Virus record (IMG/VR): IMGVR_UViG_3300023181_000007
Location: 1-55,720 of that record
Source: a virus
Reading direction: 5' to 3' (one strand)
DNA length: 55,720 nucleotides
The number at the start of each line of letters is the position of its first letter. The stretch's first letter is position 1. A program made the translations under genes and the position numbers. This document shows positions 1 to 55,720 of the stretch, piece by piece. The notes beneath the pieces are model-generated. The model did not search any database. It had not been told where the DNA came from and worked only from the letters and a program-made list of their open reading frames with translations.

Positions 1-127
1 CCATCGAATTCGAGGGAATTAAAAATAAAAAAAAATGGAAAAACTAACATTAGAAAACTTTTTGCTATATATACCTTATGGCTTAGGAATAGGGAATAAA
101 ACGCTAAAAGGAGATTTAGCATCTGTC
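1..127. repeat. Terminal direct repeat, left copy (circular closure)
   Basis: Bases 1-127 are identical to bases 55594-55720. An exact overlap of 127 is typical of a circular contig from an assembler using k=127, so this is probably an artefact of closure and not a physical terminal repeat. The unique genome is then 55,593 bases. It covers the first 31 codons of the gene starting at 35. Confidence 0.95.
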
Positions 128-514
128 TACATAATGGAGATAGAAAACAAAAACGACAAAGGAATTATGAATGTATTGGAGGGAGCGAATCAAATCCCCT
201 TATTGTATCCATTGTCGGCATTAAATAAAGAATTTCCTCATATTTCATATACAAAGGAATTGGAACCTAGCCTTAAAAATATAATACCTAACGAGTTCTT
301 TAAAAAGCATTGGTTTACTGAAATTAGAGAAGATGGACATTTTTCAACAGACAACGGCGACGGATCGGCGACGGGTTATAAATGGCGATCCTGCCGTATA
401 GATATTATCCTTTTATTGGCAGAGTGGAAAATAGACTATATGGGACTTATTAAAAAAGGTTTAGCTATTGACGTAAATACACTAAAAACAAATCCTTATG
501 AAATCATTGACTAA
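35..514 (+). CDS. Hypothetical protein, paralogue of the next gene
   Basis: This 159-residue protein is not recognised. It has no signal peptide or membrane segment. Its C-terminus (DYMGLIKKGLAIDVNTL then NPYE) closely matches that of the following gene (DFMGLIDEKLAVSVESL then DPYD), so the two are tandem paralogues. A run of A lies before the ATG, with no Shine-Dalgarno site, as usual in Bacteroidota. The 3' end overlaps the next gene by 17 bases. The sequence closes into a circle, so its true upstream neighbour is the gene at 55418. Confidence 0.8.
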   Translation: MEKLTLENFLLYIPYGLGIGNKTLKGDLASVYIMEIENKNDKGIMNVLEGANQIPLLYPLSALNKEFPHISYTKELEPSLKNIIPNEFFKKHWFTEIREDGHFSTDNGDGSATGYKWRSCRIDIILLLAEWKIDYMGLIKKGLAIDVNTLKTNPYEIID

Positions 515-983
515 AGAACAAATTTGCGCTTATTTGCCTTACAATGTAAAATCCGTAATGAGTGCATCGGATTTTAACATTAATAATCTAATCTCAACGG
601 TTAACTTTTCAAACGCAATCAATTTCACGGAACCCGGTTACAGTTCTAAAATAATATTAAGGCCAAATAATCTGACAACTCCTATTGAAATAGCCGGGGA
701 ATTAATAACGCCGCTTAAAGAGCTATTTAATTTACTAATAGCTAAGCCGTCGGATATTTGGTTAAATATTGATGGTTCAGTAATTGGGGTTAGGAAAGAT
801 GATTATGTTTTGAGGCATATAGAAAAGACTCTTTTCGTTTTTACTTGCAAAGGTGAACCTTGTAATTTTGATTCTTTGCCGCTTATCAAATGGCTAGCAG
901 CTAATAAGTTTGATTTTATGGGCTTGATAGATGAAAAGCTAGCCGTAAGCGTGGAATCATTAGAGAAAGATCCTTATGACTGA
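498..983 (+). CDS. Hypothetical protein, paralogue of the preceding gene
   Basis: This 161-residue unknown protein shares with its upstream neighbour the C-terminal pattern [F/Y]MGLI-x3-LA[I/V]-x-V-x2-L-x3-PY. The N-terminal parts differ. Its ATG lies inside the 3' end of the first paralogue. The gene after it starts in the same way, inside a CCTTATGA context, so the overlap arrangement was duplicated together with the gene. Function unknown. Confidence 0.8.
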   Translation: MKSLTKEQICAYLPYNVKSVMSASDFNINNLISTVNFSNAINFTEPGYSSKIILRPNNLTTPIEIAGELITPLKELFNLLIAKPSDIWLNIDGSVIGVRKDDYVLRHIEKTLFVFTCKGEPCNFDSLPLIKWLAANKFDFMGLIDEKLAVSVESLEKDPYD

Positions 984-1284
984 AAAGGAGGCCATAAACG
1001 AATTATTGAACATGAGCAAAGAGGAGCTTGATCTAGTTCAATACTATAAAGTAAAGCTTATATGTAGCGGCAAGAACTGCCAAAGGATTACGCATGTAAG
1101 AGATTACGGGATTCATCCTATTTACTATCATCCAAGATTTACAAAAGGTTGGCATGATATTACTCAAGAGTTTTTTGCTTGTGCTAAACATTGGAAAATC
1201 TACAAAAGGCTCTTGAAAAAATTTAATCAATCAGCAGTATATTTTAAACTATTTGACCCTAACAAAAATGTAATTATCAAATGA
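976..1284 (+). CDS. Hypothetical protein
   Basis: This 102-residue, basic, probably soluble protein is not recognised. It has two cysteines close together (CSGKNC) and a third in FFACAKHW, with histidines nearby, so a small metal-binding fold is possible but cannot be shown. It overlaps the previous gene by 8 bases and the next by 4 (ATGA), which suggests translational coupling in one operon. Confidence 0.7.
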   Translation: MTEKEAINELLNMSKEELDLVQYYKVKLICSGKNCQRITHVRDYGIHPIYYHPRFTKGWHDITQEFFACAKHWKIYKRLLKKFNQSAVYFKLFDPNKNVIIK

Positions 1285-1736
1285 AAACATTCAAATCAAT
1301 TATCACAGTTTTAGTATTTGCCTTTTCTTTAGCTGCCATTGCCCAAAACGATAGCGTTGTTGCGCGATCATTTGGAAATAGTAAACTTACATTTCATCAA
1401 GTCTATGGCGTGGTAAGGGTTGACTATAGAGGCAACAAAATTGAAGAGGTTATAAAAGTTTGGCCGATTGAATCACGATACAAGCCCGGATTTACCTTTT
1501 TCAACGAGGAGGGTAAAATTACCTTAATCAAATATGAAGAGGTAACAAAAGGCTTTTACCGATGGAAATGCAAACTTCAACGCTACAATTACGGAACCGG
1601 CCCGGATATAGTTACAACGTGCTATATCCCGGAGTTTGAAGTTAACGAAAGCGTCGGCGTTTGGGTGCACGATCCGATAAGCGGCAAAACCTATGAGTAT
1701 GTAACAGAACTAAAAAACACAATACGCAATGAGTAA
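1281..1736 (+). CDS. Secreted hypothetical protein with signal peptide
   Basis: The first 22 residues form a Sec signal peptide: a basic start, a hydrophobic core (ITVLVFAFSLAAIA) and a probable cut after AIA-Q, typical of Flavobacteriia. The mature part of about 130 residues is rich in aromatic and beta-prone residues. There is no lipobox, so the product should be soluble in the periplasm or outer-membrane associated. The function is not recognised. A phage gene exporting a small host-envelope protein fits a role in envelope modification, but this is inference. Confidence 0.75.
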   Translation: MKTFKSIITVLVFAFSLAAIAQNDSVVARSFGNSKLTFHQVYGVVRVDYRGNKIEEVIKVWPIESRYKPGFTFFNEEGKITLIKYEEVTKGFYRWKCKLQRYNYGTGPDIVTTCYIPEFEVNESVGVWVHDPISGKTYEYVTELKNTIRNE

Positions 1737-2538
1737 AAACAAAATAATGTACACAATAGATGGTGAAGCCGTTTTAATACACAGGGAAATTGAGGGAGGT
1801 TATTTGGGGCAATTTCTTTATGATGTTGATTTCGATGAGGATGATGATTTTGACCCGGATGATATGATATGTGATACACGTATAATATTGCACCCGCAAT
1901 TGTTTTCAGAGCCTCCAAAGATTCATATTCATAAAGAGATTCAAGAATTACAAAATGAAAAGAGTAATTTAAATATTGAGCTTCATGAGTTAAGGGTACT
2001 TAAACAGGAGGAAAATATAACTTTAGGCAAGATTGCAAAATTTCCTATCATTCAACAATTAGTTGATTTTTTAAATGGTGATTATGCTTATTTGGTTTAC
2101 TTGAAAGACCTTGAATTAATAGAAAAAAGGCAAAGATATATTTCTAGCCATGTAAGTACTGCAAATATAAAAAGCGATGGCGGTTTTTGTCTTTATCTTA
2201 TGAGTTCAGAAAATTACACTTCAAGAGACGACCGCGCGTTTACAATATTTAAGACTAAGGAGGATGCAGATAAATTTATAATTGGCAAAATTATAGAGCG
2301 TCTTAACTCCCATCAAACTAATGAATACGGAGGCGATCCAATAGAGCAGTTAGAAAGAGTGAAACGAGAATTTTATAATCACTATAACCTATTTAAATTG
2401 CCTGAAATAGAGATTGTTTACAATAAAAAAAGGCAAACAATTTCAGAAGATTTTGAGAAAAAGAAAGAAGAGAAAAGACAGGCTAGATTGTTAGAATTAC
2501 AGGCCGAAACTGATAAATTACTCAACAAAGACAAATAA
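1729..2538 (+). CDS. Hypothetical coiled-coil protein
   Basis: This 269-residue protein has an acidic patch near residues 35-47 (DFDEDDDFDPDD), a predicted coiled coil near residues 66-100 and a strongly charged C-terminal helix rich in K, E and R. There is no signal peptide. A second in-frame ATG at 1747 is an equally possible start. It overlaps the previous gene by 8 bases. Function unknown. Confidence 0.75.
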   Translation: MSKNKIMYTIDGEAVLIHREIEGGYLGQFLYDVDFDEDDDFDPDDMICDTRIILHPQLFSEPPKIHIHKEIQELQNEKSNLNIELHELRVLKQEENITLGKIAKFPIIQQLVDFLNGDYAYLVYLKDLELIEKRQRYISSHVSTANIKSDGGFCLYLMSSENYTSRDDRAFTIFKTKEDADKFIIGKIIERLNSHQTNEYGGDPIEQLERVKREFYNHYNLFKLPEIEIVYNKKRQTISEDFEKKKEEKRQARLLELQAETDKLLNKDK

Positions 2539-2545
2539 TAATATT

Positions 2546-2917
2546 ATGGCAAAAGATATTAAAATACAGGCAGCGAAAGCCAATTTATCAACTACAAGTT
2601 GGGACGCTAAAATGTGGGTTGAGCTTGAAGATATTGACCCTCAAGAATTATTGTCAACTTTGACTCATTCAGAAATTGCCGACAATATGGATGTTGAGGA
2701 GGTTTTACAGGAATTAACATCTAAGCAAATTGTTGACGGTTATGATAACAATGCGGTTTTGCTTGAGGCCATAGACGATGAGGACATTGCAGAGTATTTG
2801 GATGCCTCATTTGTTGCCGGCATATTTAAAACCTCCGCTTTAGTTGAGCACATGGACCGCCAAGAGATCCTTGCATGTTTTACAGAGGAGGAATTAAAAT
2901 CTTATTTAGATCAGTAA
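2546..2917 (+). CDS. Hypothetical acidic protein with internal helical repeats
   Basis: This 123-residue acidic protein contains a loosely repeated helical unit of roughly 20 residues (for example SEIADNMDVEEVLQEL and EDIAEYLDASFVAGIF). It has no signal peptide or membrane segment. Acidic repeat proteins of this size in phages sometimes act as partner-binding or DNA-mimic proteins, but nothing here proves that. It lies 7 bases after the previous gene. Confidence 0.75.
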   Translation: MAKDIKIQAAKANLSTTSWDAKMWVELEDIDPQELLSTLTHSEIADNMDVEEVLQELTSKQIVDGYDNNAVLLEAIDDEDIAEYLDASFVAGIFKTSALVEHMDRQEILACFTEEELKSYLDQ

Positions 2918-2920
2918 GTT

Positions 2921-3121
2921 ATGAGAATATCAAGCGAAACCCCAATTTACATTGATCCATTGCCGGGAACATTATTAATAAATGCCCTGACAGAAACATT
3001 GGCATTTTGTAAAAAATACAATACAGAGGTTTGTTTCAAATTTAATGGCAGACAATGCACAATAACACCAACAACCAACATATTAGAGCTTGAGTCTGAT
3101 TTTTGGAACATCACCAAGTAA
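2921..3121 (+). CDS. Hypothetical small protein
   Basis: This 66-residue protein is not recognised. It is the last gene of the accessory operon, lies 3 bases after the previous gene and is followed by a strong intrinsic terminator. Confidence 0.65.
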   Translation: MRISSETPIYIDPLPGTLLINALTETLAFCKKYNTEVCFKFNGRQCTITPTTNILELESDFWNITK

Positions 3122-3142
3122 TTTATTAACACTCCCCCAATT

Positions 3143-3169
3143 AAGCCCCGCCCCAAGGGGGCTTTTTTG
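3143..3169 (+). terminator. Intrinsic terminator
   Basis: AAGCCCC (3143-3149) pairs with GGGGCTT (3157-3163), followed by a run of T. It ends the operon that runs through the circular junction and separates it from the terminase small subunit. Confidence 0.85.
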
Positions 3170-3198
3170 TGTTAATAATTCTATGTTAATATATTGCA

Positions 3199-3206
3199 TA
3201 ACTTTG
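3199..3206 (+). promoter_or_regulatory. Putative Bacteroidota -7 promoter box for terS
   Basis: TAACTTTG matches the Bacteroidota -7 consensus TAnnTTTG. It lies 21 bases before the terS ATG and after a terminator. No good -33 TTG stands at the usual spacing, so the promoter may be weak or need an activator. Confidence 0.5.
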
Positions 3207-3227
3207 TAACACAAAACATTTTTAATT

Positions 3228-3854
3228 ATGGCAACAGATAAAGACAAAAACAAAAAACCACACCAACAGTTAATTCCTTTTAAAGTAGGAAATCAGCTTT
3301 GGAAACTAAGAGCCTCCGCCGGCATAGATCGCATTTGGAATGACCCGGAAACGCTTTATAAAACATTTGAGGAATATGCCAACATGGTTGATAAAAACCC
3401 TTTAATGGAGATCGCTTATCACCAAGGAAAGAAAGTCAAAATACCCAAAATGTACGCAATGACAATGGCCGGCTTTTGCATCTTTTGCGGAGTAAATAGT
3501 AAATATTTTAACCACTTTGAAAGAGACCTCAAAGAAGAGGCTATAATGTTTGAAAGCCTTGAAAACCCAACAGATAAGCAAATTGAAACCAATAAATTAA
3601 ATAAAGATTTGGCTAACATCATTGCCACTATCAAGGAAATTATCTTTACTCAAAAGTTTACAGGAGCCGCCGCCGGTCTCTTAAACACCAACTTAATCAG
3701 CAGAGAACTAGGCATGTTGGATAAAAGAGAGGTTAACCATAAGAACGACGGAGGCGCGTTTAAAGGGCAAGTAACAACGTTTATGTTGCCAAGTAACAAC
3801 CGGGAGCAATTGAACCCGGATAAGCCTATTGAGATAGAACCGACGGAGGAATAA
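3228..3854 (+). CDS. terS: Putative terminase small subunit (DNA-packaging protein)
   Basis: This 208-residue protein begins with a short basic stretch and has a helical core (MYAMTMAGFCIFCGVNSKYF) that resembles the helix-turn-helix region of Bacteroidota phage DNA-packaging proteins. Small terminase subunits recognise the phage DNA and feed it to the large subunit. The call rests on size, the helical pattern and position upstream of the large subunit. Unusually, about 5.8 kb of small genes separate the two. It forms its own unit between a promoter-like box and a terminator. Confidence 0.65.
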   Translation: MATDKDKNKKPHQQLIPFKVGNQLWKLRASAGIDRIWNDPETLYKTFEEYANMVDKNPLMEIAYHQGKKVKIPKMYAMTMAGFCIFCGVNSKYFNHFERDLKEEAIMFESLENPTDKQIETNKLNKDLANIIATIKEIIFTQKFTGAAAGLLNTNLISRELGMLDKREVNHKNDGGAFKGQVTTFMLPSNNREQLNPDKPIEIEPTEE

Positions 3855-3860
3855 TTAAAC

Positions 3861-3891
3861 AGGCCCAACTTAAATGTTTGGGCCTTTTTTT
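3861..3891 (+). terminator. Intrinsic terminator after terS
   Basis: AGGCCCAA (3861-3868) pairs with TTTGGGCCT (3877-3885), followed by a T run to 3891. It isolates terS from the accessory island. Confidence 0.85.
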
Positions 3892-3943
3892 ATGCTTTAT
3901 AATCATGGCTGTATCGATCTTTCACGGGGTGGAGACAAAAAAT

Positions 3944-3990
3944 AGTACTAAATAAAGTACTTTTTGTTTGTTAGTACCGAATATAGTACT
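3944..3990 (+). promoter_or_regulatory. Paired AGTACT operator-like boxes
   Basis: AGTACT occurs at 3944-3949 and 3956-3961, and AGTACC/AGTACT at 3973-3978 and 3985-3990. Within each pair the boxes are 12 bases apart, and the pairs are 29 bases apart. They flank the -33 element and touch the -7 element of the downstream promoter, which is where a repressor would bind. The binding protein is unknown. Confidence 0.6.
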
Positions 3991-3997
3991 ATATTTG
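3967..3997 (+). promoter_or_regulatory. Bacteroidota-type promoter of the first accessory island
   Basis: TTTG (3967-3970), a 19-base spacer and TATATTTG (3990-3997) match the Bacteroidota -33/-7 consensus closely. The start of transcription should fall near 4002, giving a leader of about 25 bases that contains AAAAACAT before the GTG start at 4027. Confidence 0.8.
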
Positions 3998-4026
3998 TAT
4001 AACAAAACAATTAAAAACATAAGATC

Positions 4027-4548
4027 GTGGAAAATCTAACATTTACACCGGAACAATTAGAAGAGGCGTTAACAGCAAATAAGTTTTGGCTTGACGGAAA
4101 CGATGAGGCGGCAAAAGTTGTGCATGAGGCTACCAAAGCCGGTTTTGTATTCAGGGGATCGCATACGCAAGCTCATTGGACTAAGGCGGGTATTGACTGG
4201 TATTATGCATCATTAAACAAGGTTGAATTTGAAGCCCAAGAGGACACTCAAATTTTATACGTTGCAAGCCTTGGCGGCGGTGTTAGTGGTCGTACAGTAA
4301 AGAAAGGTGAAAAGATCCGTTTCTTAGGTGTTACAAATGACTTGGGCCGTGAGAGTGTTAGCACTTACGAAACCTTACACAGAATTGATAAACACTATTT
4401 CTTTTCAGCGTTCAAGCAAGCCAGTCATACAATGCCGGCAAAAATTGCCTTTTTAAAACAGCATGCTAAAAACCTAAGAGAAAACGGCAACTTAAAAGAA
4501 GCCGACGAGGTTGACAATCACATTTACGACCTTGAGGCTTATAAATAA
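4027..4548 (+). CDS. Hypothetical protein, first gene of the island, GTG start in TCGTGG context
   Basis: This 173-residue soluble protein is not recognised. It starts with GTG inside ATCGTGGAA (4024-4032), preceded by AAAAACAT (4013-4020), the leader pattern shared by several first genes in this genome and complementary to the putative small RNA at 38.46 kb. The middle contains a glycine-rich turn (ASLGGGVSGRTVKKGEKIRF) and the C-terminus is helical. As the first gene behind an operator-like promoter it is probably an early or regulated gene. Confidence 0.8.
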   Translation: MENLTFTPEQLEEALTANKFWLDGNDEAAKVVHEATKAGFVFRGSHTQAHWTKAGIDWYYASLNKVEFEAQEDTQILYVASLGGGVSGRTVKKGEKIRFLGVTNDLGRESVSTYETLHRIDKHYFFSAFKQASHTMPAKIAFLKQHAKNLRENGNLKEADEVDNHIYDLEAYK

Positions 4549-4554
4549 CTAACC

Positions 4555-4575
4555 GGGGGCTTTCGGGCCTCCTTT
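4555..4575 (+). terminator. Weak hairpin, possible partial terminator
   Basis: GGGGGC (4555-4560) pairs with GCCTCC (4567-4572) with one G-T pair, followed by only three T. It may lower read-through into the downstream small genes. Confidence 0.4.
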
Positions 4576-4588
4576 AAAATTAAAATAA

Positions 4589-4777
4589 ATGAATAAATAT
4601 TTAGCAAAAACCATTGATGGAAAGGATATTTGTAAGCTTATGGAAAAAATAGCACTTACAGCAATGAAAGGAGATACTTTAATTATTAAACAGCAGCTTT
4701 ATATTGTTGATAGAAAAGAAATCAACATTGATACAAAAGAGGGTGCGTTATATCTTATTAAGCCATGCCACACTTAA
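4589..4777 (+). CDS. Hypothetical small protein
   Basis: This 62-residue protein is mostly charged and lacks a membrane segment. Its end overlaps the next gene by 13 bases. Function unknown. Confidence 0.6.
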   Translation: MNKYLAKTIDGKDICKLMEKIALTAMKGDTLIIKQQLYIVDRKEINIDTKEGALYLIKPCHT

Positions 4778-5049
4778 CAGTAAAATTCAAGACCATATTT
4801 GACAGATCAGAGGGGGAATATTTCAAAACTGATATTTTTGGGAACAAAGAGGAGCATGGCGACGGCGGTATATCTAAAGCCGATGCAAAATCTTGGCATC
4901 TTATAACGTCACAGGCCGACGGCGAAAGTACAGCTTGTGGTCAGGTTTATGCAGATTACGGCCGTGAAATAAAGGAGGTTGAAAAAGGCGGTATTACATG
5001 TGAAGATTGTCTTTCCCTTATTAGGGAAATGAAAGCCGTAAAGCTTTAA
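4765..5049 (+). CDS. Hypothetical protein with possible metal site
   Basis: This 94-residue protein contains a cysteine in TACGQVYADYG and a CxxC-like pair in GITCEDCL, with histidines in EEHGDGG and SWHLI. The pattern resembles small zinc-binding phage proteins, but no family is recognised. It starts inside the previous gene, which suggests coupled translation. Confidence 0.65.
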   Translation: MPHLTVKFKTIFDRSEGEYFKTDIFGNKEEHGDGGISKADAKSWHLITSQADGESTACGQVYADYGREIKEVEKGGITCEDCLSLIREMKAVKL

Positions 5050-5116
5050 ATCATCAATTTTAAATCACAAAGTATAAATCCGGGATGCTTAACGGCCTCC
5101 CATAATAATAAATATA

Positions 5117-5392
5117 ATGCCATATCCATATAAAAATAATATTAAGCTATCTTTTACTTTAAGGGGCTATGATATACCGGAGGAGTTTGCAAAAGCAATC
5201 CATACACATTGCCAATTAGGGCAAATAAGACCGTCTTTAGACACTGATAGGCAAACAAGCAATTGTGGTCGAACAATCAGGGACACCCAAAATATAACCC
5301 TTGAATTTGAGAACTTTGCTAAAGTGTATGATTTCATTACTGATATTGACGTAATGGCTAATCTATTAGTAATCGATAGCAATTATATATAA
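5117..5392 (+). CDS. Hypothetical protein
   Basis: This 91-residue protein is unrecognised. A 67-base gap before it holds no clear promoter or terminator. Its stop codon overlaps the ATG of the next tiny gene (TAATG). Confidence 0.65.
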   Translation: MPYPYKNNIKLSFTLRGYDIPEEFAKAIHTHCQLGQIRPSLDTDRQTSNCGRTIRDTQNITLEFENFAKVYDFITDIDVMANLLVIDSNYI

Positions 5393-5490
5393 TGGAAACG
5401 ATCACTTTATGCAGTCAATGCGAATGTAACTTATCGGAAATAAACGGCATTTGCTATTCTTGTCACAACTTTAATAACCACATGAAATGA
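5392..5490 (+). CDS. Tiny zinc-ribbon-like protein (32 aa)
   Basis: METITLCSQCECNLSEINGI starts a 32-residue protein with CxxC at residues 7-10 and a second CxxC at residues 21-24, the spacing of a minimal zinc ribbon. Support comes from the exact stop-start overlap with the previous gene and the ATGA overlap with the next. It could act alone as a small binding protein or be a truncated domain. Confidence 0.6.
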   Translation: METITLCSQCECNLSEINGICYSCHNFNNHMK

Positions 5491-5744
5491 TAGACTTAGA
5501 AAAAATTAAAAACGAGGTTGCTGTAAAGCATGGGTACAATATGTGGCTTGATATATTAGGCATATTTTCAACATCAACAGATATTAGCTATTTGCAGCTA
5601 ATAGAGTTGGAGAACGAAGTTGCAACCGAGTACGCCCGCCAAATGTGTGATGAGCAGATACATGCGTGTTCAATAGCTGTAAATTCAGAAAGATTAATGG
5701 CTCAAAGATTGGTTCAATCCACCCCTAACGTAGTAAAGCCATGA
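5487..5744 (+). CDS. Hypothetical protein
   Basis: This 85-residue acidic helical protein is not recognised. It overlaps both neighbours by 4 bases (ATGA), so it belongs to one translationally coupled run. Confidence 0.65.
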   Translation: MIDLEKIKNEVAVKHGYNMWLDILGIFSTSTDISYLQLIELENEVATEYARQMCDEQIHACSIAVNSERLMAQRLVQSTPNVVKP

Positions 5745-5950
5745 AAGAAGTATGCGAATGTTTTACAGTAATGATTAAAAAAGGTATGGTAAATTTTTAT
5801 AGTTCAGGAACAACTCTTTTTATGCCTTTTATTCCTGATACTAATTTTAGATATAATAATTGCCCTTGCTGCCTTTCAGAGGTTAGGGAGATTGAAACAA
5901 CCAAAAAAGAACTTGATGATAACGGAATTATTTATAATAATATAGATTAA
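5741..5950 (+). CDS. Hypothetical cysteine-containing small protein
   Basis: This 69-residue protein has CEC near its N-terminus and NNCPCCLSE in the C-terminal half, a possible metal-binding knuckle. No family is recognised. Confidence 0.6.
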   Translation: MKEVCECFTVMIKKGMVNFYSSGTTLFMPFIPDTNFRYNNCPCCLSEVREIETTKKELDDNGIIYNNID

Positions 5951-5962
5951 CAACAAAGTAAA

Positions 5963-6217
5963 ATGGCAAACTCAACTAAAAAATATATTCAGGGTTTGGA
6001 TATGAACCAATTTAAACATATTCCAGAATTAAGCTGTTATAATAACAATTATTATATTGGATTTAAACAAGACGGTTATTCGGTGTGTGATTTAATATTC
6101 GGGGAATCTGACGACGACAACACAACTGAATGGTTTATTATAAACTTAGATGGTGGGGCAAATATACCTTTAGGCTACTCTTATAGCACTAACGGCAATA
6201 AACTTGAAACTGTTTAA
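5963..6217 (+). CDS. Hypothetical protein
   Basis: This 84-residue soluble protein is rich in N, Y and D. No motif is recognised. It lies 12 bases after the previous gene. Confidence 0.6.
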   Translation: MANSTKKYIQGLDMNQFKHIPELSCYNNNYYIGFKQDGYSVCDLIFGESDDDNTTEWFIINLDGGANIPLGYSYSTNGNKLETV

Positions 6218-6238
6218 AATTAACAAATACAAAATAGC

Positions 6239-6397
6239 ATGGCACTAAATGAATTTTGGCAAGAAAGAGAAATAATGTGGAGGAAACAGGAGGAAAGGTG
6301 TATAAAACTATTTAATTTATACGGCCCCGATTATTCTTATTCTACACAGGAAACTAATACTTTGATACGTTTAAAACTACTAACAGCGAAAGCTTAA
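6239..6397 (+). CDS. Hypothetical small protein (52 aa)
   Basis: A 53-codon reading frame begins MALNEFWQEREIMWRKQEER and is highly charged and helical. It fits neatly between its neighbours, 21 bases after one and 11 before the next, which supports it as a real gene. Function unknown. Confidence 0.55.
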   Translation: MALNEFWQEREIMWRKQEERCIKLFNLYGPDYSYSTQETNTLIRLKLLTAKA

Positions 6398-6408
6398 ATA
6401 TTTTAAGT

Positions 6409-6828
6409 ATGGATATAAAAGATATAGAAAGATTGGCTAAGGAAATTGCTGAAATGGCTAATATTCCTATAGAATGCCCAAAAAAACCTAATTGTAATTT
6501 TGAAGAAAAAGGTATTTGTTGTAGGGAATTTGGTTATTTTAAAATTCAAAGACTTTTAACGAAAGGTGTTTTAGAAGGTATTAGAAAGGATGCTTTATTA
6601 CTACCTGAAAACGCTACCGATAAAAGCAAATACAATGTGCAATTACAGCATGACGGACATAATCAGCTTGACACAATGAGAGAATTATTGTATAGAATTG
6701 ATAAAGAAAAACTTGAAACAGGCGATTTAAGAACTACAAGTATTTATGTAGCTGCTGAATACATAAGAACACACGTAGAAAAAATGAGATTCATTCTTAA
6801 CGAGTTATACTTAAATAATAAAACTTAA
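6409..6828 (+). CDS. Hypothetical protein with N-terminal cysteine cluster
   Basis: This 139-residue protein has a cysteine-rich segment at residues 24-39 (CPKKPNC, then GICC) followed by a helical C-terminal half. The clustered cysteines suggest a metal site. Function unknown. Confidence 0.65.
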   Translation: MDIKDIERLAKEIAEMANIPIECPKKPNCNFEEKGICCREFGYFKIQRLLTKGVLEGIRKDALLLPENATDKSKYNVQLQHDGHNQLDTMRELLYRIDKEKLETGDLRTTSIYVAAEYIRTHVEKMRFILNELYLNNKT

Positions 6829-6906
6829 CAACCAACCCGCTATTTAAGATAACACCGGGAAGCTGAAAACGGTATCAAAGAGTAAGCAAACAAAAACTTT
6901 TCATTT

Positions 6907-7305
6907 ATGAAAAAATTACTTTTAATTGCCTTGTTAGGCACAATGTGTTTTGTAGGTTGTAACAATGACGACGACGCAACGTATTTGCGCCCAAGGCCAC
7001 AAAAAACAAATGCATCAGATCCGGTATTTACATTTGATTCGTCAGGTAAAGAGGACGTGTTATTTCAAGACGGCGTTAAGGTTGCCCCGCAAAAGATCAT
7101 TTGCAATACCCCTTATAACCTAGGCGCGGGACATGCGGTTGTAAATACGGACGGTAAGTATTATTTGGTGTATTGGCACACTAACCCAAACATGCTGCCA
7201 ACAGGATTCACACAAACAAAATATACATCAGCATACGGAGGGATTCGATATATGGTTGTATGCCCGGTAACACAGGCGCAAGCGATATTTGTTTGCAATA
7301 ATTAA
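6907..7305 (+). CDS. Lipoprotein with surface-export signal
   Basis: This 132-residue protein has a type II signal peptide with lipobox FVGC and lipidated Cys18. The next residues are NNDDD. In Bacteroidota an acidic stretch right after the lipidated cysteine is the lipoprotein export signal that sends the protein to the outer face of the outer membrane, so this phage product is probably displayed on the infected cell. The mature part is a small, beta-rich, glycine- and tyrosine-containing domain. Phage surface lipoproteins often block superinfection by masking receptors; that role is inference. A terminator follows. Confidence 0.8.
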   Translation: MKKLLLIALLGTMCFVGCNNDDDATYLRPRPQKTNASDPVFTFDSSGKEDVLFQDGVKVAPQKIICNTPYNLGAGHAVVNTDGKYYLVYWHTNPNMLPTGFTQTKYTSAYGGIRYMVVCPVTQAQAIFVCNN

Positions 7306-7313
7306 ATAACAAT

Positions 7314-7348
7314 ACCCGTATGTAAATAATCCTTGCATGCGGGTTTTT
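7314..7348 (+). terminator. Intrinsic terminator after the lipoprotein gene
   Basis: ACCCGTATG (7314-7322) pairs with CATGCGGGT (7336-7344) with one G-T pair, followed by five T. It makes an in-frame upstream ATG at 7337 an unlikely start for the next gene. Confidence 0.75.
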
Positions 7349-7360
7349 AAATCAAAGGCA

Positions 7361-7558
7361 ATGGAAAACAGAAGAGAAAGCGGGTTTTATTGGATAAAAT
7401 ATCAAAAGGGTGATGATTATGAAGTTGCTGAATTTGTTCAATCAGAGGAGGGAGCTATAATTGAAAGTGGTTTTTGGATGAGGACCGGTAGCGACTATAG
7501 TGAGCTAATAGATCCTTTTATAGTGGATGAAATTAGAATTATTAACCCAAACGAATAA
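7361..7558 (+). CDS. Hypothetical acidic protein
   Basis: The 65-residue product begins MENRRESGFYW. The ATG at 7361 is preferred because the one at 7337 lies inside the terminator stem. The pattern FYWIKYQKGDDYEVAEF suggests a small beta domain. Function unknown. Confidence 0.6.
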   Translation: MENRRESGFYWIKYQKGDDYEVAEFVQSEEGAIIESGFWMRTGSDYSELIDPFIVDEIRIINPNE

Positions 7559-7560
7559 CT

Positions 7561-7884
7561 ATGTACACATACGACGATTGGAAAGCTCTAACGGCAAAAT
7601 TATCTATAACCAACAAAATAGTTGCAGAGATAACCGGCCTTTCAGAGCAAACGGTAAAGAATCAAATATCACCATCTAAAAAGCTGCCAACTTGGGCACG
7701 TTCGATGATATACATGGATAGGCAAGAATCAATTCAGGATTTAATAAAAGAGGCTAAGAATGTTTTAAATGACGAAATACCTCAAAAACCAAATTGCGAT
7801 TGTTACATTGATCATCAAGGATTTTTTAGACGTGGGAAATCAGGTTGTAAAATATCTAAAGAAAATCACCCTATATGGATATAG
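7561..7884 (+). CDS. Small HTH-like DNA-binding protein
   Basis: Residues 8-45 (ALTAKLSITNKIVAEITG then LSEQTVKNQISP) read as a helix-turn-helix with a recognition helix SEQTVKNQ. The C-terminus has CDCYIDHQGFFRRGKSGCK, a possible metal-binding tail. It may be a transcription regulator; its target is unknown. The AGTACT boxes upstream of the same island are one candidate, but nothing ties the two directly. Confidence 0.55.
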   Translation: MYTYDDWKALTAKLSITNKIVAEITGLSEQTVKNQISPSKKLPTWARSMIYMDRQESIQDLIKEAKNVLNDEIPQKPNCDCYIDHQGFFRRGKSGCKISKENHPIWI

Positions 7885-8198
7885 CGAAATATAAATCCGC
7901 AATGTTTAGTTTTAGTTGGATAGTTATATTGCGTATCTGCCAAGATCATCTTGATAATGAAAATTACAGAGAGGTTGATTTGATAAACAAAGCATTCGAC
8001 GAATATGAAAAGGATTTTGGGTTTAAAATACCAAGGTTTTTCAATAATGAGGCAATTGAGCTATATGAAAGCTTTCTTAAAGAATACAATTTAACAAAAA
8101 CGCATGTATTGACTTTGATTTACGATAACGTGGAACCGGCGCGCCTCTTTTTGTACGGAGACACAACCAACATAAATTTTACTTATGAAAAGGAATAA
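7875..8198 (+). CDS. Hypothetical protein
   Basis: This 107-residue helical protein overlaps the previous gene by 10 bases and the next by 14. It is not recognised. Confidence 0.65.
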   Translation: MDIAKYKSAMFSFSWIVILRICQDHLDNENYREVDLINKAFDEYEKDFGFKIPRFFNNEAIELYESFLKEYNLTKTHVLTLIYDNVEPARLFLYGDTTNINFTYEKE

Positions 8199-8529
8199 TT
8201 TAACCAAGGAAAATTTTTGGAATAAAATAGAGGGAAAATACCCTTTATCATTTGCTAATTTCAGTTTGTGGGTTGATTTATGGAAAATATCCAACAAAAC
8301 AGACACTTGGATTAGTTACGCCTTAGACCAACCTATTGGCTCTATAAAGTTTCATCATTACCCATATCCTATGCAATTCGGCGTTTTCTGCCAATATCTT
8401 GAGGATATGGAGTTAATGGAGGAGGATTTTAATTACTTTTCCATCAACTTAGATGAGTATATTGAGGAAACATTTATACTTCTTGAAATGAGATTAAAAT
8501 TAAAACAACAAAACCATGAAAAAGCGTAA
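8185..8529 (+). CDS. Hypothetical protein
   Basis: This 114-residue aromatic-rich acidic protein is not recognised. It overlaps both neighbours by 14 bases, so its translation is probably coupled to theirs. Confidence 0.65.
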   Translation: MKRNNLTKENFWNKIEGKYPLSFANFSLWVDLWKISNKTDTWISYALDQPIGSIKFHHYPYPMQFGVFCQYLEDMELMEEDFNYFSINLDEYIEETFILLEMRLKLKQQNHEKA

Positions 8530-8845
8530 GTTTAAAATACCTATTTATTTTGGAACTCTAATTGTAATTAAAACAAACGATTTTAAAGCAGTAATAAAAA
8601 AGTACGGCTTAGATAAATCATCGTCAGAATGTGACGCTTTTGTTTTTAGAATAGAAACCAAGAAAAGATTGAGATATTTTGCGGTGTTCAAAAAACATAA
8701 CGTTAGCAATATAGCTCATGAGGCCGTGCACATAGTAAGCGACATATTCCGGGACGGAGGCATAATACCGGATGTAAAGAACGATGAGCCGCAAGCCTAT
8801 CTTACCGGTTGGGTAGCTAATAAAATCCATAAAACATTAAAATAG
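8516..8845 (+). CDS. Putative small zinc metallopeptidase-like protein (HEAVH)
   Basis: This 109-residue protein carries HEAVH at residues 68-72, a perfect HExxH zincin motif, followed about 20 residues later by NDEPQAYLTGW, whose Glu could be the third zinc ligand as in gluzincins. The N-terminal half looks like a small beta sheet. Single-domain zincins of this size occur in Bacteroidota phages, but substrate and role are unknown. It lies in the island between the terminase genes. Confidence 0.55.
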   Translation: MKKRKFKIPIYFGTLIVIKTNDFKAVIKKYGLDKSSSECDAFVFRIETKKRLRYFAVFKKHNVSNIAHEAVHIVSDIFRDGGIIPDVKNDEPQAYLTGWVANKIHKTLK

Positions 8846-8846
8846 T

Positions 8847-9020
8847 ATGCAAAAATTAAAACATTGGTTTTTAATCTTAATAGGTGTTAGGAGTAAAAAT
8901 AAAATATACTATCATCAGGTAGTAGATAGATCATTATTGAGGGATTTGAAAAGAGCAATAAAGGCATGTAAGCGTTTAAATGAAGTATCGGAAAAATTAA
9001 CATTAACTTTGCATAAATAA
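8847..9020 (+). CDS. Hypothetical small basic protein (57 aa)
   Basis: The frame starts MQKLKHWFLILIGVRSKNK one base after the previous stop. It has a short hydrophobic N-terminal stretch and a basic helical C-terminus. The hydrophobic run is too short to be sure of a membrane anchor. Confidence 0.55.
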   Translation: MQKLKHWFLILIGVRSKNKIYYHQVVDRSLLRDLKRAIKACKRLNEVSEKLTLTLHK

Positions 9021-9029
9021 TGCAACGTT

Positions 9030-9686
9030 ATGACAGCAAAAGACATACAATCAATACTTGCAAAATACTACTCTAACGGCGTGCGATACCTTGTGCCAAA
9101 CGTTTACTTTTTTGGAGAGGCATATTGTGAAACTGATCTTTTAGTTATCAAAGAGGGCAATGGTTGGGTTTATGATATTGAAATAAAGATAAGCCGTGCC
9201 GACTTCAAAGCCGACTTTAACAAAAAGGACAAACACAACATATTGCGCCAAGGTGAATATTTAAGAAAAAGCACTAAACAAGTGCAAAATGAAGCCGGCC
9301 TTTTTGATCTTGTAGAAGTAGACAAATATTATCAATCCAAAAGACCGAACCGTTTTTACTTTGCGGTTCCTGACGGTTTAATTAAAATAGATGAAGTCCC
9401 GGAATATGCCGGGCTTTTGTATGTTAATGAATTTGGCAATGTAACTAAGGCAAAAGAGGCACCCATATTGCATAGGGAGGTCATAGAGCCGGAAAAAAGT
9501 CTTTGCCGTAAGTTTTATTATGCCTATGCTGAATTAAAGCTCTATAAGCAAGAAAACGGCATAAACAAACTAAAGAGTAAAATTGCAGAATTAGAAAAAG
9601 AGAACGAACAATTATCAAAGCTATTGAGAAAGTCAAATAGTGATTATTGGATTCTTGAGAGACAGTTAAAAAACCAATCAATATGA
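9030..9686 (+). CDS. PD-(D/E)XK nuclease-like protein (MmcB-like) with C-terminal coiled coil
   Basis: The 218-residue product shows, at residues 30-56, ETDLLVI followed by YDIEIKISRADFKADF. The acidic residue, then E-x-K on the next strand, is the core of the PD-(D/E)XK nuclease fold, and the arrangement resembles the MmcB family. Residues 175-210 form a coiled coil (INKLKSKIAELEKENEQLSK). It ends in a 4-base overlap with terL. Such a nuclease next to the terminase may help process or repair DNA before packaging; this is inference. Confidence 0.6.
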   Translation: MTAKDIQSILAKYYSNGVRYLVPNVYFFGEAYCETDLLVIKEGNGWVYDIEIKISRADFKADFNKKDKHNILRQGEYLRKSTKQVQNEAGLFDLVEVDKYYQSKRPNRFYFAVPDGLIKIDEVPEYAGLLYVNEFGNVTKAKEAPILHREVIEPEKSLCRKFYYAYAELKLYKQENGINKLKSKIAELEKENEQLSKLLRKSNSDYWILERQLKNQSI

Positions 9687-11278
9687 GTGCTAAGACAGAC
9701 AATAATGTAATAAGTCCTCAAGCCGGTTATCAAATGGACGCCTTGAGTAGTTCGGCCGATATAGTTATTGGAGGCGGCGCGGCGGGTGTTGGTAAAACAT
9801 TTACTTTGCTGCTTGAAACCTTGCGTAATATTTATACACCCAATTTTGGTGCGGTTGTGTTCCGTAGAACGTCCCCAATGATCAGGGCGGAGGGTGGTCT
9901 TTGGGATGCCTCCGAAAAGATGTTTACTTTGATAGAGGGCGCAACACCAATTGAGAGCCGTTTAGAATGGGATTTTGGTAGGAATGTAAAGATCAAGTTT
10001 TCTCATTTAGAATATGAAAAAAACATTTACGATTGGCAGGGTTCAGAGATTCCCCTTATATGCTTTGATGAGCTTACGCACTTTACTAAAAAGATGTTCT
10101 TTTATCTTTTATCCCGTAACCGATCAACTTGCGGTGTTAGGCCGTATGTAAGAGCCACGTGTAACCCGGACCCGGATAGTTGGGTTGCTGATTTAATTGC
10201 TTGGTGGATCGGTCCGGATGGTTACCCATTACCGGAGCGTCAGGGAGTGTTACGTTATTTTATGGTTGATAAAGACAATTATGTATGGGGTGATTCTTAT
10301 GAGGAGGTTATAGCCAAATGTTGGGACACTTTAAAACCTATGGTTGAGAAATCAGGATTAAACCCAAGAGACTTTGTTAAATCAATTACATTTATAGGCG
10401 GTTCCATTTATGATAACAAAGAACTATTAACTGTAAACCCGCAATACTTAGGAAATCTTAACGCCCAAGATGAAGCGACAAAGAGCCAACTTTTAGGGGG
10501 AAATTGGCACGTTAAAGTTTCACGAAATGACATATATGATTTTAATAAATTCAACGATATATTTACCAATACCCACGTTAAGGTAAAAATTGAGCAGCTT
10601 AAAAAAGATATTATTACCTATGAGGGTTCATATTTGCCAAACATTGAGAATGATATTAAGCTTTGGAGATCATTAGTCAAAAAATGCATAACGGCGGATA
10701 TAGCGTTAAAAGGATCTGATTTATTTGTTGCCTTAGCATGGGAGGGTAAAATGATCATTGATTTTGTAGTTTATGAAGTAAGCAAGGGGAATGTTGTTGT
10801 AAATGCAATAAAAGGCTTGGCTATAAGGCACGGAATACCAAACAGCGAGATATATTTTGATAATGATGGTGCGGGAGCTTTCGTTGATGGATTTATTGAG
10901 GGTGCTATAGAATTTAAAAACGGTGCCGCCGCCGTAAACGGAGAGGCTTATAATCATTTGAAAAGCCAATGTTATTTTAAATCAGGTGCGGCCGTGTCAC
11001 GTGGTGAGTACTATTGCCCGGAGGAGATCGCTAATAAAAAGACCGTTGGAGATATGACTTTTAAAGAAGCCCTTAAGCGAGAGCGTAAAGCAATTAAGCA
11101 AGGAAAGGCCGACGACGACGGAAAATTACAGGTAATACGTAAGAAAGAAATGAAACTTTATCTAAACGGACAAAGCCCGGATTACATGGATGCGTTTATG
11201 ATGAGAGAATTTGTAGATTTGCATGTACTAATAATTCATGAGACTGATAATGAAACCGCTAATCGAATAATAAGATAA
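9683..11278 (+). CDS. terL: Terminase large subunit
   Basis: This 531-residue protein is the packaging motor. The N-terminal ATPase domain has Walker A GGGAAGVGKTF at residues 30-40 and Walker B IPLICFDELTHF near residues 122-131. The C-terminal part has the acidic residues expected for the RNase H-like nuclease (ADIALKG, EIYFDNDGAGAFVDGF, PDYMDAFM). Length is normal for the family. It overlaps the upstream nuclease gene by 4 bases and is followed directly by the portal gene, the standard order. Confidence 0.95.
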   Translation: MSAKTDNNVISPQAGYQMDALSSSADIVIGGGAAGVGKTFTLLLETLRNIYTPNFGAVVFRRTSPMIRAEGGLWDASEKMFTLIEGATPIESRLEWDFGRNVKIKFSHLEYEKNIYDWQGSEIPLICFDELTHFTKKMFFYLLSRNRSTCGVRPYVRATCNPDPDSWVADLIAWWIGPDGYPLPERQGVLRYFMVDKDNYVWGDSYEEVIAKCWDTLKPMVEKSGLNPRDFVKSITFIGGSIYDNKELLTVNPQYLGNLNAQDEATKSQLLGGNWHVKVSRNDIYDFNKFNDIFTNTHVKVKIEQLKKDIITYEGSYLPNIENDIKLWRSLVKKCITADIALKGSDLFVALAWEGKMIIDFVVYEVSKGNVVVNAIKGLAIRHGIPNSEIYFDNDGAGAFVDGFIEGAIEFKNGAAAVNGEAYNHLKSQCYFKSGAAVSRGEYYCPEEIANKKTVGDMTFKEALKRERKAIKQGKADDDGKLQVIRKKEMKLYLNGQSPDYMDAFMMREFVDLHVLIIHETDNETANRIIR

Positions 11279-11280
11279 TT

Positions 11281-12708
11281 ATGGATGAGATAATAAAGTT
11301 ACTTAAGGCAAAACCGGAGGAGGCAATAACACAGTTAACGCAATATCAAAAACCTACCGAGAAAATAGAGCGAAACCGCAAAGAATATTCCGAGCTTAAA
11401 CGAGATAATCGTGATACTCAAGTTGGCAAGGCTATTAAAGATAAAGATATACCCGCATCAGGAAATAAACCCGCATCAAGGGTAATAGGAAATCGTGTTG
11501 CGGTTCCATTTCAAAAAAAGATTGTTACTACATCAACAGCTTTTGAGGTTGGCGAAAAGGTTGTTATAACGCCAAGGATCTCAAGCAACCTATCAATAGA
11601 GATATTGCGCCTATGGGATGTTATCAGGATTGACGATAAAATACAAAAGCTTATTGAGGTTAAGAAGTCAGAGACAGAAAGCGCAATTGTTTTCTATATT
11701 GATAAGATTGACCCGGATAAAAGTTTCAACAAAATACTTGGGCCAAATAAAACCATTGACATAAAAGCCGTTGTTAGAACCTCAAAGGAGGGCAAAATGA
11801 GCATTTATAAAGACTCTTATGGAGACATGAAAGCCTTTGTTTGGCAGTTTACCGAAAAAGTAGGTGATAAAGAGATTAAAAAAGTATGGATATATGACGA
11901 CACTAAATTGTACATACTTGATGATTCAACCGGTAAACTTGGGTTGGTTAGTGAATTGGCACACGGTTTTTCTAAAATACCGGTTGTTTACTTTGAGCAA
12001 GATTTCCCGGAGTGGTACGATGTTGAGGAAATGATAGATCGTTTCGAGGTTAATCTTAGTAAATTAGGTTCGGCCAATGATTATGCCGGTTATCCTTTGC
12101 TTAAATTATACGGTACCCTTACGAGTGGCATGCCTACTAAAGACGATGATGGTAAAACCTTGAGGTTTCCGGTTAAAGAAAGGCAGTCAGACGGGAAAAC
12201 ATCACACGGAGACGCGGAATTTTTAACAATGGATAACGCCCCGGAAAGCGTTAAGTTAGAAATGGACACTTTAGAAAAGCTTATATACACCCTGTCAAAT
12301 ACACCACAATTAGGTTTAAGCGAGTTAAACGGCTTAGGTGCTATATCAGGTATTGCAATACGTTTATTGTTCTTAGATGCAATAATTAAGGCAAAACTAA
12401 ACGAGGGAGGGAATAGAACGAGTATAGAGAGGATTTTAAATGTTTTGATTTCCGGAACTGTAACAACCACAAACGCCTCAATGAAAGGAGAGGCCGAAAA
12501 CTTATTTTTTGATGTAAGTTTTAAAAGTATATTACCAATTGATTTCACGGAATTAGTTGAATACCTTACCCAAGGGGTTGAGGCCGGTGTAATAAGCAAA
12601 AAGACAGCCGTTGAAAAGCTTGCGTTAACGGGAGATAGTGAGGGGGAGATAAAACAGATTGAGACGGAAAAAGCAGCCGAACCCACAAAACCAACTCCAA
12701 CAATTTAA
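11281..12708 (+). CDS. Portal protein
   Basis: This 475-residue protein follows terL after 2 bases. It resembles SPP1 gp6-type portals: a conserved beta region with RVIGNRVAVPFQKKIVTTS, a central part with HGFSKIPVVYFEQDFPEWYDVEEM, and a helical stem and crown region rich in Thr and Gly followed by an acidic, Lys-rich tail. The portal forms the ring through which DNA is pumped. Its gene ends just before a separate promoter. Confidence 0.85.
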   Translation: MDEIIKLLKAKPEEAITQLTQYQKPTEKIERNRKEYSELKRDNRDTQVGKAIKDKDIPASGNKPASRVIGNRVAVPFQKKIVTTSTAFEVGEKVVITPRISSNLSIEILRLWDVIRIDDKIQKLIEVKKSETESAIVFYIDKIDPDKSFNKILGPNKTIDIKAVVRTSKEGKMSIYKDSYGDMKAFVWQFTEKVGDKEIKKVWIYDDTKLYILDDSTGKLGLVSELAHGFSKIPVVYFEQDFPEWYDVEEMIDRFEVNLSKLGSANDYAGYPLLKLYGTLTSGMPTKDDDGKTLRFPVKERQSDGKTSHGDAEFLTMDNAPESVKLEMDTLEKLIYTLSNTPQLGLSELNGLGAISGIAIRLLFLDAIIKAKLNEGGNRTSIERILNVLISGTVTTTNASMKGEAENLFFDVSFKSILPIDFTELVEYLTQGVEAGVISKKTAVEKLALTGDSEGEIKQIETEKAAEPTKPTPTI

Positions 12709-12729
12709 AAAATAATATATTTTTATTGC

Positions 12730-12757
12730 TTTGTATAATAAAATATTATTATATTTG
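12730..12757 (+). promoter_or_regulatory. Promoter of the accessory cassette after portal
   Basis: TATATTTG (12750-12757) is a perfect -7 box. The -33 box is TTTG at 12730-12733 (16-base spacer) or TTG at 12726-12728 (21-base spacer). The spacer contains alternating AATAAAATATTATT, as at other promoters here. Confidence 0.75.
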
Positions 12758-12758
12758 T

Positions 12759-12790
12759 CCCTGTAATACAATATGTGTTGCAGGGATTTT
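12759..12790 (+). promoter_or_regulatory. Leader hairpin followed by T run (attenuator-like)
   Basis: CCCTGTAATAC (12759-12769) pairs with GTGTTGCAGGG (12775-12785) with two G-T pairs and a five-base loop, then ATTTTT. It begins two bases after the -7 box, so it would form at the extreme 5' end of the transcript. It could protect the RNA or cause early termination. Confidence 0.6.
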
Positions 12791-12810
12791 TAATTAAAAA
12801 ACGTGGAATA

Positions 12811-13032
12811 ATGACAAATTCAAACAAAGCAGACATTGCAAAGAGAAACCAAGAAACCGAAAGAGACATACAGTTTATGATAAAAGGTTTTAAAGATGAG
12901 GGTTATGATTCTGAAAAATTAAATACAGTTCTTTTTCATGCCAATAACTTTGAACAAAGAGGAGGATCTAATGCAAACAGAAGAATGATACAGGCAGCAA
13001 AAAGGCTGTTGAGTACTCCTGAAATATTTTAA
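12811..13032 (+). CDS. Hypothetical small protein
   Basis: The 73-residue product starts MTNSNKADIAKRNQETERD. The in-frame ATG at 12775 is rejected because it lies in the leader hairpin. The real ATG is preceded by CGTGGAATA, a variant of the motif found around GTG starts elsewhere in the genome. The protein is charged and helical. Function unknown. Confidence 0.65.
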   Translation: MTNSNKADIAKRNQETERDIQFMIKGFKDEGYDSEKLNTVLFHANNFEQRGGSNANRRMIQAAKRLLSTPEIF

Positions 13033-13049
13033 TTAAAAACATTATTGTC

Positions 13050-13289
13050 GTGGAAAACAATTGGAAAAACTTCAATCAAAGAGCAATAGTAAACATGCAA
13101 ACTATTGTAAATGTTCATGAGCATAGAACAAATAGAATTTGTCCGTATGTAATAGAGAAAGAAACCCTATTACATTACAGCGATACAAAAATTACAATGT
13201 TCGATTATCATTTTGAACATGAGACGTATTTATTTTCAACTGACAACAAAAACATTGGGTTTGTTGCAAGTGTATTTTGCTTAAACTAA
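13050..13289 (+). CDS. Hypothetical protein, GTG start in TCGTGGAA context
   Basis: This 79-residue protein starts with GTG inside TCGTGGAA (13048-13055), with AAAAACAT at 13035-13042. It contains several His and Cys residues, but no known motif. Function unknown. Confidence 0.65.
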   Translation: MENNWKNFNQRAIVNMQTIVNVHEHRTNRICPYVIEKETLLHYSDTKITMFDYHFEHETYLFSTDNKNIGFVASVFCLN

Positions 13290-13317
13290 TTTATAAATCA
13301 ATAAAACTTTATTTATC

Positions 13318-14103
13318 GTGGAAACTACAAAAAAAACTATCACAGTACTTTTAATGATGATCTCATTAACTTCATTTTCTCAAACAAATTTTAATTACGG
13401 GATGGGTTCAATTGTCTCTCAAGTCATAAGCCCAACTATAGATGTAAATAGTGAGCAAACTAGTCTTTACGGAGGAAAAGGATTGGCAGCTTTTTACATA
13501 AACAAACCAATAACAACGCGTCATGATTCTTTTACCTTAGGAGGCGGTTATAAATATAGCGACGATGGTAATTTTAGCAATCCTGAATTATACGTAAGTC
13601 GTTGCGGTGCTAATGATGATCGTTTTAGAATGGCCTTAATATTTGGAATGTATAGAATAACCGGAGACAATCAGCAAACCGCAAGGGGTACAACTTATTT
13701 ATCGAGGCGCGCAAGTTATGCCGGGGCTGCTTTGTCTTATCACTTTGAAAACAATAATTACTTTGGCGTTAAAGTTGGAGACGTTTATGATGTGGCATAC
13801 ACCGACGGGAGTGACAGCGTTTATTATTTATTTGAAGCTATGACTCCAACAGCTTTCACAAACTTCAATGTTTTTGATAATGGGTTTGAAAAAGTATCTA
13901 TATACGCTCAAGCCTCTTATAATGCTGTTGAGAAAACAAAATACACCGCCGCCGTAAACTTTGAAAATGAGAGGTTGGTTTTAGGAGCTTGGGCCGACGT
14001 TAATATTGGAGCACGTGCCAAATACAAAACCGATTGGCTAGATGTTCAAGTTACTTATGAAAAAGGTTTCTTTGTTGGATTGATAATAAAAGATATACCG
14101 TAA
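13318..14103 (+). CDS. Secreted beta-barrel-like outer membrane protein
   Basis: This 261-residue protein has a Sec signal peptide (TITVLLMMISLTSFSQ, cut near residue 22) and a mature part made of alternating amphipathic beta strands with many aromatic girdle residues, such as SFTLGGGYKYS, ASYAGAALSYHFE and KVSIYAQASYNAV. This is the look of a small outer-membrane barrel, though no C-terminal aromatic residue closes it. The GTG start lies in TTATCGTGGAA (13313-13323). In a cassette between head genes with its own promoter it behaves like a moron gene that alters the host surface; receptor masking is one possibility. Confidence 0.65.
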   Translation: METTKKTITVLLMMISLTSFSQTNFNYGMGSIVSQVISPTIDVNSEQTSLYGGKGLAAFYINKPITTRHDSFTLGGGYKYSDDGNFSNPELYVSRCGANDDRFRMALIFGMYRITGDNQQTARGTTYLSRRASYAGAALSYHFENNNYFGVKVGDVYDVAYTDGSDSVYYLFEAMTPTAFTNFNVFDNGFEKVSIYAQASYNAVEKTKYTAAVNFENERLVLGAWADVNIGARAKYKTDWLDVQVTYEKGFFVGLIIKDIP

Positions 14104-14552
14104 TGGATGCCTTAGATATAAGAAGCTTATCCGTTGGAAATGCTGCAATAAGCTTAAAAGGCAAATTGATTGAGCTTAATACAACTATGTTGGGGCAATA
14201 TCAGCTTTGGTTAACTAATGAACAAAAATGGCAATGCCCTTTTCAGGGAATTATCATTACAAACTTAACATTGCCAAGATTAGGTTTTGTTTTGGAGGCG
14301 GAATTAAAAACAGTTATCCCGGAGGATTTGGATTATGGAGGGTTTGAAAACGTCCACATGCACGAATTAGGCTTTGCGATCGGTTTTAAAGATAATGATT
14401 GGCGTTTGCTTACAATTCTATTTGAGCCCGGCAATACAATATTAATCTCACAGGGTAGTAAACCATTGATGTATATACATGAGATACAAAACAATTTATT
14501 TTGGGTGCATGGTGAGCATTTGGATTATCAAATAGATCAAAACGAAAAATAA
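14103..14552 (+). CDS. Hypothetical protein
   Basis: This 149-residue soluble, beta-rich protein overlaps the barrel gene stop by one base (TAATG), so the two are probably translated together. No family is recognised and there is no signal peptide. Confidence 0.7.
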   Translation: MDALDIRSLSVGNAAISLKGKLIELNTTMLGQYQLWLTNEQKWQCPFQGIIITNLTLPRLGFVLEAELKTVIPEDLDYGGFENVHMHELGFAIGFKDNDWRLLTILFEPGNTILISQGSKPLMYIHEIQNNLFWVHGEHLDYQIDQNEK

Positions 14553-14569
14553 ACTAAATCTAAAATAGT

Positions 14570-14665
14570 ATGATAGGTAAATTCATAATTGGCGTAATAT
14601 TGGGGTTTTGTATTTGCGTTGCTGCAAGTGCATTGATCGGTTTAGTAATAATAATATTTTGGTAG
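14570..14665 (+). CDS. Tiny single-span membrane protein (31 aa)
   Basis: A 32-codon frame starting MIGKFIIGVILGFC is almost wholly hydrophobic (about residues 5-30). It fits between two genes with a 1-base gap to the next. It may be a small inner-membrane peptide; the role is unknown. Confidence 0.55.
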   Translation: MIGKFIIGVILGFCICVAASALIGLVIIIFW

Positions 14666-14666
14666 C

Positions 14667-15302
14667 ATGAAAAATAAAACAGTAAAAAAGCTCATTAAAA
14701 AGCAGCTTAAGACAAAAGAGGCTTTAATTGATGCAAAAAATGGAATGATAAAGTTTTTTAATTTTATAACCCTGTTTTTGTGTTGTTGGTTCTTTGCTTG
14801 TTTAATAGCGGGAATAAATATTAAAGATGATACTTTAGAAATAGCATCTTACGTAAACGCATCGGCAATTATAATATGGCTGTTGTTTGTATTTTGTTAC
14901 AATTACTCACTTTCAAAAAAAATATCTAAAAGTGATATTGCTCTTGAGGAATTGGTTAAATCATGGAACTTTGGAGAGAAAAAATATAAATCTAAAAAAA
15001 CACAGCCTTTACACGTTAAAAATAGTTGTCTTAATCCTGTTATTCAGGAGGGGGATGAGGAGTATAGATATAGGGTTACAGCATTGGCAACATACATAAC
15101 TGTTAACCATGATTTAGATGCAGCAATAAATAAAATAATCCTTTGGCTAGATAATACCCCTCTTAGCCTTGATGATTTAGAAAAAATATTTAATTCATTT
15201 ACTGCAAATACTATTATAAAACACAGCAATCTAATTGAGATATATTCCAATAAAGACGTTGATTATATAATTGATGAAATACAAAAAGAAGCTAACAAAT
15301 AA
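14667..15302 (+). CDS. Membrane protein with two transmembrane helices
   Basis: This 211-residue protein has a basic N-terminus and two hydrophobic helices near residues 29-50 and 57-80, followed by a cytoplasmic domain of about 130 residues that is mainly helical. No enzyme motif is visible. In a cassette with a secreted barrel-like protein, it may belong to an envelope-modifying function. Confidence 0.65.
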   Translation: MKNKTVKKLIKKQLKTKEALIDAKNGMIKFFNFITLFLCCWFFACLIAGINIKDDTLEIASYVNASAIIIWLLFVFCYNYSLSKKISKSDIALEELVKSWNFGEKKYKSKKTQPLHVKNSCLNPVIQEGDEEYRYRVTALATYITVNHDLDAAINKIILWLDNTPLSLDDLEKIFNSFTANTIIKHSNLIEIYSNKDVDYIIDEIQKEANK

Positions 15303-15310
15303 ATAAACGC

Positions 15311-15592
15311 ATGAAATCAATTAATTTTAAAGAGGCCAACGGAAATATAACCGACATTGACGGCACCGAAATAAAGGCCTATAAAAGCGGAGACAGAAAA
15401 GGCATTATTGTATTGGGTTATAAGTTAAGTATAAAGGAAAGGCTTTATATTTTGTTTTTCGGCAAGCTTTGGTTTGCCCAAGTAACCAATAACGCCAATG
15501 TAAAACCGTTTAGGTTAACGATTAACAAATATCAGTTGATACAAAAAATACCAAAGAAAGAAAATACAGAATCAAAACTAAAAAAGACTTAG
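15311..15592 (+). CDS. Hypothetical basic protein
   Basis: This 93-residue basic protein is not recognised. It is the last gene of the cassette and is followed by a strong terminator. Confidence 0.65.
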   Translation: MKSINFKEANGNITDIDGTEIKAYKSGDRKGIIVLGYKLSIKERLYILFFGKLWFAQVTNNANVKPFRLTINKYQLIQKIPKKENTESKLKKT

Positions 15593-15640
15593 ATTTGTCT
15601 TGTAATAAAAATGTTTAGTTTGATTGATTTGGTTAATGAG

Positions 15641-15675
15641 GCCCCTCCCGGTAACACGGAGCAGGGGCTTTTTTT
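15641..15675 (+). terminator. Intrinsic terminator ending the accessory cassette
   Basis: GCCCCT (15641-15646) pairs with AGGGGC (15663-15668), with an inner CCG/CGG stem, followed by seven T. It separates the cassette from the head operon. Confidence 0.8.
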
Positions 15676-15688
15676 ATGGTAAATAGTG

Positions 15689-15715
15689 TTTGTATAGTAT
15701 TTATTTATAGCTTTG
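15689..15715 (+). promoter_or_regulatory. Putative promoter of the head and tail operon
   Basis: TTTG (15689-15692) and TAGCTTTG (15708-15715) form a Bacteroidota-type pair with a short 15-base spacer. It stands directly after a terminator and before the scaffold gene, where a late promoter is expected. Confidence 0.55.
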
Positions 15716-15746
15716 TCCTATTATTAACAATTTAATCACTATCATT

Positions 15747-16382
15747 ATGAATGAGGAATTAATTAAGGCCCTGAAATTAGCCCTTAAAAAAAAGGGACTA
15801 AGTGAGGAACTTTACGAATTTATCAATGTTACCGAGGAGGGTGAGATTGAGGCAGCTATAGCCAAACTAGAGCCGCTTTTGCCTAAACCTACTGTTGACG
15901 TAACTAAAACGCTAGAATTACCTGAATTTAAAAAGGAAATTGACCGACGTATTACTAAAGCAATCCAAACTCACAAAGCCAAAGCGGGCGGTAATGACGC
16001 TCCGGAGGATGAAGAGGAGGATCTTGATGAAGCTAAAGTTTCACCCGAAATGAAAGTTGTATTAAAAGCTTTATCAACGCTTACAACGGAAGTCACAAAC
16101 CTAAAAGCAGGAAAGGAAACCGAGACAAAACAGCAGCAAGCGCAAACCGTTCTTAAATCTTCAAAAATTATCCCGGAAAGCGTGCAAACAAATTGGTTAT
16201 CGCGTATTGATTTAAATTCTGAAACCTCGTTCGAGGATCAGCTTACCGCCTTAGAAAGCGAATTCACGCAAATAGCGCAAACCATTAACAACGGGAGCAC
16301 TTACGCGCCGAAACCGGGGGCGGGAGGTAATAACGTCAAACCCTCTCAAGAGGAGATTGATGCAGTTGTTGGAAACATTTAA
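15747..16382 (+). CDS. Putative capsid scaffolding protein
   Basis: This 211-residue, highly charged, helical protein has an acidic middle (DAPEDEEEDLDEAK, about residues 88-101), a coiled-coil-prone segment and a Gly/Asn-rich tail. Composition, size and position just before the decoration and major capsid genes are those of phage scaffolds such as the GP20 type. A scaffold shapes the prohead and is later lost. The exact family cannot be named by eye. Confidence 0.7.
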   Translation: MNEELIKALKLALKKKGLSEELYEFINVTEEGEIEAAIAKLEPLLPKPTVDVTKTLELPEFKKEIDRRITKAIQTHKAKAGGNDAPEDEEEDLDEAKVSPEMKVVLKALSTLTTEVTNLKAGKETETKQQQAQTVLKSSKIIPESVQTNWLSRIDLNSETSFEDQLTALESEFTQIAQTINNGSTYAPKPGAGGNNVKPSQEEIDAVVGNI

Positions 16383-16403
16383 AAATCTTAAAAAAAAATC
16401 ATC

Positions 16404-16802
16404 ATGAACGATTTAACCACAGCGGAACAAACTTTCGACACGTCAGCAGACACCGTTATTATCGTTGCGCATTTTGAAAACATTCCGGGGGGCAAAACCC
16501 TTGATGTTTCAAGACTGCCAAACACTACAAAGTATATTGTAGCGGGACACCCTGTTATCTTAGAGACTGCAACTAAAAAGGCAAAAGCTTTGGGAATTTC
16601 AGGAACAACATTTGAAGCGGTTCCGGCCGGTCATGAAGTTATTGGAGCTACAAGAGCAACAGTACCTTATGAAAAGCCGTTTGCATCAGTAATGGTGCGA
16701 GGTACAATTAACGAGGAGGCGTTTAAAAACGCAACCGGGTTAACTTACACACAGGCTGTAAAAGACGCATTTGATCCACTAATCAGATTAATGACCGAGT
16801 AA
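16404..16802 (+). CDS. Putative head decoration or head-fibre-like protein
   Basis: This 132-residue protein of compact beta-rich composition lies between scaffold and major capsid genes, the position of lambda gpD-type decoration proteins. It has no signal peptide. The function is inferred from position and size only. Confidence 0.55.
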   Translation: MNDLTTAEQTFDTSADTVIIVAHFENIPGGKTLDVSRLPNTTKYIVAGHPVILETATKKAKALGISGTTFEAVPAGHEVIGATRATVPYEKPFASVMVRGTINEEAFKNATGLTYTQAVKDAFDPLIRLMTE

Positions 16803-16835
16803 CACCGGTCATTTATCTTAAAACCTTAACACAAA

Positions 16836-18395
16836 ATGGAAAAGAGTTTATTTATTGAATTAGTAGTAAAGTATTTTGCTAGTTATATACTACGCTTAAC
16901 TACTTTCATCAATGACAAAGAGGGCACTCAACGTTATTGGTTTGCTGAAATGCTTGATAAGCAATACACGCCGGACCTGAAATGGACCAACATTAGTATC
17001 AATGATCGTGCGGTTATGGCCGACGTTGTTGCGCTTGATGCTAATTTCCCACTTAAAAAGAGAGGGCGTTTATCTACTGCATCAGGTGAAATTACCAAAC
17101 TAGCTACAAAAAGAACGCTTAACGAGACTCAAATGAGCGAGATTATACGTTTACAGGATAGCCGTTTTGGTACTGAAACCCAAATTGCACAAATTCTATT
17201 TGCAGACACCAAAGCTGTTGTTGTTAGTATTTGGGAGCGTATAGAATATATGTATTTACAAGGTCTATCATCAGGTTTTTACGCTGTTGAGCAAGAAAAT
17301 AATGTTGGCTTGAGCGAAATCAGGGTTAACCTTGGTTTACCTGAATCTCAAAGATTTGGCGCGGTTGTAAAATGGAGCGATCCATTGGCTAAACCAATCG
17401 ATGATATTGAAAGAGTGCTACAAAATCAGACGGACAACAATAAACGTAAGTCGGCCGCTATTATGATGGATCGTTCTACTTGGTTTGCCTTTAGATCAAA
17501 CGAGCAAGTTAAACAATACATTGCGGGTTACTTGAGGTATCAAATAGCTGATAATTTAGCAACTCCACAACTTGAGGTTGTAAATGAGTTCTTGAGTAAA
17601 GAATACGGCTTAACAATTGTTATTGTAGACAGAAGCGTTGTATTTGAGAAAAACAACCAAGAGCAATCTTTCAACTGTTGGACTCCTAACGCTGTTGTAT
17701 TTGTGCCACAACTTAGAGGTATAGGTAAATTATTCCATAGTACACTTGCGGCGGAGGCTTTCCCGGATGAGACTAGAAGCCAACAAAAAGTTGATGGATA
17801 TATTATTGTTCAGAAATACAGCGAAAGAGGTGATACGCCTTTTGAAGTAACAAGCTCTCAAGCATTGGCCGTACCGGTTCCGGATATGTTTAACGTTTGG
17901 ATTCTTGATACAGAAGAGGCGGAGGACACTAGCGACGCAAGCCAAACAGAGGGTGACGATAGTATTAACATCTTTGGAGGCTCTATTGTTTCAAAAACCA
18001 AAGTAATAAACGCTCTTAACTCTATGGGTGTAACAGTTGCAAGCAATTCAACTGATAAAAATATCATTAAAAAAGTAAATGCTTTGAGTGATGAGCAAAA
18101 AGAGCAACTACAATTTGCGCTTGAGATTCCGGTTGTAGTCGTTGAGGATGATAACACCGTTACAACAAACTCAACAACTCTATCAGCAACAGCAACACCG
18201 GCAACAGGTAAAACTATCGCTTCAACTCTTTGGAGTAAAGTAAGCGGAGGCGCGGCAACAATCACAACGGCGGCGGCACTTACCACAACCGTAACCGGAT
18301 TAGTTGAGGGTGTATATGTGTTCAAGCTTACAGCAACGGACAGCGCGGGAACCGTTTCAAGTGATACGGTAACAATAACTGTTGATTTACCATAA
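16836..18395 (+). CDS. Major capsid protein with C-terminal Ig/PKD-like domain
   Basis: This 519-residue protein has a core of about 365 residues that reads like the HK97-fold gpE-type capsid family (DFLANFP-like region DANFPLKKRG, later WTPNAVVFVPQ and RGIGKLFHS). Two extras follow. Residues 380-428 are a helical linker domain similar to HeH/SAP-like folds (SKTKVINALNSMGVTV). Residues about 437-519 form an Ig/PKD-like beta domain ending VYVFKLTATDSAGTVSSDTV. Such domains usually project from the capsid surface and may bind carbohydrates. Confidence 0.85.
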   Translation: MEKSLFIELVVKYFASYILRLTTFINDKEGTQRYWFAEMLDKQYTPDLKWTNISINDRAVMADVVALDANFPLKKRGRLSTASGEITKLATKRTLNETQMSEIIRLQDSRFGTETQIAQILFADTKAVVVSIWERIEYMYLQGLSSGFYAVEQENNVGLSEIRVNLGLPESQRFGAVVKWSDPLAKPIDDIERVLQNQTDNNKRKSAAIMMDRSTWFAFRSNEQVKQYIAGYLRYQIADNLATPQLEVVNEFLSKEYGLTIVIVDRSVVFEKNNQEQSFNCWTPNAVVFVPQLRGIGKLFHSTLAAEAFPDETRSQQKVDGYIIVQKYSERGDTPFEVTSSQALAVPVPDMFNVWILDTEEAEDTSDASQTEGDDSINIFGGSIVSKTKVINALNSMGVTVASNSTDKNIIKKVNALSDEQKEQLQFALEIPVVVVEDDNTVTTNSTTLSATATPATGKTIASTLWSKVSGGAATITTAAALTTTVTGLVEGVYVFKLTATDSAGTVSSDTVTITVDLP

Positions 18396-18398
18396 CAA

Positions 18399-18974
18399 AT
18401 GCATACACAAACCACAATAGAGTATTTGATGAGTTGCGTTGGTTGGAATGATCCGATTAACATGCCTATTGATGGTGCTATATCGGATGAAAACAAAGAA
18501 TCGCTAACAGGACGTTTATTTAAAGATTTTCACCAATTAACACTTAGTGAGGATATTTATAAAACAGGAGGCGACGATGTTTTAACCATAGAACAACTAA
18601 ATACTCTATTACTTGGTTTTAAAAAGGCCGGAGCATTAGAAACTCTAACCCTAATCTTTAACAACAGCCCTCGTTATGATCCCTTACAGGATTACGAGGG
18701 CACAGTTGTTAAATACCAAGGCGTTATATCACAGGTTTACGGCTTGGTTGTCTGCAAGCTTGCTTTACAAATGATGGCAACATCAAAGCGTGTTAATGAT
18801 ACGGAACGTAAAACCAAATACGGCTTACTTAAAACAGAGTTGGAGGGTGTGCGTAATGAGCAAGGGATTATTGTTTCGCGAGGGGTAATTGGCAATTTGG
18901 CCAATGCAGTTTTTAAAGCTCAAGAGATAATTTTTCCCCAACCGATTGAAATAATAGCGGAAAATCTTTGGTAA
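18399..18974 (+). CDS. Putative head-tail connector protein
   Basis: This 191-residue, mostly helical protein follows the capsid gene by 3 bases. Position and composition fit an adaptor that binds under the portal, but no motif is diagnostic. Its stop overlaps the next ATG (TAATG). Confidence 0.55.
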   Translation: MHTQTTIEYLMSCVGWNDPINMPIDGAISDENKESLTGRLFKDFHQLTLSEDIYKTGGDDVLTIEQLNTLLLGFKKAGALETLTLIFNNSPRYDPLQDYEGTVVKYQGVISQVYGLVVCKLALQMMATSKRVNDTERKTKYGLLKTELEGVRNEQGIIVSRGVIGNLANAVFKAQEIIFPQPIEIIAENLW

Positions 18975-19507
18975 TGACAGGAACAAACAACACCATATTA
19001 GAGCCTAAAGGGAGTGATTTTGTTATTCAAAGACTTCAAAACAGATTATTCAAGGATCTTGATTGGGAAGATATTCAAATGTTCGGAAGAGCATCAAAAA
19101 TACCTTACCCGGAGGAAAAAACAAGGTTTTCGCCTCAAGTATGTAAAAGCAACGGCGAATATATAGACCCGTTATTATCAGATTCTAATAATGGAAATGT
19201 TTTTTTTGTCTTAGGAGACAGAGCAACCACAACGGAGGGTTTTTTGTACAAAATAGAGTGTAAAATAATATTTATGCTTAATCTGAAAAAAGTATATAGC
19301 ACTTACGTTGGTCGTGCTGACGAAAAGGCACATGAGGACGTTGTTAGTGTTTTAAAAGGTCAACAAAATATTGCTATTACTTCTATCGGGACCGGATTAA
19401 AGGAATGTTTGGGAGAGTTTGACACAGAAAATATAAAATTTACAGATGTTCACCCTAACCATATATTTTGCATAACCGGACAACTTTCTTATAGTGTAAC
19501 GTGCTAA
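18974..19507 (+). CDS. Putative head closure or tail completion protein
   Basis: The 177-residue product starts MTGTNNTILEPKGSDFVIQR. The ATG at 18974 is chosen over an in-frame TTG at 18968. It lies between connector and tail tube genes, the place of head-closure and tail-terminator proteins. No diagnostic motif is visible. Confidence 0.55.
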   Translation: MTGTNNTILEPKGSDFVIQRLQNRLFKDLDWEDIQMFGRASKIPYPEEKTRFSPQVCKSNGEYIDPLLSDSNNGNVFFVLGDRATTTEGFLYKIECKIIFMLNLKKVYSTYVGRADEKAHEDVVSVLKGQQNIAITSIGTGLKECLGEFDTENIKFTDVHPNHIFCITGQLSYSVTC

Positions 19508-19523
19508 AAATAATAATGAAAAT

Positions 19524-20444
19524 ATGAGAAATTTAGATCACAACTTTATGACGCCTTTTTTATGCATGGCAATCATAAATGAGCTTTGCGGCTCCGACAC
19601 CTCAAAGCCTAAAAATACCGGGTTTTCAGGTAAACAATGTTTGGAGGGGCTAATGGAAAAGGTAGCGGTTGCCCGTGATGGGTTTTCGTTCGATTCATTA
19701 GCTGATTTCAAGGATAAAGATAAATGGCTTGAGGCAATTGCTAACAAAGATATTGTTCCATTGTTCGACGCTTACGTTGTTACTCCTGCTAACACAGATG
19801 CAACACAGTACACCGTTGGAAACTTCTCTTTTGAAACTGCATCGGCTGTTAAGATCACTACTTTCGAGAGTTATCTTGGTTTTTGTTCCCACGCGGCACT
19901 TAAATCGTATGCTAATTCTGAATATACACAGGTTTTCGAGTTCAACAATGATGGTTCGATTCTTGGAGTAGGTAACGAGGACGGAAGCGTAAAAGGCCAA
20001 GACCTTAAAGACTTAAACGTTGGAATCAGGACCATTGCAACGAGCGACAAACCGGCAACAACTTTGGTAAGATTAACTTACAAAGATTATAACCAACTTG
20101 AGGACAACGCGGTTGTAATAAAACCATCTTGGAGCCCGGCAGACATTGACGGTATATTTGATGTTGAATTAGAGTTTGTTAGTGCAACAGCTACAACAAT
20201 CAAATTTAAAGCTACAAGAGAGTGCGGTCATGCTCCTGTATTAGTTCTAACAACAGCCGATGTTGTTGTGAAAAATGCCTCCGGAGTAGTTCAAACAACT
20301 AGTTTTGTAGGTGCTGACGCTAACGGAGTTTATACTTTAACCGGTACTGCATTTGCTACAGGTTACACAGTAGAAATTGACGGAGTTGTTACGGTTGTTG
20401 ATACACTTTATGAGGGTGTTGAGCCAATGCCAATAACAGTTTAA
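19524..20444 (+). CDS. Putative major tail tube protein with C-terminal beta domain
   Basis: This 306-residue protein has a first part of about 175 residues compatible with a tail tube subunit. A C-terminal beta-rich extension (about residues 180-306) includes two Ig-like strand patterns (VVVKNASGVVQTTSF and GYTVEIDGVVTVVD). Tail tube proteins with added Ig-like domains are common in siphoviruses. It is followed by a terminator, which would set it apart as a highly expressed gene. Confidence 0.65.
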   Translation: MRNLDHNFMTPFLCMAIINELCGSDTSKPKNTGFSGKQCLEGLMEKVAVARDGFSFDSLADFKDKDKWLEAIANKDIVPLFDAYVVTPANTDATQYTVGNFSFETASAVKITTFESYLGFCSHAALKSYANSEYTQVFEFNNDGSILGVGNEDGSVKGQDLKDLNVGIRTIATSDKPATTLVRLTYKDYNQLEDNAVVIKPSWSPADIDGIFDVELEFVSATATTIKFKATRECGHAPVLVLTTADVVVKNASGVVQTTSFVGADANGVYTLTGTAFATGYTVEIDGVVTVVDTLYEGVEPMPITV

Positions 20445-20453
20445 TAAAAATCA

Positions 20454-20480
20454 AGGGGCTGTTAACGCAGCCCTTTTTTA
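20454..20480 (+). terminator. Intrinsic terminator after the tail tube gene
   Basis: AGGGGCTG (20454-20461) pairs with CAGCCCTT (20468-20475), with one G-T pair, and a T run follows. It probably lowers expression of downstream tail genes relative to capsid and tube. Confidence 0.8.
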
Positions 20481-20494
20481 AATTTAATATTATC

Positions 20495-20716
20495 ATGAAA
20501 AAAGCAAAAAAACAGATCGGGCCAAGTTACGGAAACATAACGTTTGCCATTGGCTATAATAAAACGTTACCGGAGTTTGAAAAAGAGTTTTCCGATATGG
20601 AAATATTCAAAAACATGCCGGAAGTTGAGAGAAAAATAGAACTTGAAAAAGCTCATAAAATTGCAACCGATGGCAACACTACTAAAGCAGTTGGCACGAG
20701 CCAAACAGGTAAATAA
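20495..20716 (+). CDS. Small tail-region protein
   Basis: This 73-residue basic protein begins MKKAKKQIGPSYGNITFAIG. It overlaps the next gene by 47 bases in another frame. It stands between tail tube and tape measure genes, where tail assembly chaperones usually lie, but no clear slippery site was found. Confidence 0.6.
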   Translation: MKKAKKQIGPSYGNITFAIGYNKTLPEFEKEFSDMEIFKNMPEVERKIELEKAHKIATDGNTTKAVGTSQTGK

Positions 20717-21146
20717 AAACGAGCTTATAGTAGATATTGTTACAGTCATTAGAAAGTTAGAAAAGGTTTTTGTTGATAAAAATATATCTCAAATTTATGA
20801 TGATAGTTCGGATATTTTCGGGAATGCATTAGGGTTTTATTCAGAGGCGACGGAGTATATAACCACAAACCGGGCATTGTTAGGCCAAGACGGGGAGATA
20901 AAACAAGCCGGGGAACCTTACACGGGAAAAGACACCGGTGATTGGTTCAAAGGTTTTTACATGAGGGTAAGCGGTGATACTTTGTTTTTTGGTTCTGACG
21001 ACCCTAAGACCGACGAAATATTAAAGGGGGAACATTGGTTATCAACACAATTTTTTGGGCTTACTGACGACAATTTAAAGGGAGTAATTGAGCAATCAAT
21101 ACTCCCTTTGTTTCTTTCTGCTATAAGGGTAAAATTATCAATATGA
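20670..21146 (+). CDS. Putative minor tail protein
   Basis: The 158-residue product begins MATLLKQLARAKQVNKNELI. The ATG at 20670 is preferred to an in-frame TTG at 20643. Its start lies inside the previous gene. It contains DWFKGFYMRVSGDTLFFGSDDPK. Position suggests a tail completion or assembly role. Confidence 0.6.
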   Translation: MATLLKQLARAKQVNKNELIVDIVTVIRKLEKVFVDKNISQIYDDSSDIFGNALGFYSEATEYITTNRALLGQDGEIKQAGEPYTGKDTGDWFKGFYMRVSGDTLFFGSDDPKTDEILKGEHWLSTQFFGLTDDNLKGVIEQSILPLFLSAIRVKLSI

Positions 21147-21200
21147 GATTGTAAATCATAAATACCGTAATTTTACAATCAAATACATATTGATAATATT

Positions 21201-21770
21201 ATGATATACAAAAGATTTGATACAATCCCCTATAAAATGCTAATAGAAATATTATCAACAGGGGATTTTAAATTATTATCGGATGAGGAAACCCCGGAGG
21301 AGGAATTAAAAGATATTTGGGAGTCAATCGAAAGGGAGTATATGCAGCAAAACCCAACCGACAATGAGGAGAAAATAATAAAATACACAAAAGAGGTTTA
21401 TTATTTTGAGACGAAGCACAAGCAAGTTTTAACCTTTTGCGAGGTTCTTAAATTTGACTATGATAGTGAAGTTGTGGAAATACTTAAAAATTACGGTTAT
21501 AGCATTGATCACCACAATTATCTTGAAAGAGTCCCGGTTGTAGAAAGAGAGGCAAACGCTTTACTTGATAAGGCTATGAAGTTTCAAAATATGATTCCAA
21601 AAACCGAACCGGGTAAACGTGTAACGGTTGATGAAATGTTAGCAAGTTACGGCGCAATACTTCAAATAGATTTTGATTATAATACGGTAACAGCTTCTAA
21701 GGTTGTTGCTTTAGGCAAACAAATTGATCTTAAGGTGAAAGCCTTGGAGCGATCACAAATTAACCAATAA
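21201..21770 (+). CDS. Putative tail assembly protein upstream of tape measure
   Basis: This 189-residue, charged, helical protein lies directly before the tape measure gene. Genes in this position often act as chaperones that keep the tape measure protein soluble. It has no signal peptide or membrane segment. The call is by position. Confidence 0.5.
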   Translation: MIYKRFDTIPYKMLIEILSTGDFKLLSDEETPEEELKDIWESIEREYMQQNPTDNEEKIIKYTKEVYYFETKHKQVLTFCEVLKFDYDSEVVEILKNYGYSIDHHNYLERVPVVEREANALLDKAMKFQNMIPKTEPGKRVTVDEMLASYGAILQIDFDYNTVTASKVVALGKQIDLKVKALERSQINQ

Positions 21771-21782
21771 CATCTTTTAGCT

Positions 21783-24700
21783 ATGGCAGGAAAGGACGGA
21801 ATAATTACGTTAAAGGACATCATTACAAATGATGCTCTTAGTTTTGGTGACATATACGCCAAAAACGTTGAGACAGCTATAAAAGCCAATGAAAAACTTA
21901 AACAATCCGCCAAAGGATTGAGTGAGGTTATGGATTTATATAGGTCGTCAGATACAAATTATAAATTAATAGAAACAAAAAATAAAGAAAAAACAGCTAT
22001 CGACTCCATTACTCAAGCCTTGCGGGATGAAGTACTAGCCATAAAAGAAATAACTCAAGCAAGGCAAGAACAACTTGCGGTTGAAAAAGCTCTTGACGCT
22101 GTAAATTCAGCAAGAAAAAAAACAAAGAGTAATGATTACGCCAAGGCTCTTGAGGAGGAGGCTCTAAATCACAAAAAAATAACTAACGCGATAAAAGAAC
22201 AAGAGTTGTCCGAAAAGGCTCTTGAGAAAGTAAAACAGGAAAAAAATAAGACTCAAAAACAAGAGGAGGCCGCTATTAAACGCAATACGGTGCTCACAGA
22301 AGAGGAAAAAATACAAAACCAACTATTACGTAAGGAAAAGGCATTGCAAGCCCGTGAGAACCTTGGATTGGTTGGTGCCTATGAAAAATTAAACAGAGAG
22401 AGAACCAAGGCGCAAAGAGTTCTTGCCGACTTATTGGCAGCAGAGGAAAAGGACACCCGCGCTATTATTAAGGCGCAAAGAGAATACGATGTTTTAAACT
22501 CAAGGGTGCAATCAGTTGACAAAGCCGTTGATATATTTTCTAAAAATATAGGTAATTACGGGAGCGCGTTTGGTGGTTTTGGTGATCTGCTTCAAACATT
22601 AACCGCCGCCTTTGGAGTTGCAACGGGAATACAACTATTTTCCGATGCTGTAACCAAGGCTAAAGATATATTAATAAACTACGAAAAAGAGGTTGTTAAT
22701 TTGGCGGCTATTGCCGGGCATACAAGAGAAGAGATTAAACCGCTTGAGGACACTATTCAAGATGTTGCGGCCGCAAGTATTAACAGCGCAACAGATGTAG
22801 CGAAATTGGCAACGGAGTTAATTAAATTAGGTTCAACCCCGGAAGAGGCCGCAAAGCTTCTAAAGCCTGTAAATGATTTATCATTAGCGTTGCAAGCGTC
22901 GGCGGAGGATGCCGCAACACTTGTAAAATCTTTACTTAATGCTTACGGAGAGGGTGCCGATCAAGCCGCAAGATATACAGATGTGTTAGCAGAAAGCGCA
23001 AACCGTTCGGCTTTGGATTTCCAAGGCTTAAGGGATGCATTCAGTTATTTAGCACCAACAGCAAAAACATTAGGTTTCTCTTTAGAAAAAACAGCCGCAT
23101 TGCTTGGGGTTCTTGCTGATAACGGTATTAAGGCGGAAAGTGCCGGGCGTTTAACTTCAACAGCCTTGGCAAGACTTGCCGGGAACGGCCTAACTCTTGA
23201 GGATGCTTTAGATAAGATAAATAAAGTACAAAGAGAATCTAACGATGAGCTGAAAGTTGCAGCAGTTGCCGCCGACTTATTCGGTGCGGAGGCTTTAAAG
23301 GTTGGTATTATATTAGCCAACAACAGAGAAAAGATAGACGAAAATACAATAGCTTATCAAAACTCAAGGGGTGCATTAGAAGAGCTTACCAACAAACAGC
23401 TTAAAAGCCTTGACGCTCAATTAGAAATCTTAGATAGTTCTTTTGAGGATTATATTATAAAGCTAAATGAAAGTACAGGCTTTACAGATTCATTTACAAA
23501 GGTTGTTAAGTTCCTAGCTTCAAACCTTGATACAATTATTGATGTAGCTTTTCAAGCAGTTGCGGCGTTTGTGGTTTATAAAACTGTAATGTTAGCATCG
23601 TCAGCAGCTACAAAAATACAAACAGCCTCTATTTATGCTCAAATACTTGCACAGGCTTTAATGACTAACGGGATAAAAGGATTGAGGGCGGAATTAACGG
23701 CTTTATCAGCTACAACAAAATTAAATCCTTATGCTTTAATTATAACGGCAACCATTGGTTTGATTTATTATTTAACCACGTTACAAAAGTCATTGGCACA
23801 AACAACAGCCGAAACCAAAAAAAATACCGATGCTTTTTTAAAAAATAGGGATATTCAGGAAAACAACATTGATCAAACCGAAAAACTTGCAGATAGATAC
23901 GATGAGTTAAGCGGAAAAGTCAACCTTACAACGAAAGAGCAAACAGAACTTGCAGAGATTACAAAGGTTTTAGGTAAGTTGGTACCGGATGCAACTACTA
24001 ATATAAATAAGTATGGAGAGGCTTTGGTTATTAGTTCCGATAAAATAAGGGAGTATGTTAAGTTACAAAAAGAAGTTCTTGCGCTAAAGACAGATGTTGA
24101 GCTTGATAAAAATGTTAAATTGCTTTCAAAACTACAAAGTGAGCAAGGCCGTTTTAATCAAGCGGTTGACTCAAGCAAGAGCACACAGGCATTTTTGGAA
24201 TCCTTGGGCAATAGCTACAAAACCATAAACGGCCGCTTAAGTGTTAGGAATGATTTATTAGGTACCTATAGCGAGTTATCCAAAGAAGAGCTATTATTAT
24301 TTAAACAGGCGGCGCTTAAAAATGAGACCGAAATAGCACAAACAGAAAACAGGATTAAGGCGTTAAAAAGGCTTCAAGATCAAGCGCAAGCAACTAATAA
24401 AGCAACGACCGGGAGCGCAACCCCTGACGCTACAGGAAAAGGCAGGACTATAGAGGTTATTGATGCCGAAATAAAAGCGGAGGAGGATAGGATAGATTCT
24501 CTTACTTACGTTACTAGGGCGGAGGGCCAATTAATAGATAAGCGTGTTGCAGCCCTTAAAAAGGAGAGAGAGGCAATTTATAGCACCTCAAAGGCTCAAA
24601 AAGACGCTAAAAAAATAAGGGAGGATTATCTAGCAAATCTTAAAAAGACCGATGAGGATGCGTTCAATTTAGCGGTGTTTAGGCTAAACAGAATAAAAGA

Positions 24701-26189
24701 TCAAAATGATGATGTTCTTGAAAACATTGATAGCGGTTACCAAGATCAAGCCGACGCAATTATACAAAACGAGGCCGTTTTAAAAGCTATAGCGGAGGAA
24801 AATGTTGAGAAAAGGCTTAAGGAAATAAGCCGTTACAATGACAAAGTTAGAGATTTGACAGACCAAGAAATTTCTATTTTGATTAACGGCGGTACAATCA
24901 AGAAAAAGCTGAATAATGAGGAAATATTAGCCTTGGAGCAATTCCAAAAGGAAAAGCAAGAGATTGTTTTAAAAGGCGAAAAAGACATTGACGCTCTACA
25001 GTTAAAAAACTTTGAGAAAAACCTTAAGGAGCAACTTAGGCAAAATGATCTTGCTATCAATAATGATCTTATTGCGGAAAATGATAGATATAATGCGGAG
25101 GATATTACTTTAATAAACAGGGAGGTAAAAACCGAGGAGCATGAGAAAAAGATTGCGGAGATTAAAAAGAAATACGCAATACAGGCTTTAAAAGATCAGA
25201 TTGCCGCAATGGAGGTTTTATTGTCAACTGAAACCGTTACGGCCGAAAAAAGAAAAGAGGTTGAAACCGACATTTCAAACAAGAAAAAAGAATTATCCGA
25301 TCTAACATTAAAATTTCAAACTGATACGGCTAAAAGTTACAAAGAACTTATTCTTGGAGAGGAATTAAGTGAGGAGGGCAAAAAGCAACGCCTTATTGAA
25401 TTGGCTCAAGAATTAAAAGACAGCTTAATTAGTTTATCAACTGCAATATTTGACGCAAGAATACAGAAAATTGACGATGAAATTGCAGCTAATGAGGAAT
25501 ATTACAACAGACAATTAGAGCTTGCCGGTAATGATCAAAGGCAAAAAGATTTAATTGAAGCGGAGGCCGAAAAGAAACGCCAACAACTTGAAAAGAAAAA
25601 GCGTGAAGAGCAAAGAAAACAGGCGGTTTTTGAAAAGGCTCTTAAAATAACCGATGTTATTGCCTCAACTGCTTTAGGTATAATGCAAGCTTATGCGCAA
25701 TTAGGCCCTATTCTTGGAAATGTGGGAGCCGCAATTGTTGGGGCTATAGGAGCTATTCAATTAGCCGCTATCATTGCAACGCCTATCCCGAAATATAAAG
25801 GAGGTCGTAAAGGCGGACCCGCTGAAACGGCTATTGTTGGTGATGGAGGAGTTAGTGAGGTCATTGAGAGCACCGACGGAAATGTTAGATATACACCAAG
25901 TAAATCAACATTAGTACACTTACAACAGGGTGACACGGTTCACAGTTCAAAAGAAGCCTATAGAAAAGATTTACGATCACGAATGTTAGATCAAGCCGAA
26001 AGAGACAGCCAACGAATCCAAGGTTATCATCAAATAATGGTTGTTGAGAAAAACCACGATAAGTTAGAGGCCAAGATAGAGGCCGGAATTGATCGAGGTT
26101 TCAAAAAAGCTAAAATTAATATTAACAATACATTGCCAAAAATAGATATTGATCATTTGTTTTGGGCGCGTAATAATGTAAAATGGTAA
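21783..26189 (+). CDS. Tape measure protein
   Basis: This 1468-residue protein is the longest in the genome. It is mostly long amphipathic helices and coiled coil, with hydrophobic stretches near residues 592-666 and near residues 1297-1336, a pattern typical of tape measures that span the tail tube and later enter the host membrane. No peptidase or lysozyme domain is obvious. The size predicts a long tail of roughly 200 nm by the usual length rule, and the absence of sheath genes supports a siphovirus. Confidence 0.9.
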   Translation: MAGKDGIITLKDIITNDALSFGDIYAKNVETAIKANEKLKQSAKGLSEVMDLYRSSDTNYKLIETKNKEKTAIDSITQALRDEVLAIKEITQARQEQLAVEKALDAVNSARKKTKSNDYAKALEEEALNHKKITNAIKEQELSEKALEKVKQEKNKTQKQEEAAIKRNTVLTEEEKIQNQLLRKEKALQARENLGLVGAYEKLNRERTKAQRVLADLLAAEEKDTRAIIKAQREYDVLNSRVQSVDKAVDIFSKNIGNYGSAFGGFGDLLQTLTAAFGVATGIQLFSDAVTKAKDILINYEKEVVNLAAIAGHTREEIKPLEDTIQDVAAASINSATDVAKLATELIKLGSTPEEAAKLLKPVNDLSLALQASAEDAATLVKSLLNAYGEGADQAARYTDVLAESANRSALDFQGLRDAFSYLAPTAKTLGFSLEKTAALLGVLADNGIKAESAGRLTSTALARLAGNGLTLEDALDKINKVQRESNDELKVAAVAADLFGAEALKVGIILANNREKIDENTIAYQNSRGALEELTNKQLKSLDAQLEILDSSFEDYIIKLNESTGFTDSFTKVVKFLASNLDTIIDVAFQAVAAFVVYKTVMLASSAATKIQTASIYAQILAQALMTNGIKGLRAELTALSATTKLNPYALIITATIGLIYYLTTLQKSLAQTTAETKKNTDAFLKNRDIQENNIDQTEKLADRYDELSGKVNLTTKEQTELAEITKVLGKLVPDATTNINKYGEALVISSDKIREYVKLQKEVLALKTDVELDKNVKLLSKLQSEQGRFNQAVDSSKSTQAFLESLGNSYKTINGRLSVRNDLLGTYSELSKEELLLFKQAALKNETEIAQTENRIKALKRLQDQAQATNKATTGSATPDATGKGRTIEVIDAEIKAEEDRIDSLTYVTRAEGQLIDKRVAALKKEREAIYSTSKAQKDAKKIREDYLANLKKTDEDAFNLAVFRLNRIKDQNDDVLENIDSGYQDQADAIIQNEAVLKAIAEENVEKRLKEISRYNDKVRDLTDQEISILINGGTIKKKLNNEEILALEQFQKEKQEIVLKGEKDIDALQLKNFEKNLKEQLRQNDLAINNDLIAENDRYNAEDITLINREVKTEEHEKKIAEIKKKYAIQALKDQIAAMEVLLSTETVTAEKRKEVETDISNKKKELSDLTLKFQTDTAKSYKELILGEELSEEGKKQRLIELAQELKDSLISLSTAIFDARIQKIDDEIAANEEYYNRQLELAGNDQRQKDLIEAEAEKKRQQLEKKKREEQRKQAVFEKALKITDVIASTALGIMQAYAQLGPILGNVGAAIVGAIGAIQLAAIIATPIPKYKGGRKGGPAETAIVGDGGVSEVIESTDGNVRYTPSKSTLVHLQQGDTVHSSKEAYRKDLRSRMLDQAERDSQRIQGYHQIMVVEKNHDKLEAKIEAGIDRGFKKAKININNTLPKIDIDHLFWARNNVKW

Positions 26190-26192
26190 ATT

Positions 26193-28478
26193 ATGGGACA
26201 AATTAGCCCGGCATACGACGATAGAGTACGTTATACACTAATGTACAAACCATACGGAACCGAAGTAATTGACGACCCGATTGGTTGGGAAAATGACGAT
26301 AAAGAAATTGCCCGCAATGAGGATTATGACGGCATTATTACAAACTTTTCTAACGGATTAACCTTTGTTGGTTCAGGTGCCCAATATATACTTGCTGTTG
26401 ATGAGATTTATGGCGTTAATGCAAACATTAGATTGGTTAAGGAGGTAAGAAACCCTAAAACCGATCTATGGGAAAGGGCTTACTTTGGTTATTTAGATTT
26501 ATCTACAATGGAGGAGGAAAACAAGCAAGTTAAAATTAAATTCAACTCCGGAGGAATAGAGCAAATATTAAAAGCCCGTGAAAGTGAAAGCGTTGAGATT
26601 GACAGATTGACCACTATGGACGGCAAGCCAATAGATCCTATCCGTGTAGATATGGTATATTTAGAGGGTAGGGAGATTTTATTAAATACTTCTTACAATA
26701 TAAAAGAATCAGCTAACACCGCAACTGTAACCTTGGACAGTAAAGGCAATATTAGGCAAGAAACGGTTGGCGTTCCGTTGGCAGTAATTAGCCAAAGCCA
26801 TGAGGAGGCGCAAAGCGTTCTTGCTGAAACCAACGCTAATGAGGTTAACGGTACAAACGGGATAATGTTTTTTGCAGATAACGAAAGTGAAAGAGTGCTT
26901 AACATCACATTAGACTTATCTTTTGTAACAAACATTACCCGGATGGATGATACAACACAATCGCGTTATGCTTTATGTTTAACAAAATACACTAACGGCA
27001 TTGATTATGTGAGGAGCACCGTTATAGAGTTATTTAACACAGATACAAACGGCATTGATGCTTTGGGAGGTGATCATTGGAGAAATCCGTTTACAGGAAT
27101 AAATGAGAATCCTAAAACCTCGCATTCTGTATCATGGGGAGGCCAAATACATCTTTTAGAGGGTGAAAGTTTAGCCCTTGAGTTTATAGCAAAAAGTAAG
27201 TTAGGAGGAGATTTTAGTGTTGGGCATCTTGATATTGTTGCGGAAAGCATAACCGGAGGGCTTAAAATAATAGACAATAGTTATTATCCATCAAGCCAAT
27301 CAAAGTGCGTTTTAGCTTTTGAACTTGCAAACAAGCTTATAGAGATAATGACAGGAAGCGACACGGCGTTTTATAGCGAGTTTTTAGGCCGTACCGATAT
27401 TGGATATACAAAAGACGGAAAAGGCTCTTTAAATGGCTTTACTCATGGTTTTTGGGTGAGGGGTTTTGATTCACTCCCGGAAAGTACCGAAACGAATATA
27501 AATTCATTCAAACCCTTAACAACCTCATGGAAAGATTTTATGACCTCTATGGAGGCTATTTGGAACGTTGGTTTAGGTATTGAAACCGTCGGATATACTG
27601 ACCGTATTGTTTTAGAGGATAAAACATATTTTTGGCAACGTCAGGTAACAGTAAGATTGCCTAACCAAATAACCAAAAACAAAAATAGTGTTGCTACTAA
27701 ATATTACTATTCAGGTTTAGAGTTTGGATATGCCAAGGGCGGAGAGTATGAGGAGGCTATGGGATTGGATGAGTACAATGGAAAATCAACTTTCACAACA
27801 GTAATAACACGACTTAAAAATACTTTCTCTCAACTTTCGTTGTATCGTGCTGATAGTTTCGGTAAAGAATTTGCAAGGCGTAAACCCCGCATAAAATACC
27901 CAACCGAGGACTCCCAATATGATAATGATATTTTCATAATGGATATGAAGAGAACCGGCACCGATTCCGGGCAACCAATCGGAGAGGGTCCCGCGCCTGT
28001 ATTTTTAGAAAGAAAATGGCAAGATGATTTTGCAGAGGCACCAACCGGAACATATAGCCCGAATACTGCAACTAACTTAAGACTATCACCTGTAAACAAC
28101 TTATTAAGACACGGTTGGTTTATTGCGGCGGGATTTACAAAATACCTATCGGATTATGTTAGGTACGGAAGCTCAACAGCTAACAGCAGTTTAAAAACTA
28201 GGCTAATCGGAGGTAATGAACATGCTGAAAACGGTAATATTATCAACAAAGAGTTGGGAAATGCTAGGTTTATACCTCAATTCAAAGAGTTTGAGCATGA
28301 AGTTACTCCGGAAATAATGGCACAAATAGAGGGATTCACGGTTATAAATGGCCGTAAAGTTCCTAATGTTTACGGGCTATTTGAATTTAGAGACGAAAAC
28401 AATGATATAAGGCTTGGTTATTTAATAAATTTGAAGCCTAACGAAAACAAGTTCAAATTACTAACAGCTAATAGATAA
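26193..28478 (+). CDS. Putative distal tail or baseplate protein
   Basis: This 761-residue protein directly follows the tape measure gene. It is rich in beta structure and starts with VRYTLMYKPYGTEVIDDPIG. Position and size fit a distal tail or baseplate hub protein. No enzyme motif is evident. Confidence 0.6.
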   Translation: MGQISPAYDDRVRYTLMYKPYGTEVIDDPIGWENDDKEIARNEDYDGIITNFSNGLTFVGSGAQYILAVDEIYGVNANIRLVKEVRNPKTDLWERAYFGYLDLSTMEEENKQVKIKFNSGGIEQILKARESESVEIDRLTTMDGKPIDPIRVDMVYLEGREILLNTSYNIKESANTATVTLDSKGNIRQETVGVPLAVISQSHEEAQSVLAETNANEVNGTNGIMFFADNESERVLNITLDLSFVTNITRMDDTTQSRYALCLTKYTNGIDYVRSTVIELFNTDTNGIDALGGDHWRNPFTGINENPKTSHSVSWGGQIHLLEGESLALEFIAKSKLGGDFSVGHLDIVAESITGGLKIIDNSYYPSSQSKCVLAFELANKLIEIMTGSDTAFYSEFLGRTDIGYTKDGKGSLNGFTHGFWVRGFDSLPESTETNINSFKPLTTSWKDFMTSMEAIWNVGLGIETVGYTDRIVLEDKTYFWQRQVTVRLPNQITKNKNSVATKYYYSGLEFGYAKGGEYEEAMGLDEYNGKSTFTTVITRLKNTFSQLSLYRADSFGKEFARRKPRIKYPTEDSQYDNDIFIMDMKRTGTDSGQPIGEGPAPVFLERKWQDDFAEAPTGTYSPNTATNLRLSPVNNLLRHGWFIAAGFTKYLSDYVRYGSSTANSSLKTRLIGGNEHAENGNIINKELGNARFIPQFKEFEHEVTPEIMAQIEGFTVINGRKVPNVYGLFEFRDENNDIRLGYLINLKPNENKFKLLTANR

Positions 28479-28483
28479 AAGTT

Positions 28484-30547
28484 ATGCCGGGAAATATCAT
28501 AAATATAACATTCAATGAGGACTTGGCCGTTAATGGCTATGTTTACATTAACGCTACTCAAGTAGGATTTGGAGGAGAGAGCATTAACCTAGACTTTGAG
28601 GAGCGTTGGTATGTTTTGAGGGACGCGCCGAAAAGAGTGACAACAGGCACCCCAACAACGACGCCGGGAGAGAGAAGCGCGATAAACTTTCAAGAAGCTT
28701 TTGGCCTTGACTATAATGGTACAAATCTATATACTATAACAAGAGTCGCAAATGTTGTGACTATAACCGCTATTAATACAAGCCTAACCGGAATTAGCTT
28801 TCAAAGCGGATTTGCATTGGATCAATACGGCCAACCGGGATATGCGGATGTTACTTTTACATTTGGAACGGTAAGCACCGCGACGTTTAAAATTGATAAA
28901 GTAACATATAGCCCTAATCCTGCCAATGTTTGTGATTCTGTAATTGTAAACGTGTTCACTTCAACGCAAGCATCACAGATATTAGAACCCGCATCATTGG
29001 CCGGTACTGTAAACACAAATCCGTTTTCTTTTGTTTGGCCTAGGGGTTCATCATTAACTTTAAAGGTTAAAAACGGTCAAAATGTTGAGGCCAAAACAAG
29101 TATTGTGACAGCTAGAAGATTAACAGCAGATAATTACAATGCTAAAATCTACAACAGTCCTAACGGGGCAACGGTAATCATAGCTGTTAATAGATTTGTA
29201 GCTACTTACATAAATCAAGCATTACTTGTTTTAACTTATAGCCTTGACGGAATAACATATCAAGATTCAAACCAATTTACAGGTTTGGCACCGGGGCAAT
29301 ATACTGTTTACTTAAAAGATCAGTATGGATGTATAAAAACTCTAAATTTCACCATTGAGGAGGTATCAAGCGGTTACAAGCCGTATTTCCATATATCCAA
29401 GGCTATGAGTTTAAGATTTGCTTATAGAGTTGACTTTGATGCTAATTTCAGGACCGACGAAAATACATTAAGTTGTGAATCAAATGTACTGTTACCGTAT
29501 AAAGAAATTCAGCAATTCCAATCTAACGATGTTATTACAACCCAATTCAAGAGTAACTTTTCAGATAACACCGCAACGGCTATAAAACAAGATGGAACGT
29601 TGATTGATTTGCCGGTAATTCAAAAATCAAATAACATTGGAGTTACCGACAAAAGGGACGCTACTAGGGTTGGCCTAGGTAATGGTAAAACAGGTATTTA
29701 TTTTACTAGCGGCAAAACTTACGATTACACAACTAACGTCGAAAATGGTACTTATGCTTTAAATGGTGCACTTCCTTATTGGGCAACAGAAAACCAATAT
29801 TTTAGTATAAATAATGTTTGGTATCAAGTTGATGAGGTTATTTTTAATGAGGATTTAAACGCCGACATGATTATTATAGATATATTTTCATCGTTTACTC
29901 CTACAACCGTAATAGCTGCATCAGTATTTAATTTATTCAATTACGAAGTTTATGAATTCTCAATTGATTTTTCTCTATACAATAATCAAAACTTACAAAT
30001 AAAGATTGATTGCATAGATGATAACTATGGTGAAGTTCATTTATTGAGTGAAAAGATAAACGTAAAAGACAAACAGCCCGGAACTGTTGAGATTAAATAT
30101 TCAAACCCGACCAATACAGACGTTTTTTATACAACAGGAATAGAAAACCTAATTAGGCAGGGGCTAGCGCAATACATACCTATTGCAGATGAGGATAGTG
30201 AGACAAACAGAAACGACAATAACAGTTATTTGTTAAGCTCTCAAGTTAGGGAGGCCGTTCAGTTTGTTTTTAAACCTGTTACCTTAGAAATAATGCGTAA
30301 AATGGTTCAAGCATTTAATCATAAGATTTTACAGATTGACGGGGTGTATTTTGTTAAAAATGGAAATTGTGAGGTTAGTGAGCCTTTAGGAGACACAAAC
30401 ACCTTTGTTGTAAAAGCTAACCTATTGAAAACAGCCGGTCCGTTAAATACAAATCTATCTAATTCGGGCAATGATATTATTGATACAAGTAATACCGATG
30501 TTCCGGGATTAATAGATATTGGAGACGGTAATTTTATAAAATACTAA
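28484..30547 (+). CDS. Putative tail tip protein with SprB-like repeat
   Basis: This 687-residue beta-rich protein contains, near residues 246-292, LTYSLDGITYQDSNQFTG followed by LAPGQYTVYLKDQYGC. That pattern closely matches the SprB repeat of Bacteroidota cell-surface adhesins: a YSxDG start, a G-x-YTV strand and a D-x-x-GC end. SprB is the mobile gliding adhesin of Flavobacterium. In the phage it may be a binding module of the tail tip. The C-terminal part (about 300-687) is probably the structural baseplate portion. Confidence 0.65.
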   Translation: MPGNIINITFNEDLAVNGYVYINATQVGFGGESINLDFEERWYVLRDAPKRVTTGTPTTTPGERSAINFQEAFGLDYNGTNLYTITRVANVVTITAINTSLTGISFQSGFALDQYGQPGYADVTFTFGTVSTATFKIDKVTYSPNPANVCDSVIVNVFTSTQASQILEPASLAGTVNTNPFSFVWPRGSSLTLKVKNGQNVEAKTSIVTARRLTADNYNAKIYNSPNGATVIIAVNRFVATYINQALLVLTYSLDGITYQDSNQFTGLAPGQYTVYLKDQYGCIKTLNFTIEEVSSGYKPYFHISKAMSLRFAYRVDFDANFRTDENTLSCESNVLLPYKEIQQFQSNDVITTQFKSNFSDNTATAIKQDGTLIDLPVIQKSNNIGVTDKRDATRVGLGNGKTGIYFTSGKTYDYTTNVENGTYALNGALPYWATENQYFSINNVWYQVDEVIFNEDLNADMIIIDIFSSFTPTTVIAASVFNLFNYEVYEFSIDFSLYNNQNLQIKIDCIDDNYGEVHLLSEKINVKDKQPGTVEIKYSNPTNTDVFYTTGIENLIRQGLAQYIPIADEDSETNRNDNNSYLLSSQVREAVQFVFKPVTLEIMRKMVQAFNHKILQIDGVYFVKNGNCEVSEPLGDTNTFVVKANLLKTAGPLNTNLSNSGNDIIDTSNTDVPGLIDIGDGNFIKY

Positions 30548-30564
30548 CCTAAAAAATTAATAAA

Positions 30565-31830
30565 ATGGGATTAGAGCAAACAATACTAAAAAGGTTGGCG
30601 GATATAACCACATGGATAGATGGAATAAACGCCAATTCCAAGAAAATAAGCGAATTCCCCGTTGCGTCAGATAACGCCGGGGATTTGGCTATTTTCAATA
30701 ATACGTTGCAGAGAACGGAAAAGATAAGCCGCGAAAACCTAGTTGATCAAAATAACATTGTGCTTTGGAAAAACATTGGTTTGTTACCGGGCAACGGTAC
30801 GGTTACAAATAAAGAGTTGGCTTTGTTTTTAAATGATATACCAATATTGTTCTTGGTTGATCAACATTCAACGCCTGTTGTGATAGAGTGCACAAAATAC
30901 AATGGTGCTTCTATTTTTAGATACTTATATTTTCTAACGACGGGTAGGGGAACATATGGAGGCAATTACACTCATGTATTACCTAGCTCTTTGAGGCAAG
31001 TGAGCGCGCAAGCTGCTACTCCGGCCGACATTAACCCCGGTCCTAATATTCAAATAACATCATTGGGGGAATTGCCAAGCATTGACGATTTTTTAGACAC
31101 AGTAAATCAAGAGTCGTATGATTTTACAGATGATTCTATTGAGTATTATTTTAGTTACTCAGTAACATATTTTCCGGGCACTATAAATGAACGGGAGGTT
31201 TTATATTTAGTTCAGTTTGTTGGAGAGCCGGGAGAGTATGGCGGGACCGATCCGGGGGCAACTCTTTTTCAAGACACCGACTTTGTTGATACTACAAGCA
31301 GCGCGGCCGATTATGTATCAAATCAGGATAATATCACAATAGTAAAAACCTTTAGTTACAATGATGGTGATTCACAAGCTACTATTCTAGGAAAAATAAA
31401 CGCTATAGCAGCCTATACAGTCGATGAATACCAAAGTGTAATATTTAGAGGTGTTAATTCAGCAAATAGCAGCCGTATTATACGCTATAAAATGCTAAAC
31501 AAAGGTAAAGGCAATTATGGAGCCGGCCAAAGTCCGTTATTAGCTGATGATATAGAGTTAATATATGAGCCGCCTTTTAGGTTGGATTTTGGTAAGATTT
31601 ACAAGATAGGCAAGGGATATGTTGAAACCGTTGGAGGTATAACCCCAAACTCCGGAGCCTTTGATTTAAACGAAAAAGGAGATTATTTTGTTGGTGTTGA
31701 TCTTGATGGTTATGTTAGATTCCCAATGAGGTACGGAGGCACGGGTGATGTTAATGTTTTTTCAAATCATTATTGGGAGACAGGCGTTAAAGTTAATATT
31801 CCCGGAGAGCCTAATTATATAGCTCCTTAG
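30565..31830 (+). CDS. Putative tail protein
   Basis: This 421-residue protein has a helical N-terminus with ISEFPVASDNAGDLAIFNN, a motif style found in tail proteins that attach to a baseplate, and then a beta-rich remainder. It is followed by a terminator. No receptor-binding domain can be named. Confidence 0.6.
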   Translation: MGLEQTILKRLADITTWIDGINANSKKISEFPVASDNAGDLAIFNNTLQRTEKISRENLVDQNNIVLWKNIGLLPGNGTVTNKELALFLNDIPILFLVDQHSTPVVIECTKYNGASIFRYLYFLTTGRGTYGGNYTHVLPSSLRQVSAQAATPADINPGPNIQITSLGELPSIDDFLDTVNQESYDFTDDSIEYYFSYSVTYFPGTINEREVLYLVQFVGEPGEYGGTDPGATLFQDTDFVDTTSSAADYVSNQDNITIVKTFSYNDGDSQATILGKINAIAAYTVDEYQSVIFRGVNSANSSRIIRYKMLNKGKGNYGAGQSPLLADDIELIYEPPFRLDFGKIYKIGKGYVETVGGITPNSGAFDLNEKGDYFVGVDLDGYVRFPMRYGGTGDVNVFSNHYWETGVKVNIPGEPNYIAP

Positions 31831-31836
31831 TAAAAA

Positions 31837-31870
31837 AGCGAATCACTCTAAATTATTGAGTGGTTCGTTT
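31837..31870 (+). terminator. Intrinsic terminator before the tail fibre gene
   Basis: GCGAATCACTC (31838-31848) pairs with GAGTGGTTCGT (31858-31868) and a short T run follows. It is joined to the -7 box of the next unit. Confidence 0.75.
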
Positions 31871-31878
31871 TACATTTG
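31871..31878 (+). promoter_or_regulatory. Putative -7 box before the tail fibre gene
   Basis: TACATTTG matches TAnnTTTG and directly follows the terminator. No -33 box lies at normal spacing. Confidence 0.4.
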
Positions 31879-31900
31879 TATAATAATTTAAAACTTTAAT

Positions 31901-34510
31901 ATGAAAAAATCAATCTTAATTTTATTTATTCTTTTGTGCAACTTGATGAGTGCACAAACAGAAATTGGAACATTGAAATTAACCGGCAATCCTTTAACGG
32001 TAAATGACACAACAAAAGTTGATATACTAGTTAGGGACAAAACCGCAACTTCAACAAAGGGTATAGTTAGAAAAATAACTTGGCCTTATTTTTCTACAAT
32101 AATAAACAGCACGGTTGCCGGCAATATCAAAACTGTTGGCGGGCAATCTTTAATTGGAGTTGGAAATGTTACAGAGATTCAAAACTCTTTGGCAGCATCA
32201 ACAATATTAGGGCCAAGCGCAACGGCTGTTAATACAGGTCTTGCAACTAAACAAGCAACACTTGTATCGGGCACTAATATTAAAACAATAGAAACTCAAA
32301 CGCTTTTAGGTTCCGGGAATATTGACTTGGTTAAGACGGATGTAGGATTATCAAATGTTGATAATACAAGTGATGCAAACAAACCCGTTTCAACGGCGCA
32401 ACAAACGGCTATTGATGCAAAAGTTGAAAACAATTTAACGGCATCAACAACGGTTGCGCCAAGTAAAACAGCAGTAAATACAGCTTTAGCAGGAAAGCAA
32501 AATACTTTGGTAAGTGGAACTAATATAAAAACCGTTGGAGGCAACTCATTATTGGGTAGTGGTGATGTTCCGTTTCCAACTCCTGCATCACAGGTGCAAA
32601 ACTCTTTATCCCCGGCATCAACTACATTAGCCCCAAGTGTTGACGCCGCAAATGCAGGATTAGCATTAAAGGCTAATGACAATGCAGTTATTCACACAAC
32701 AGGCAATGAATCAAGAACGGGGACTTTAAATAATACAGGAACTGTTACTATATCGGATGGGTCAGGGGGTACAAGCCTTAAATTAGAAAGAGGTACAGGA
32801 GGCGTATATTTTGCTAACTTACTAAATGATGATGGTTTGCTGTTAAATAATAAAGCAAATACAATAAGATACCAAACATGGTTTAATAATGGAAATACAA
32901 TTATAGGAGGTACAACAGCTAATATTGATAATAATTATAAATTTGAAGTAAGAGGAACTACAAGGCTATTGAGAACGGGTGTAGATGGTGGGGGCTTAGC
33001 CGGAAGTGCCACAATAGCCTCAGATGCGAAAACAATAAATGATGGTGTTGCCATTGATTTTCAAGCATTAAACAGCAGTAGTAATACTGCAACTTATGGT
33101 CTTATATATTCAATTTTAGAAGGTGTTACGGCAGGCTCTCATTCAGGTAGTTTAAACTTTAGAACTATAAATGCTAACACTAATGTTTTAGCTCTTAAAT
33201 TAACAAAAGAGGGTAGGGCTATAATAGGAAACGGAACAGACAACGGAGAAATATTACAAGTAACAGGAAAAGCAACGGTTTCAAGTGCGCCAACCAATAG
33301 TACAGATGTAGCAAGACTCTTGGAACTTAATGGAAAAGCTAACACAAATGGTTCTAATGCTTCGGGTACGTGGTCTAATATAGTTGCCGGAAATAGTAAT
33401 GGTTTAGGAGGCTATCAATATGTAGATGCTCTTACAAATAACATTAGTACGTTCTTAGTTAGAGAAGCGGGAAATATAAATTGGAAAGTGGCTAGCCCTA
33501 CTGCGGTTATTAATGCTTTAGGGATAAATACAAAATCAGAAATAGCAAGCACCTTAACTGTAAATAATACTGATATACCTACTGGAAGCGATTTAAATAC
33601 ATATACTACAACAGGATTATATTTTTGTCAAACAAATGCAATAGCAGGAGCAGGAACAAACTTTCCGGTTGCAAATGCAGGAAAATTAGAAGTTGTCACA
33701 CGTAATGGTGATACTAATACTATTTATCAAACTTATCATACATATCAAGCTGTTAATACAGTATATACGCGCGCAAGATTTGGGGGTACATGGAGTACTT
33801 GGGCATTACTTACAAATGATGCAACTTTAACAACAGGATTAAACAATAAACTTACTATTGGAGGTGACGCAAAGGGTACGACTGTTAGTGTGGGTACAAC
33901 AGATGCTCAAACATTCCAAGTAATAGCAGGGGGCGCAACTAAGGCACAATTTGCATCCGGAACAACAACATTTTTTGGAGCAACTGCAATAATAAATGGA
34001 AGTCTTATTTTAACGCCCGGTCAAGTTATTGGAACGCCGCCGGGAACAGGAACACAAATATTAATAGCAGCAAGCGGAAGCCCTACAGTTTATCGATCAG
34101 CTACAGTCACAACAGTTGGGCATTCTTTTACAGGAGGGACAACGGATATAGTAAATTTTGGCAATCCAGTAGTTGCAGGCATTAGAGTAGATGGGCGTGC
34201 TTATGGTACAAACGGAAGTGTTGCCGCCGATTTTGCTACAGTAGGTCAATTACCAATTATATACACGGCAACCGCAACATTAGACTTTCCAAGTACGTCA
34301 GCAAACAACTCAAGTGAATTAACAATAAGCGTTTCAGGAGCCGCAATTGGTAATGTAGTAACTGTTGGTCCTCCTGCAACAGAATTAGCGGGGGTATGCT
34401 TTACAGGGAGAGTTACAGCCGCCGGAGTTGTAACGCTAAAATGCAATAATTATAGCGCAAGCGTTAAAGATCCGGCATCGGGTTCATATACCGTAAAAGT
34501 GATGCCTTAA
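31901..34510 (+). CDS. Tail fibre protein with signal-peptide-like N-terminus, tandem repeats and knob domain
   Basis: This 869-residue protein begins with a perfect-looking Sec signal peptide (MKKSILILFILLCNLMSAQ), very unusual for a virion protein; the next in-frame ATG after residue 16 is far downstream. Residues about 74-260 carry three tandem repeats with SGTNIKTVGGNSLLGSGDV-like units, common in fibre shafts. Residues about 561-636 match the phage fibre knob pattern (SDLNTYTTTGLYF ... RARFGGTWSTWALL). The C-terminus is beta-rich. It probably recognises the host surface. Confidence 0.75.
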   Translation: MKKSILILFILLCNLMSAQTEIGTLKLTGNPLTVNDTTKVDILVRDKTATSTKGIVRKITWPYFSTIINSTVAGNIKTVGGQSLIGVGNVTEIQNSLAASTILGPSATAVNTGLATKQATLVSGTNIKTIETQTLLGSGNIDLVKTDVGLSNVDNTSDANKPVSTAQQTAIDAKVENNLTASTTVAPSKTAVNTALAGKQNTLVSGTNIKTVGGNSLLGSGDVPFPTPASQVQNSLSPASTTLAPSVDAANAGLALKANDNAVIHTTGNESRTGTLNNTGTVTISDGSGGTSLKLERGTGGVYFANLLNDDGLLLNNKANTIRYQTWFNNGNTIIGGTTANIDNNYKFEVRGTTRLLRTGVDGGGLAGSATIASDAKTINDGVAIDFQALNSSSNTATYGLIYSILEGVTAGSHSGSLNFRTINANTNVLALKLTKEGRAIIGNGTDNGEILQVTGKATVSSAPTNSTDVARLLELNGKANTNGSNASGTWSNIVAGNSNGLGGYQYVDALTNNISTFLVREAGNINWKVASPTAVINALGINTKSEIASTLTVNNTDIPTGSDLNTYTTTGLYFCQTNAIAGAGTNFPVANAGKLEVVTRNGDTNTIYQTYHTYQAVNTVYTRARFGGTWSTWALLTNDATLTTGLNNKLTIGGDAKGTTVSVGTTDAQTFQVIAGGATKAQFASGTTTFFGATAIINGSLILTPGQVIGTPPGTGTQILIAASGSPTVYRSATVTTVGHSFTGGTTDIVNFGNPVVAGIRVDGRAYGTNGSVAADFATVGQLPIIYTATATLDFPSTSANNSSELTISVSGAAIGNVVTVGPPATELAGVCFTGRVTAAGVVTLKCNNYSASVKDPASGSYTVKVMP

Positions 34511-34537
34511 TTTAAGAAGTCATTAACTATAATATTT

Positions 34538-34572
34538 AAGGTTAGTCATAATTTTGGCTAACCTTACTTTAA
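34538..34572 (+). terminator. Probable terminator after the tail fibre gene
   Basis: AAGGTTAG (34538-34545) pairs perfectly with CTAACCTT (34558-34565). The T run behind it is interrupted (ACTTTAATTA), so termination may be partial. Confidence 0.55.
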
Positions 34573-34582
34573 TTATAATGTT

Positions 34583-35062
34583 ATGATACAAACCTATCTA
34601 TGTGTAGAGAGCAAAGCAGCTCTAAAAGCCGAAGTAGACAGAATTAACGACGGCCAACCAATTACTTTATTAGACACTCCCGGTTTAGTGTATGTTTGGA
34701 ACGCAAGCAGCACGGCGGCGGATGATAATAATTTAGTTCTAAGGCCGGATAATATTCCGTCAGGTGATCCCGGACGTTATTTGTTTGCTTATAAGTGGAA
34801 TCTAAACGCAACCGTTAAGCTTACCGGTACAACCGATAGCTCCGGAAACTTTACGTTTGCTTATCCGGCGGCTTACCCAACATTACCAAATGTACAGCCT
34901 GTAATAATGGGAGGTACAAACACTCAAACCTTTAAATTAACCGCATCTACTGTAAACGGATTTACGGTAAATGTTGTAAATAGGAATGAGGGAGTTCTTG
35001 GGGTCTTACCTAGCTACTCAAATGTAGTTGGGGCAACTGTTACGGTTTTGGTTACGGCATAA
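34583..35062 (+). CDS. Putative tail fibre accessory protein
   Basis: This 159-residue protein has an N-terminal fold of alpha/beta character and a C-terminal beta domain rich in T, V and N (LTGTTDSSGNFTFAYPAAYP). It follows the fibre gene and may be a fibre tip or chaperone. The role is inferred from position. Confidence 0.5.
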   Translation: MIQTYLCVESKAALKAEVDRINDGQPITLLDTPGLVYVWNASSTAADDNNLVLRPDNIPSGDPGRYLFAYKWNLNATVKLTGTTDSSGNFTFAYPAAYPTLPNVQPVIMGGTNTQTFKLTASTVNGFTVNVVNRNEGVLGVLPSYSNVVGATVTVLVTA

Positions 35063-35082
35063 GTTTTAAATTATGATTATTA

Positions 35083-35111
35083 AAGCCTCTCATTATTGGG
35101 AGGCTTTTTTT
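35083..35111 (+). terminator. Intrinsic terminator ending the tail operon
   Basis: AAGCCTC (35083-35089) pairs with GAGGCTT (35100-35106), followed by a T run. Confidence 0.8.
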
Positions 35112-35112
35112 A

Positions 35113-35120
35113 TATCTTTG
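35113..35120 (+). promoter_or_regulatory. Putative -7 box of the lysis-region operon
   Basis: TATCTTTG matches TAnnTTTG directly after the terminator. TTG at 35096-35098 is 14 bases away, shorter than usual. Confidence 0.4.
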
Positions 35121-35154
35121 CTTTATAATAATATTAACAAATAAATTTTTTATC

Positions 35155-35379
35155 ATGTGCAAACCGGTTAGATGTGTAGCTAAGATTTCAGAAGCATTAG
35201 CAGTAGAATTAGGACTTACCTTTAAAGACAACAATAATCAATTTGTTGTATCTATGCAACTTGCGGAGGAATTGGAATTTGGGGAGTTTACTATTATACC
35301 CGCAAACTATCAGGTAAGTGATGCAAAGGGTATATTGCCGATAAATCCAAAGAAACCAATAGTTAGGCCAAGGCCATAA
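35155..35379 (+). CDS. Hypothetical small protein
   Basis: This 74-residue protein has two cysteines near its start and is otherwise unremarkable. It lies 3 bases before a membrane protein gene. Function unknown. Confidence 0.6.
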   Translation: MCKPVRCVAKISEALAVELGLTFKDNNNQFVVSMQLAEELEFGEFTIIPANYQVSDAKGILPINPKKPIVRPRP

Positions 35380-35382
35380 TTT

Positions 35383-35802
35383 ATGACTATCCCTAAACAC
35401 ATAGGCAACATATTAATATACTTGAGTACTTTTTTAAAAAGGCACATAGATATTATATGTTGCTTTTATCTTTTTAGCATGTTTTGGCTAGATGTTGAGT
35501 ATTTTATTTTTTATGATCGATTTTATGGGATTCATGAGGGAGAAATAAAACATTACTTTGACTTTAGCGTTGCCGGTTGGATATTTCTATTTGCTCATTA
35601 TAAAGAAATGAGATCATTTGGAAAGATAGCAACGATTGGTTTTACCGGAATATTAGCGATTAACTCATATCAGGTGCATGTTAATTTCAACTCAAGGGAT
35701 TATTTTATAGCGTGGGTTGTTAGTATGTTTATTTTAGTTTTTCTGATATACTGTTATCACATAGCAAAATATTTAAATCAGTATATAAACCCTAAATATT
35801 AA
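35383..35802 (+). CDS. Membrane protein with about three to four transmembrane helices
   Basis: This 139-residue protein has hydrophobic helices near residues 24-42, 60-72, 82-94 and 108-125. Its location just upstream of the holin-like gene suggests a part in lysis or in membrane modification. No family is recognised. Confidence 0.6.
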   Translation: MTIPKHIGNILIYLSTFLKRHIDIICCFYLFSMFWLDVEYFIFYDRFYGIHEGEIKHYFDFSVAGWIFLFAHYKEMRSFGKIATIGFTGILAINSYQVHVNFNSRDYFIAWVVSMFILVFLIYCYHIAKYLNQYINPKY

Positions 35803-35805
35803 TAT

Positions 35806-36099
35806 ATGAAAAATGTAGTTACATCAAAGCAAGGCCAATGGAACCTAAGAGATTTATCAAGGGGACTTATAAGGGCAATCTTGGGGGCTATCCTGCCAAT
35901 TATCTATGAAGCGATGAACACAGTTATTGCGGGAGGTGATTTTGAGATTAATTGGAATGCAGTTTTGGCAATGGCAGGAGTCGCGGCAATCACTTATCTT
36001 GGGCCAAACCTTACCGATTCATCAAAGGTTATCATTACAACCTCAAGTAAAGAGGAGGCCGATCAAATTAAAAAAGAGATTATTAGGAAAGGCATTTAG
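35806..36099 (+). CDS. Putative holin
   Basis: This 97-residue protein has a positively charged start, two hydrophobic segments (about residues 22-42 and 50-66, AILGAILPIIYEAMN and VLAMAGVAAITYLG) and a charged C-terminal tail ending EIIRKGI. Small size, two membrane spans and neighbours coding for spanin-like and endolysin proteins support a holin, which makes the inner-membrane holes that start lysis. Confidence 0.65.
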   Translation: MKNVVTSKQGQWNLRDLSRGLIRAILGAILPIIYEAMNTVIAGGDFEINWNAVLAMAGVAAITYLGPNLTDSSKVIITTSSKEEADQIKKEIIRKGI

Positions 36100-36122
36100 A
36101 TTAAATGCAAATTAATTCGTCA

Positions 36123-36158
36123 AAATACCCATATTCAAAAGATATGGGTATTTTTTTT
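36123..36158 (+). terminator. Strong intrinsic terminator after the holin gene
   Basis: AAATACCCATAT (36123-36134) pairs with ATATGGGTATTT (36142-36153), followed by a long T run. Confidence 0.9.
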
Positions 36159-36165
36159 GCCAATA

Positions 36166-36197
36166 TTGAGTTAAAAGTATTTTAATAGCTAATTTTG
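36166..36197 (+). promoter_or_regulatory. Putative promoter of the spanin-like and endolysin genes
   Basis: TTG (36166-36168), a 21-base spacer and TAATTTTG (36190-36197) match the Bacteroidota pattern, directly after a terminator. Confidence 0.6.
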
Positions 36198-36218
36198 AGA
36201 CAACTAAAACCGACTACA

Positions 36219-36638
36219 ATGCATAAAGAGATATTGCCTTTACTTAGGCAGCTAATTAAATTGCCTCCAATCCAAAAAGTAATTGTACTATGTTTGATTA
36301 TAGCATTTAGTGTACCTTTGTTTTTAGGTTATTATTACGCCGACGTTATGGATGATAACAAAGCGTTAAAAATAGAGTTAAAAGAGGAAAGGGTTAAAAA
36401 TGAGCGTATTAATAATGAGTACATTAGCACGTTGGCAAAATGTGAGGAGGAAAAAAGAGAAATACAAGATTATCATGTAAACAAGTTTAACGAATACAGG
36501 GATAAAATAGAGGCTTATAACGCAGAAAAAAGTCAGCAATTAGAAAAAGATTATAAGGACGCTATTAGAACTATAACTCAAACACGTAAGGTTATTGACC
36601 GGACGGCAAAGAATTTGGATAAAAACAATAAACAATGA
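36219..36638 (+). CDS. Putative inner-membrane spanin (Rz-like)
   Basis: The 139-residue product begins MHKEILPLLRQLIKLPPIQK. The ATG at 36219 is chosen because an in-frame TTG at 36195 lies inside the promoter. One membrane helix (about residues 19-39, VIVLCLIIAFSVPLFLGYYY) is followed by a long coiled coil in the periplasm. This is the layout of i-spanins, which help disrupt the outer membrane at the end of lysis. The next gene overlaps it by 4 bases, as Rz1 does Rz. Confidence 0.65.
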   Translation: MHKEILPLLRQLIKLPPIQKVIVLCLIIAFSVPLFLGYYYADVMDDNKALKIELKEERVKNERINNEYISTLAKCEEEKREIQDYHVNKFNEYRDKIEAYNAEKSQQLEKDYKDAIRTITQTRKVIDRTAKNLDKNNKQ

Positions 36639-36931
36639 AACAAATTTGCATCATATTATTTTTAATTTTCACTTCAACAAATCCGGGACAATCAACATTG
36701 CCCGACACGGTAAATGTAAAAAAGGAATCCGTTGTTGTTGATAGCACAATTTATAATATACCTATCCGAACTGATTTGGATAAGCATATTGAGAAAGTAG
36801 ATAAATTAAAAATTGAAGCAAAGCAACTCCTTAATAAAAGTCTACAACTTGAGGATAAAGTTAAAGAAGTACAAATGCAAAAAGATGTAAAAGAGGCATT
36901 TGAAACCCTAAACAAAAATATAAACCACTAA
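36635..36931 (+). CDS. Secreted coiled-coil protein, possible o-spanin partner
   Basis: This 98-residue protein has a signal peptide (ICIILFLIFTSTN) and a helical mature part with a coiled coil at residues 55-90. Position after the i-spanin-like gene with an ATGA overlap is that of an o-spanin. No lipobox cysteine is present after the hydrophobic stretch, so it is not a classic lipoprotein. It could instead be a periplasmic partner. Confidence 0.5.
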   Translation: MKQICIILFLIFTSTNPGQSTLPDTVNVKKESVVVDSTIYNIPIRTDLDKHIEKVDKLKIEAKQLLNKSLQLEDKVKEVQMQKDVKEAFETLNKNINH

Positions 36932-36936
36932 ATCAA

Positions 36937-36944
36937 TATCTTTG
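36937..36944 (+). promoter_or_regulatory. Putative -7 box before the endolysin gene
   Basis: TATCTTTG matches TAnnTTTG, 26 bases before the endolysin ATG. No matching -33 box stands upstream. Confidence 0.35.
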
Positions 36945-36970
36945 AGCTATAATTCTAAACTTATTTTATT

Positions 36971-37546
36971 ATGGCTAACATTAAAAATTTATCACCAATC
37001 ATTGCTAAATGGGAGGGCGGTTTTGTAAACGATCCAACCGACAAAGGCGGAGCAACCAACATGGGTGTAACAATTGGAACTTGGAAACAAGTTGGATATG
37101 ACAAAGACGGGGATGGAGATATTGACGTTGCAGATATTAAACTCTTAAATTATAACGACTTTTCAGCAGTATTAAAACAATATTGGAATAGGTGGCAAGC
37201 TGACAAGATAAACAATCAAAGTATTGCAAATATATTGGTTGATTGGGTTTGGGGTTCCGGGGTTTGGGGTATAAAGATACCTCAAAGAATATTGGGGGTT
37301 GTTGATGATGGAGAGGTTGGAGAAAAAACTATTTGTGCTTTAAATGCCCAAGACCAAAAAAAGTTTTTCAATGAGATATTTTTAGCCCGCGTTAAATTCC
37401 TAAATGACAATGTAAAAAACTCTATTGCCAAATATGAGGAGAAAATTGGCAGAAAAGCAAGCGAGGCCGAATTACTAAAGTACACTAACAAAAGATTCAT
37501 CAAAGGATGGATAAATAGATTGAATGACTTTAAGTTTTCGGAATAG
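36971..37546 (+). CDS. Endolysin, GH108-type muramidase
   Basis: This 191-residue protein has the GH108 signature [20 protein letters not shown] with the probable catalytic Glu15, followed by the peptidoglycan-binding PG_binding_3-type region ([15 protein letters not shown] onward). It cuts the glycan of peptidoglycan during lysis. Residues 44-55 ([12 protein letters not shown]) form an EF-hand or dockerin-like calcium loop with Asp at positions 1, 3, 5, 9 and 12, suggesting calcium-dependent stability. There is no signal peptide, so export needs the holin. Confidence 0.9.
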
Positions 37547-37606
37547 ATAATATTTATATATTTGTATAATTACTTTTGTGGAATTACTTTATTTCATTGC
37601 TGCCTA

Positions 37607-37637
37607 AAACCGCCGATCATCCCCCGGCGGTTTTTTT
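37607..37637 (+). terminator. Intrinsic terminator after the endolysin gene
   Basis: AAACCGCCG (37607-37615) pairs with CGGCGGTTT (37625-37633), followed by a T run. About 30 bases upstream, TACTTTTG (37571-37578) is followed by GTGGAATTAC, so a short transcript could end here. Confidence 0.85.
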
Positions 37638-37640
37638 ATA

Positions 37641-37648
37641 TACATTTG
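37641..37648 (+). promoter_or_regulatory. Putative -7 box
   Basis: TACATTTG matches TAnnTTTG directly after the terminator and 27 bases before the next ATG. No clear -33 box is seen. Confidence 0.4.
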
Positions 37649-37674
37649 TTTAATCAATTTAAAATTAAACTAAA

Positions 37675-38298
37675 ATGTTAGAATCATTAAAACCATACTC
37701 CGGTATCTTAAAAGTAATAGGCTATATAGCAATAGCCTTGTTTATACTATTTGGTATATTTTACATTCAGGACCTAAAACACGAAAAGGAAATAGCTTTG
37801 ATTAATAAGCAAATGGAAAGAGTCGAGGAGACCGCTAAATTTAAGCAACAGATAGAAGATTTGGACGGAATCAATAACTATCTACAACGAGACAATAAAA
37901 CCCTCTTAGATCAGCTTAAAAAAGACAATATAAAAACTAACAGGATTGAAAGTATTATTTCTCAAGTTCTAAAATATAGAGATACAGTTTCGAGGAAAAC
38001 AGATTTTACACCATTGCTGTCTTATATAAAACAAAATAAAGTGTACTCTATGCCTTTTGTAGATAGTACCAAATGTTTGAAAATAAAAGGCTTCATAGAA
38101 TACAAAAACGATTCGTTAAAACTGAATATTACCTCAAGAGATATAAGTAACAAAAATGATATTGTTGCGTATTGGGAGCGCAAAGAATGGAGGTTTTTAT
38201 TTTTCAAAACTAGATTCTTGGGAAAGAAAGAATTTACAGCCAAAAATTATAATGAATGCGGAGAGGCTAAAGTTGTGAGAATAGAACGAAAAAAATAG
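37675..38298 (+). CDS. Membrane-anchored coiled-coil protein
   Basis: This 207-residue protein has one membrane helix (about residues 12-31, LKVIGYIAIALFILFGIFYI), then a coiled coil (about 35-85), then a C-terminal domain of about 110 residues with alternating strands (IEYKNDSLKLNITSRD). The layout is like a second spanin-type or periplasmic structural protein, and the position next to the endolysin fits lysis or envelope function. The family is not identified with certainty. Confidence 0.65.
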   Translation: MLESLKPYSGILKVIGYIAIALFILFGIFYIQDLKHEKEIALINKQMERVEETAKFKQQIEDLDGINNYLQRDNKTLLDQLKKDNIKTNRIESIISQVLKYRDTVSRKTDFTPLLSYIKQNKVYSMPFVDSTKCLKIKGFIEYKNDSLKLNITSRDISNKNDIVAYWERKEWRFLFFKTRFLGKKEFTAKNYNECGEAKVVRIERKK

Positions 38299-38419
38299 AA
38301 TATTTGATTTAAGAGGTTTTCCTTAAAAAGCCATATATAGATATACTTTTAATTGATATAATCAAACACCGACTTTTAAAACAATAAAATATAATTATAA
38401 GACACTCATTAAAGTAATA

Positions 38420-38452
38420 TTTGGATAGTAAAATATAAATGATATATATTTG
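38420..38452 (+). promoter_or_regulatory. Promoter of the putative small RNA
   Basis: TTTG (38420-38423), a 21-base spacer and TATATTTG (38445-38452) match the Bacteroidota consensus well. Transcription should start at about 38457. Confidence 0.75.
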
Positions 38453-38456
38453 CAAT

Positions 38457-38526
38457 GTTATTCCACGATAACAAGCAAAAAGCAAAATATGTTTTTAAAC
38501 CGGTCTACTCAAAGGCCGGTTTTTTT
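38457..38526 (+). ncRNA. Putative trans-acting small RNA with start-codon antisense loop
   Basis: The unit has its own promoter and terminator and no reading frame. The 5' end folds as GTTAT (38457-38461), loop TCCACG, ATAAC (38468-38472). TTCCACGATA (38461-38470) is the exact complement of TATCGTGGAA, which contains the GTG start of several phage genes. ATGTTTTT (38489-38496) is the complement of AAAAACAT, found just upstream of most of those starts. The 3' end is the terminator AAACCGG (38497-38503) with CCGGTTT (38516-38522). The length is about 70 bases. That it is transcribed and regulates in trans is inference. Confidence 0.55.
38497..38526 (+). terminator. Intrinsic terminator of the putative small RNA
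   Basis: AAACCGG (38497-38503) pairs with CCGGTTT (38516-38522) and a run of seven T (38520-38526) follows. Confidence 0.85.
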
Positions 38527-38550
38527 ATTTATTAAAATAATATAAAAATA

Positions 38551-38582
38551 TTGTTTCAAGTAATAAATAATTATTACATTTG
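38551..38582 (+). promoter_or_regulatory. Promoter of the replication operon
   Basis: TTG (38551-38553), a 21-base spacer and TACATTTG (38575-38582) fit the Bacteroidota consensus. The GTG start at 38605 lies 22 bases downstream. Confidence 0.7.
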
Positions 38583-38604
38583 TCAAAACATAAAACCTTA
38601 AGTC

Positions 38605-38796
38605 GTGGAAAACTCAAGTAAATCTTATCCTATAATCATAGAAATATCTAAGAACAAAAAACCGTTCAAAGTAGATATTAAAGACCCTAATTTTTATAAT
38701 CCTATTAGCTGCTTAAATAAACAATATGAGGAGCCGGTTAAAAAGGTTTATAAAAAAATTGATTATTCCCCTTTTGAAATTATAAGCCCGAATTAA
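38605..38796 (+). CDS. Hypothetical small protein, GTG start in TCGTGGAA context
   Basis: This 63-residue protein starts with GTG in TCGTGGAA (38603-38610), with AAAACAT at 38585-38591. It is basic and has no membrane segment. It is the first gene of the replication operon, next to the putative small RNA gene. Confidence 0.65.
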   Translation: MENSSKSYPIIIEISKNKKPFKVDIKDPNFYNPISCLNKQYEEPVKKVYKKIDYSPFEIISPN

Positions 38797-38818
38797 TATA
38801 AACTTTAATAATAATTAC

Positions 38819-39070
38819 ATGCCACAAGAGAAAATTTTAATCAAACCGGAAGATGTTAGTATTGATGTAAAACTAGCAATTGAAGAGTATCGAAAAAAAC
38901 ACCCGGAACTAAAGGATAAGACGCAAAAAGCCCTTGCCTTAGAAATCAAAACGACTATGGACACTTTCGTAAAATGGAAAAAGAACCCGCCGAAAGTGAT
39001 TGCAGACCTTTTAAATATCGCTGCAATTTGCGAATGTGAAATAACAGACTTTGTTAAAAAAAAGAATTAA
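38819..39070 (+). CDS. Putative HTH (Cro/C1-like) regulator
   Basis: This 83-residue protein contains KTQKALALEIKTTMDTFVKW, a pattern of two helices like a Cro/C1 helix-turn-helix, followed by a short helical region. It may regulate early genes or replication. It is too small for a classic lysogeny repressor with a dimer domain. Confidence 0.55.
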   Translation: MPQEKILIKPEDVSIDVKLAIEEYRKKHPELKDKTQKALALEIKTTMDTFVKWKKNPPKVIADLLNIAAICECEITDFVKKKN

Positions 39071-39081
39071 AAAATTAAAGT

Positions 39082-40146
39082 ATGCCGATAGTAGACATAA
39101 GGCCGGTTAAAAGCGGTCAATCAAAAGCAGTAATAGGAATAGCCGGACCATCCGGAAGCGGCAAGACTTACACCGCGTTATTAGTAGCAAGAGGAATGGT
39201 AAACAAACCGGAGGAGATCGGTTTTTTAGATTCTGAAAATAAAAGAGGCTCTTTATATGCAGGAGTATTGGACGGGCCTTTTTTAATAGGTGATCTTTAC
39301 CCTCCGTTTTCCCCGGCAAGATATGCGGAAGCTATAAAAGAGTTCCAAGAGGCGGGTGTAAAGGTTTTGGTTATTGATAGTGTTACCCACGAGTGGGAGG
39401 GAGACGGCGGTTGTGATGATATAGCAAATGCACCAAAGGCCGATGGATCTCCGCGAAAAGTAGCCAATTGGATTGAAGCCAAAAGGGAGCATAAGAAGTT
39501 TATGAATGTTCTTTTACAATCTGACATGGATATTATTTGCTGTATCAGGGCAAGGGAAAAAACCGACTTTAAAAATCCGGCTCAACCTGTCTCTTTAGGA
39601 ATACAGCCAATATGCGAGAAAAATTTCATGTTTGAAATGACGGCATCAATCATGATGTATAACGAGGGCAAAAACCAATTTTTCTCAAAGGTTCCATCAT
39701 TTTTAAAAGAAGCTTTTGGGAAAGGTGACAATTATTTGACTATGGAAACCGGTAAAAAAATACGTGCATGGTTGGATAAGGGAGAAAAGGGGAGTCCTGA
39801 AATAGAGAGAATCAAATCAGAGGCTTTGCTTATTTGTGAAAAAGGAGTTGTTGCACTTGAGGAGTATTGGAAAACGCTAACAGACGAACAAAAGAAAGAA
39901 ACGGCTAAACATTTCAATATTTGTAAAGAGAGTGCTAAATCTTACGATGAGCAAAATGAAGCTGCCAAATATGAAGAGGGCAACGGGCCAATTGATCAGG
40001 AGCAACAAAGGATTTATAATTTCATCATTGAATGTAAAGACATTAACGCTCTATTACAGTTCGACAATATTGAACTAAACGACGTGAACAAAGATTTATT
40101 AAAGAAAACAAAAGTAAAATTATTAAAAGATGCAGCAGCCAATTAA
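39082..40146 (+). CDS. Sak4-like RecA-fold ATPase (single-strand annealing or recombination)
   Basis: This 354-residue protein has Walker A GPSGSGKT at residues 22-29 and Walker B VKVLVIDSVTH near residues 93-103. The single RecA fold with N-terminal PVKSGQSKAVIGIAG and a C-terminal helical part matches phage Sak4-type proteins, which anneal single strands in recombination. Its gene overlaps that of a YqaJ-like exonuclease by 17 bases, the usual partner. Confidence 0.75.
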   Translation: MPIVDIRPVKSGQSKAVIGIAGPSGSGKTYTALLVARGMVNKPEEIGFLDSENKRGSLYAGVLDGPFLIGDLYPPFSPARYAEAIKEFQEAGVKVLVIDSVTHEWEGDGGCDDIANAPKADGSPRKVANWIEAKREHKKFMNVLLQSDMDIICCIRAREKTDFKNPAQPVSLGIQPICEKNFMFEMTASIMMYNEGKNQFFSKVPSFLKEAFGKGDNYLTMETGKKIRAWLDKGEKGSPEIERIKSEALLICEKGVVALEEYWKTLTDEQKKETAKHFNICKESAKSYDEQNEAAKYEEGNGPIDQEQQRIYNFIIECKDINALLQFDNIELNDVNKDLLKKTKVKLLKDAAAN

Positions 40147-41050
40147 ATTCAAATGCAGAGCCTCTAAAGTTGGGGCTATAATGACAGAGCCTAAAGAAAA
40201 AAGCAATCTTGATAAATACATAGAAGCCAAAGAGAGGCTTAAGGGTCTTGAGGTTCGATTAGCGGCGTTTAAAGACCAACAATGTAAATCCGCATTAAAA
40301 ATAAAAAACGAGACAATACCGGGCTTAAAAATAACAATTCACAACTTGGAAAATGTTAAGCATATAAAACAGCTTTCCGAAACCTGTAAAACTTACTTGC
40401 GTGAATGGATAATTGAGAGAAAGTACGGGAGGAAAAAAGAATTTACAAGTAAGCCAATAGAAAAAGGCAATGCAACAGAGCAAGACGGATTTCAATTAAT
40501 TCAAGATGTTTTGTTTCCAAATGTATTTTTACCTAAGAGCCGTAATTTTTATGAAGATGATTACAAAACAGGAAATCCCGATGTTGAAATACTTGGTTTT
40601 GTAATAGACAACAAAAGCAGTTACAACATTTTTACATTTCCATTTGGTGAAACTGAACTAACAAACAAAGACAATATTTATCAAATTCATACGTACATGG
40701 ATCTGATAAAGGTTGAAAAAGGAAAAGTTTGTTATACGTTAAATGATACCCCTTTTTCTATAGTAGATAAAGAGCTTAAGGATTGGGCTTGGAAAAATGA
40801 CGTTCCCTATGATCAGATTCCGGAGGATAAGGCCTATGAAATAATTAAGAACCACATATATACTAAAGAGGGACTTAAGATGTACAACTTTGTCCTTGGT
40901 ACTTTAGATACATCCGATTTCGTTGAAATACCGGCGGAAAAGAGACTTATAAGCTTTGACTTTGAAAAGGATGAGGAGCTTATACAGGCAATAAACCAAC
41001 GTTGTATTGATTGTGATGCTTGGGTTAAAGAAAATTGGGATAAATTTTAA
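40130..41050 (+). CDS. YqaJ-like exonuclease (PD-(D/E)XK)
   Basis: This 306-residue protein shows the exonuclease motifs: GNATEQDGF (about residues 117-125), TGNPDVEI then FVIDNKSS (D-x-K core) and YQIHTYMDLI with the downstream Gln-x3-Tyr. An N-terminal extension is helical. It probably makes 3' single strands for the Sak4-like annealing protein. In the operon it lies before the replication initiator. Confidence 0.75.
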   Translation: MQQPIKFKCRASKVGAIMTEPKEKSNLDKYIEAKERLKGLEVRLAAFKDQQCKSALKIKNETIPGLKITIHNLENVKHIKQLSETCKTYLREWIIERKYGRKKEFTSKPIEKGNATEQDGFQLIQDVLFPNVFLPKSRNFYEDDYKTGNPDVEILGFVIDNKSSYNIFTFPFGETELTNKDNIYQIHTYMDLIKVEKGKVCYTLNDTPFSIVDKELKDWAWKNDVPYDQIPEDKAYEIIKNHIYTKEGLKMYNFVLGTLDTSDFVEIPAEKRLISFDFEKDEELIQAINQRCIDCDAWVKENWDKF

Positions 41051-41052
41051 TT

Positions 41053-41883
41053 ATGAATGTTAGGAACAATTTAAGGCGGGATTTTACTCAAACACCAAAC
41101 GAGTTAATAAATAACGATTCTATATCGAGACATGCCCGGTTTTTATTTGTTTGGTTATGTAGTAAGCCCGATAATTGGGAGTTTTACAGTCAGGGAGTAA
41201 ATAAGGCTTTAGGCTGCAAAGATGATGCTAGGCGTAAATACATGAAAGAGCTTTATGACACAGGTTGGATTGATGTTTGCCAAAAAAGGAATCCGGACGG
41301 GAGTTGGGCGGCAAATGACATAATATTAAATTCAAGTCCTGTTTTACCCGTATCGGAAAAAATCGGCGACGGTAAAAAACCCGAACCGGTAAAAAATGGG
41401 GACGGAAAAAACCCCACACATAGTAATACTATAGATAATAATAATACTTTAAAAAAAGAAATTAATAATACTAAAGAATCTTTGTCCCTTTTTCAAAGCG
41501 ACGCCGTTACTCCGGAGGATGATTTTAAATCTATTTCTTTTGATTTGCCAAGTTTACCGGAGGAAATATTACAATACCTAAATGAAAAAAAAGGAGGTAA
41601 AAAAGGTTTTGAAATTAAATCGGCATCTAATCAAATAGATATAAAGGCGCGTATAAAAGAAAAAAAATACACGCTTGAGGATTTTAAGAAAGTTATTGAT
41701 TTTAAAGTAAGCGAGTGGAAAAACGACCCTAAAACGAGACAATGGTTGAGGCCCGAAACGTTATTTGGTAAAAAGTTTAATGGTTATCTAATAAATGCAG
41801 AGGATAGCAAAGACAATTTAACCGCCGCCGGTGGTTCTCAAAACTTTGTTGATTCTGTATCATCAAGCGAAGATTTATTATGA
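41053..41883 (+). CDS. Putative replication initiation protein (O-like)
   Basis: This 276-residue protein has an N-terminal winged-helix-like domain (about residues 1-90; SRHARFLFVWLCSKPDNWEF, DDARRKYMKELYDTGWI) similar to phage replisome organiser proteins, then a Lys/Asn-rich linker and a C-terminal domain. The next gene codes for a DnaC-like loader and overlaps by 4 bases. Together they probably start phage DNA replication with host helicase. The origin is not identified. Confidence 0.7.
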   Translation: MNVRNNLRRDFTQTPNELINNDSISRHARFLFVWLCSKPDNWEFYSQGVNKALGCKDDARRKYMKELYDTGWIDVCQKRNPDGSWAANDIILNSSPVLPVSEKIGDGKKPEPVKNGDGKNPTHSNTIDNNNTLKKEINNTKESLSLFQSDAVTPEDDFKSISFDLPSLPEEILQYLNEKKGGKKGFEIKSASNQIDIKARIKEKKYTLEDFKKVIDFKVSEWKNDPKTRQWLRPETLFGKKFNGYLINAEDSKDNLTAAGGSQNFVDSVSSSEDLL

Positions 41884-42944
41884 CACAAGAAAATAAAAAA
41901 TTAAAGCCCTCCGAAATAGCCTTTGATAGATTCAAAGAGGAGGCCGAATTGTTTTTTGTGAAAAAATTCATAACGAGCAACTCCATACAAAGCAAGTATA
42001 GTTTTTGTTTGGATGTTTTCTTTGAGTTAGATAATAACCCTGAAATTGAATACGGGAGAGGTATAATCATGTATAGCCCTCATTACGGCCAAGGCAAATC
42101 ATTTTTTTTCGATGTTATTGAACACCGTTGCAGACGTATAGAAAACCGAAACATTTTTAAAAGAACAACCGCAAAAGATTTGGTTACTTACTGCATTGAA
42201 AACGGGGAGGATGCTTTAAAAGACTTCATTAAGGTTAAAAACCTGTACATTGATGATATTGGTGATGAGGGTGATAATAAAAACTTTCAAATCAAGAAAA
42301 GTAAAAACATGATTAATGTTTTGAGGTTTGTTCTTTTGTATCGTTATGAAATGTGGGTTAAACATGGTTGGAAAACTTACGGAACCACAAATTTAAATAT
42401 TGATGAGTTAGCAAGATGTTACGACGGCCGATTATCTGACAGGATAAAACAAATGGTTCATTGGGTTGATGTTGAATTTCTAAAAAATGGCAAATCATTT
42501 AGACAGTACGAGGGCACAAGAAAACTAACCCAAAATGAAATTGCCCTTAACTACAAAAAGATAGCTCCCAAGGAAAAAGAACCGGAAGCCCCCGACACGA
42601 CAAAATATCTTAATGATTTAATTAATGAAAGTCATGAATACATTAACCGTATGGGATGGGTTGATTGGAAATTAGTGAAAACATTATTGATTGACAGGAA
42701 ATTATTAGACTATACCGACTTTATGTTTACAGATAATCAGCTAGAACACGCCGAATTTGTTTTAAAACATGACATTGTAGATACTGTAAAATTCCTGCTT
42801 AGAGATACAGACAGAGAGGTGAGGCTTGCGGAAAGGCAAAGGAGGCTTGCCGATGTTGGAGATAAAGAGATTACCGACATGGCAGCTACTATAGTTGCAA
42901 AGCAAAAGTTTATTGAATTAAGGGATAACGAACACAAATTTTAA
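41880..42944 (+). CDS. DnaC/IstB-like AAA+ helicase loader
   Basis: This 354-residue protein carries a P-loop-like SPHYGQGKS (about residues 65-75), in which the usual first Gly is replaced, and Walker B LYIDDIGDEG (about 121-130). A later Arg-rich stretch, RCYDGRLSDRIKQM, fits the sensor or arginine-finger region of AAA+ loaders. The C-terminal part (about 250-354) is an extra helical domain. Function: loading of the replicative helicase at the phage origin, in partnership with the O-like protein. Confidence 0.75.
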   Translation: MTQENKKLKPSEIAFDRFKEEAELFFVKKFITSNSIQSKYSFCLDVFFELDNNPEIEYGRGIIMYSPHYGQGKSFFFDVIEHRCRRIENRNIFKRTTAKDLVTYCIENGEDALKDFIKVKNLYIDDIGDEGDNKNFQIKKSKNMINVLRFVLLYRYEMWVKHGWKTYGTTNLNIDELARCYDGRLSDRIKQMVHWVDVEFLKNGKSFRQYEGTRKLTQNEIALNYKKIAPKEKEPEAPDTTKYLNDLINESHEYINRMGWVDWKLVKTLLIDRKLLDYTDFMFTDNQLEHAEFVLKHDIVDTVKFLLRDTDREVRLAERQRRLADVGDKEITDMAATIVAKQKFIELRDNEHKF

Positions 42945-42945
42945 A

Positions 42946-43125
42946 ATGGATTTAATTTTAGATCAACCAATTCAGGTGAGCAAAAAACAATACGATCAGG
43001 TTAAAAATACACATGATGGTTATGTTTTCTTTAGGCAAGATCAGCAAACGGGAAATTATTATATCAAAGTGGCCTTTAAGTCACATTTAAAAGCCGTTGC
43101 ATTAACATTAGAAAAATACAAATAA
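42946..43125 (+). CDS. Hypothetical small protein (59 aa)
   Basis: The frame MDLILDQPIQVSKKQYDQVK and onward ends with a stop that overlaps the next ATG (TAATG). It starts one base after the previous stop. The tight fit supports a real gene. Function unknown. Confidence 0.6.
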   Translation: MDLILDQPIQVSKKQYDQVKNTHDGYVFFRQDQQTGNYYIKVAFKSHLKAVALTLEKYK

Positions 43126-43646
43126 TGGAAAGGACAATAATAGGCATAGACCCCGGAAAAGGCGGCGGAATAGCCATAATTAAAAAAGGTCGTGCCTATG
43201 CTGTCTCTATGCCGGCAACATTACCACAACTTAACGAATACCTGAAAGATATAAGAAACAATAACGATGAGATCATTGCATTCGTTGAAAAGGTTCAGAT
43301 ATTCGATAGTGACGATAAAGAGGACGGTAAAAAGTACGGTATTAAAAAAATGCTAGATCAATTTGCAGAGTTAAAAAGCTGTTTGGTTTTTCATAATATA
43401 CCATTTGTTGAAGTGGCTCCAATTACTTGGCAATCGGAACTTTGTTTAACTTCAAAGGGAGATACAAAAGCAGTACGTAAAAATAAATACAAGTTATTTG
43501 CGGGTAGGACTTTCCCGGATGCCAAGGTTAATCTAAATACATCCGATGCTCTTTGCATTTCTTATTTTGGAATTCAAAGATTGAAATTAAATCCCGGTTG
43601 GGTTAATGAAAGGATTGTAAAAAAGAAAACAGATTTATTTAAATAA
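43125..43646 (+). CDS. RuvC-like Holliday junction resolvase
   Basis: This 173-residue protein has the RNase H-fold signature of RuvC-type resolvases: IIGIDPGKGGGIAI (catalytic Asp9), AFVEKVQIF (Glu near residue 54) and TSDALCISYFG (Asp near residue 141). It probably resolves branched DNA before packaging. It closes the replication operon; a new promoter follows. Confidence 0.8.
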   Translation: MERTIIGIDPGKGGGIAIIKKGRAYAVSMPATLPQLNEYLKDIRNNNDEIIAFVEKVQIFDSDDKEDGKKYGIKKMLDQFAELKSCLVFHNIPFVEVAPITWQSELCLTSKGDTKAVRKNKYKLFAGRTFPDAKVNLNTSDALCISYFGIQRLKLNPGWVNERIVKKKTDLFK

Positions 43647-43656
43647 TAATATTTTA

Positions 43657-43685
43657 TTGATAGTAATAATATTTTATTATATTTG
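43657..43685 (+). promoter_or_regulatory. Promoter with AATAATATTTTATT repeats
   Basis: TTG (43657-43659), an 18-base spacer and TATATTTG (43678-43685). AATAATATTTTATT is present twice, near 43645 and 43665, 20 bases apart. Bases 43664-43685 are identical to 47183-47204. Confidence 0.8.
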
Positions 43686-43713
43686 CTACAGTAAAAACAT
43701 AAACATTTATATC

Positions 43714-44049
43714 GTGGAAAATATAAAATCAATGTTATTGCAAAATCTGCAAGACATAAATCAACTAGCTGACCCTCACAAATCAGATGAACATATTGCC
43801 CTTACATCAACTTATTTTGATGAATCAACTCAAGATAACTATGAGCTAATAGTTGAGTTAATAGCTTATAAAAGCGAAAGAGAAGAGCCGGGAACTTATC
43901 ACAGCGATAGAGGCGACGTTGAGGGGCATGGCTTTTATAATGTAATTACTTCAATAGAGATTCAACAAATTTATATATTCATGAATTTTGAGGATGAACC
44001 ACAATTCAAAATAACCAACCAAGAAGCTGTTGAGGCTATAAAATTTTAA
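43714..44049 (+). CDS. Hypothetical protein, GTG start in TATCGTGGAA context
   Basis: The 111-residue product starts MENIKSMLLQNLQDINQ from a GTG in TATCGTGGAA (43710-43719), with AAAAACAT at 43693-43700. An in-frame ATG at 43657 lies in the promoter and is rejected. The protein is acidic and of alpha/beta character. Function unknown. Confidence 0.7.
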   Translation: MENIKSMLLQNLQDINQLADPHKSDEHIALTSTYFDESTQDNYELIVELIAYKSEREEPGTYHSDRGDVEGHGFYNVITSIEIQQIYIFMNFEDEPQFKITNQEAVEAIKF

Positions 44050-44051
44050 TA

Positions 44052-44375
44052 ATGGAAATAGAAGATTTAAAAACCCGCCAAGAGTTCAACGCCTATTATA
44101 GGGCTAATCACATGGACTTATTCGATTTTAATGAAATTGATTTTTATGGCAAACCTGACATTGAACAAAACGCATATTATTTGGCTTTTCTTGAGTCAAA
44201 AGGGATAATTGTTTATCCGGGTATTAAGAAAAAAATTGAAAATAAATTCTTTGCGGTCGTGTATTTTAATGAAACGCTTAAGATTTCAACATTAGGTTCA
44301 AATTTTCCTAAAGCAAGTGATGCGGTTGCGTATGGTATTAAATATGCATTTAAAATATTAATCAAAAAACAATAA
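44052..44375 (+). CDS. Hypothetical protein
   Basis: This 107-residue acidic and aromatic protein lies two bases after the previous stop. It is not recognised. Confidence 0.65.
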   Translation: MEIEDLKTRQEFNAYYRANHMDLFDFNEIDFYGKPDIEQNAYYLAFLESKGIIVYPGIKKKIENKFFAVVYFNETLKISTLGSNFPKASDAVAYGIKYAFKILIKKQ

Positions 44376-44378
44376 CTT

Positions 44379-44639
44379 ATGAGGGCAATTGATTTCCCCG
44401 GAGCAAACATTACATTAACAAAGCCTAGCACTATGACAGATGAGGAGTGCACACCGTTAAGGGCGCAAACAGGCGTTAACCAAAGCGGTTTTCCTTACTT
44501 CATTACAGCATGGATGCCAAATGTTGATGATTTGAAAGCCATAAACGAGGGCAAGCCTATTTATTTGAACATGCTAGGTTTACAGTTCCAACCTAGCAGT
44601 TTATTTACTTTAAACGAAAATGGAGAAGCAAATGAGTAA
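44379..44639 (+). CDS. Hypothetical protein
   Basis: This 86-residue protein is not recognised. It overlaps the next gene by 8 bases if that gene starts at 44632. Confidence 0.6.
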   Translation: MRAIDFPGANITLTKPSTMTDEECTPLRAQTGVNQSGFPYFITAWMPNVDDLKAINEGKPIYLNMLGLQFQPSSLFTLNENGEANE

Positions 44640-45168
44640 GGCAAGAACATTTTCAAGAACTTTCCCGGTTGGGCATGATTCAGCAGGAAATAAAACGCTT
44701 TTCGTTGAAAAGATATTAAATACCTTAGACATAAATTATAGTTCAATAAGTTATAAAAATTGGCTAATAAACAACAATCCCAATATTGACGAAAAAACAA
44801 TAAATGATTTTTTTGATAACCTTGAGCAAACCGATAAAACAAAGTCACATACTGTTAGAAAAGGTCAAAGTATTAAAAAAGGTGAATTAGTCAGTTTTAG
44901 GGTTTGGAGTGAAAAACCTTATAGATCAAAGCAAATTAAATTTGCTCCGGATATTAAGGTAAATATCTTTCCTGTAAAGTTTGATGATTTAGGATTTGTT
45001 TATTTAAATGACTCTCCGGATTATTTAAAACATGATAAGCAATCTATTCTTGCCAAAAACGACGGATTAACAAACATTGAGTTTATGAATTGGTTCTTTT
45101 TGAGGCAAAAACCATTTAAAGGTTTTGAGGGGCAAGTTATTTGTTGGGATTCTAAAATTGAATATTAA
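44632..45168 (+). CDS. Hypothetical protein
   Basis: The 178-residue product starts MSKARTFSRTFPVGHDSAGN. The ATG at 44632 forms an ATGAGTAA overlap with the previous gene; another ATG at 44620 adds four residues. It contains SHTVRKGQSIKKGELVSFRVWSEK split by beta turns. No known family. Confidence 0.6.
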   Translation: MSKARTFSRTFPVGHDSAGNKTLFVEKILNTLDINYSSISYKNWLINNNPNIDEKTINDFFDNLEQTDKTKSHTVRKGQSIKKGELVSFRVWSEKPYRSKQIKFAPDIKVNIFPVKFDDLGFVYLNDSPDYLKHDKQSILAKNDGLTNIEFMNWFFLRQKPFKGFEGQVICWDSKIEY

Positions 45169-45184
45169 TTTAAAATTACATACA

Positions 45185-45862
45185 ATGAGCGAAAAAAAGG
45201 AGGGCGAAAAAATACGTTTCGTCAATTATGAAAACTTTTTATTGAAAAAGTTAACCTATAATGAAAAGCAACAATTGCTTGTTATAGATTGGGAAGAGAA
45301 AACAGGGACCAAGGACGGGCACCAAGATAAACCAAAAGACGTGCCTCATCCGGATTTGTTAGCAGCTTTGGACGCTTTAAAGCCTCACTTATCAAGAACT
45401 TTAGGTTTACAACAGGGTTGGGACTTTGCTAGGGAAAATGTAAAAGAGAATGGCGACGCCCTTAAGCAAGCAATGGCAGGAGCCAAGTCCGCCGATAATT
45501 CAGTTAAGGTTATCGGTATTGTTATGATGGGAGAGGGAGAGACAGAGGGCGTTAAAATAAATGGTTTTATGCAATGCTTAAACGGCCAAATGAAAGTTAA
45601 TTGCCCGGTTATTCGTTTTGGTTCCGATGCAATGGCTATTGAAAAAACTGTTGAGGGACTTATTGAAAAGGTAAAGATTGAGGCGTATGGCTTTTTACAC
45701 CAAAACAAACGCAAGCAATATAGTATTGAAGAGCAAGAGGAAATTGACCGTAAGAAACTAAAGAAACGCGGCATTTCTAAAAACCAAATGAGCATTCTTG
45801 ATGGAGAGCAACAGGATGCAGCTAAAGAAATTGAAGCTACAGCCGAGGCGGATCTTAATTAA
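45185..45862 (+). CDS. Hypothetical conserved-looking phage protein
   Basis: The 225-residue product starts MSEKKEGEKIRFVNYENFLL. The ATG at 45185 is preferred over a distant in-frame ATG at 45125 inside the preceding gene. It is highly charged, helical and acidic at its C-terminus. Its position before the SSB and HNH genes suggests a role in DNA metabolism, but this cannot be shown. Confidence 0.65.
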   Translation: MSEKKEGEKIRFVNYENFLLKKLTYNEKQQLLVIDWEEKTGTKDGHQDKPKDVPHPDLLAALDALKPHLSRTLGLQQGWDFARENVKENGDALKQAMAGAKSADNSVKVIGIVMMGEGETEGVKINGFMQCLNGQMKVNCPVIRFGSDAMAIEKTVEGLIEKVKIEAYGFLHQNKRKQYSIEEQEEIDRKKLKKRGISKNQMSILDGEQQDAAKEIEATAEADLN

Positions 45863-45866
45863 TAAC

Positions 45867-45890
45867 AAGGGGCTTTTATGCCCCTTTTTA
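45867..45890 (+). terminator. Intrinsic terminator
   Basis: AAGGGGC (45867-45873) pairs with GCCCCTT (45880-45886), followed by a short T run. Confidence 0.8.
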
Positions 45891-45900
45891 AATTAGAATT

Positions 45901-46050
45901 ATGAAATCATTTTTTCATTTTATATGGGTGCTTATTGTGATTATAGGCGCAGCATTTCTAACCTGTATTTTGTATTGCTTGAGGTTATTGGCTAGGATAG
46001 TTTATTTTTGGAAAAGAGCACCTTGGATAGTTGGTAAATCAAAACTTTAA
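45901..46050 (+). CDS. Small membrane protein (49 aa)
   Basis: The frame MKSFFHFIWVLIVIIGAAFL and onward has a hydrophobic core of about 25 residues followed by a basic C-terminus (RLLARIVYFWKRAPW), a single-span membrane protein. It fits between a terminator and a GTG-start gene. Function unknown. Confidence 0.6.
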   Translation: MKSFFHFIWVLIVIIGAAFLTCILYCLRLLARIVYFWKRAPWIVGKSKL

Positions 46051-46053
46051 AAA

Positions 46054-46515
46054 GTGAAACAAAAAACCCATAAAAATTGCGCAAACCCGAATTGCAACAA
46101 AGAGTTTAAATTGTATAATTCAACACAAAAATATTGCTCATATTCTTGCCAATTAGAGGTTGAGGGAAGAAAAGAAAAAAAAGTACAAAAGAAAATAAAT
46201 CCTATTTCTGAAAAGAGAAAAGCGGAAAAACCTATTTACGATTTAAAAAGAGACGCTTTTTTATCTTTGGAGAAAAATAAATTTTGTAAGGTTCACGGAA
46301 AAAATTGTACAAAAATTGCAACAACTGTTGAGCATAGAATGGGAAGACGTGGTTTTGCGGATGATTGGGCAAGAGATAACAAAATTAGCCTTTATATTGA
46401 TGAAAGGTTTTGGTTGGCATCATGCAACCCTTGTAACTTAGAGTTAGAAAACAATCCCGAATTATCATATCAATTTCAATTATCAAAAATACATGGCGGC
46501 AAGAAATTCAAATAA
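46054..46515 (+). CDS. NinG/HNH-like DNA recombination protein
   Basis: This 153-residue basic protein, with a GTG start, has an N-terminal zinc finger of CxxxxC-CxxxC type (CANPNCNKEF ... KYCSYSCQ). The C-terminal half has TTVEHRMGRRG and SCNPCNLELENNPE, the pattern of HNH-type nuclease and NinG proteins. NinG acts in phage recombination. It lies next to the SSB gene. Confidence 0.7.
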   Translation: MKQKTHKNCANPNCNKEFKLYNSTQKYCSYSCQLEVEGRKEKKVQKKINPISEKRKAEKPIYDLKRDAFLSLEKNKFCKVHGKNCTKIATTVEHRMGRRGFADDWARDNKISLYIDERFWLASCNPCNLELENNPELSYQFQLSKIHGGKKFK

Positions 46516-46702
46516 CAACGCACCCAATACACCCCCGGAGACAATTGTTGATGTAGTATCAACAAAAGGGGATAAAGTCATTGTTAACTCCATGACTCAC
46601 GGCCAAGCAATTTTATTGAAGTCAAAAAACGGTTGGGTAAATAAAATATATCAACCCGGTTATCATGGGTATAAAACTAATATAGAAACTAAAAAAACAT
46701 AG
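46493..46702 (+). CDS. Hypothetical small protein
   Basis: This 69-residue protein starts MAARNSNNNAPNTPPETIVD and overlaps the NinG-like gene by 23 bases. It is of low complexity in its first part. Function unknown. Confidence 0.55.
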   Translation: MAARNSNNNAPNTPPETIVDVVSTKGDKVIVNSMTHGQAILLKSKNGWVNKIYQPGYHGYKTNIETKKT

Positions 46703-46706
46703 TAGT

Positions 46707-47120
46707 ATGGATTTATTCGGTAGGATTAAAGTAATAGGCGAAACCACGACTTATGGCGAAAGTGGTTTTAGAAAAAGGGAAATAGTTATAACAACTGACG
46801 AGCAATACCCCCAAACGATACTAATTGAGTTTACTCAAGACAAATGTGATTTGTTGAATAGCTTTACAATTGGTCAACCCGTTAAAGTAGCTTTTAACGT
46901 AAGGGGGAGAGAATGGGTTAACCCTCAAGGAGAGACAAAGTATTTTAACCAAATACAAGGTTGGAGGATTGAACTACTGGCAGCAGCAGGGGCACCCGTT
47001 CAGCAAGGTTATCAAGGACCGGGAAGCGCGGCGGATGCTTACCATAATAACCAAACAAATACTAACCCTCAAGCCGGGTCAAATAACTCGGAGGAAGAGC
47101 ACGACGATCTCCCATTTTAG
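46707..47120 (+). CDS. DUF3127-type single-strand DNA-binding protein
   Basis: This 137-residue protein has an OB-fold-like N-terminal part (residues 1-90: GRIKVIGETTTYGESGFRKR, TILIEFTQDKCDLL, KVAFNVRGREWVNPQGE), typical of the Bacteroidota DUF3127 family, and a disordered Q/N/G-rich linker ending HDDLPF. The acidic DDLPF tip is the classic SSB protein-binding tail. It probably coats single-stranded phage DNA and recruits partners. Confidence 0.8.
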   Translation: MDLFGRIKVIGETTTYGESGFRKREIVITTDEQYPQTILIEFTQDKCDLLNSFTIGQPVKVAFNVRGREWVNPQGETKYFNQIQGWRIELLAAAGAPVQQGYQGPGSAADAYHNNQTNTNPQAGSNNSEEEHDDLPF

Positions 47121-47121
47121 C

Positions 47122-47147
47122 AAAGCCCCAATTGAGGGGCTTTTTTT
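47122..47147 (+). terminator. Intrinsic terminator after the SSB gene
   Basis: AAAGCCCC (47122-47129) pairs with GGGGCTTT (47136-47143), followed by a T run. Confidence 0.9.
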
Positions 47148-47171
47148 ATTTAAAATAAATAATAAAATATA

Positions 47172-47204
47172 TTTGTTTTAAATAATAATATTTTATTATA
47201 TTTG
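47172..47204 (+). promoter_or_regulatory. Promoter of the late accessory operon
   Basis: TTTG (47172-47175), a 21-base spacer and TATATTTG (47197-47204). The transcript should begin near GTGGAATAA (47209-47217), a motif also complementary to the putative small RNA. Confidence 0.8.
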
Positions 47205-47235
47205 ACGTGTGGAATAATAACAAAAACATTGTATC

Positions 47236-47529
47236 GTGGAAAATACAAAAACAATCTCAACACGTTCAGGTGCGTTAAAATCTGATGATCAATTAAGGGC
47301 TTATATAAACAAAAACTTTATTATTCGTTGGCGAATGAAAGGAGATAAAAAAAGTAATCTTATTTCCGCCGGTAAATTTGTAAAGTTATTGCAGGACAAA
47401 ACAAGCATGGTCACAATTACCCCGGAGGAAACAAAACAAAAATACTTTGATAAAGTGATTAACGGTCGAAAGTATCGTTATGACTTTTTGATAATGGGTA
47501 TTTTACAAGTTCAATTTATATCTAAATAA
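47236..47529 (+). CDS. Hypothetical protein, GTG start in TATCGTGGAA context
   Basis: This 97-residue basic protein starts from a GTG in TATCGTGGAA (47232-47241), with AAAAACAT at 47222-47229. It has no membrane segment. Function unknown; it is the first gene of a promoter-driven unit. Confidence 0.7.
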   Translation: MENTKTISTRSGALKSDDQLRAYINKNFIIRWRMKGDKKSNLISAGKFVKLLQDKTSMVTITPEETKQKYFDKVINGRKYRYDFLIMGILQVQFISK

Positions 47530-47580
47530 AAAAAAGCTAAATCACTACTAAAATATAATAATAAGCTAAAAATTAAAGCT

Positions 47581-48126
47581 ATGTATAAAGGTAAAGAATG
47601 TTGCCAAGGGTGTGGCAAAGACGGCACACAAAAACCAAGATACTCAAAAGATAAACTTTGTGAAGATTGCAAAAAAATAATGGAATTAGGTAAAGCGGTT
47701 ACATCCGAGAGTCTTGTTGAATATGTAAGAGTTAGAGACTGGTATAATGGGCTTTCATCTTGGGGATTTGATGATAATACCTTAAATAAATTTGCAACAG
47801 CAGTATTAGAGCGTATAAACAACCCAAACGCACCAACTAAAGGAGAGTTAACATTGAGGGCTAACACGGGTCATAGTACTGTATTTTATACGGTGCCAAA
47901 AGCATTTGCAGAGCCTTTTATTGAATTTGTAAAAATTTTAAACGAAGTTGTTAGAGATATAAAAAAACAAAAAGAGGATATTTCAATACAAGCCAAAAAC
48001 GCAGTTAGGAATGAGAAAAATGAAATATTCAACTTAGGAGTTGAAGCCGGGAGAGATTTATTAATGCAGCTTAACCGGGGTGATATAACTATAGATCATT
48101 TTAATAAAACGGTAATCAAATATTAA
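47581..48126 (+). CDS. Hypothetical protein with N-terminal zinc ribbon
   Basis: This 181-residue protein begins with CCQGCGKDGTQ ... KLCEDCKK, a CxxC-x(n)-CxxC zinc ribbon (about residues 6-30). The rest is helical with a coiled-coil-like region (about residues 115-160). The family is not recognised. The zinc ribbon suggests nucleic-acid or protein binding. Confidence 0.65.
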   Translation: MYKGKECCQGCGKDGTQKPRYSKDKLCEDCKKIMELGKAVTSESLVEYVRVRDWYNGLSSWGFDDNTLNKFATAVLERINNPNAPTKGELTLRANTGHSTVFYTVPKAFAEPFIEFVKILNEVVRDIKKQKEDISIQAKNAVRNEKNEIFNLGVEAGRDLLMQLNRGDITIDHFNKTVIKY

Positions 48127-48128
48127 TC

Positions 48129-48560
48129 ATGATTCAATATACTAAAGAAAACCCCGGAGGGCCTTACTCAATGCTTAAATATCTTTCAGAGATTAGCGGC
48201 ATAAGTTTGAGAAAAGAATTAGAGTTTGACTCTATGGATAAGCTAAGGCGAAAAAACGGCTCAAAAACCAAATCTAAAAGCTACCTCATTTATAATGCTT
48301 ACGATATAAAAGTTGTTATAAATGGTGAAATAATTCCTTACATGATACCCGGCCCGTCTTTTGGTGATTGGCGTTTTGATAATGTTTACAAGGACACCCC
48401 GGAGAAGTTTATTGTTACGGTTGATAGGTCTTATGAGGAATTCGGAATTGAAATAAAACCCGCCGGAACTTATAACGATAGCTTAGGCGGCGGTTGGAGT
48501 AGCAAAATAGATTTGTATAATATAAACGGCAATTACTTTGCCCCTGACATGGAGGTTTAG
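48129..48560 (+). CDS. Hypothetical protein
   Basis: This 143-residue protein has a basic helical N-terminal half and a beta-rich C-terminal half. It lies 2 bases from both neighbours. No known motif. Confidence 0.6.
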   Translation: MIQYTKENPGGPYSMLKYLSEISGISLRKELEFDSMDKLRRKNGSKTKSKSYLIYNAYDIKVVINGEIIPYMIPGPSFGDWRFDNVYKDTPEKFIVTVDRSYEEFGIEIKPAGTYNDSLGGGWSSKIDLYNINGNYFAPDMEV

Positions 48561-48562
48561 AA

Positions 48563-49273
48563 ATGGGTAAAAATTTCAACACAAACACAGACAATAATGA
48601 TGTGTGGTTAACGCCTCCATCATTGATAAAAAGCTTAGGTAATTTTGATCTTGACCCATGCAGCCCAATAAATAGACCTTGGGACACGGCAAAAAATCAC
48701 ATGACTATTGACGACGACGGTTTATTACTGCCTTGGTTTGGCCGTGTATGGCTTAATCCTCCTTACGGCAATCAGCTTGGCAAATGGCTTGAGAAAATGG
48801 CATTGCATCAAAACGGAACCGCTTTAATATTTGCACGAACCGAAACAACGGCAATGCAATACTATGTTTTCCCTCATGCCGAAAGCATTCTATTTATAAA
48901 AGGCCGAATTAATTTTCATTATCAAGACGGCCGTGTTGGGGATCGGGCAAACGCCCCAAGTATATTGATTGGCTATAATGAGTATAATTCGGACATGATC
49001 GAGCAAAGCGGAATACAAGGGCATCACATAAGCCTTAGACCAAAAATATTTATAGCGGGCATTTCTTTAGATCAAAACAAAACTTGGCGCGTTATAGTAG
49101 GAGAAGTTTTGGAGGAGTTAAACCGGGAGGCAACATTAACCGATATATACGAAACCGTTATAAAGTTAGCTCCGGAAAAAGTACGTAAGAATCAAAACTA
49201 CAAGGCTAAAATAAGACAGGTTTGCCAACAACATTTTGATAGAATTTCAAAAGCCACTTATAAACTAAATTAA
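48563..49273 (+). CDS. Phage N6-adenine DNA methyltransferase (Dam type) with C-terminal extension
   Basis: This 236-residue protein has the phage Dam (DNA N-6-adenine-methyltransferase) pattern: NDVWLTPPSLIKSL with FDLDPCSP, then RVWLNPPYGNQLG with the catalytic NPPY at residues 65-68. Residues about 175-236 are a helical C-terminal extension (EVLEELNREATLTDIYETV) that looks like a DNA-binding or partner domain. It methylates adenines, perhaps to protect phage DNA from host restriction. Its recognition sequence is unknown. Confidence 0.85.
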   Translation: MGKNFNTNTDNNDVWLTPPSLIKSLGNFDLDPCSPINRPWDTAKNHMTIDDDGLLLPWFGRVWLNPPYGNQLGKWLEKMALHQNGTALIFARTETTAMQYYVFPHAESILFIKGRINFHYQDGRVGDRANAPSILIGYNEYNSDMIEQSGIQGHHISLRPKIFIAGISLDQNKTWRVIVGEVLEELNREATLTDIYETVIKLAPEKVRKNQNYKAKIRQVCQQHFDRISKATYKLN

Positions 49274-49278
49274 CCATC

Positions 49279-49485
49279 ATGATAAACAAAGACCAAGTAC
49301 AGGCAACACCAACATTTAAATCGTTGGATGCTTTACAGCAAAAGTTAATTCTTAATAAAGAGACTTTTGAGAAAATCCAAAACGGCGTTAATGTGGCTAA
49401 ACACAAAGGGATTGAGCTTTACATTAAAGATCACAACCCCGCGCCAAGAGTATTGAGTATTGTAACCGAATTATTAAAATCATAA
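49279..49485 (+). CDS. Hypothetical small protein
   Basis: This 68-residue helical protein is not recognised. It lies one base before the next gene. Confidence 0.6.
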   Translation: MINKDQVQATPTFKSLDALQQKLILNKETFEKIQNGVNVAKHKGIELYIKDHNPAPRVLSIVTELLKS

Positions 49486-49486
49486 A

Positions 49487-49819
49487 ATGAAATTATCCAA
49501 ATACGAGGCGTTTTTAGAAAACGCTAAAAGAGATCAAAAATCTTTTAACTCTCATGTTGAAAAAATGAAAGGAAGCGGATCTTTTGAATTTAAAGAATTG
49601 GCAGAGAAATTATTTGAGTTGCAAAATAAGCTAAATAATGCTTTGATTGTTTATTTGTTTTCTAATGATAAAAACGATAGACTTATTGAGCATATAGTAA
49701 ATAAATATTTGGAAAAACATAGAAATATATTGCTTTTCCTTTTTGCTTTGGATAATGAAATGAGGTTTTTCATTTTGCATGAGCTAAAGACAAATCAAAA
49801 CTTATTTTCAAACTGTTAA
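49487..49819 (+). CDS. Hypothetical helical protein
   Basis: This 110-residue protein is mostly helical (SHVEKMKGSGSFEFKELAEK ...). It stands before the GHKL-like gene. No known motif and no membrane segment. Confidence 0.6.
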   Translation: MKLSKYEAFLENAKRDQKSFNSHVEKMKGSGSFEFKELAEKLFELQNKLNNALIVYLFSNDKNDRLIEHIVNKYLEKHRNILLFLFALDNEMRFFILHELKTNQNLFSNC

Positions 49820-49830
49820 AATAAATTCAA

Positions 49831-51102
49831 ATGAAGTACATTAAAATTAAAAATGATGGTATAATAGAGCCGGAGGCTTTACATCTAATGGGAGCATCTA
49901 CAAAAGTGGGTGATAGTTCTAAAATAGGCCAATTTGGTTCCGGCACGAAATACGCTTTGGCTTATCTTTTACGTAATAATTATGAAACCTTTATTTACGC
50001 AGGGTTAAACCCTATATCGGTTAATACACAACCTAAGAATTGGAAAGATAAAACATTTAACGTTATTTACATTGATGGCAAAGAAACGTCAATAACTACC
50101 GACATGGGTAAGGATTGGAGAATGTGGCAAGCTTTGAGAGAGATATATTGTAACGCAATAGATGAGGGCGGTGTTATAATGGAATTTGTGGCAGAAATGG
50201 CACCAAAAGAAAATGAAACTCATTTTTATATAGAAAACAAAGATGATGCGTTGAGCTTTACACAAAACTTCAATGATTATTTTTCTCAAAACAAAGAGGT
50301 TTTGTTTGAATGTGAGTTTGGCAGAATTCTAAAGAAAACAGGTGAAAAAGCGAACATATACAGAAAAGGAATAAAGTGTTTTGAAACAAACAAAACTAGT
50401 GTATTTGATTATGATTTCAATGATATACTCATAGACGAAAATAGGCTCGTAAGATATTTTTGGACCGTTGAGGAAAAGATTTGGCAATTAATATATCAAT
50501 GTGATAATAAAGATGTAATAATTGAAGCCTTAAGAGGTGCTAAAAATGAAAATTCTATTGAGGGCACTATATCTGAATATGCAAGCATTCAAAATAAAAT
50601 ATCTAATCAATTTAAAGAGGTGATTGATGAAAATGAATTAATGCCAAAGAGTTTTGATATTGATGATAATTCGGATGATAAAAGTATATACATGCCAACG
50701 CTTTTATTTAAAAACATTTATTCAGCAGCAGGAAAAGAAAGTTTCGCTAATGATTATACAATAAATGAAGATGGGACACTTTACAAATTAATTCCATCTA
50801 AAAACGAATACGATCTCAAAATAAATGAATGTTTGGAGTTTTTTGATAAACACAACTATTCTATTGACTTCCCTATTGAGATAGCTAAATTCGACAAATC
50901 GGGTGTTTTGGGTTGCGCTCATGAGGGATGTATTTTATTAAGCGAAAAGGCTTTTGATCAAAACATAAATGATTTATGTAATACTATAATTGAGGAGCAG
51001 ATTCATTTAAAGACAGGAGCAAAAGATAAAACAAGGGAATTCCAAACCGCAATAATTGATGAATTGCTTAATTATATGGTAACGCAAAGAGAAATATCTT
51101 AA
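49831..51102 (+). CDS. GHKL ATPase-like protein, possibly circularly permuted, with degenerate zincin C-terminus
   Basis: This 423-residue protein has, at residues 7-45, a G1-like NDGIIEPEALHLMGASTK followed by a G2-like KIGQFGSGTKYALAYLL as in Hsp90. Residues 101-115 hold an N-box-like ALREIYCNAIDEGG. In GHKL ATPases the N-box normally comes first, so the order is permuted. The C-terminus (about 385-415) has EEQIHLKTGAKDKTREFQ, like the H-E-x-x-H ... D tail found in related phage ATPases but with the first His replaced. Function unknown; ATP binding is probable. Confidence 0.6.
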   Translation: MKYIKIKNDGIIEPEALHLMGASTKVGDSSKIGQFGSGTKYALAYLLRNNYETFIYAGLNPISVNTQPKNWKDKTFNVIYIDGKETSITTDMGKDWRMWQALREIYCNAIDEGGVIMEFVAEMAPKENETHFYIENKDDALSFTQNFNDYFSQNKEVLFECEFGRILKKTGEKANIYRKGIKCFETNKTSVFDYDFNDILIDENRLVRYFWTVEEKIWQLIYQCDNKDVIIEALRGAKNENSIEGTISEYASIQNKISNQFKEVIDENELMPKSFDIDDNSDDKSIYMPTLLFKNIYSAAGKESFANDYTINEDGTLYKLIPSKNEYDLKINECLEFFDKHNYSIDFPIEIAKFDKSGVLGCAHEGCILLSEKAFDQNINDLCNTIIEEQIHLKTGAKDKTREFQTAIIDELLNYMVTQREIS

Positions 51103-51104
51103 TA

Positions 51105-51314
51105 ATGAAAAACACGCTAAAAGATTGGCCGGATATACGGGATGGTACACGCGGACTTAGATCAATAGATGTTTTGATTTACATTAAAAAAATTGATCAA
51201 CATTTTATTGGTTGGTTTGACTTTTCAGAAATGAAATGGAAAACAGATAGCGGAGAGATTTTATATAAAGGTTTCCGTTGGCGAAAACTAGATTTAAAAA
51301 CAGATAAATATTAA
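51105..51314 (+). CDS. Hypothetical small protein
   Basis: This 69-residue protein rich in Trp and Lys lies between the GHKL-like and DnaQ genes with gaps of 2-3 bases. It is not recognised. Confidence 0.55.
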   Translation: MKNTLKDWPDIRDGTRGLRSIDVLIYIKKIDQHFIGWFDFSEMKWKTDSGEILYKGFRWRKLDLKTDKY

Positions 51315-51317
51315 AAA

Positions 51318-52061
51318 ATGCAAATAAGTAAACCTATCGTTTTTTTCGACTTGGAGACTACGGGCAAAAACCCGGAGATTGATAGGATTGTTGAGATAGC
51401 AGTTATTAAAATAAACCTAGACGGGCAAAAAGAGGAAAAAAGGTATCTTTTAAATCCAAACATAGAAATACCTCCGGAGGCAACTTTGATACATGGCATA
51501 ACTAATGAAATGGTTGCAGACCGGCCAACGTTTAAACAAATATCAAAAGCCTTGTTTTCCTATCTTTCAGATTGTGACCTTGCCGGATATAATTCTGATC
51601 GTTTTGATATTCCTTTATTATCTACTGAATTTCAAAGAGTAGGTTTAATATATCCCAATCCCGGCACAAATCAAGTTGATGCATATAAACTATATACGTA
51701 TCATTACCCCAATACATTGGAGGCTGTATATGAGAGAATATTTGGAGATAAATTGGACGGAGCACATGGGGCACATGCCGACACAAATGCAACCGTAAAG
51801 ATTTTATTTCATTTGTTAGATAAATTCTATAGCGATGATGTAACACCTCAACAGCTTGATGATTTATTGCAGGGAGATAAAAAACGTGTAGACAATTCTC
51901 AAAAATTGTATCGTAATAGTGCCGGGGAGGTGTGTTGGGCATTTGGACCAAATAAAGATTCGCCGGTATTGAGTAACTTAGGTTTTTTAAATTGGGTATT
52001 GAGTAAAGATTTCCCGGAGGAAACTAAAGGGATATTAAGGCAGCTAATAATAAATTCCTAA
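51318..52061 (+). CDS. DnaQ-like 3'-5' exonuclease (DEDDh)
   Basis: This 247-residue protein has the exonuclease motifs IVFFDLETTG (Asp11, Glu13), LAGYNSDRFDIPLL (Exo II Asp) and HGAHADTNATVKIL (Exo III His and Asp). Residues 1-175 are the exonuclease; the C-terminal part of about 70 residues is a short extra domain common to stand-alone DnaQ family exonucleases. No polymerase is present in the genome, so it probably trims DNA or proofreads for the host enzyme. Confidence 0.85.
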   Translation: MQISKPIVFFDLETTGKNPEIDRIVEIAVIKINLDGQKEEKRYLLNPNIEIPPEATLIHGITNEMVADRPTFKQISKALFSYLSDCDLAGYNSDRFDIPLLSTEFQRVGLIYPNPGTNQVDAYKLYTYHYPNTLEAVYERIFGDKLDGAHGAHADTNATVKILFHLLDKFYSDDVTPQQLDDLLQGDKKRVDNSQKLYRNSAGEVCWAFGPNKDSPVLSNLGFLNWVLSKDFPEETKGILRQLIINS

Positions 52062-52062
52062 A

Positions 52063-52287
52063 ATGAAAGTCGTTTACAAATCTGAAAGCCCAACGCCAAA
52101 TAATAAAATTCATTATTATAAATGTGATCATTGTTCTAAGGAATTCGGATATGACGAAAATAATTGCGCTAATCAAATGGTTATGCCGCCGATTAAGGAA
52201 ATATTAAAAAACCCATACACAGCACACGAGAGTTATAAATATTGGTGCAAGGATTGTGTGATAGAATTAAAAATAAACCCGACTTAA
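52063..52287 (+). CDS. Small zinc-ribbon protein
   Basis: This 74-residue protein has CDHCSKEFG near residues 20-30 and WCKDCVIE near its end, a CxxC-CxxC zinc ribbon. It is the last gene of its unit; the terminator stem overlaps its stop codon. Confidence 0.65.
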   Translation: MKVVYKSESPTPNNKIHYYKCDHCSKEFGYDENNCANQMVMPPIKEILKNPYTAHESYKYWCKDCVIELKINPT

Positions 52288-52303
52288 ATAGTTGGGTTTT
52301 TTA
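52275..52303 (+). terminator. Intrinsic terminator
   Basis: AAACCCGACT (52275-52284) pairs with AGTTGGGTTT (52290-52299) with one G-T pair, and a T run follows. It overlaps the end of the previous gene. Confidence 0.8.
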
Positions 52304-52337
52304 TTTTAAAAATATTTTAAAAAATAATAATATATTA

Positions 52338-52369
52338 TTTGGTATAATAATAAAATATAATTACTTTTG
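52338..52369 (+). promoter_or_regulatory. Promoter of the last accessory unit
   Basis: TTTG (52338-52341), a 20-base spacer and TACTTTTG (52362-52369). Transcription should start near GTGGAATAACA (52374-52384), an 11-base perfect complement to the 5' end of the putative small RNA. Confidence 0.7.
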
Positions 52370-52395
52370 ATGAGTGGAATAACAAAATACAAAAC

Positions 52396-52794
52396 ATGAT
52401 ACCTGAAAAATTTACTGTAACAAAGGAGTATAAACATGAAAGTTATTGTTTGATACTTGATTGCATTGTTGTCATTAAAAAACATCTTCATAAATCACCG
52501 ATCATAGTAGATAGAAAGCTTGATAAGTTTTATAGAAGATTTGACATGCAAAGATTCACACTCGATATAGGTGATGATTCTAATTTTTATTTAGAAGTAA
52601 ATATAAAAGAGCAAAAGTTAACAATCTGTATTAAGATAGCTTTAAGGGGTATATCTCAACGTATTGCTTGCGTCATAGAATTGCCGGTAACTCAAATGAT
52701 TCATTATATAGGAGACGCTAATGAGATAGTTTTTGAGGAAATAGAAAGAGCTGAAAAAAACCTAAATAATCTCTTGGTATGCGATACAGAATAA
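52396..52794 (+). CDS. Hypothetical protein
   Basis: This 132-residue protein of alpha/beta character is not recognised. It is the first gene after the promoter and is followed by a small membrane protein that overlaps it by 16 bases. Confidence 0.65.
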   Translation: MIPEKFTVTKEYKHESYCLILDCIVVIKKHLHKSPIIVDRKLDKFYRRFDMQRFTLDIGDDSNFYLEVNIKEQKLTICIKIALRGISQRIACVIELPVTQMIHYIGDANEIVFEEIERAEKNLNNLLVCDTE

Positions 52795-52904
52795 AAAAAA
52801 GGTTCCGCTTATTTGTATTGCGTAATCGTGAAAAGATAGTTGTTGGAGGCATGTTGCTCGGTGTAGTAATAGCCTATTGTCTAATCAAACATTTTGTATC
52901 ATGA
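52779..52904 (+). CDS. Tiny basic membrane protein (41 aa)
   Basis: The frame MRYRIKKRFRLFVLRNREKI continues with a hydrophobic segment (VVGGMLLGVVIAYCLI, residues 21-36). A very basic head plus one membrane span is typical of small phage membrane peptides. It starts inside the previous gene. Confidence 0.55.
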   Translation: MRYRIKKRFRLFVLRNREKIVVGGMLLGVVIAYCLIKHFVS

Positions 52905-53068
52905 AATAGTTTTATCATTATCGTCTTACCGGTTCAAAGGCCGGAGCTACAACCAAAACAAATATTAATTTAATAAAGGCTTTATTTACCTTGGTGTTAT
53001 ACTAAAGTAGCTTTTTGATGAGGGGCGGGATGCCCTTAAAAACCTAAGACAAATCAAACTTAAATATT
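52905..53068 (+). other. Intergenic region with hairpins, no gene
   Basis: The 164 bases contain CCGG (52929-52932) pairing with CCGG (52941-52944) around TTCAAAGG, resembling the terminator loop of the small RNA at 38.5 kb but without a T run. A second hairpin is GGGC-GGGAT-GCCC (about 53023-53035). No promoter is certain. The stretch could be a structured leader of the next gene. Confidence 0.5.
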
Positions 53069-53284
53069 ATGGATAAATACACCCTAAATGATGTTAAACT
53101 AGACATCGAAATTGTAAAGAGGTCGATTGCTGACCCTGATAAGGCTCATTGTATAGAGGATCAAATAATGTACAGGTTTATAGAGTGTTTATCTATTGGC
53201 ATGTATGAAATTGATGAGGCTATAGAGATTGCAGCCTTAATTAAAGAATGCAACGAGTTACAATTCCCAAGGTACACATCTTAA
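53069..53284 (+). CDS. Hypothetical protein
   Basis: This 71-residue acidic helical protein with two cysteines is not recognised. Confidence 0.6.
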   Translation: MDKYTLNDVKLDIEIVKRSIADPDKAHCIEDQIMYRFIECLSIGMYEIDEAIEIAALIKECNELQFPRYTS

Positions 53285-53298
53285 AAAACATTTTTATC

Positions 53299-53604
53299 GT
53301 GGAAAATAAAAATCACAAAAGACCAATGAAAGTATTATATCAAATACTTTTAGAAACGGCTAAAGAAAAAGGATTTGGAGAGAATGGAATTTGTCAACTC
53401 ATAGGTAGGCTTCTCATAAAAAAACATTTTAATACCTATGAAGCTAATGCATTAATTTGTGATATTGACAATAACAAACCTGAAAGCTATAATCCTCATA
53501 ATGGTTATTTTTTCCCGGTTGGTAAAAATTACGAATTGAAAAGAATCAAATTAATAGAACAACGTTTAAACTTTTACAGCAATGAGCCAACCGCATTCAC
53601 CTGA
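53299..53604 (+). CDS. Hypothetical protein, GTG start in TTATCGTGGAA context
   Basis: The 101-residue product starts MENKNHKRPMKVLYQI from a GTG in TTATCGTGGAA (53294-53304), with AAAAACAT at 53284-53291. An upstream in-frame ATG at 53248 lies in the previous gene and is rejected; ATG at 53326 is another possibility. It overlaps the next gene by 23 bases. Function unknown. Confidence 0.6.
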   Translation: MENKNHKRPMKVLYQILLETAKEKGFGENGICQLIGRLLIKKHFNTYEANALICDIDNNKPESYNPHNGYFFPVGKNYELKRIKLIEQRLNFYSNEPTAFT

Positions 53605-53785
53605 AAAAATGGAGCAAGTATTAATTGACTTGGGGTTAGATGTAATATCGGCCGATAAAACAGTAATTGTATTTTGGTATAAAGGAAATAAAATACAATA
53701 TTTCATTAAATCACAATGGGCCTCCGGGAGAGGAATTGAGGACGGCCGGGGTTGGGATAGATTAATAAAACAGCTTCAAAGATGA
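53582..53785 (+). CDS. Hypothetical small protein
   Basis: This 67-residue protein contains KIQYFIKSQWASGRGIEDGR, glycine-rich and of phage type, but is not recognised. It overlaps both neighbours. Confidence 0.6.
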   Translation: MSQPHSPEKMEQVLIDLGLDVISADKTVIVFWYKGNKIQYFIKSQWASGRGIEDGRGWDRLIKQLQR

Positions 53786-53904
53786 TAAATCTCATATCTA
53801 AAGTAATCGAAAAGCTATTTGGATCATTCGTATTTTGTTTTGTATTGGCCGGACTTTTAATAATAATCCAATCAATAATACTTTTTATCAATGGAGATCA
53901 ATAA
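53782..53904 (+). CDS. Tiny membrane protein (40 aa)
   Basis: The frame MINLISKVIEKLFGSFVFCF and onward is mostly hydrophobic (residues 14-35) and begins in an ATGA overlap. It is probably a single-span membrane peptide. Confidence 0.55.
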   Translation: MINLISKVIEKLFGSFVFCFVLAGLLIIIQSIILFINGDQ

Positions 53905-54046
53905 TAAACCCAAATACAGGTTTGGAGACCTTACGGCAATTTTAATTCATTCTAAGGGCTTAAATGAGCGAATTAACCAAAGTGTAATAAATTATAACCT
54001 TAAAAAACAAAAAGATGCAAAAATCACAAGTTGTACAGTTATTTAA
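53891..54046 (+). CDS. Hypothetical small basic protein (51 aa)
   Basis: The frame MEINNKPKYRFGDLTAILIH and onward overlaps the previous gene by 14 bases and the next by 32. It is basic. The long overlap with the next gene makes it less certain. Confidence 0.45.
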   Translation: MEINNKPKYRFGDLTAILIHSKGLNERINQSVINYNLKKQKDAKITSCTVI

Positions 54047-54263
54047 TGATGAGCCGGCTATCATAGGCACCCAAGCTGTTGAATATGACGCAAACGAAAA
54101 TTGGTTAACCGTTACACACAACGGAGAAACATTTAACTTGAGTATGAGCAATTGGCAACAATTAGTTGGGCTAGTTAATCAATGCATAAACGAAAGCGGC
54201 CAAGACGATCAGCAAGACCCCGGAGACGAACATAATCCAAAACTAAAAGATGCCAAACTTTAA
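54015..54263 (+). CDS. Hypothetical protein
   Basis: This 82-residue protein has a central beta part (VEYDANENWLTVTHNGETFN) and an acidic, Gln- and Asp-rich tail. It is not recognised. Confidence 0.65.
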   Translation: MQKSQVVQLFNDEPAIIGTQAVEYDANENWLTVTHNGETFNLSMSNWQQLVGLVNQCINESGQDDQQDPGDEHNPKLKDAKL

Positions 54264-54594
54264 ACAAAAATTGTTAGTTCCGGAAAGCGGCCGGTTAACA
54301 AATATTGACATTGAGGATGCTAAATATTTTTTTAGCGTCTTGCATGAGTTGGGTTACATGAATGTTCAAAAAGAACCCTTTGATAAATTCAGCAGCAGAA
54401 AAATAATTGTTTGGGATGGTAATTGTAAAACGGTTTATTCAGCTAATAAGCAGCTAGGCAACTCTAACAGCTATTTAAACACTAAATATCCTTACATAAA
54501 ATTCAATGATTATTTTGAATTACTGCCTAACAAAAAGAAGTCAGAAAGCGAGTTAATAGAGCCGGTTAAATATTGGCAAGAGTATAATAATTAA
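54250..54594 (+). CDS. Hypothetical protein
   Basis: This 114-residue protein of alpha/beta type overlaps the previous gene by 14 bases. It is not recognised. Confidence 0.6.
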   Translation: MPNFKQKLLVPESGRLTNIDIEDAKYFFSVLHELGYMNVQKEPFDKFSSRKIIVWDGNCKTVYSANKQLGNSNSYLNTKYPYIKFNDYFELLPNKKKSESELIEPVKYWQEYNN

Positions 54595-54608
54595 AAATCA
54601 AATAAATC

Positions 54609-55415
54609 ATGAAAATAAGATATACACAAGAAGGAAAAAAAGTGATTGTAATAGAAAAACTAAACTCATCAGAATGGATAGTTCAGGAAATATTTATCAT
54701 TGATAACAAGGAAACGCCTAGCGGCGAAAAGTTCACGGTTAAAGTTTTGCATAATGCCCCCGCAATATCTTGGCAAGAGAAAAAACTAAATGAAGCTAAG
54801 TTAATGTATGACCGTGATTATAAAGACATAGAAGATCAAAGGGATAAAATGCACAAGAAATGGAGGTATGAGTCAAAGATTTTAAAAGATACCTTGGCAA
54901 GTATTATAAAACTAAAATCAGCTTTAAATCCTGACGATTTTGAACGGCTTATTAATGTTGTTTCCGGTAATGTAACTCATGTTGTTAAATATGGTAGTTA
55001 TGACGGATTTGATATTATTCCTTTTACCGAAGCTATAGAATACCGTGATACATACGATAGCGATATAAAATTACTTACTGTTTACGGAAATACAGAGGGA
55101 AAACTAACTTATAGGATTAACCAATATAAAGACGGAAGTGGCTCAAGTAACACATTTGTAGTGCCTTTTACTTCTTATAAAGAGGCTTTGGATTTTGTGA
55201 AAAATGAATTAATACCAAGCTATACGGATTTAAATGAGTATAAAATTAATTCAGCAACTAAATATAAAATAAAACTCCCAAAACAAATGTTGGCTGCATA
55301 TTACGAAAGTAAATTGAAATCGGCCAACTCAACAATTGAAGTTAATAAAAAGAACTTGTTGAACGCCAAGAAAAACCTATCAAGCATTAAACGCGATATT
55401 AAAAAATACAGTTGA
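54609..55415 (+). CDS. Hypothetical coiled-coil protein
   Basis: This 268-residue protein has a beta-rich N-terminal domain, a highly charged helix (about residues 60-95), a middle domain and a C-terminal coiled coil (about 225-268). The function is not recognised. The next gene starts 2 bases after it. Confidence 0.65.
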   Translation: MKIRYTQEGKKVIVIEKLNSSEWIVQEIFIIDNKETPSGEKFTVKVLHNAPAISWQEKKLNEAKLMYDRDYKDIEDQRDKMHKKWRYESKILKDTLASIIKLKSALNPDDFERLINVVSGNVTHVVKYGSYDGFDIIPFTEAIEYRDTYDSDIKLLTVYGNTEGKLTYRINQYKDGSGSSNTFVVPFTSYKEALDFVKNELIPSYTDLNEYKINSATKYKIKLPKQMLAAYYESKLKSANSTIEVNKKNLLNAKKNLSSIKRDIKKYS

Positions 55416-55417
55416 TC

Positions 55418-55591
55418 ATGGAAAACTTAAAACAATCACTTTTAGAACAAATGGCAGATTGGTTAGATTCAGGTAATACGCAATTAGAAATGAATCTATC
55501 AGGAATGCAAGATCATGAGGATTTACATTTAAAAATGGCGGATGCAGCGTTTGAAGTGTTTTTGCAGGAAACTACAAAAGGCAAAGTCTAA
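55418..55591 (+). CDS. Hypothetical small acidic protein (57 aa)
   Basis: The frame MENLKQSLLEQMADWLDSGN and onward is acidic and helical. Its ATG lies in ATCATGGAAAAC, which resembles the TCGTGGAAAA start context elsewhere but with ATG. It is the last complete gene before the circular junction; the gene at 35 follows it on the circle. Confidence 0.6.
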   Translation: MENLKQSLLEQMADWLDSGNTQLEMNLSGMQDHEDLHLKMADAAFEVFLQETTKGKV

Positions 55592-55593
55592 AA

Positions 55594-55720
55594 CCATCGA
55601 ATTCGAGGGAATTAAAAATAAAAAAAAATGGAAAAACTAACATTAGAAAACTTTTTGCTATATATACCTTATGGCTTAGGAATAGGGAATAAAACGCTAA
55701 AAGGAGATTTAGCATCTGTC
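55594..55720. repeat. Terminal direct repeat, right copy
   Basis: Identical to bases 1-127. The ATG at 55628 restarts the first gene of the window and runs off the end, so it is not a separate gene. Confidence 0.95.

Follow-up and report, generated by a model that had tools for sequence, protein, structure and literature searches.

The closest known counterparts of the locus described here are other regulators encoded by phages. The RegA protein of phage T4 resembles it in that a single phage regulator acts on the initiation regions of many of the phage's own mRNAs, overlapping the start codon (PMC3014915). The c4 RNA of P1/P7 and the sar RNA of P22 are phage RNAs that pair near the ribosome binding site and block translation, c4 being thought to expose its complementary sequences in loops (PMC12197685). 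VpdS of phage VP882, which affects phage and host mRNAs, and PreS of lambda share with it the property of being phage-encoded trans-acting sRNAs, and the OOP RNA of lambda that of being a small phage RNA pairing with a phage mRNA (PMC12197685). The phage sRNAs covered by that review target one phage gene, or host or mixed mRNAs. In Bacteroidota the mRNAs have no Shine-Dalgarno sequences; what governs initiation is mRNA structure together with particular bases, for instance an A at -3 (PMC6847099).

The DNA analysed here (the window) is the virus record IMGVR_UViG_3300023181_000007 in its full length of 55,720 bases. Protein matches to terminase, portal, major head, tape measure, endolysin, Sak4-like protein, exonuclease and DnaC-like loader identified it as a tailed phage, and TAnnTTTG promoters together with relatives among Flavobacterium phages pointed to a Bacteroidota host. 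As judged from the sequence, this phage quite probably encodes a trans-acting sRNA that covers the short leaders and start codons of a regulon of small genes and represses their translation.

Results

Structure of the sRNA gene

The sRNA gene is intergenic, located between the lysis genes and the recombination/replication genes. It is on the same strand as its targets; all genes used in the analysis are on the + strand. Its predicted promoter (38420..38452), with TTTG at 38420-38423 and the TATATTTG box at 38445-38452, is of the Bacteroidota sigma-A type. In F. psychrophilum this box was mapped at -12 to -5 (PMC9723704). The same placement gives 38457 as the predicted +1, thus the predicted RNA begins exactly at the first base of a hairpin. 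The promoter is followed by GTTATTCCACGATAAC and then by a strong terminator. The RNA predicted from promoter and terminator (38457..38528) is about 70-72 nt long and comprises the 5' hairpin GUUAU-UCCACG-AUAAC (38457..38472), whose loop is retained in relatives while the stem arms vary, and the stem of an intrinsic terminator followed by a T run (38497..38522). The promoter, the hairpin and the terminated RNA of about 70 bases were all part of the original prediction; at the level of the sequence all three were confirmed by the present analysis, and the case is now stronger than the original prediction could make it.

Two segments of the RNA can pair with mRNAs. Site 1, UUCCACGAUAA (38461..38471), is the complement of TTATCGTGGAA at start codons; within it TTCCACGATA (38461-38470) is the complement of TATCGTGGAA. 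Site 2, AUGUUUUU (38489..38496), is the complement of AAAAACAT in leaders. No Rfam family matched the sRNA at gathering score, and no description of it was found in the open-access literature.

A further promoter-terminator RNA was noticed in the window at 37557-37640, between the endolysin and Rz-like genes, and its GTGGAATTAC is a near-complement of the sRNA. In G051 and G052, two related phages described below, a promoter-terminator RNA was likewise seen some 900 bases upstream of the sRNA.

Target sites

Exact copies of TATCGTGGAA were found at 13314, 43710, 47232 and 53295, in agreement with the claim that the complement of the loop region contains the GTG starts at 13318, 43714, 47236 and 53299. 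The partial matches claimed for the starts at 4027, 13050 and 38605 were also present, with one mismatch at 4023, one at 13046 (a G-U pair) and two at 38601. Gene starts were those called in this analysis, with orthologs as a check where possible. Site 1 and site 2 sequences are combined at gene 4027-4548 (AAAAACAT and GATCGTGGAA, 4013..4032, identified by motif match and pairing energy rank), and, identified by motif and pairing, at genes 13050-13289 (AAAAACAT and TGTCGTGGAA with one G-U pair, 13035..13055), 43714-44049 (AAAAACAT and TATCGTGGAA, 43693..43719), 47236-47529 (the same pair, 47222..47241) and 53299-53604 (the same pair, 53284..53304). Gene 43714 has orthologs in G051, G052 and phage Fpv5, gene 47236 in G051 and G052. 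Gene 13318-14103 matches by motif and pairing through TATCGTGGAA (13314..13323). Gene 38605-38796, directly downstream of the sRNA and with its own promoter box at 38575, pairs through AGTCGTGGAA (38601..38610), and GTGGAA is kept by its G051 and G052 orthologs. AAAAACAT, originally placed before six starts, precedes five of them; the sixth, 38605, has AAAACAT, which lies partly before the predicted +1. The sites thus extend from 4023 to 53304, apart from the sRNA at 38457, and the sRNA is not transcribed opposite its targets as a cis-encoded antisense RNA of the OOP or aQ type would be.

GTGGAA forms the first bases of seven of the eight GTG-started genes in the window, and the whole minus strand contains it once, namely in the sRNA. 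Four more non-coding sense copies were found, at 12803, 37578, 47209 and 52374. Those at 12803, 47209 and 52374, overlooked in the original prediction, have the form GTGGAATAA(C), here called class B; their pairing partner is the hairpin's 5' half. They are CGTGGAATAAT (12802..12812), where GTG GAA TAA overlaps the ATG of gene 12811-13032, GTGGAATAATA (47209..47219) in the 47236 mRNA, and GTGGAATAACA (52374..52384) in the 52396 mRNA. In the latter two the first base of the motif coincides with the predicted 5' end of the mRNA. At 52374 an 11 bp helix with the hairpin's 5' half was predicted, and the first ten bases of the 52396 mRNA (from its predicted 5' end) and of the sRNA are perfect complements. 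The target set is therefore likely to be larger than originally proposed, with 12811 and 52396 also targets.

Two features near these sites deserve separate mention. Minigenes of two or three codons overlap the ATG of the next gene at 12803 (GTG GAA TAA) and in Fpv5 (L382:27105, GTG GAA ATA TGA), which suggests translational coupling. A promoter box immediately followed by a terminator-like hairpin (TCCCTGTAA..TTGCAGGGATTTTT type) stands before a GTGGAA site in four phages (window 12750-12800, L080:5744, G052:4664, G051:14419); this conserved element is possibly an attenuator.

Chance controls and pairing energies

With at most one mismatch, site 1 gave nine matches against 2.9 expected, a number reached in one of 100 shuffles. 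AAAAACAT alone was weak (22 occurrences, 13.3 expected). CGTGGA, the exact complement of the sRNA loop UCCACG, was the most over-represented hexamer of the leaders (-60..+9), occurring in ten against 0.18 expected. Pairing with the seven starts was better than that of all 2000 dinucleotide shuffles (z -6.2), a comparison that is partly circular because these targets had been picked by motif. In a ranking of 90 starts by cofolding, made independently of the motif, the seven GTGGAA targets and 52396 occupied ranks 1-8, with energies of -10.4 to -13.8, the ninth start having -7.7; the mean was -11.9 for the targets and -2.7 for the remaining starts. The interaction scores thus passed the comparison with shuffled controls that had been proposed as a check.

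Under unconstrained cofolding the two helices formed simultaneously in examples from five phages (the window, G051, G052, G054 and Fpv5); at 47236 of the window they were not found together. In a cofolding matrix that combined sRNAs and targets across phages, the cognate sRNA was best in four of five rows, for the window marginally; the Fpv5 targets favoured the G051 RNA. The Fpv5 start at 26642, which lacks the motif, scored as well as the targets.

Counterparts in related phages

Searching with the start motif behind a promoter alone retrieved G051 (57 kb), G052/G053 (56 and 32 kb) and G054 (5 kb). Fpv5, a cultured Flavobacterium psychrophilum phage (L382, NC_031921.1), was reached through the DnaC-like protein, and L362 through a two-part pattern that includes TTCCAC. 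Counterparts of the sRNA in three uncultured lineages and in Fpv5, all of them unannotated, were therefore found without using the sRNA sequence. G051, G052/G053 and G054 have a promoter, a 5' region bearing UUCCAC and a terminator, immediately followed by a small gene whose start reads CGTGGAAA. Fpv5 has an unannotated predicted counterpart at 19900-19962. All three near-complete phages (G051, G052, Fpv5) carry the complementary RNA at the syntenic position, as do the fragments G053, G054 and L362; relatives with the leaders and no such RNA, which would have spoken against the prediction, were not encountered among the near-complete phages.

In six phages the RNA has its own promoter and intrinsic terminator and needs no reading frame. 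The hairpin is at or beside the predicted +1 in five of the six; folding gave no stable 5' hairpin for G051. UUCCAC is the sole invariant block among the counterparts, and the stem arms differ. TTCCAC was found near the 5' end in none of 51 promoter-terminator candidates from relatives that lack the start motif. CGTGGA ranked first or within the top six hexamers after promoters in G051 and G052. Fpv5 has few targets. The gene adjacent to the sRNA is present in 29 records of cultured F. psychrophilum phages; the Fpv5 ortholog of gene 38605 is an unannotated 53-aa gene at 20040. Fpv5 gp25 is annotated from 24256, upstream of its likely promoter, and ortholog alignment favours a GTG start at 24349.

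Covariation of the sRNA and its targets

Nearly all orthologous targets retain the GTGGAA start at 26-47% protein identity. GTG GAA was kept at 38605 in three phages, at 43714 in four and at 47236 in three; only the 38605 ortholog of Fpv5 departs from this, with GTG AAA. Site 1 covaries with the starts. In G052 GAUAAC is replaced by GGUAAC, with a TTACCGTGGAA start at 34083; the G051 RNA has AUUUUCCACAA and its targets TTGTGGAAAAT (43558) and GTGGAAAATTA (14467); in G054 UUUUUCCACGA of the RNA faces TCGTGGAAAAA.

At site 2 the pair AUGUUUUU/AAAAACAT of the window is replaced in G052 by AAAAUUUUACUGUUU/AAACAGTAAAATTTT, a compensatory change. In the window the match had a helix-length p=0.011. 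The strongest site 2 covariation was seen in G052 (p<0.001 over all six), where two leaders with AACAGTAAAATTT meet an RNA complement of 13-15 nt and a third one of 11 nt; CAGTAA is the top hexamer after G052 promoters. Fpv5 has 11-nt matches (AAAAACTTTTT, TAAAAAACTTT). Site 2 alone was not significant in G051, G054 and L362, three of the five phages tested. The second pairing segment of the original prediction thus holds as far as the compensatory change between the window and G052 goes, and lacks individual significance in those three phages. Taken together, complementarity to initiation regions exceeds chance and is maintained by compensatory change.

Other searches

An exact-hairpin search of viral contigs gave two matches, judged to be chance, and the patterns AAACAT..TATCGTGGAAA and promoter..TTCCACGATAA gave chance matches only. 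Relatives identified by Sak4-like protein or terminase were mostly too distant for comparison; of those tested, L080 alone carries the motif at a gene start preceded by a promoter, and this 8-kb contig ends short of the sRNA site. TCGTGGAAAA of L269 was rejected as a target, the gene probably starting at an upstream ATG. A search with the 38605 protein gave no match. In 395 sampled genomes of the phylum the two-part pattern had three matches, no more than the reversed control, and no chromosomal sign of the system was seen. No such RNA was found in the examined part of the Flavobacterium phage lotta8-1 genome.

A second conserved small RNA was observed in Sak4-linked phage loci (L006:6706, L008:9046, L011:4065, L012:3089, L013:4471, L023:3762, L027:6282, L074:2941). 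It has a promoter, a hairpin whose loop is GUGA(U) (TGTTGTGATAACA) and, in the majority of copies, a terminator. As no target motif was seen, it was rejected as a homologue of the sRNA; its L023 copy had no match in Rfam.

Discussion

Promoter, hairpin, terminator, complementarity, cross-phage covariation and synteny can all be read from the sequences, and base-pairing of the sRNA with the target leaders is well supported by them. From these features we infer expression of the sRNA, its pairing in the cell, its repressive effect and its timing in infection. The RNA would be transcribed from its own promoter with the 5' hairpin at the predicted +1. Its loop CCAC, flanked by U and G, would open pairing with the GTG start codon and the following GAA, from where the helix could grow to 9-12 bp, while the downstream segment would pair with the A-rich leader just upstream of the start. 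Most leaders in the window that have a promoter of their own measure only 18-27 nt. The duplex would therefore occupy the larger part of the leader together with the start codon and keep the 30S subunit from initiating. In this way one RNA would lower the expression of at least eight small phage genes together, most of them of unknown function; it is because such a duplex should stop initiation that we infer coordinated repression of translation. The simplest suggestion for its purpose, by analogy with T4 RegA, is the shut-off of early or accessory genes.

Two extensions of this model, considered jointly, are rather unlikely. As the loop UUCCAC is common to the phages while stems and second sites differ, the sRNA might also silence the same genes in superinfecting relatives, the phage family competing through a start-codon code readable by RNA. 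The 5'-terminal GUGGAAUAAC mRNAs, whose 5' end would pair with the 5' end of the sRNA, might represent a second mode of action on mRNA ends or minigenes.

The same pairing could instead activate or stabilize the mRNAs, or the mRNAs could act as sponges and thereby regulate the sRNA. Two mRNAs (47209, 52374) could be protected or opened by a helix at their extreme 5' end, and the predicted short RNA at 37569 likewise contains GTGGAATTAC, but at most sites the start codon itself is covered, and pairing there normally blocks initiation; this possibility appears quite unlikely. It is very unlikely that TATCGTGGAA is bound at gene starts by an RNA-binding protein of the phage, or read by the ribosome as a strong initiation context, with the sRNA incidental or a decoy for that protein. 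The motif is indeed locked to the start codon, and an A at -3, which TATC provides, promotes initiation in Flavobacterium (PMC6847099). However, the loop and linker of the sRNA change along with the targets, and for class B leaders the pairing partner is the opposite half of the hairpin. Moreover, a decoy for a protein recognizing the sense RNA would need a copy of the motif, whereas the sRNA holds its complement.

If a phage repressor bound TATCGTGGAA as DNA, both at the targets and in reverse orientation within the sRNA gene, this would account for the inverted copy there being flanked by dyad symmetry. Such an operator should keep a constant relation to the promoter, independent of start codon and strand. 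The sense copies share one orientation in register with the start codon, the distance to the promoter box varies, and a box is absent from the 120 nt around 13318 and 53299. A fixed loop in changing stems and a covarying second site fit an RNA, and we regard the DNA operator as scarcely credible. That the resemblance is accidental would be conceivable for a prediction selected from a survey of many features, with AAAAACAT alone only mildly enriched; that several diverged lineages, found without the sRNA, show it again at the corresponding position and with compensatory changes makes chance extremely improbable. It is this comparison across phages that, at the level of sequence, is decisive for reading the locus as a base-pairing sRNA.

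In the described systems the regulator or its target range is different. For c4 and sar one phage target each (ant) has been described (PMC12197685), whereas the present sRNA has at least eight matching targets, nearly all of them located away from its own gene. VpdS and PreS are described as Hfq-binding, the target of PreS is the host gene dnaN, and a start-codon site common to a phage regulon is not described for them in the same review (PMC12197685). OOP is antisense to the single gene cII (PMC12197685), whereas the present sRNA and its targets lie on the same strand, without antisense overlap. RegA, a protein, has sites in about 30 mRNAs that are loosely defined (PMC3014915); its counterpart here, compared by mode of action only, is an RNA with an explicit complementary site at the start codon. 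The sRNA points to a simple means by which start codons could be targeted in Bacteroidota, where mRNAs are devoid of Shine-Dalgarno sequences (PMC6847099), and the start motif would mark genes of unknown function that are controlled as one set. Its presence in cultured F. psychrophilum phages makes the model directly testable. If it is true, a phage regulon set by one start-codon sequence and one complementary RNA, coevolving in diverged phages, would be the RNA counterpart of RegA.
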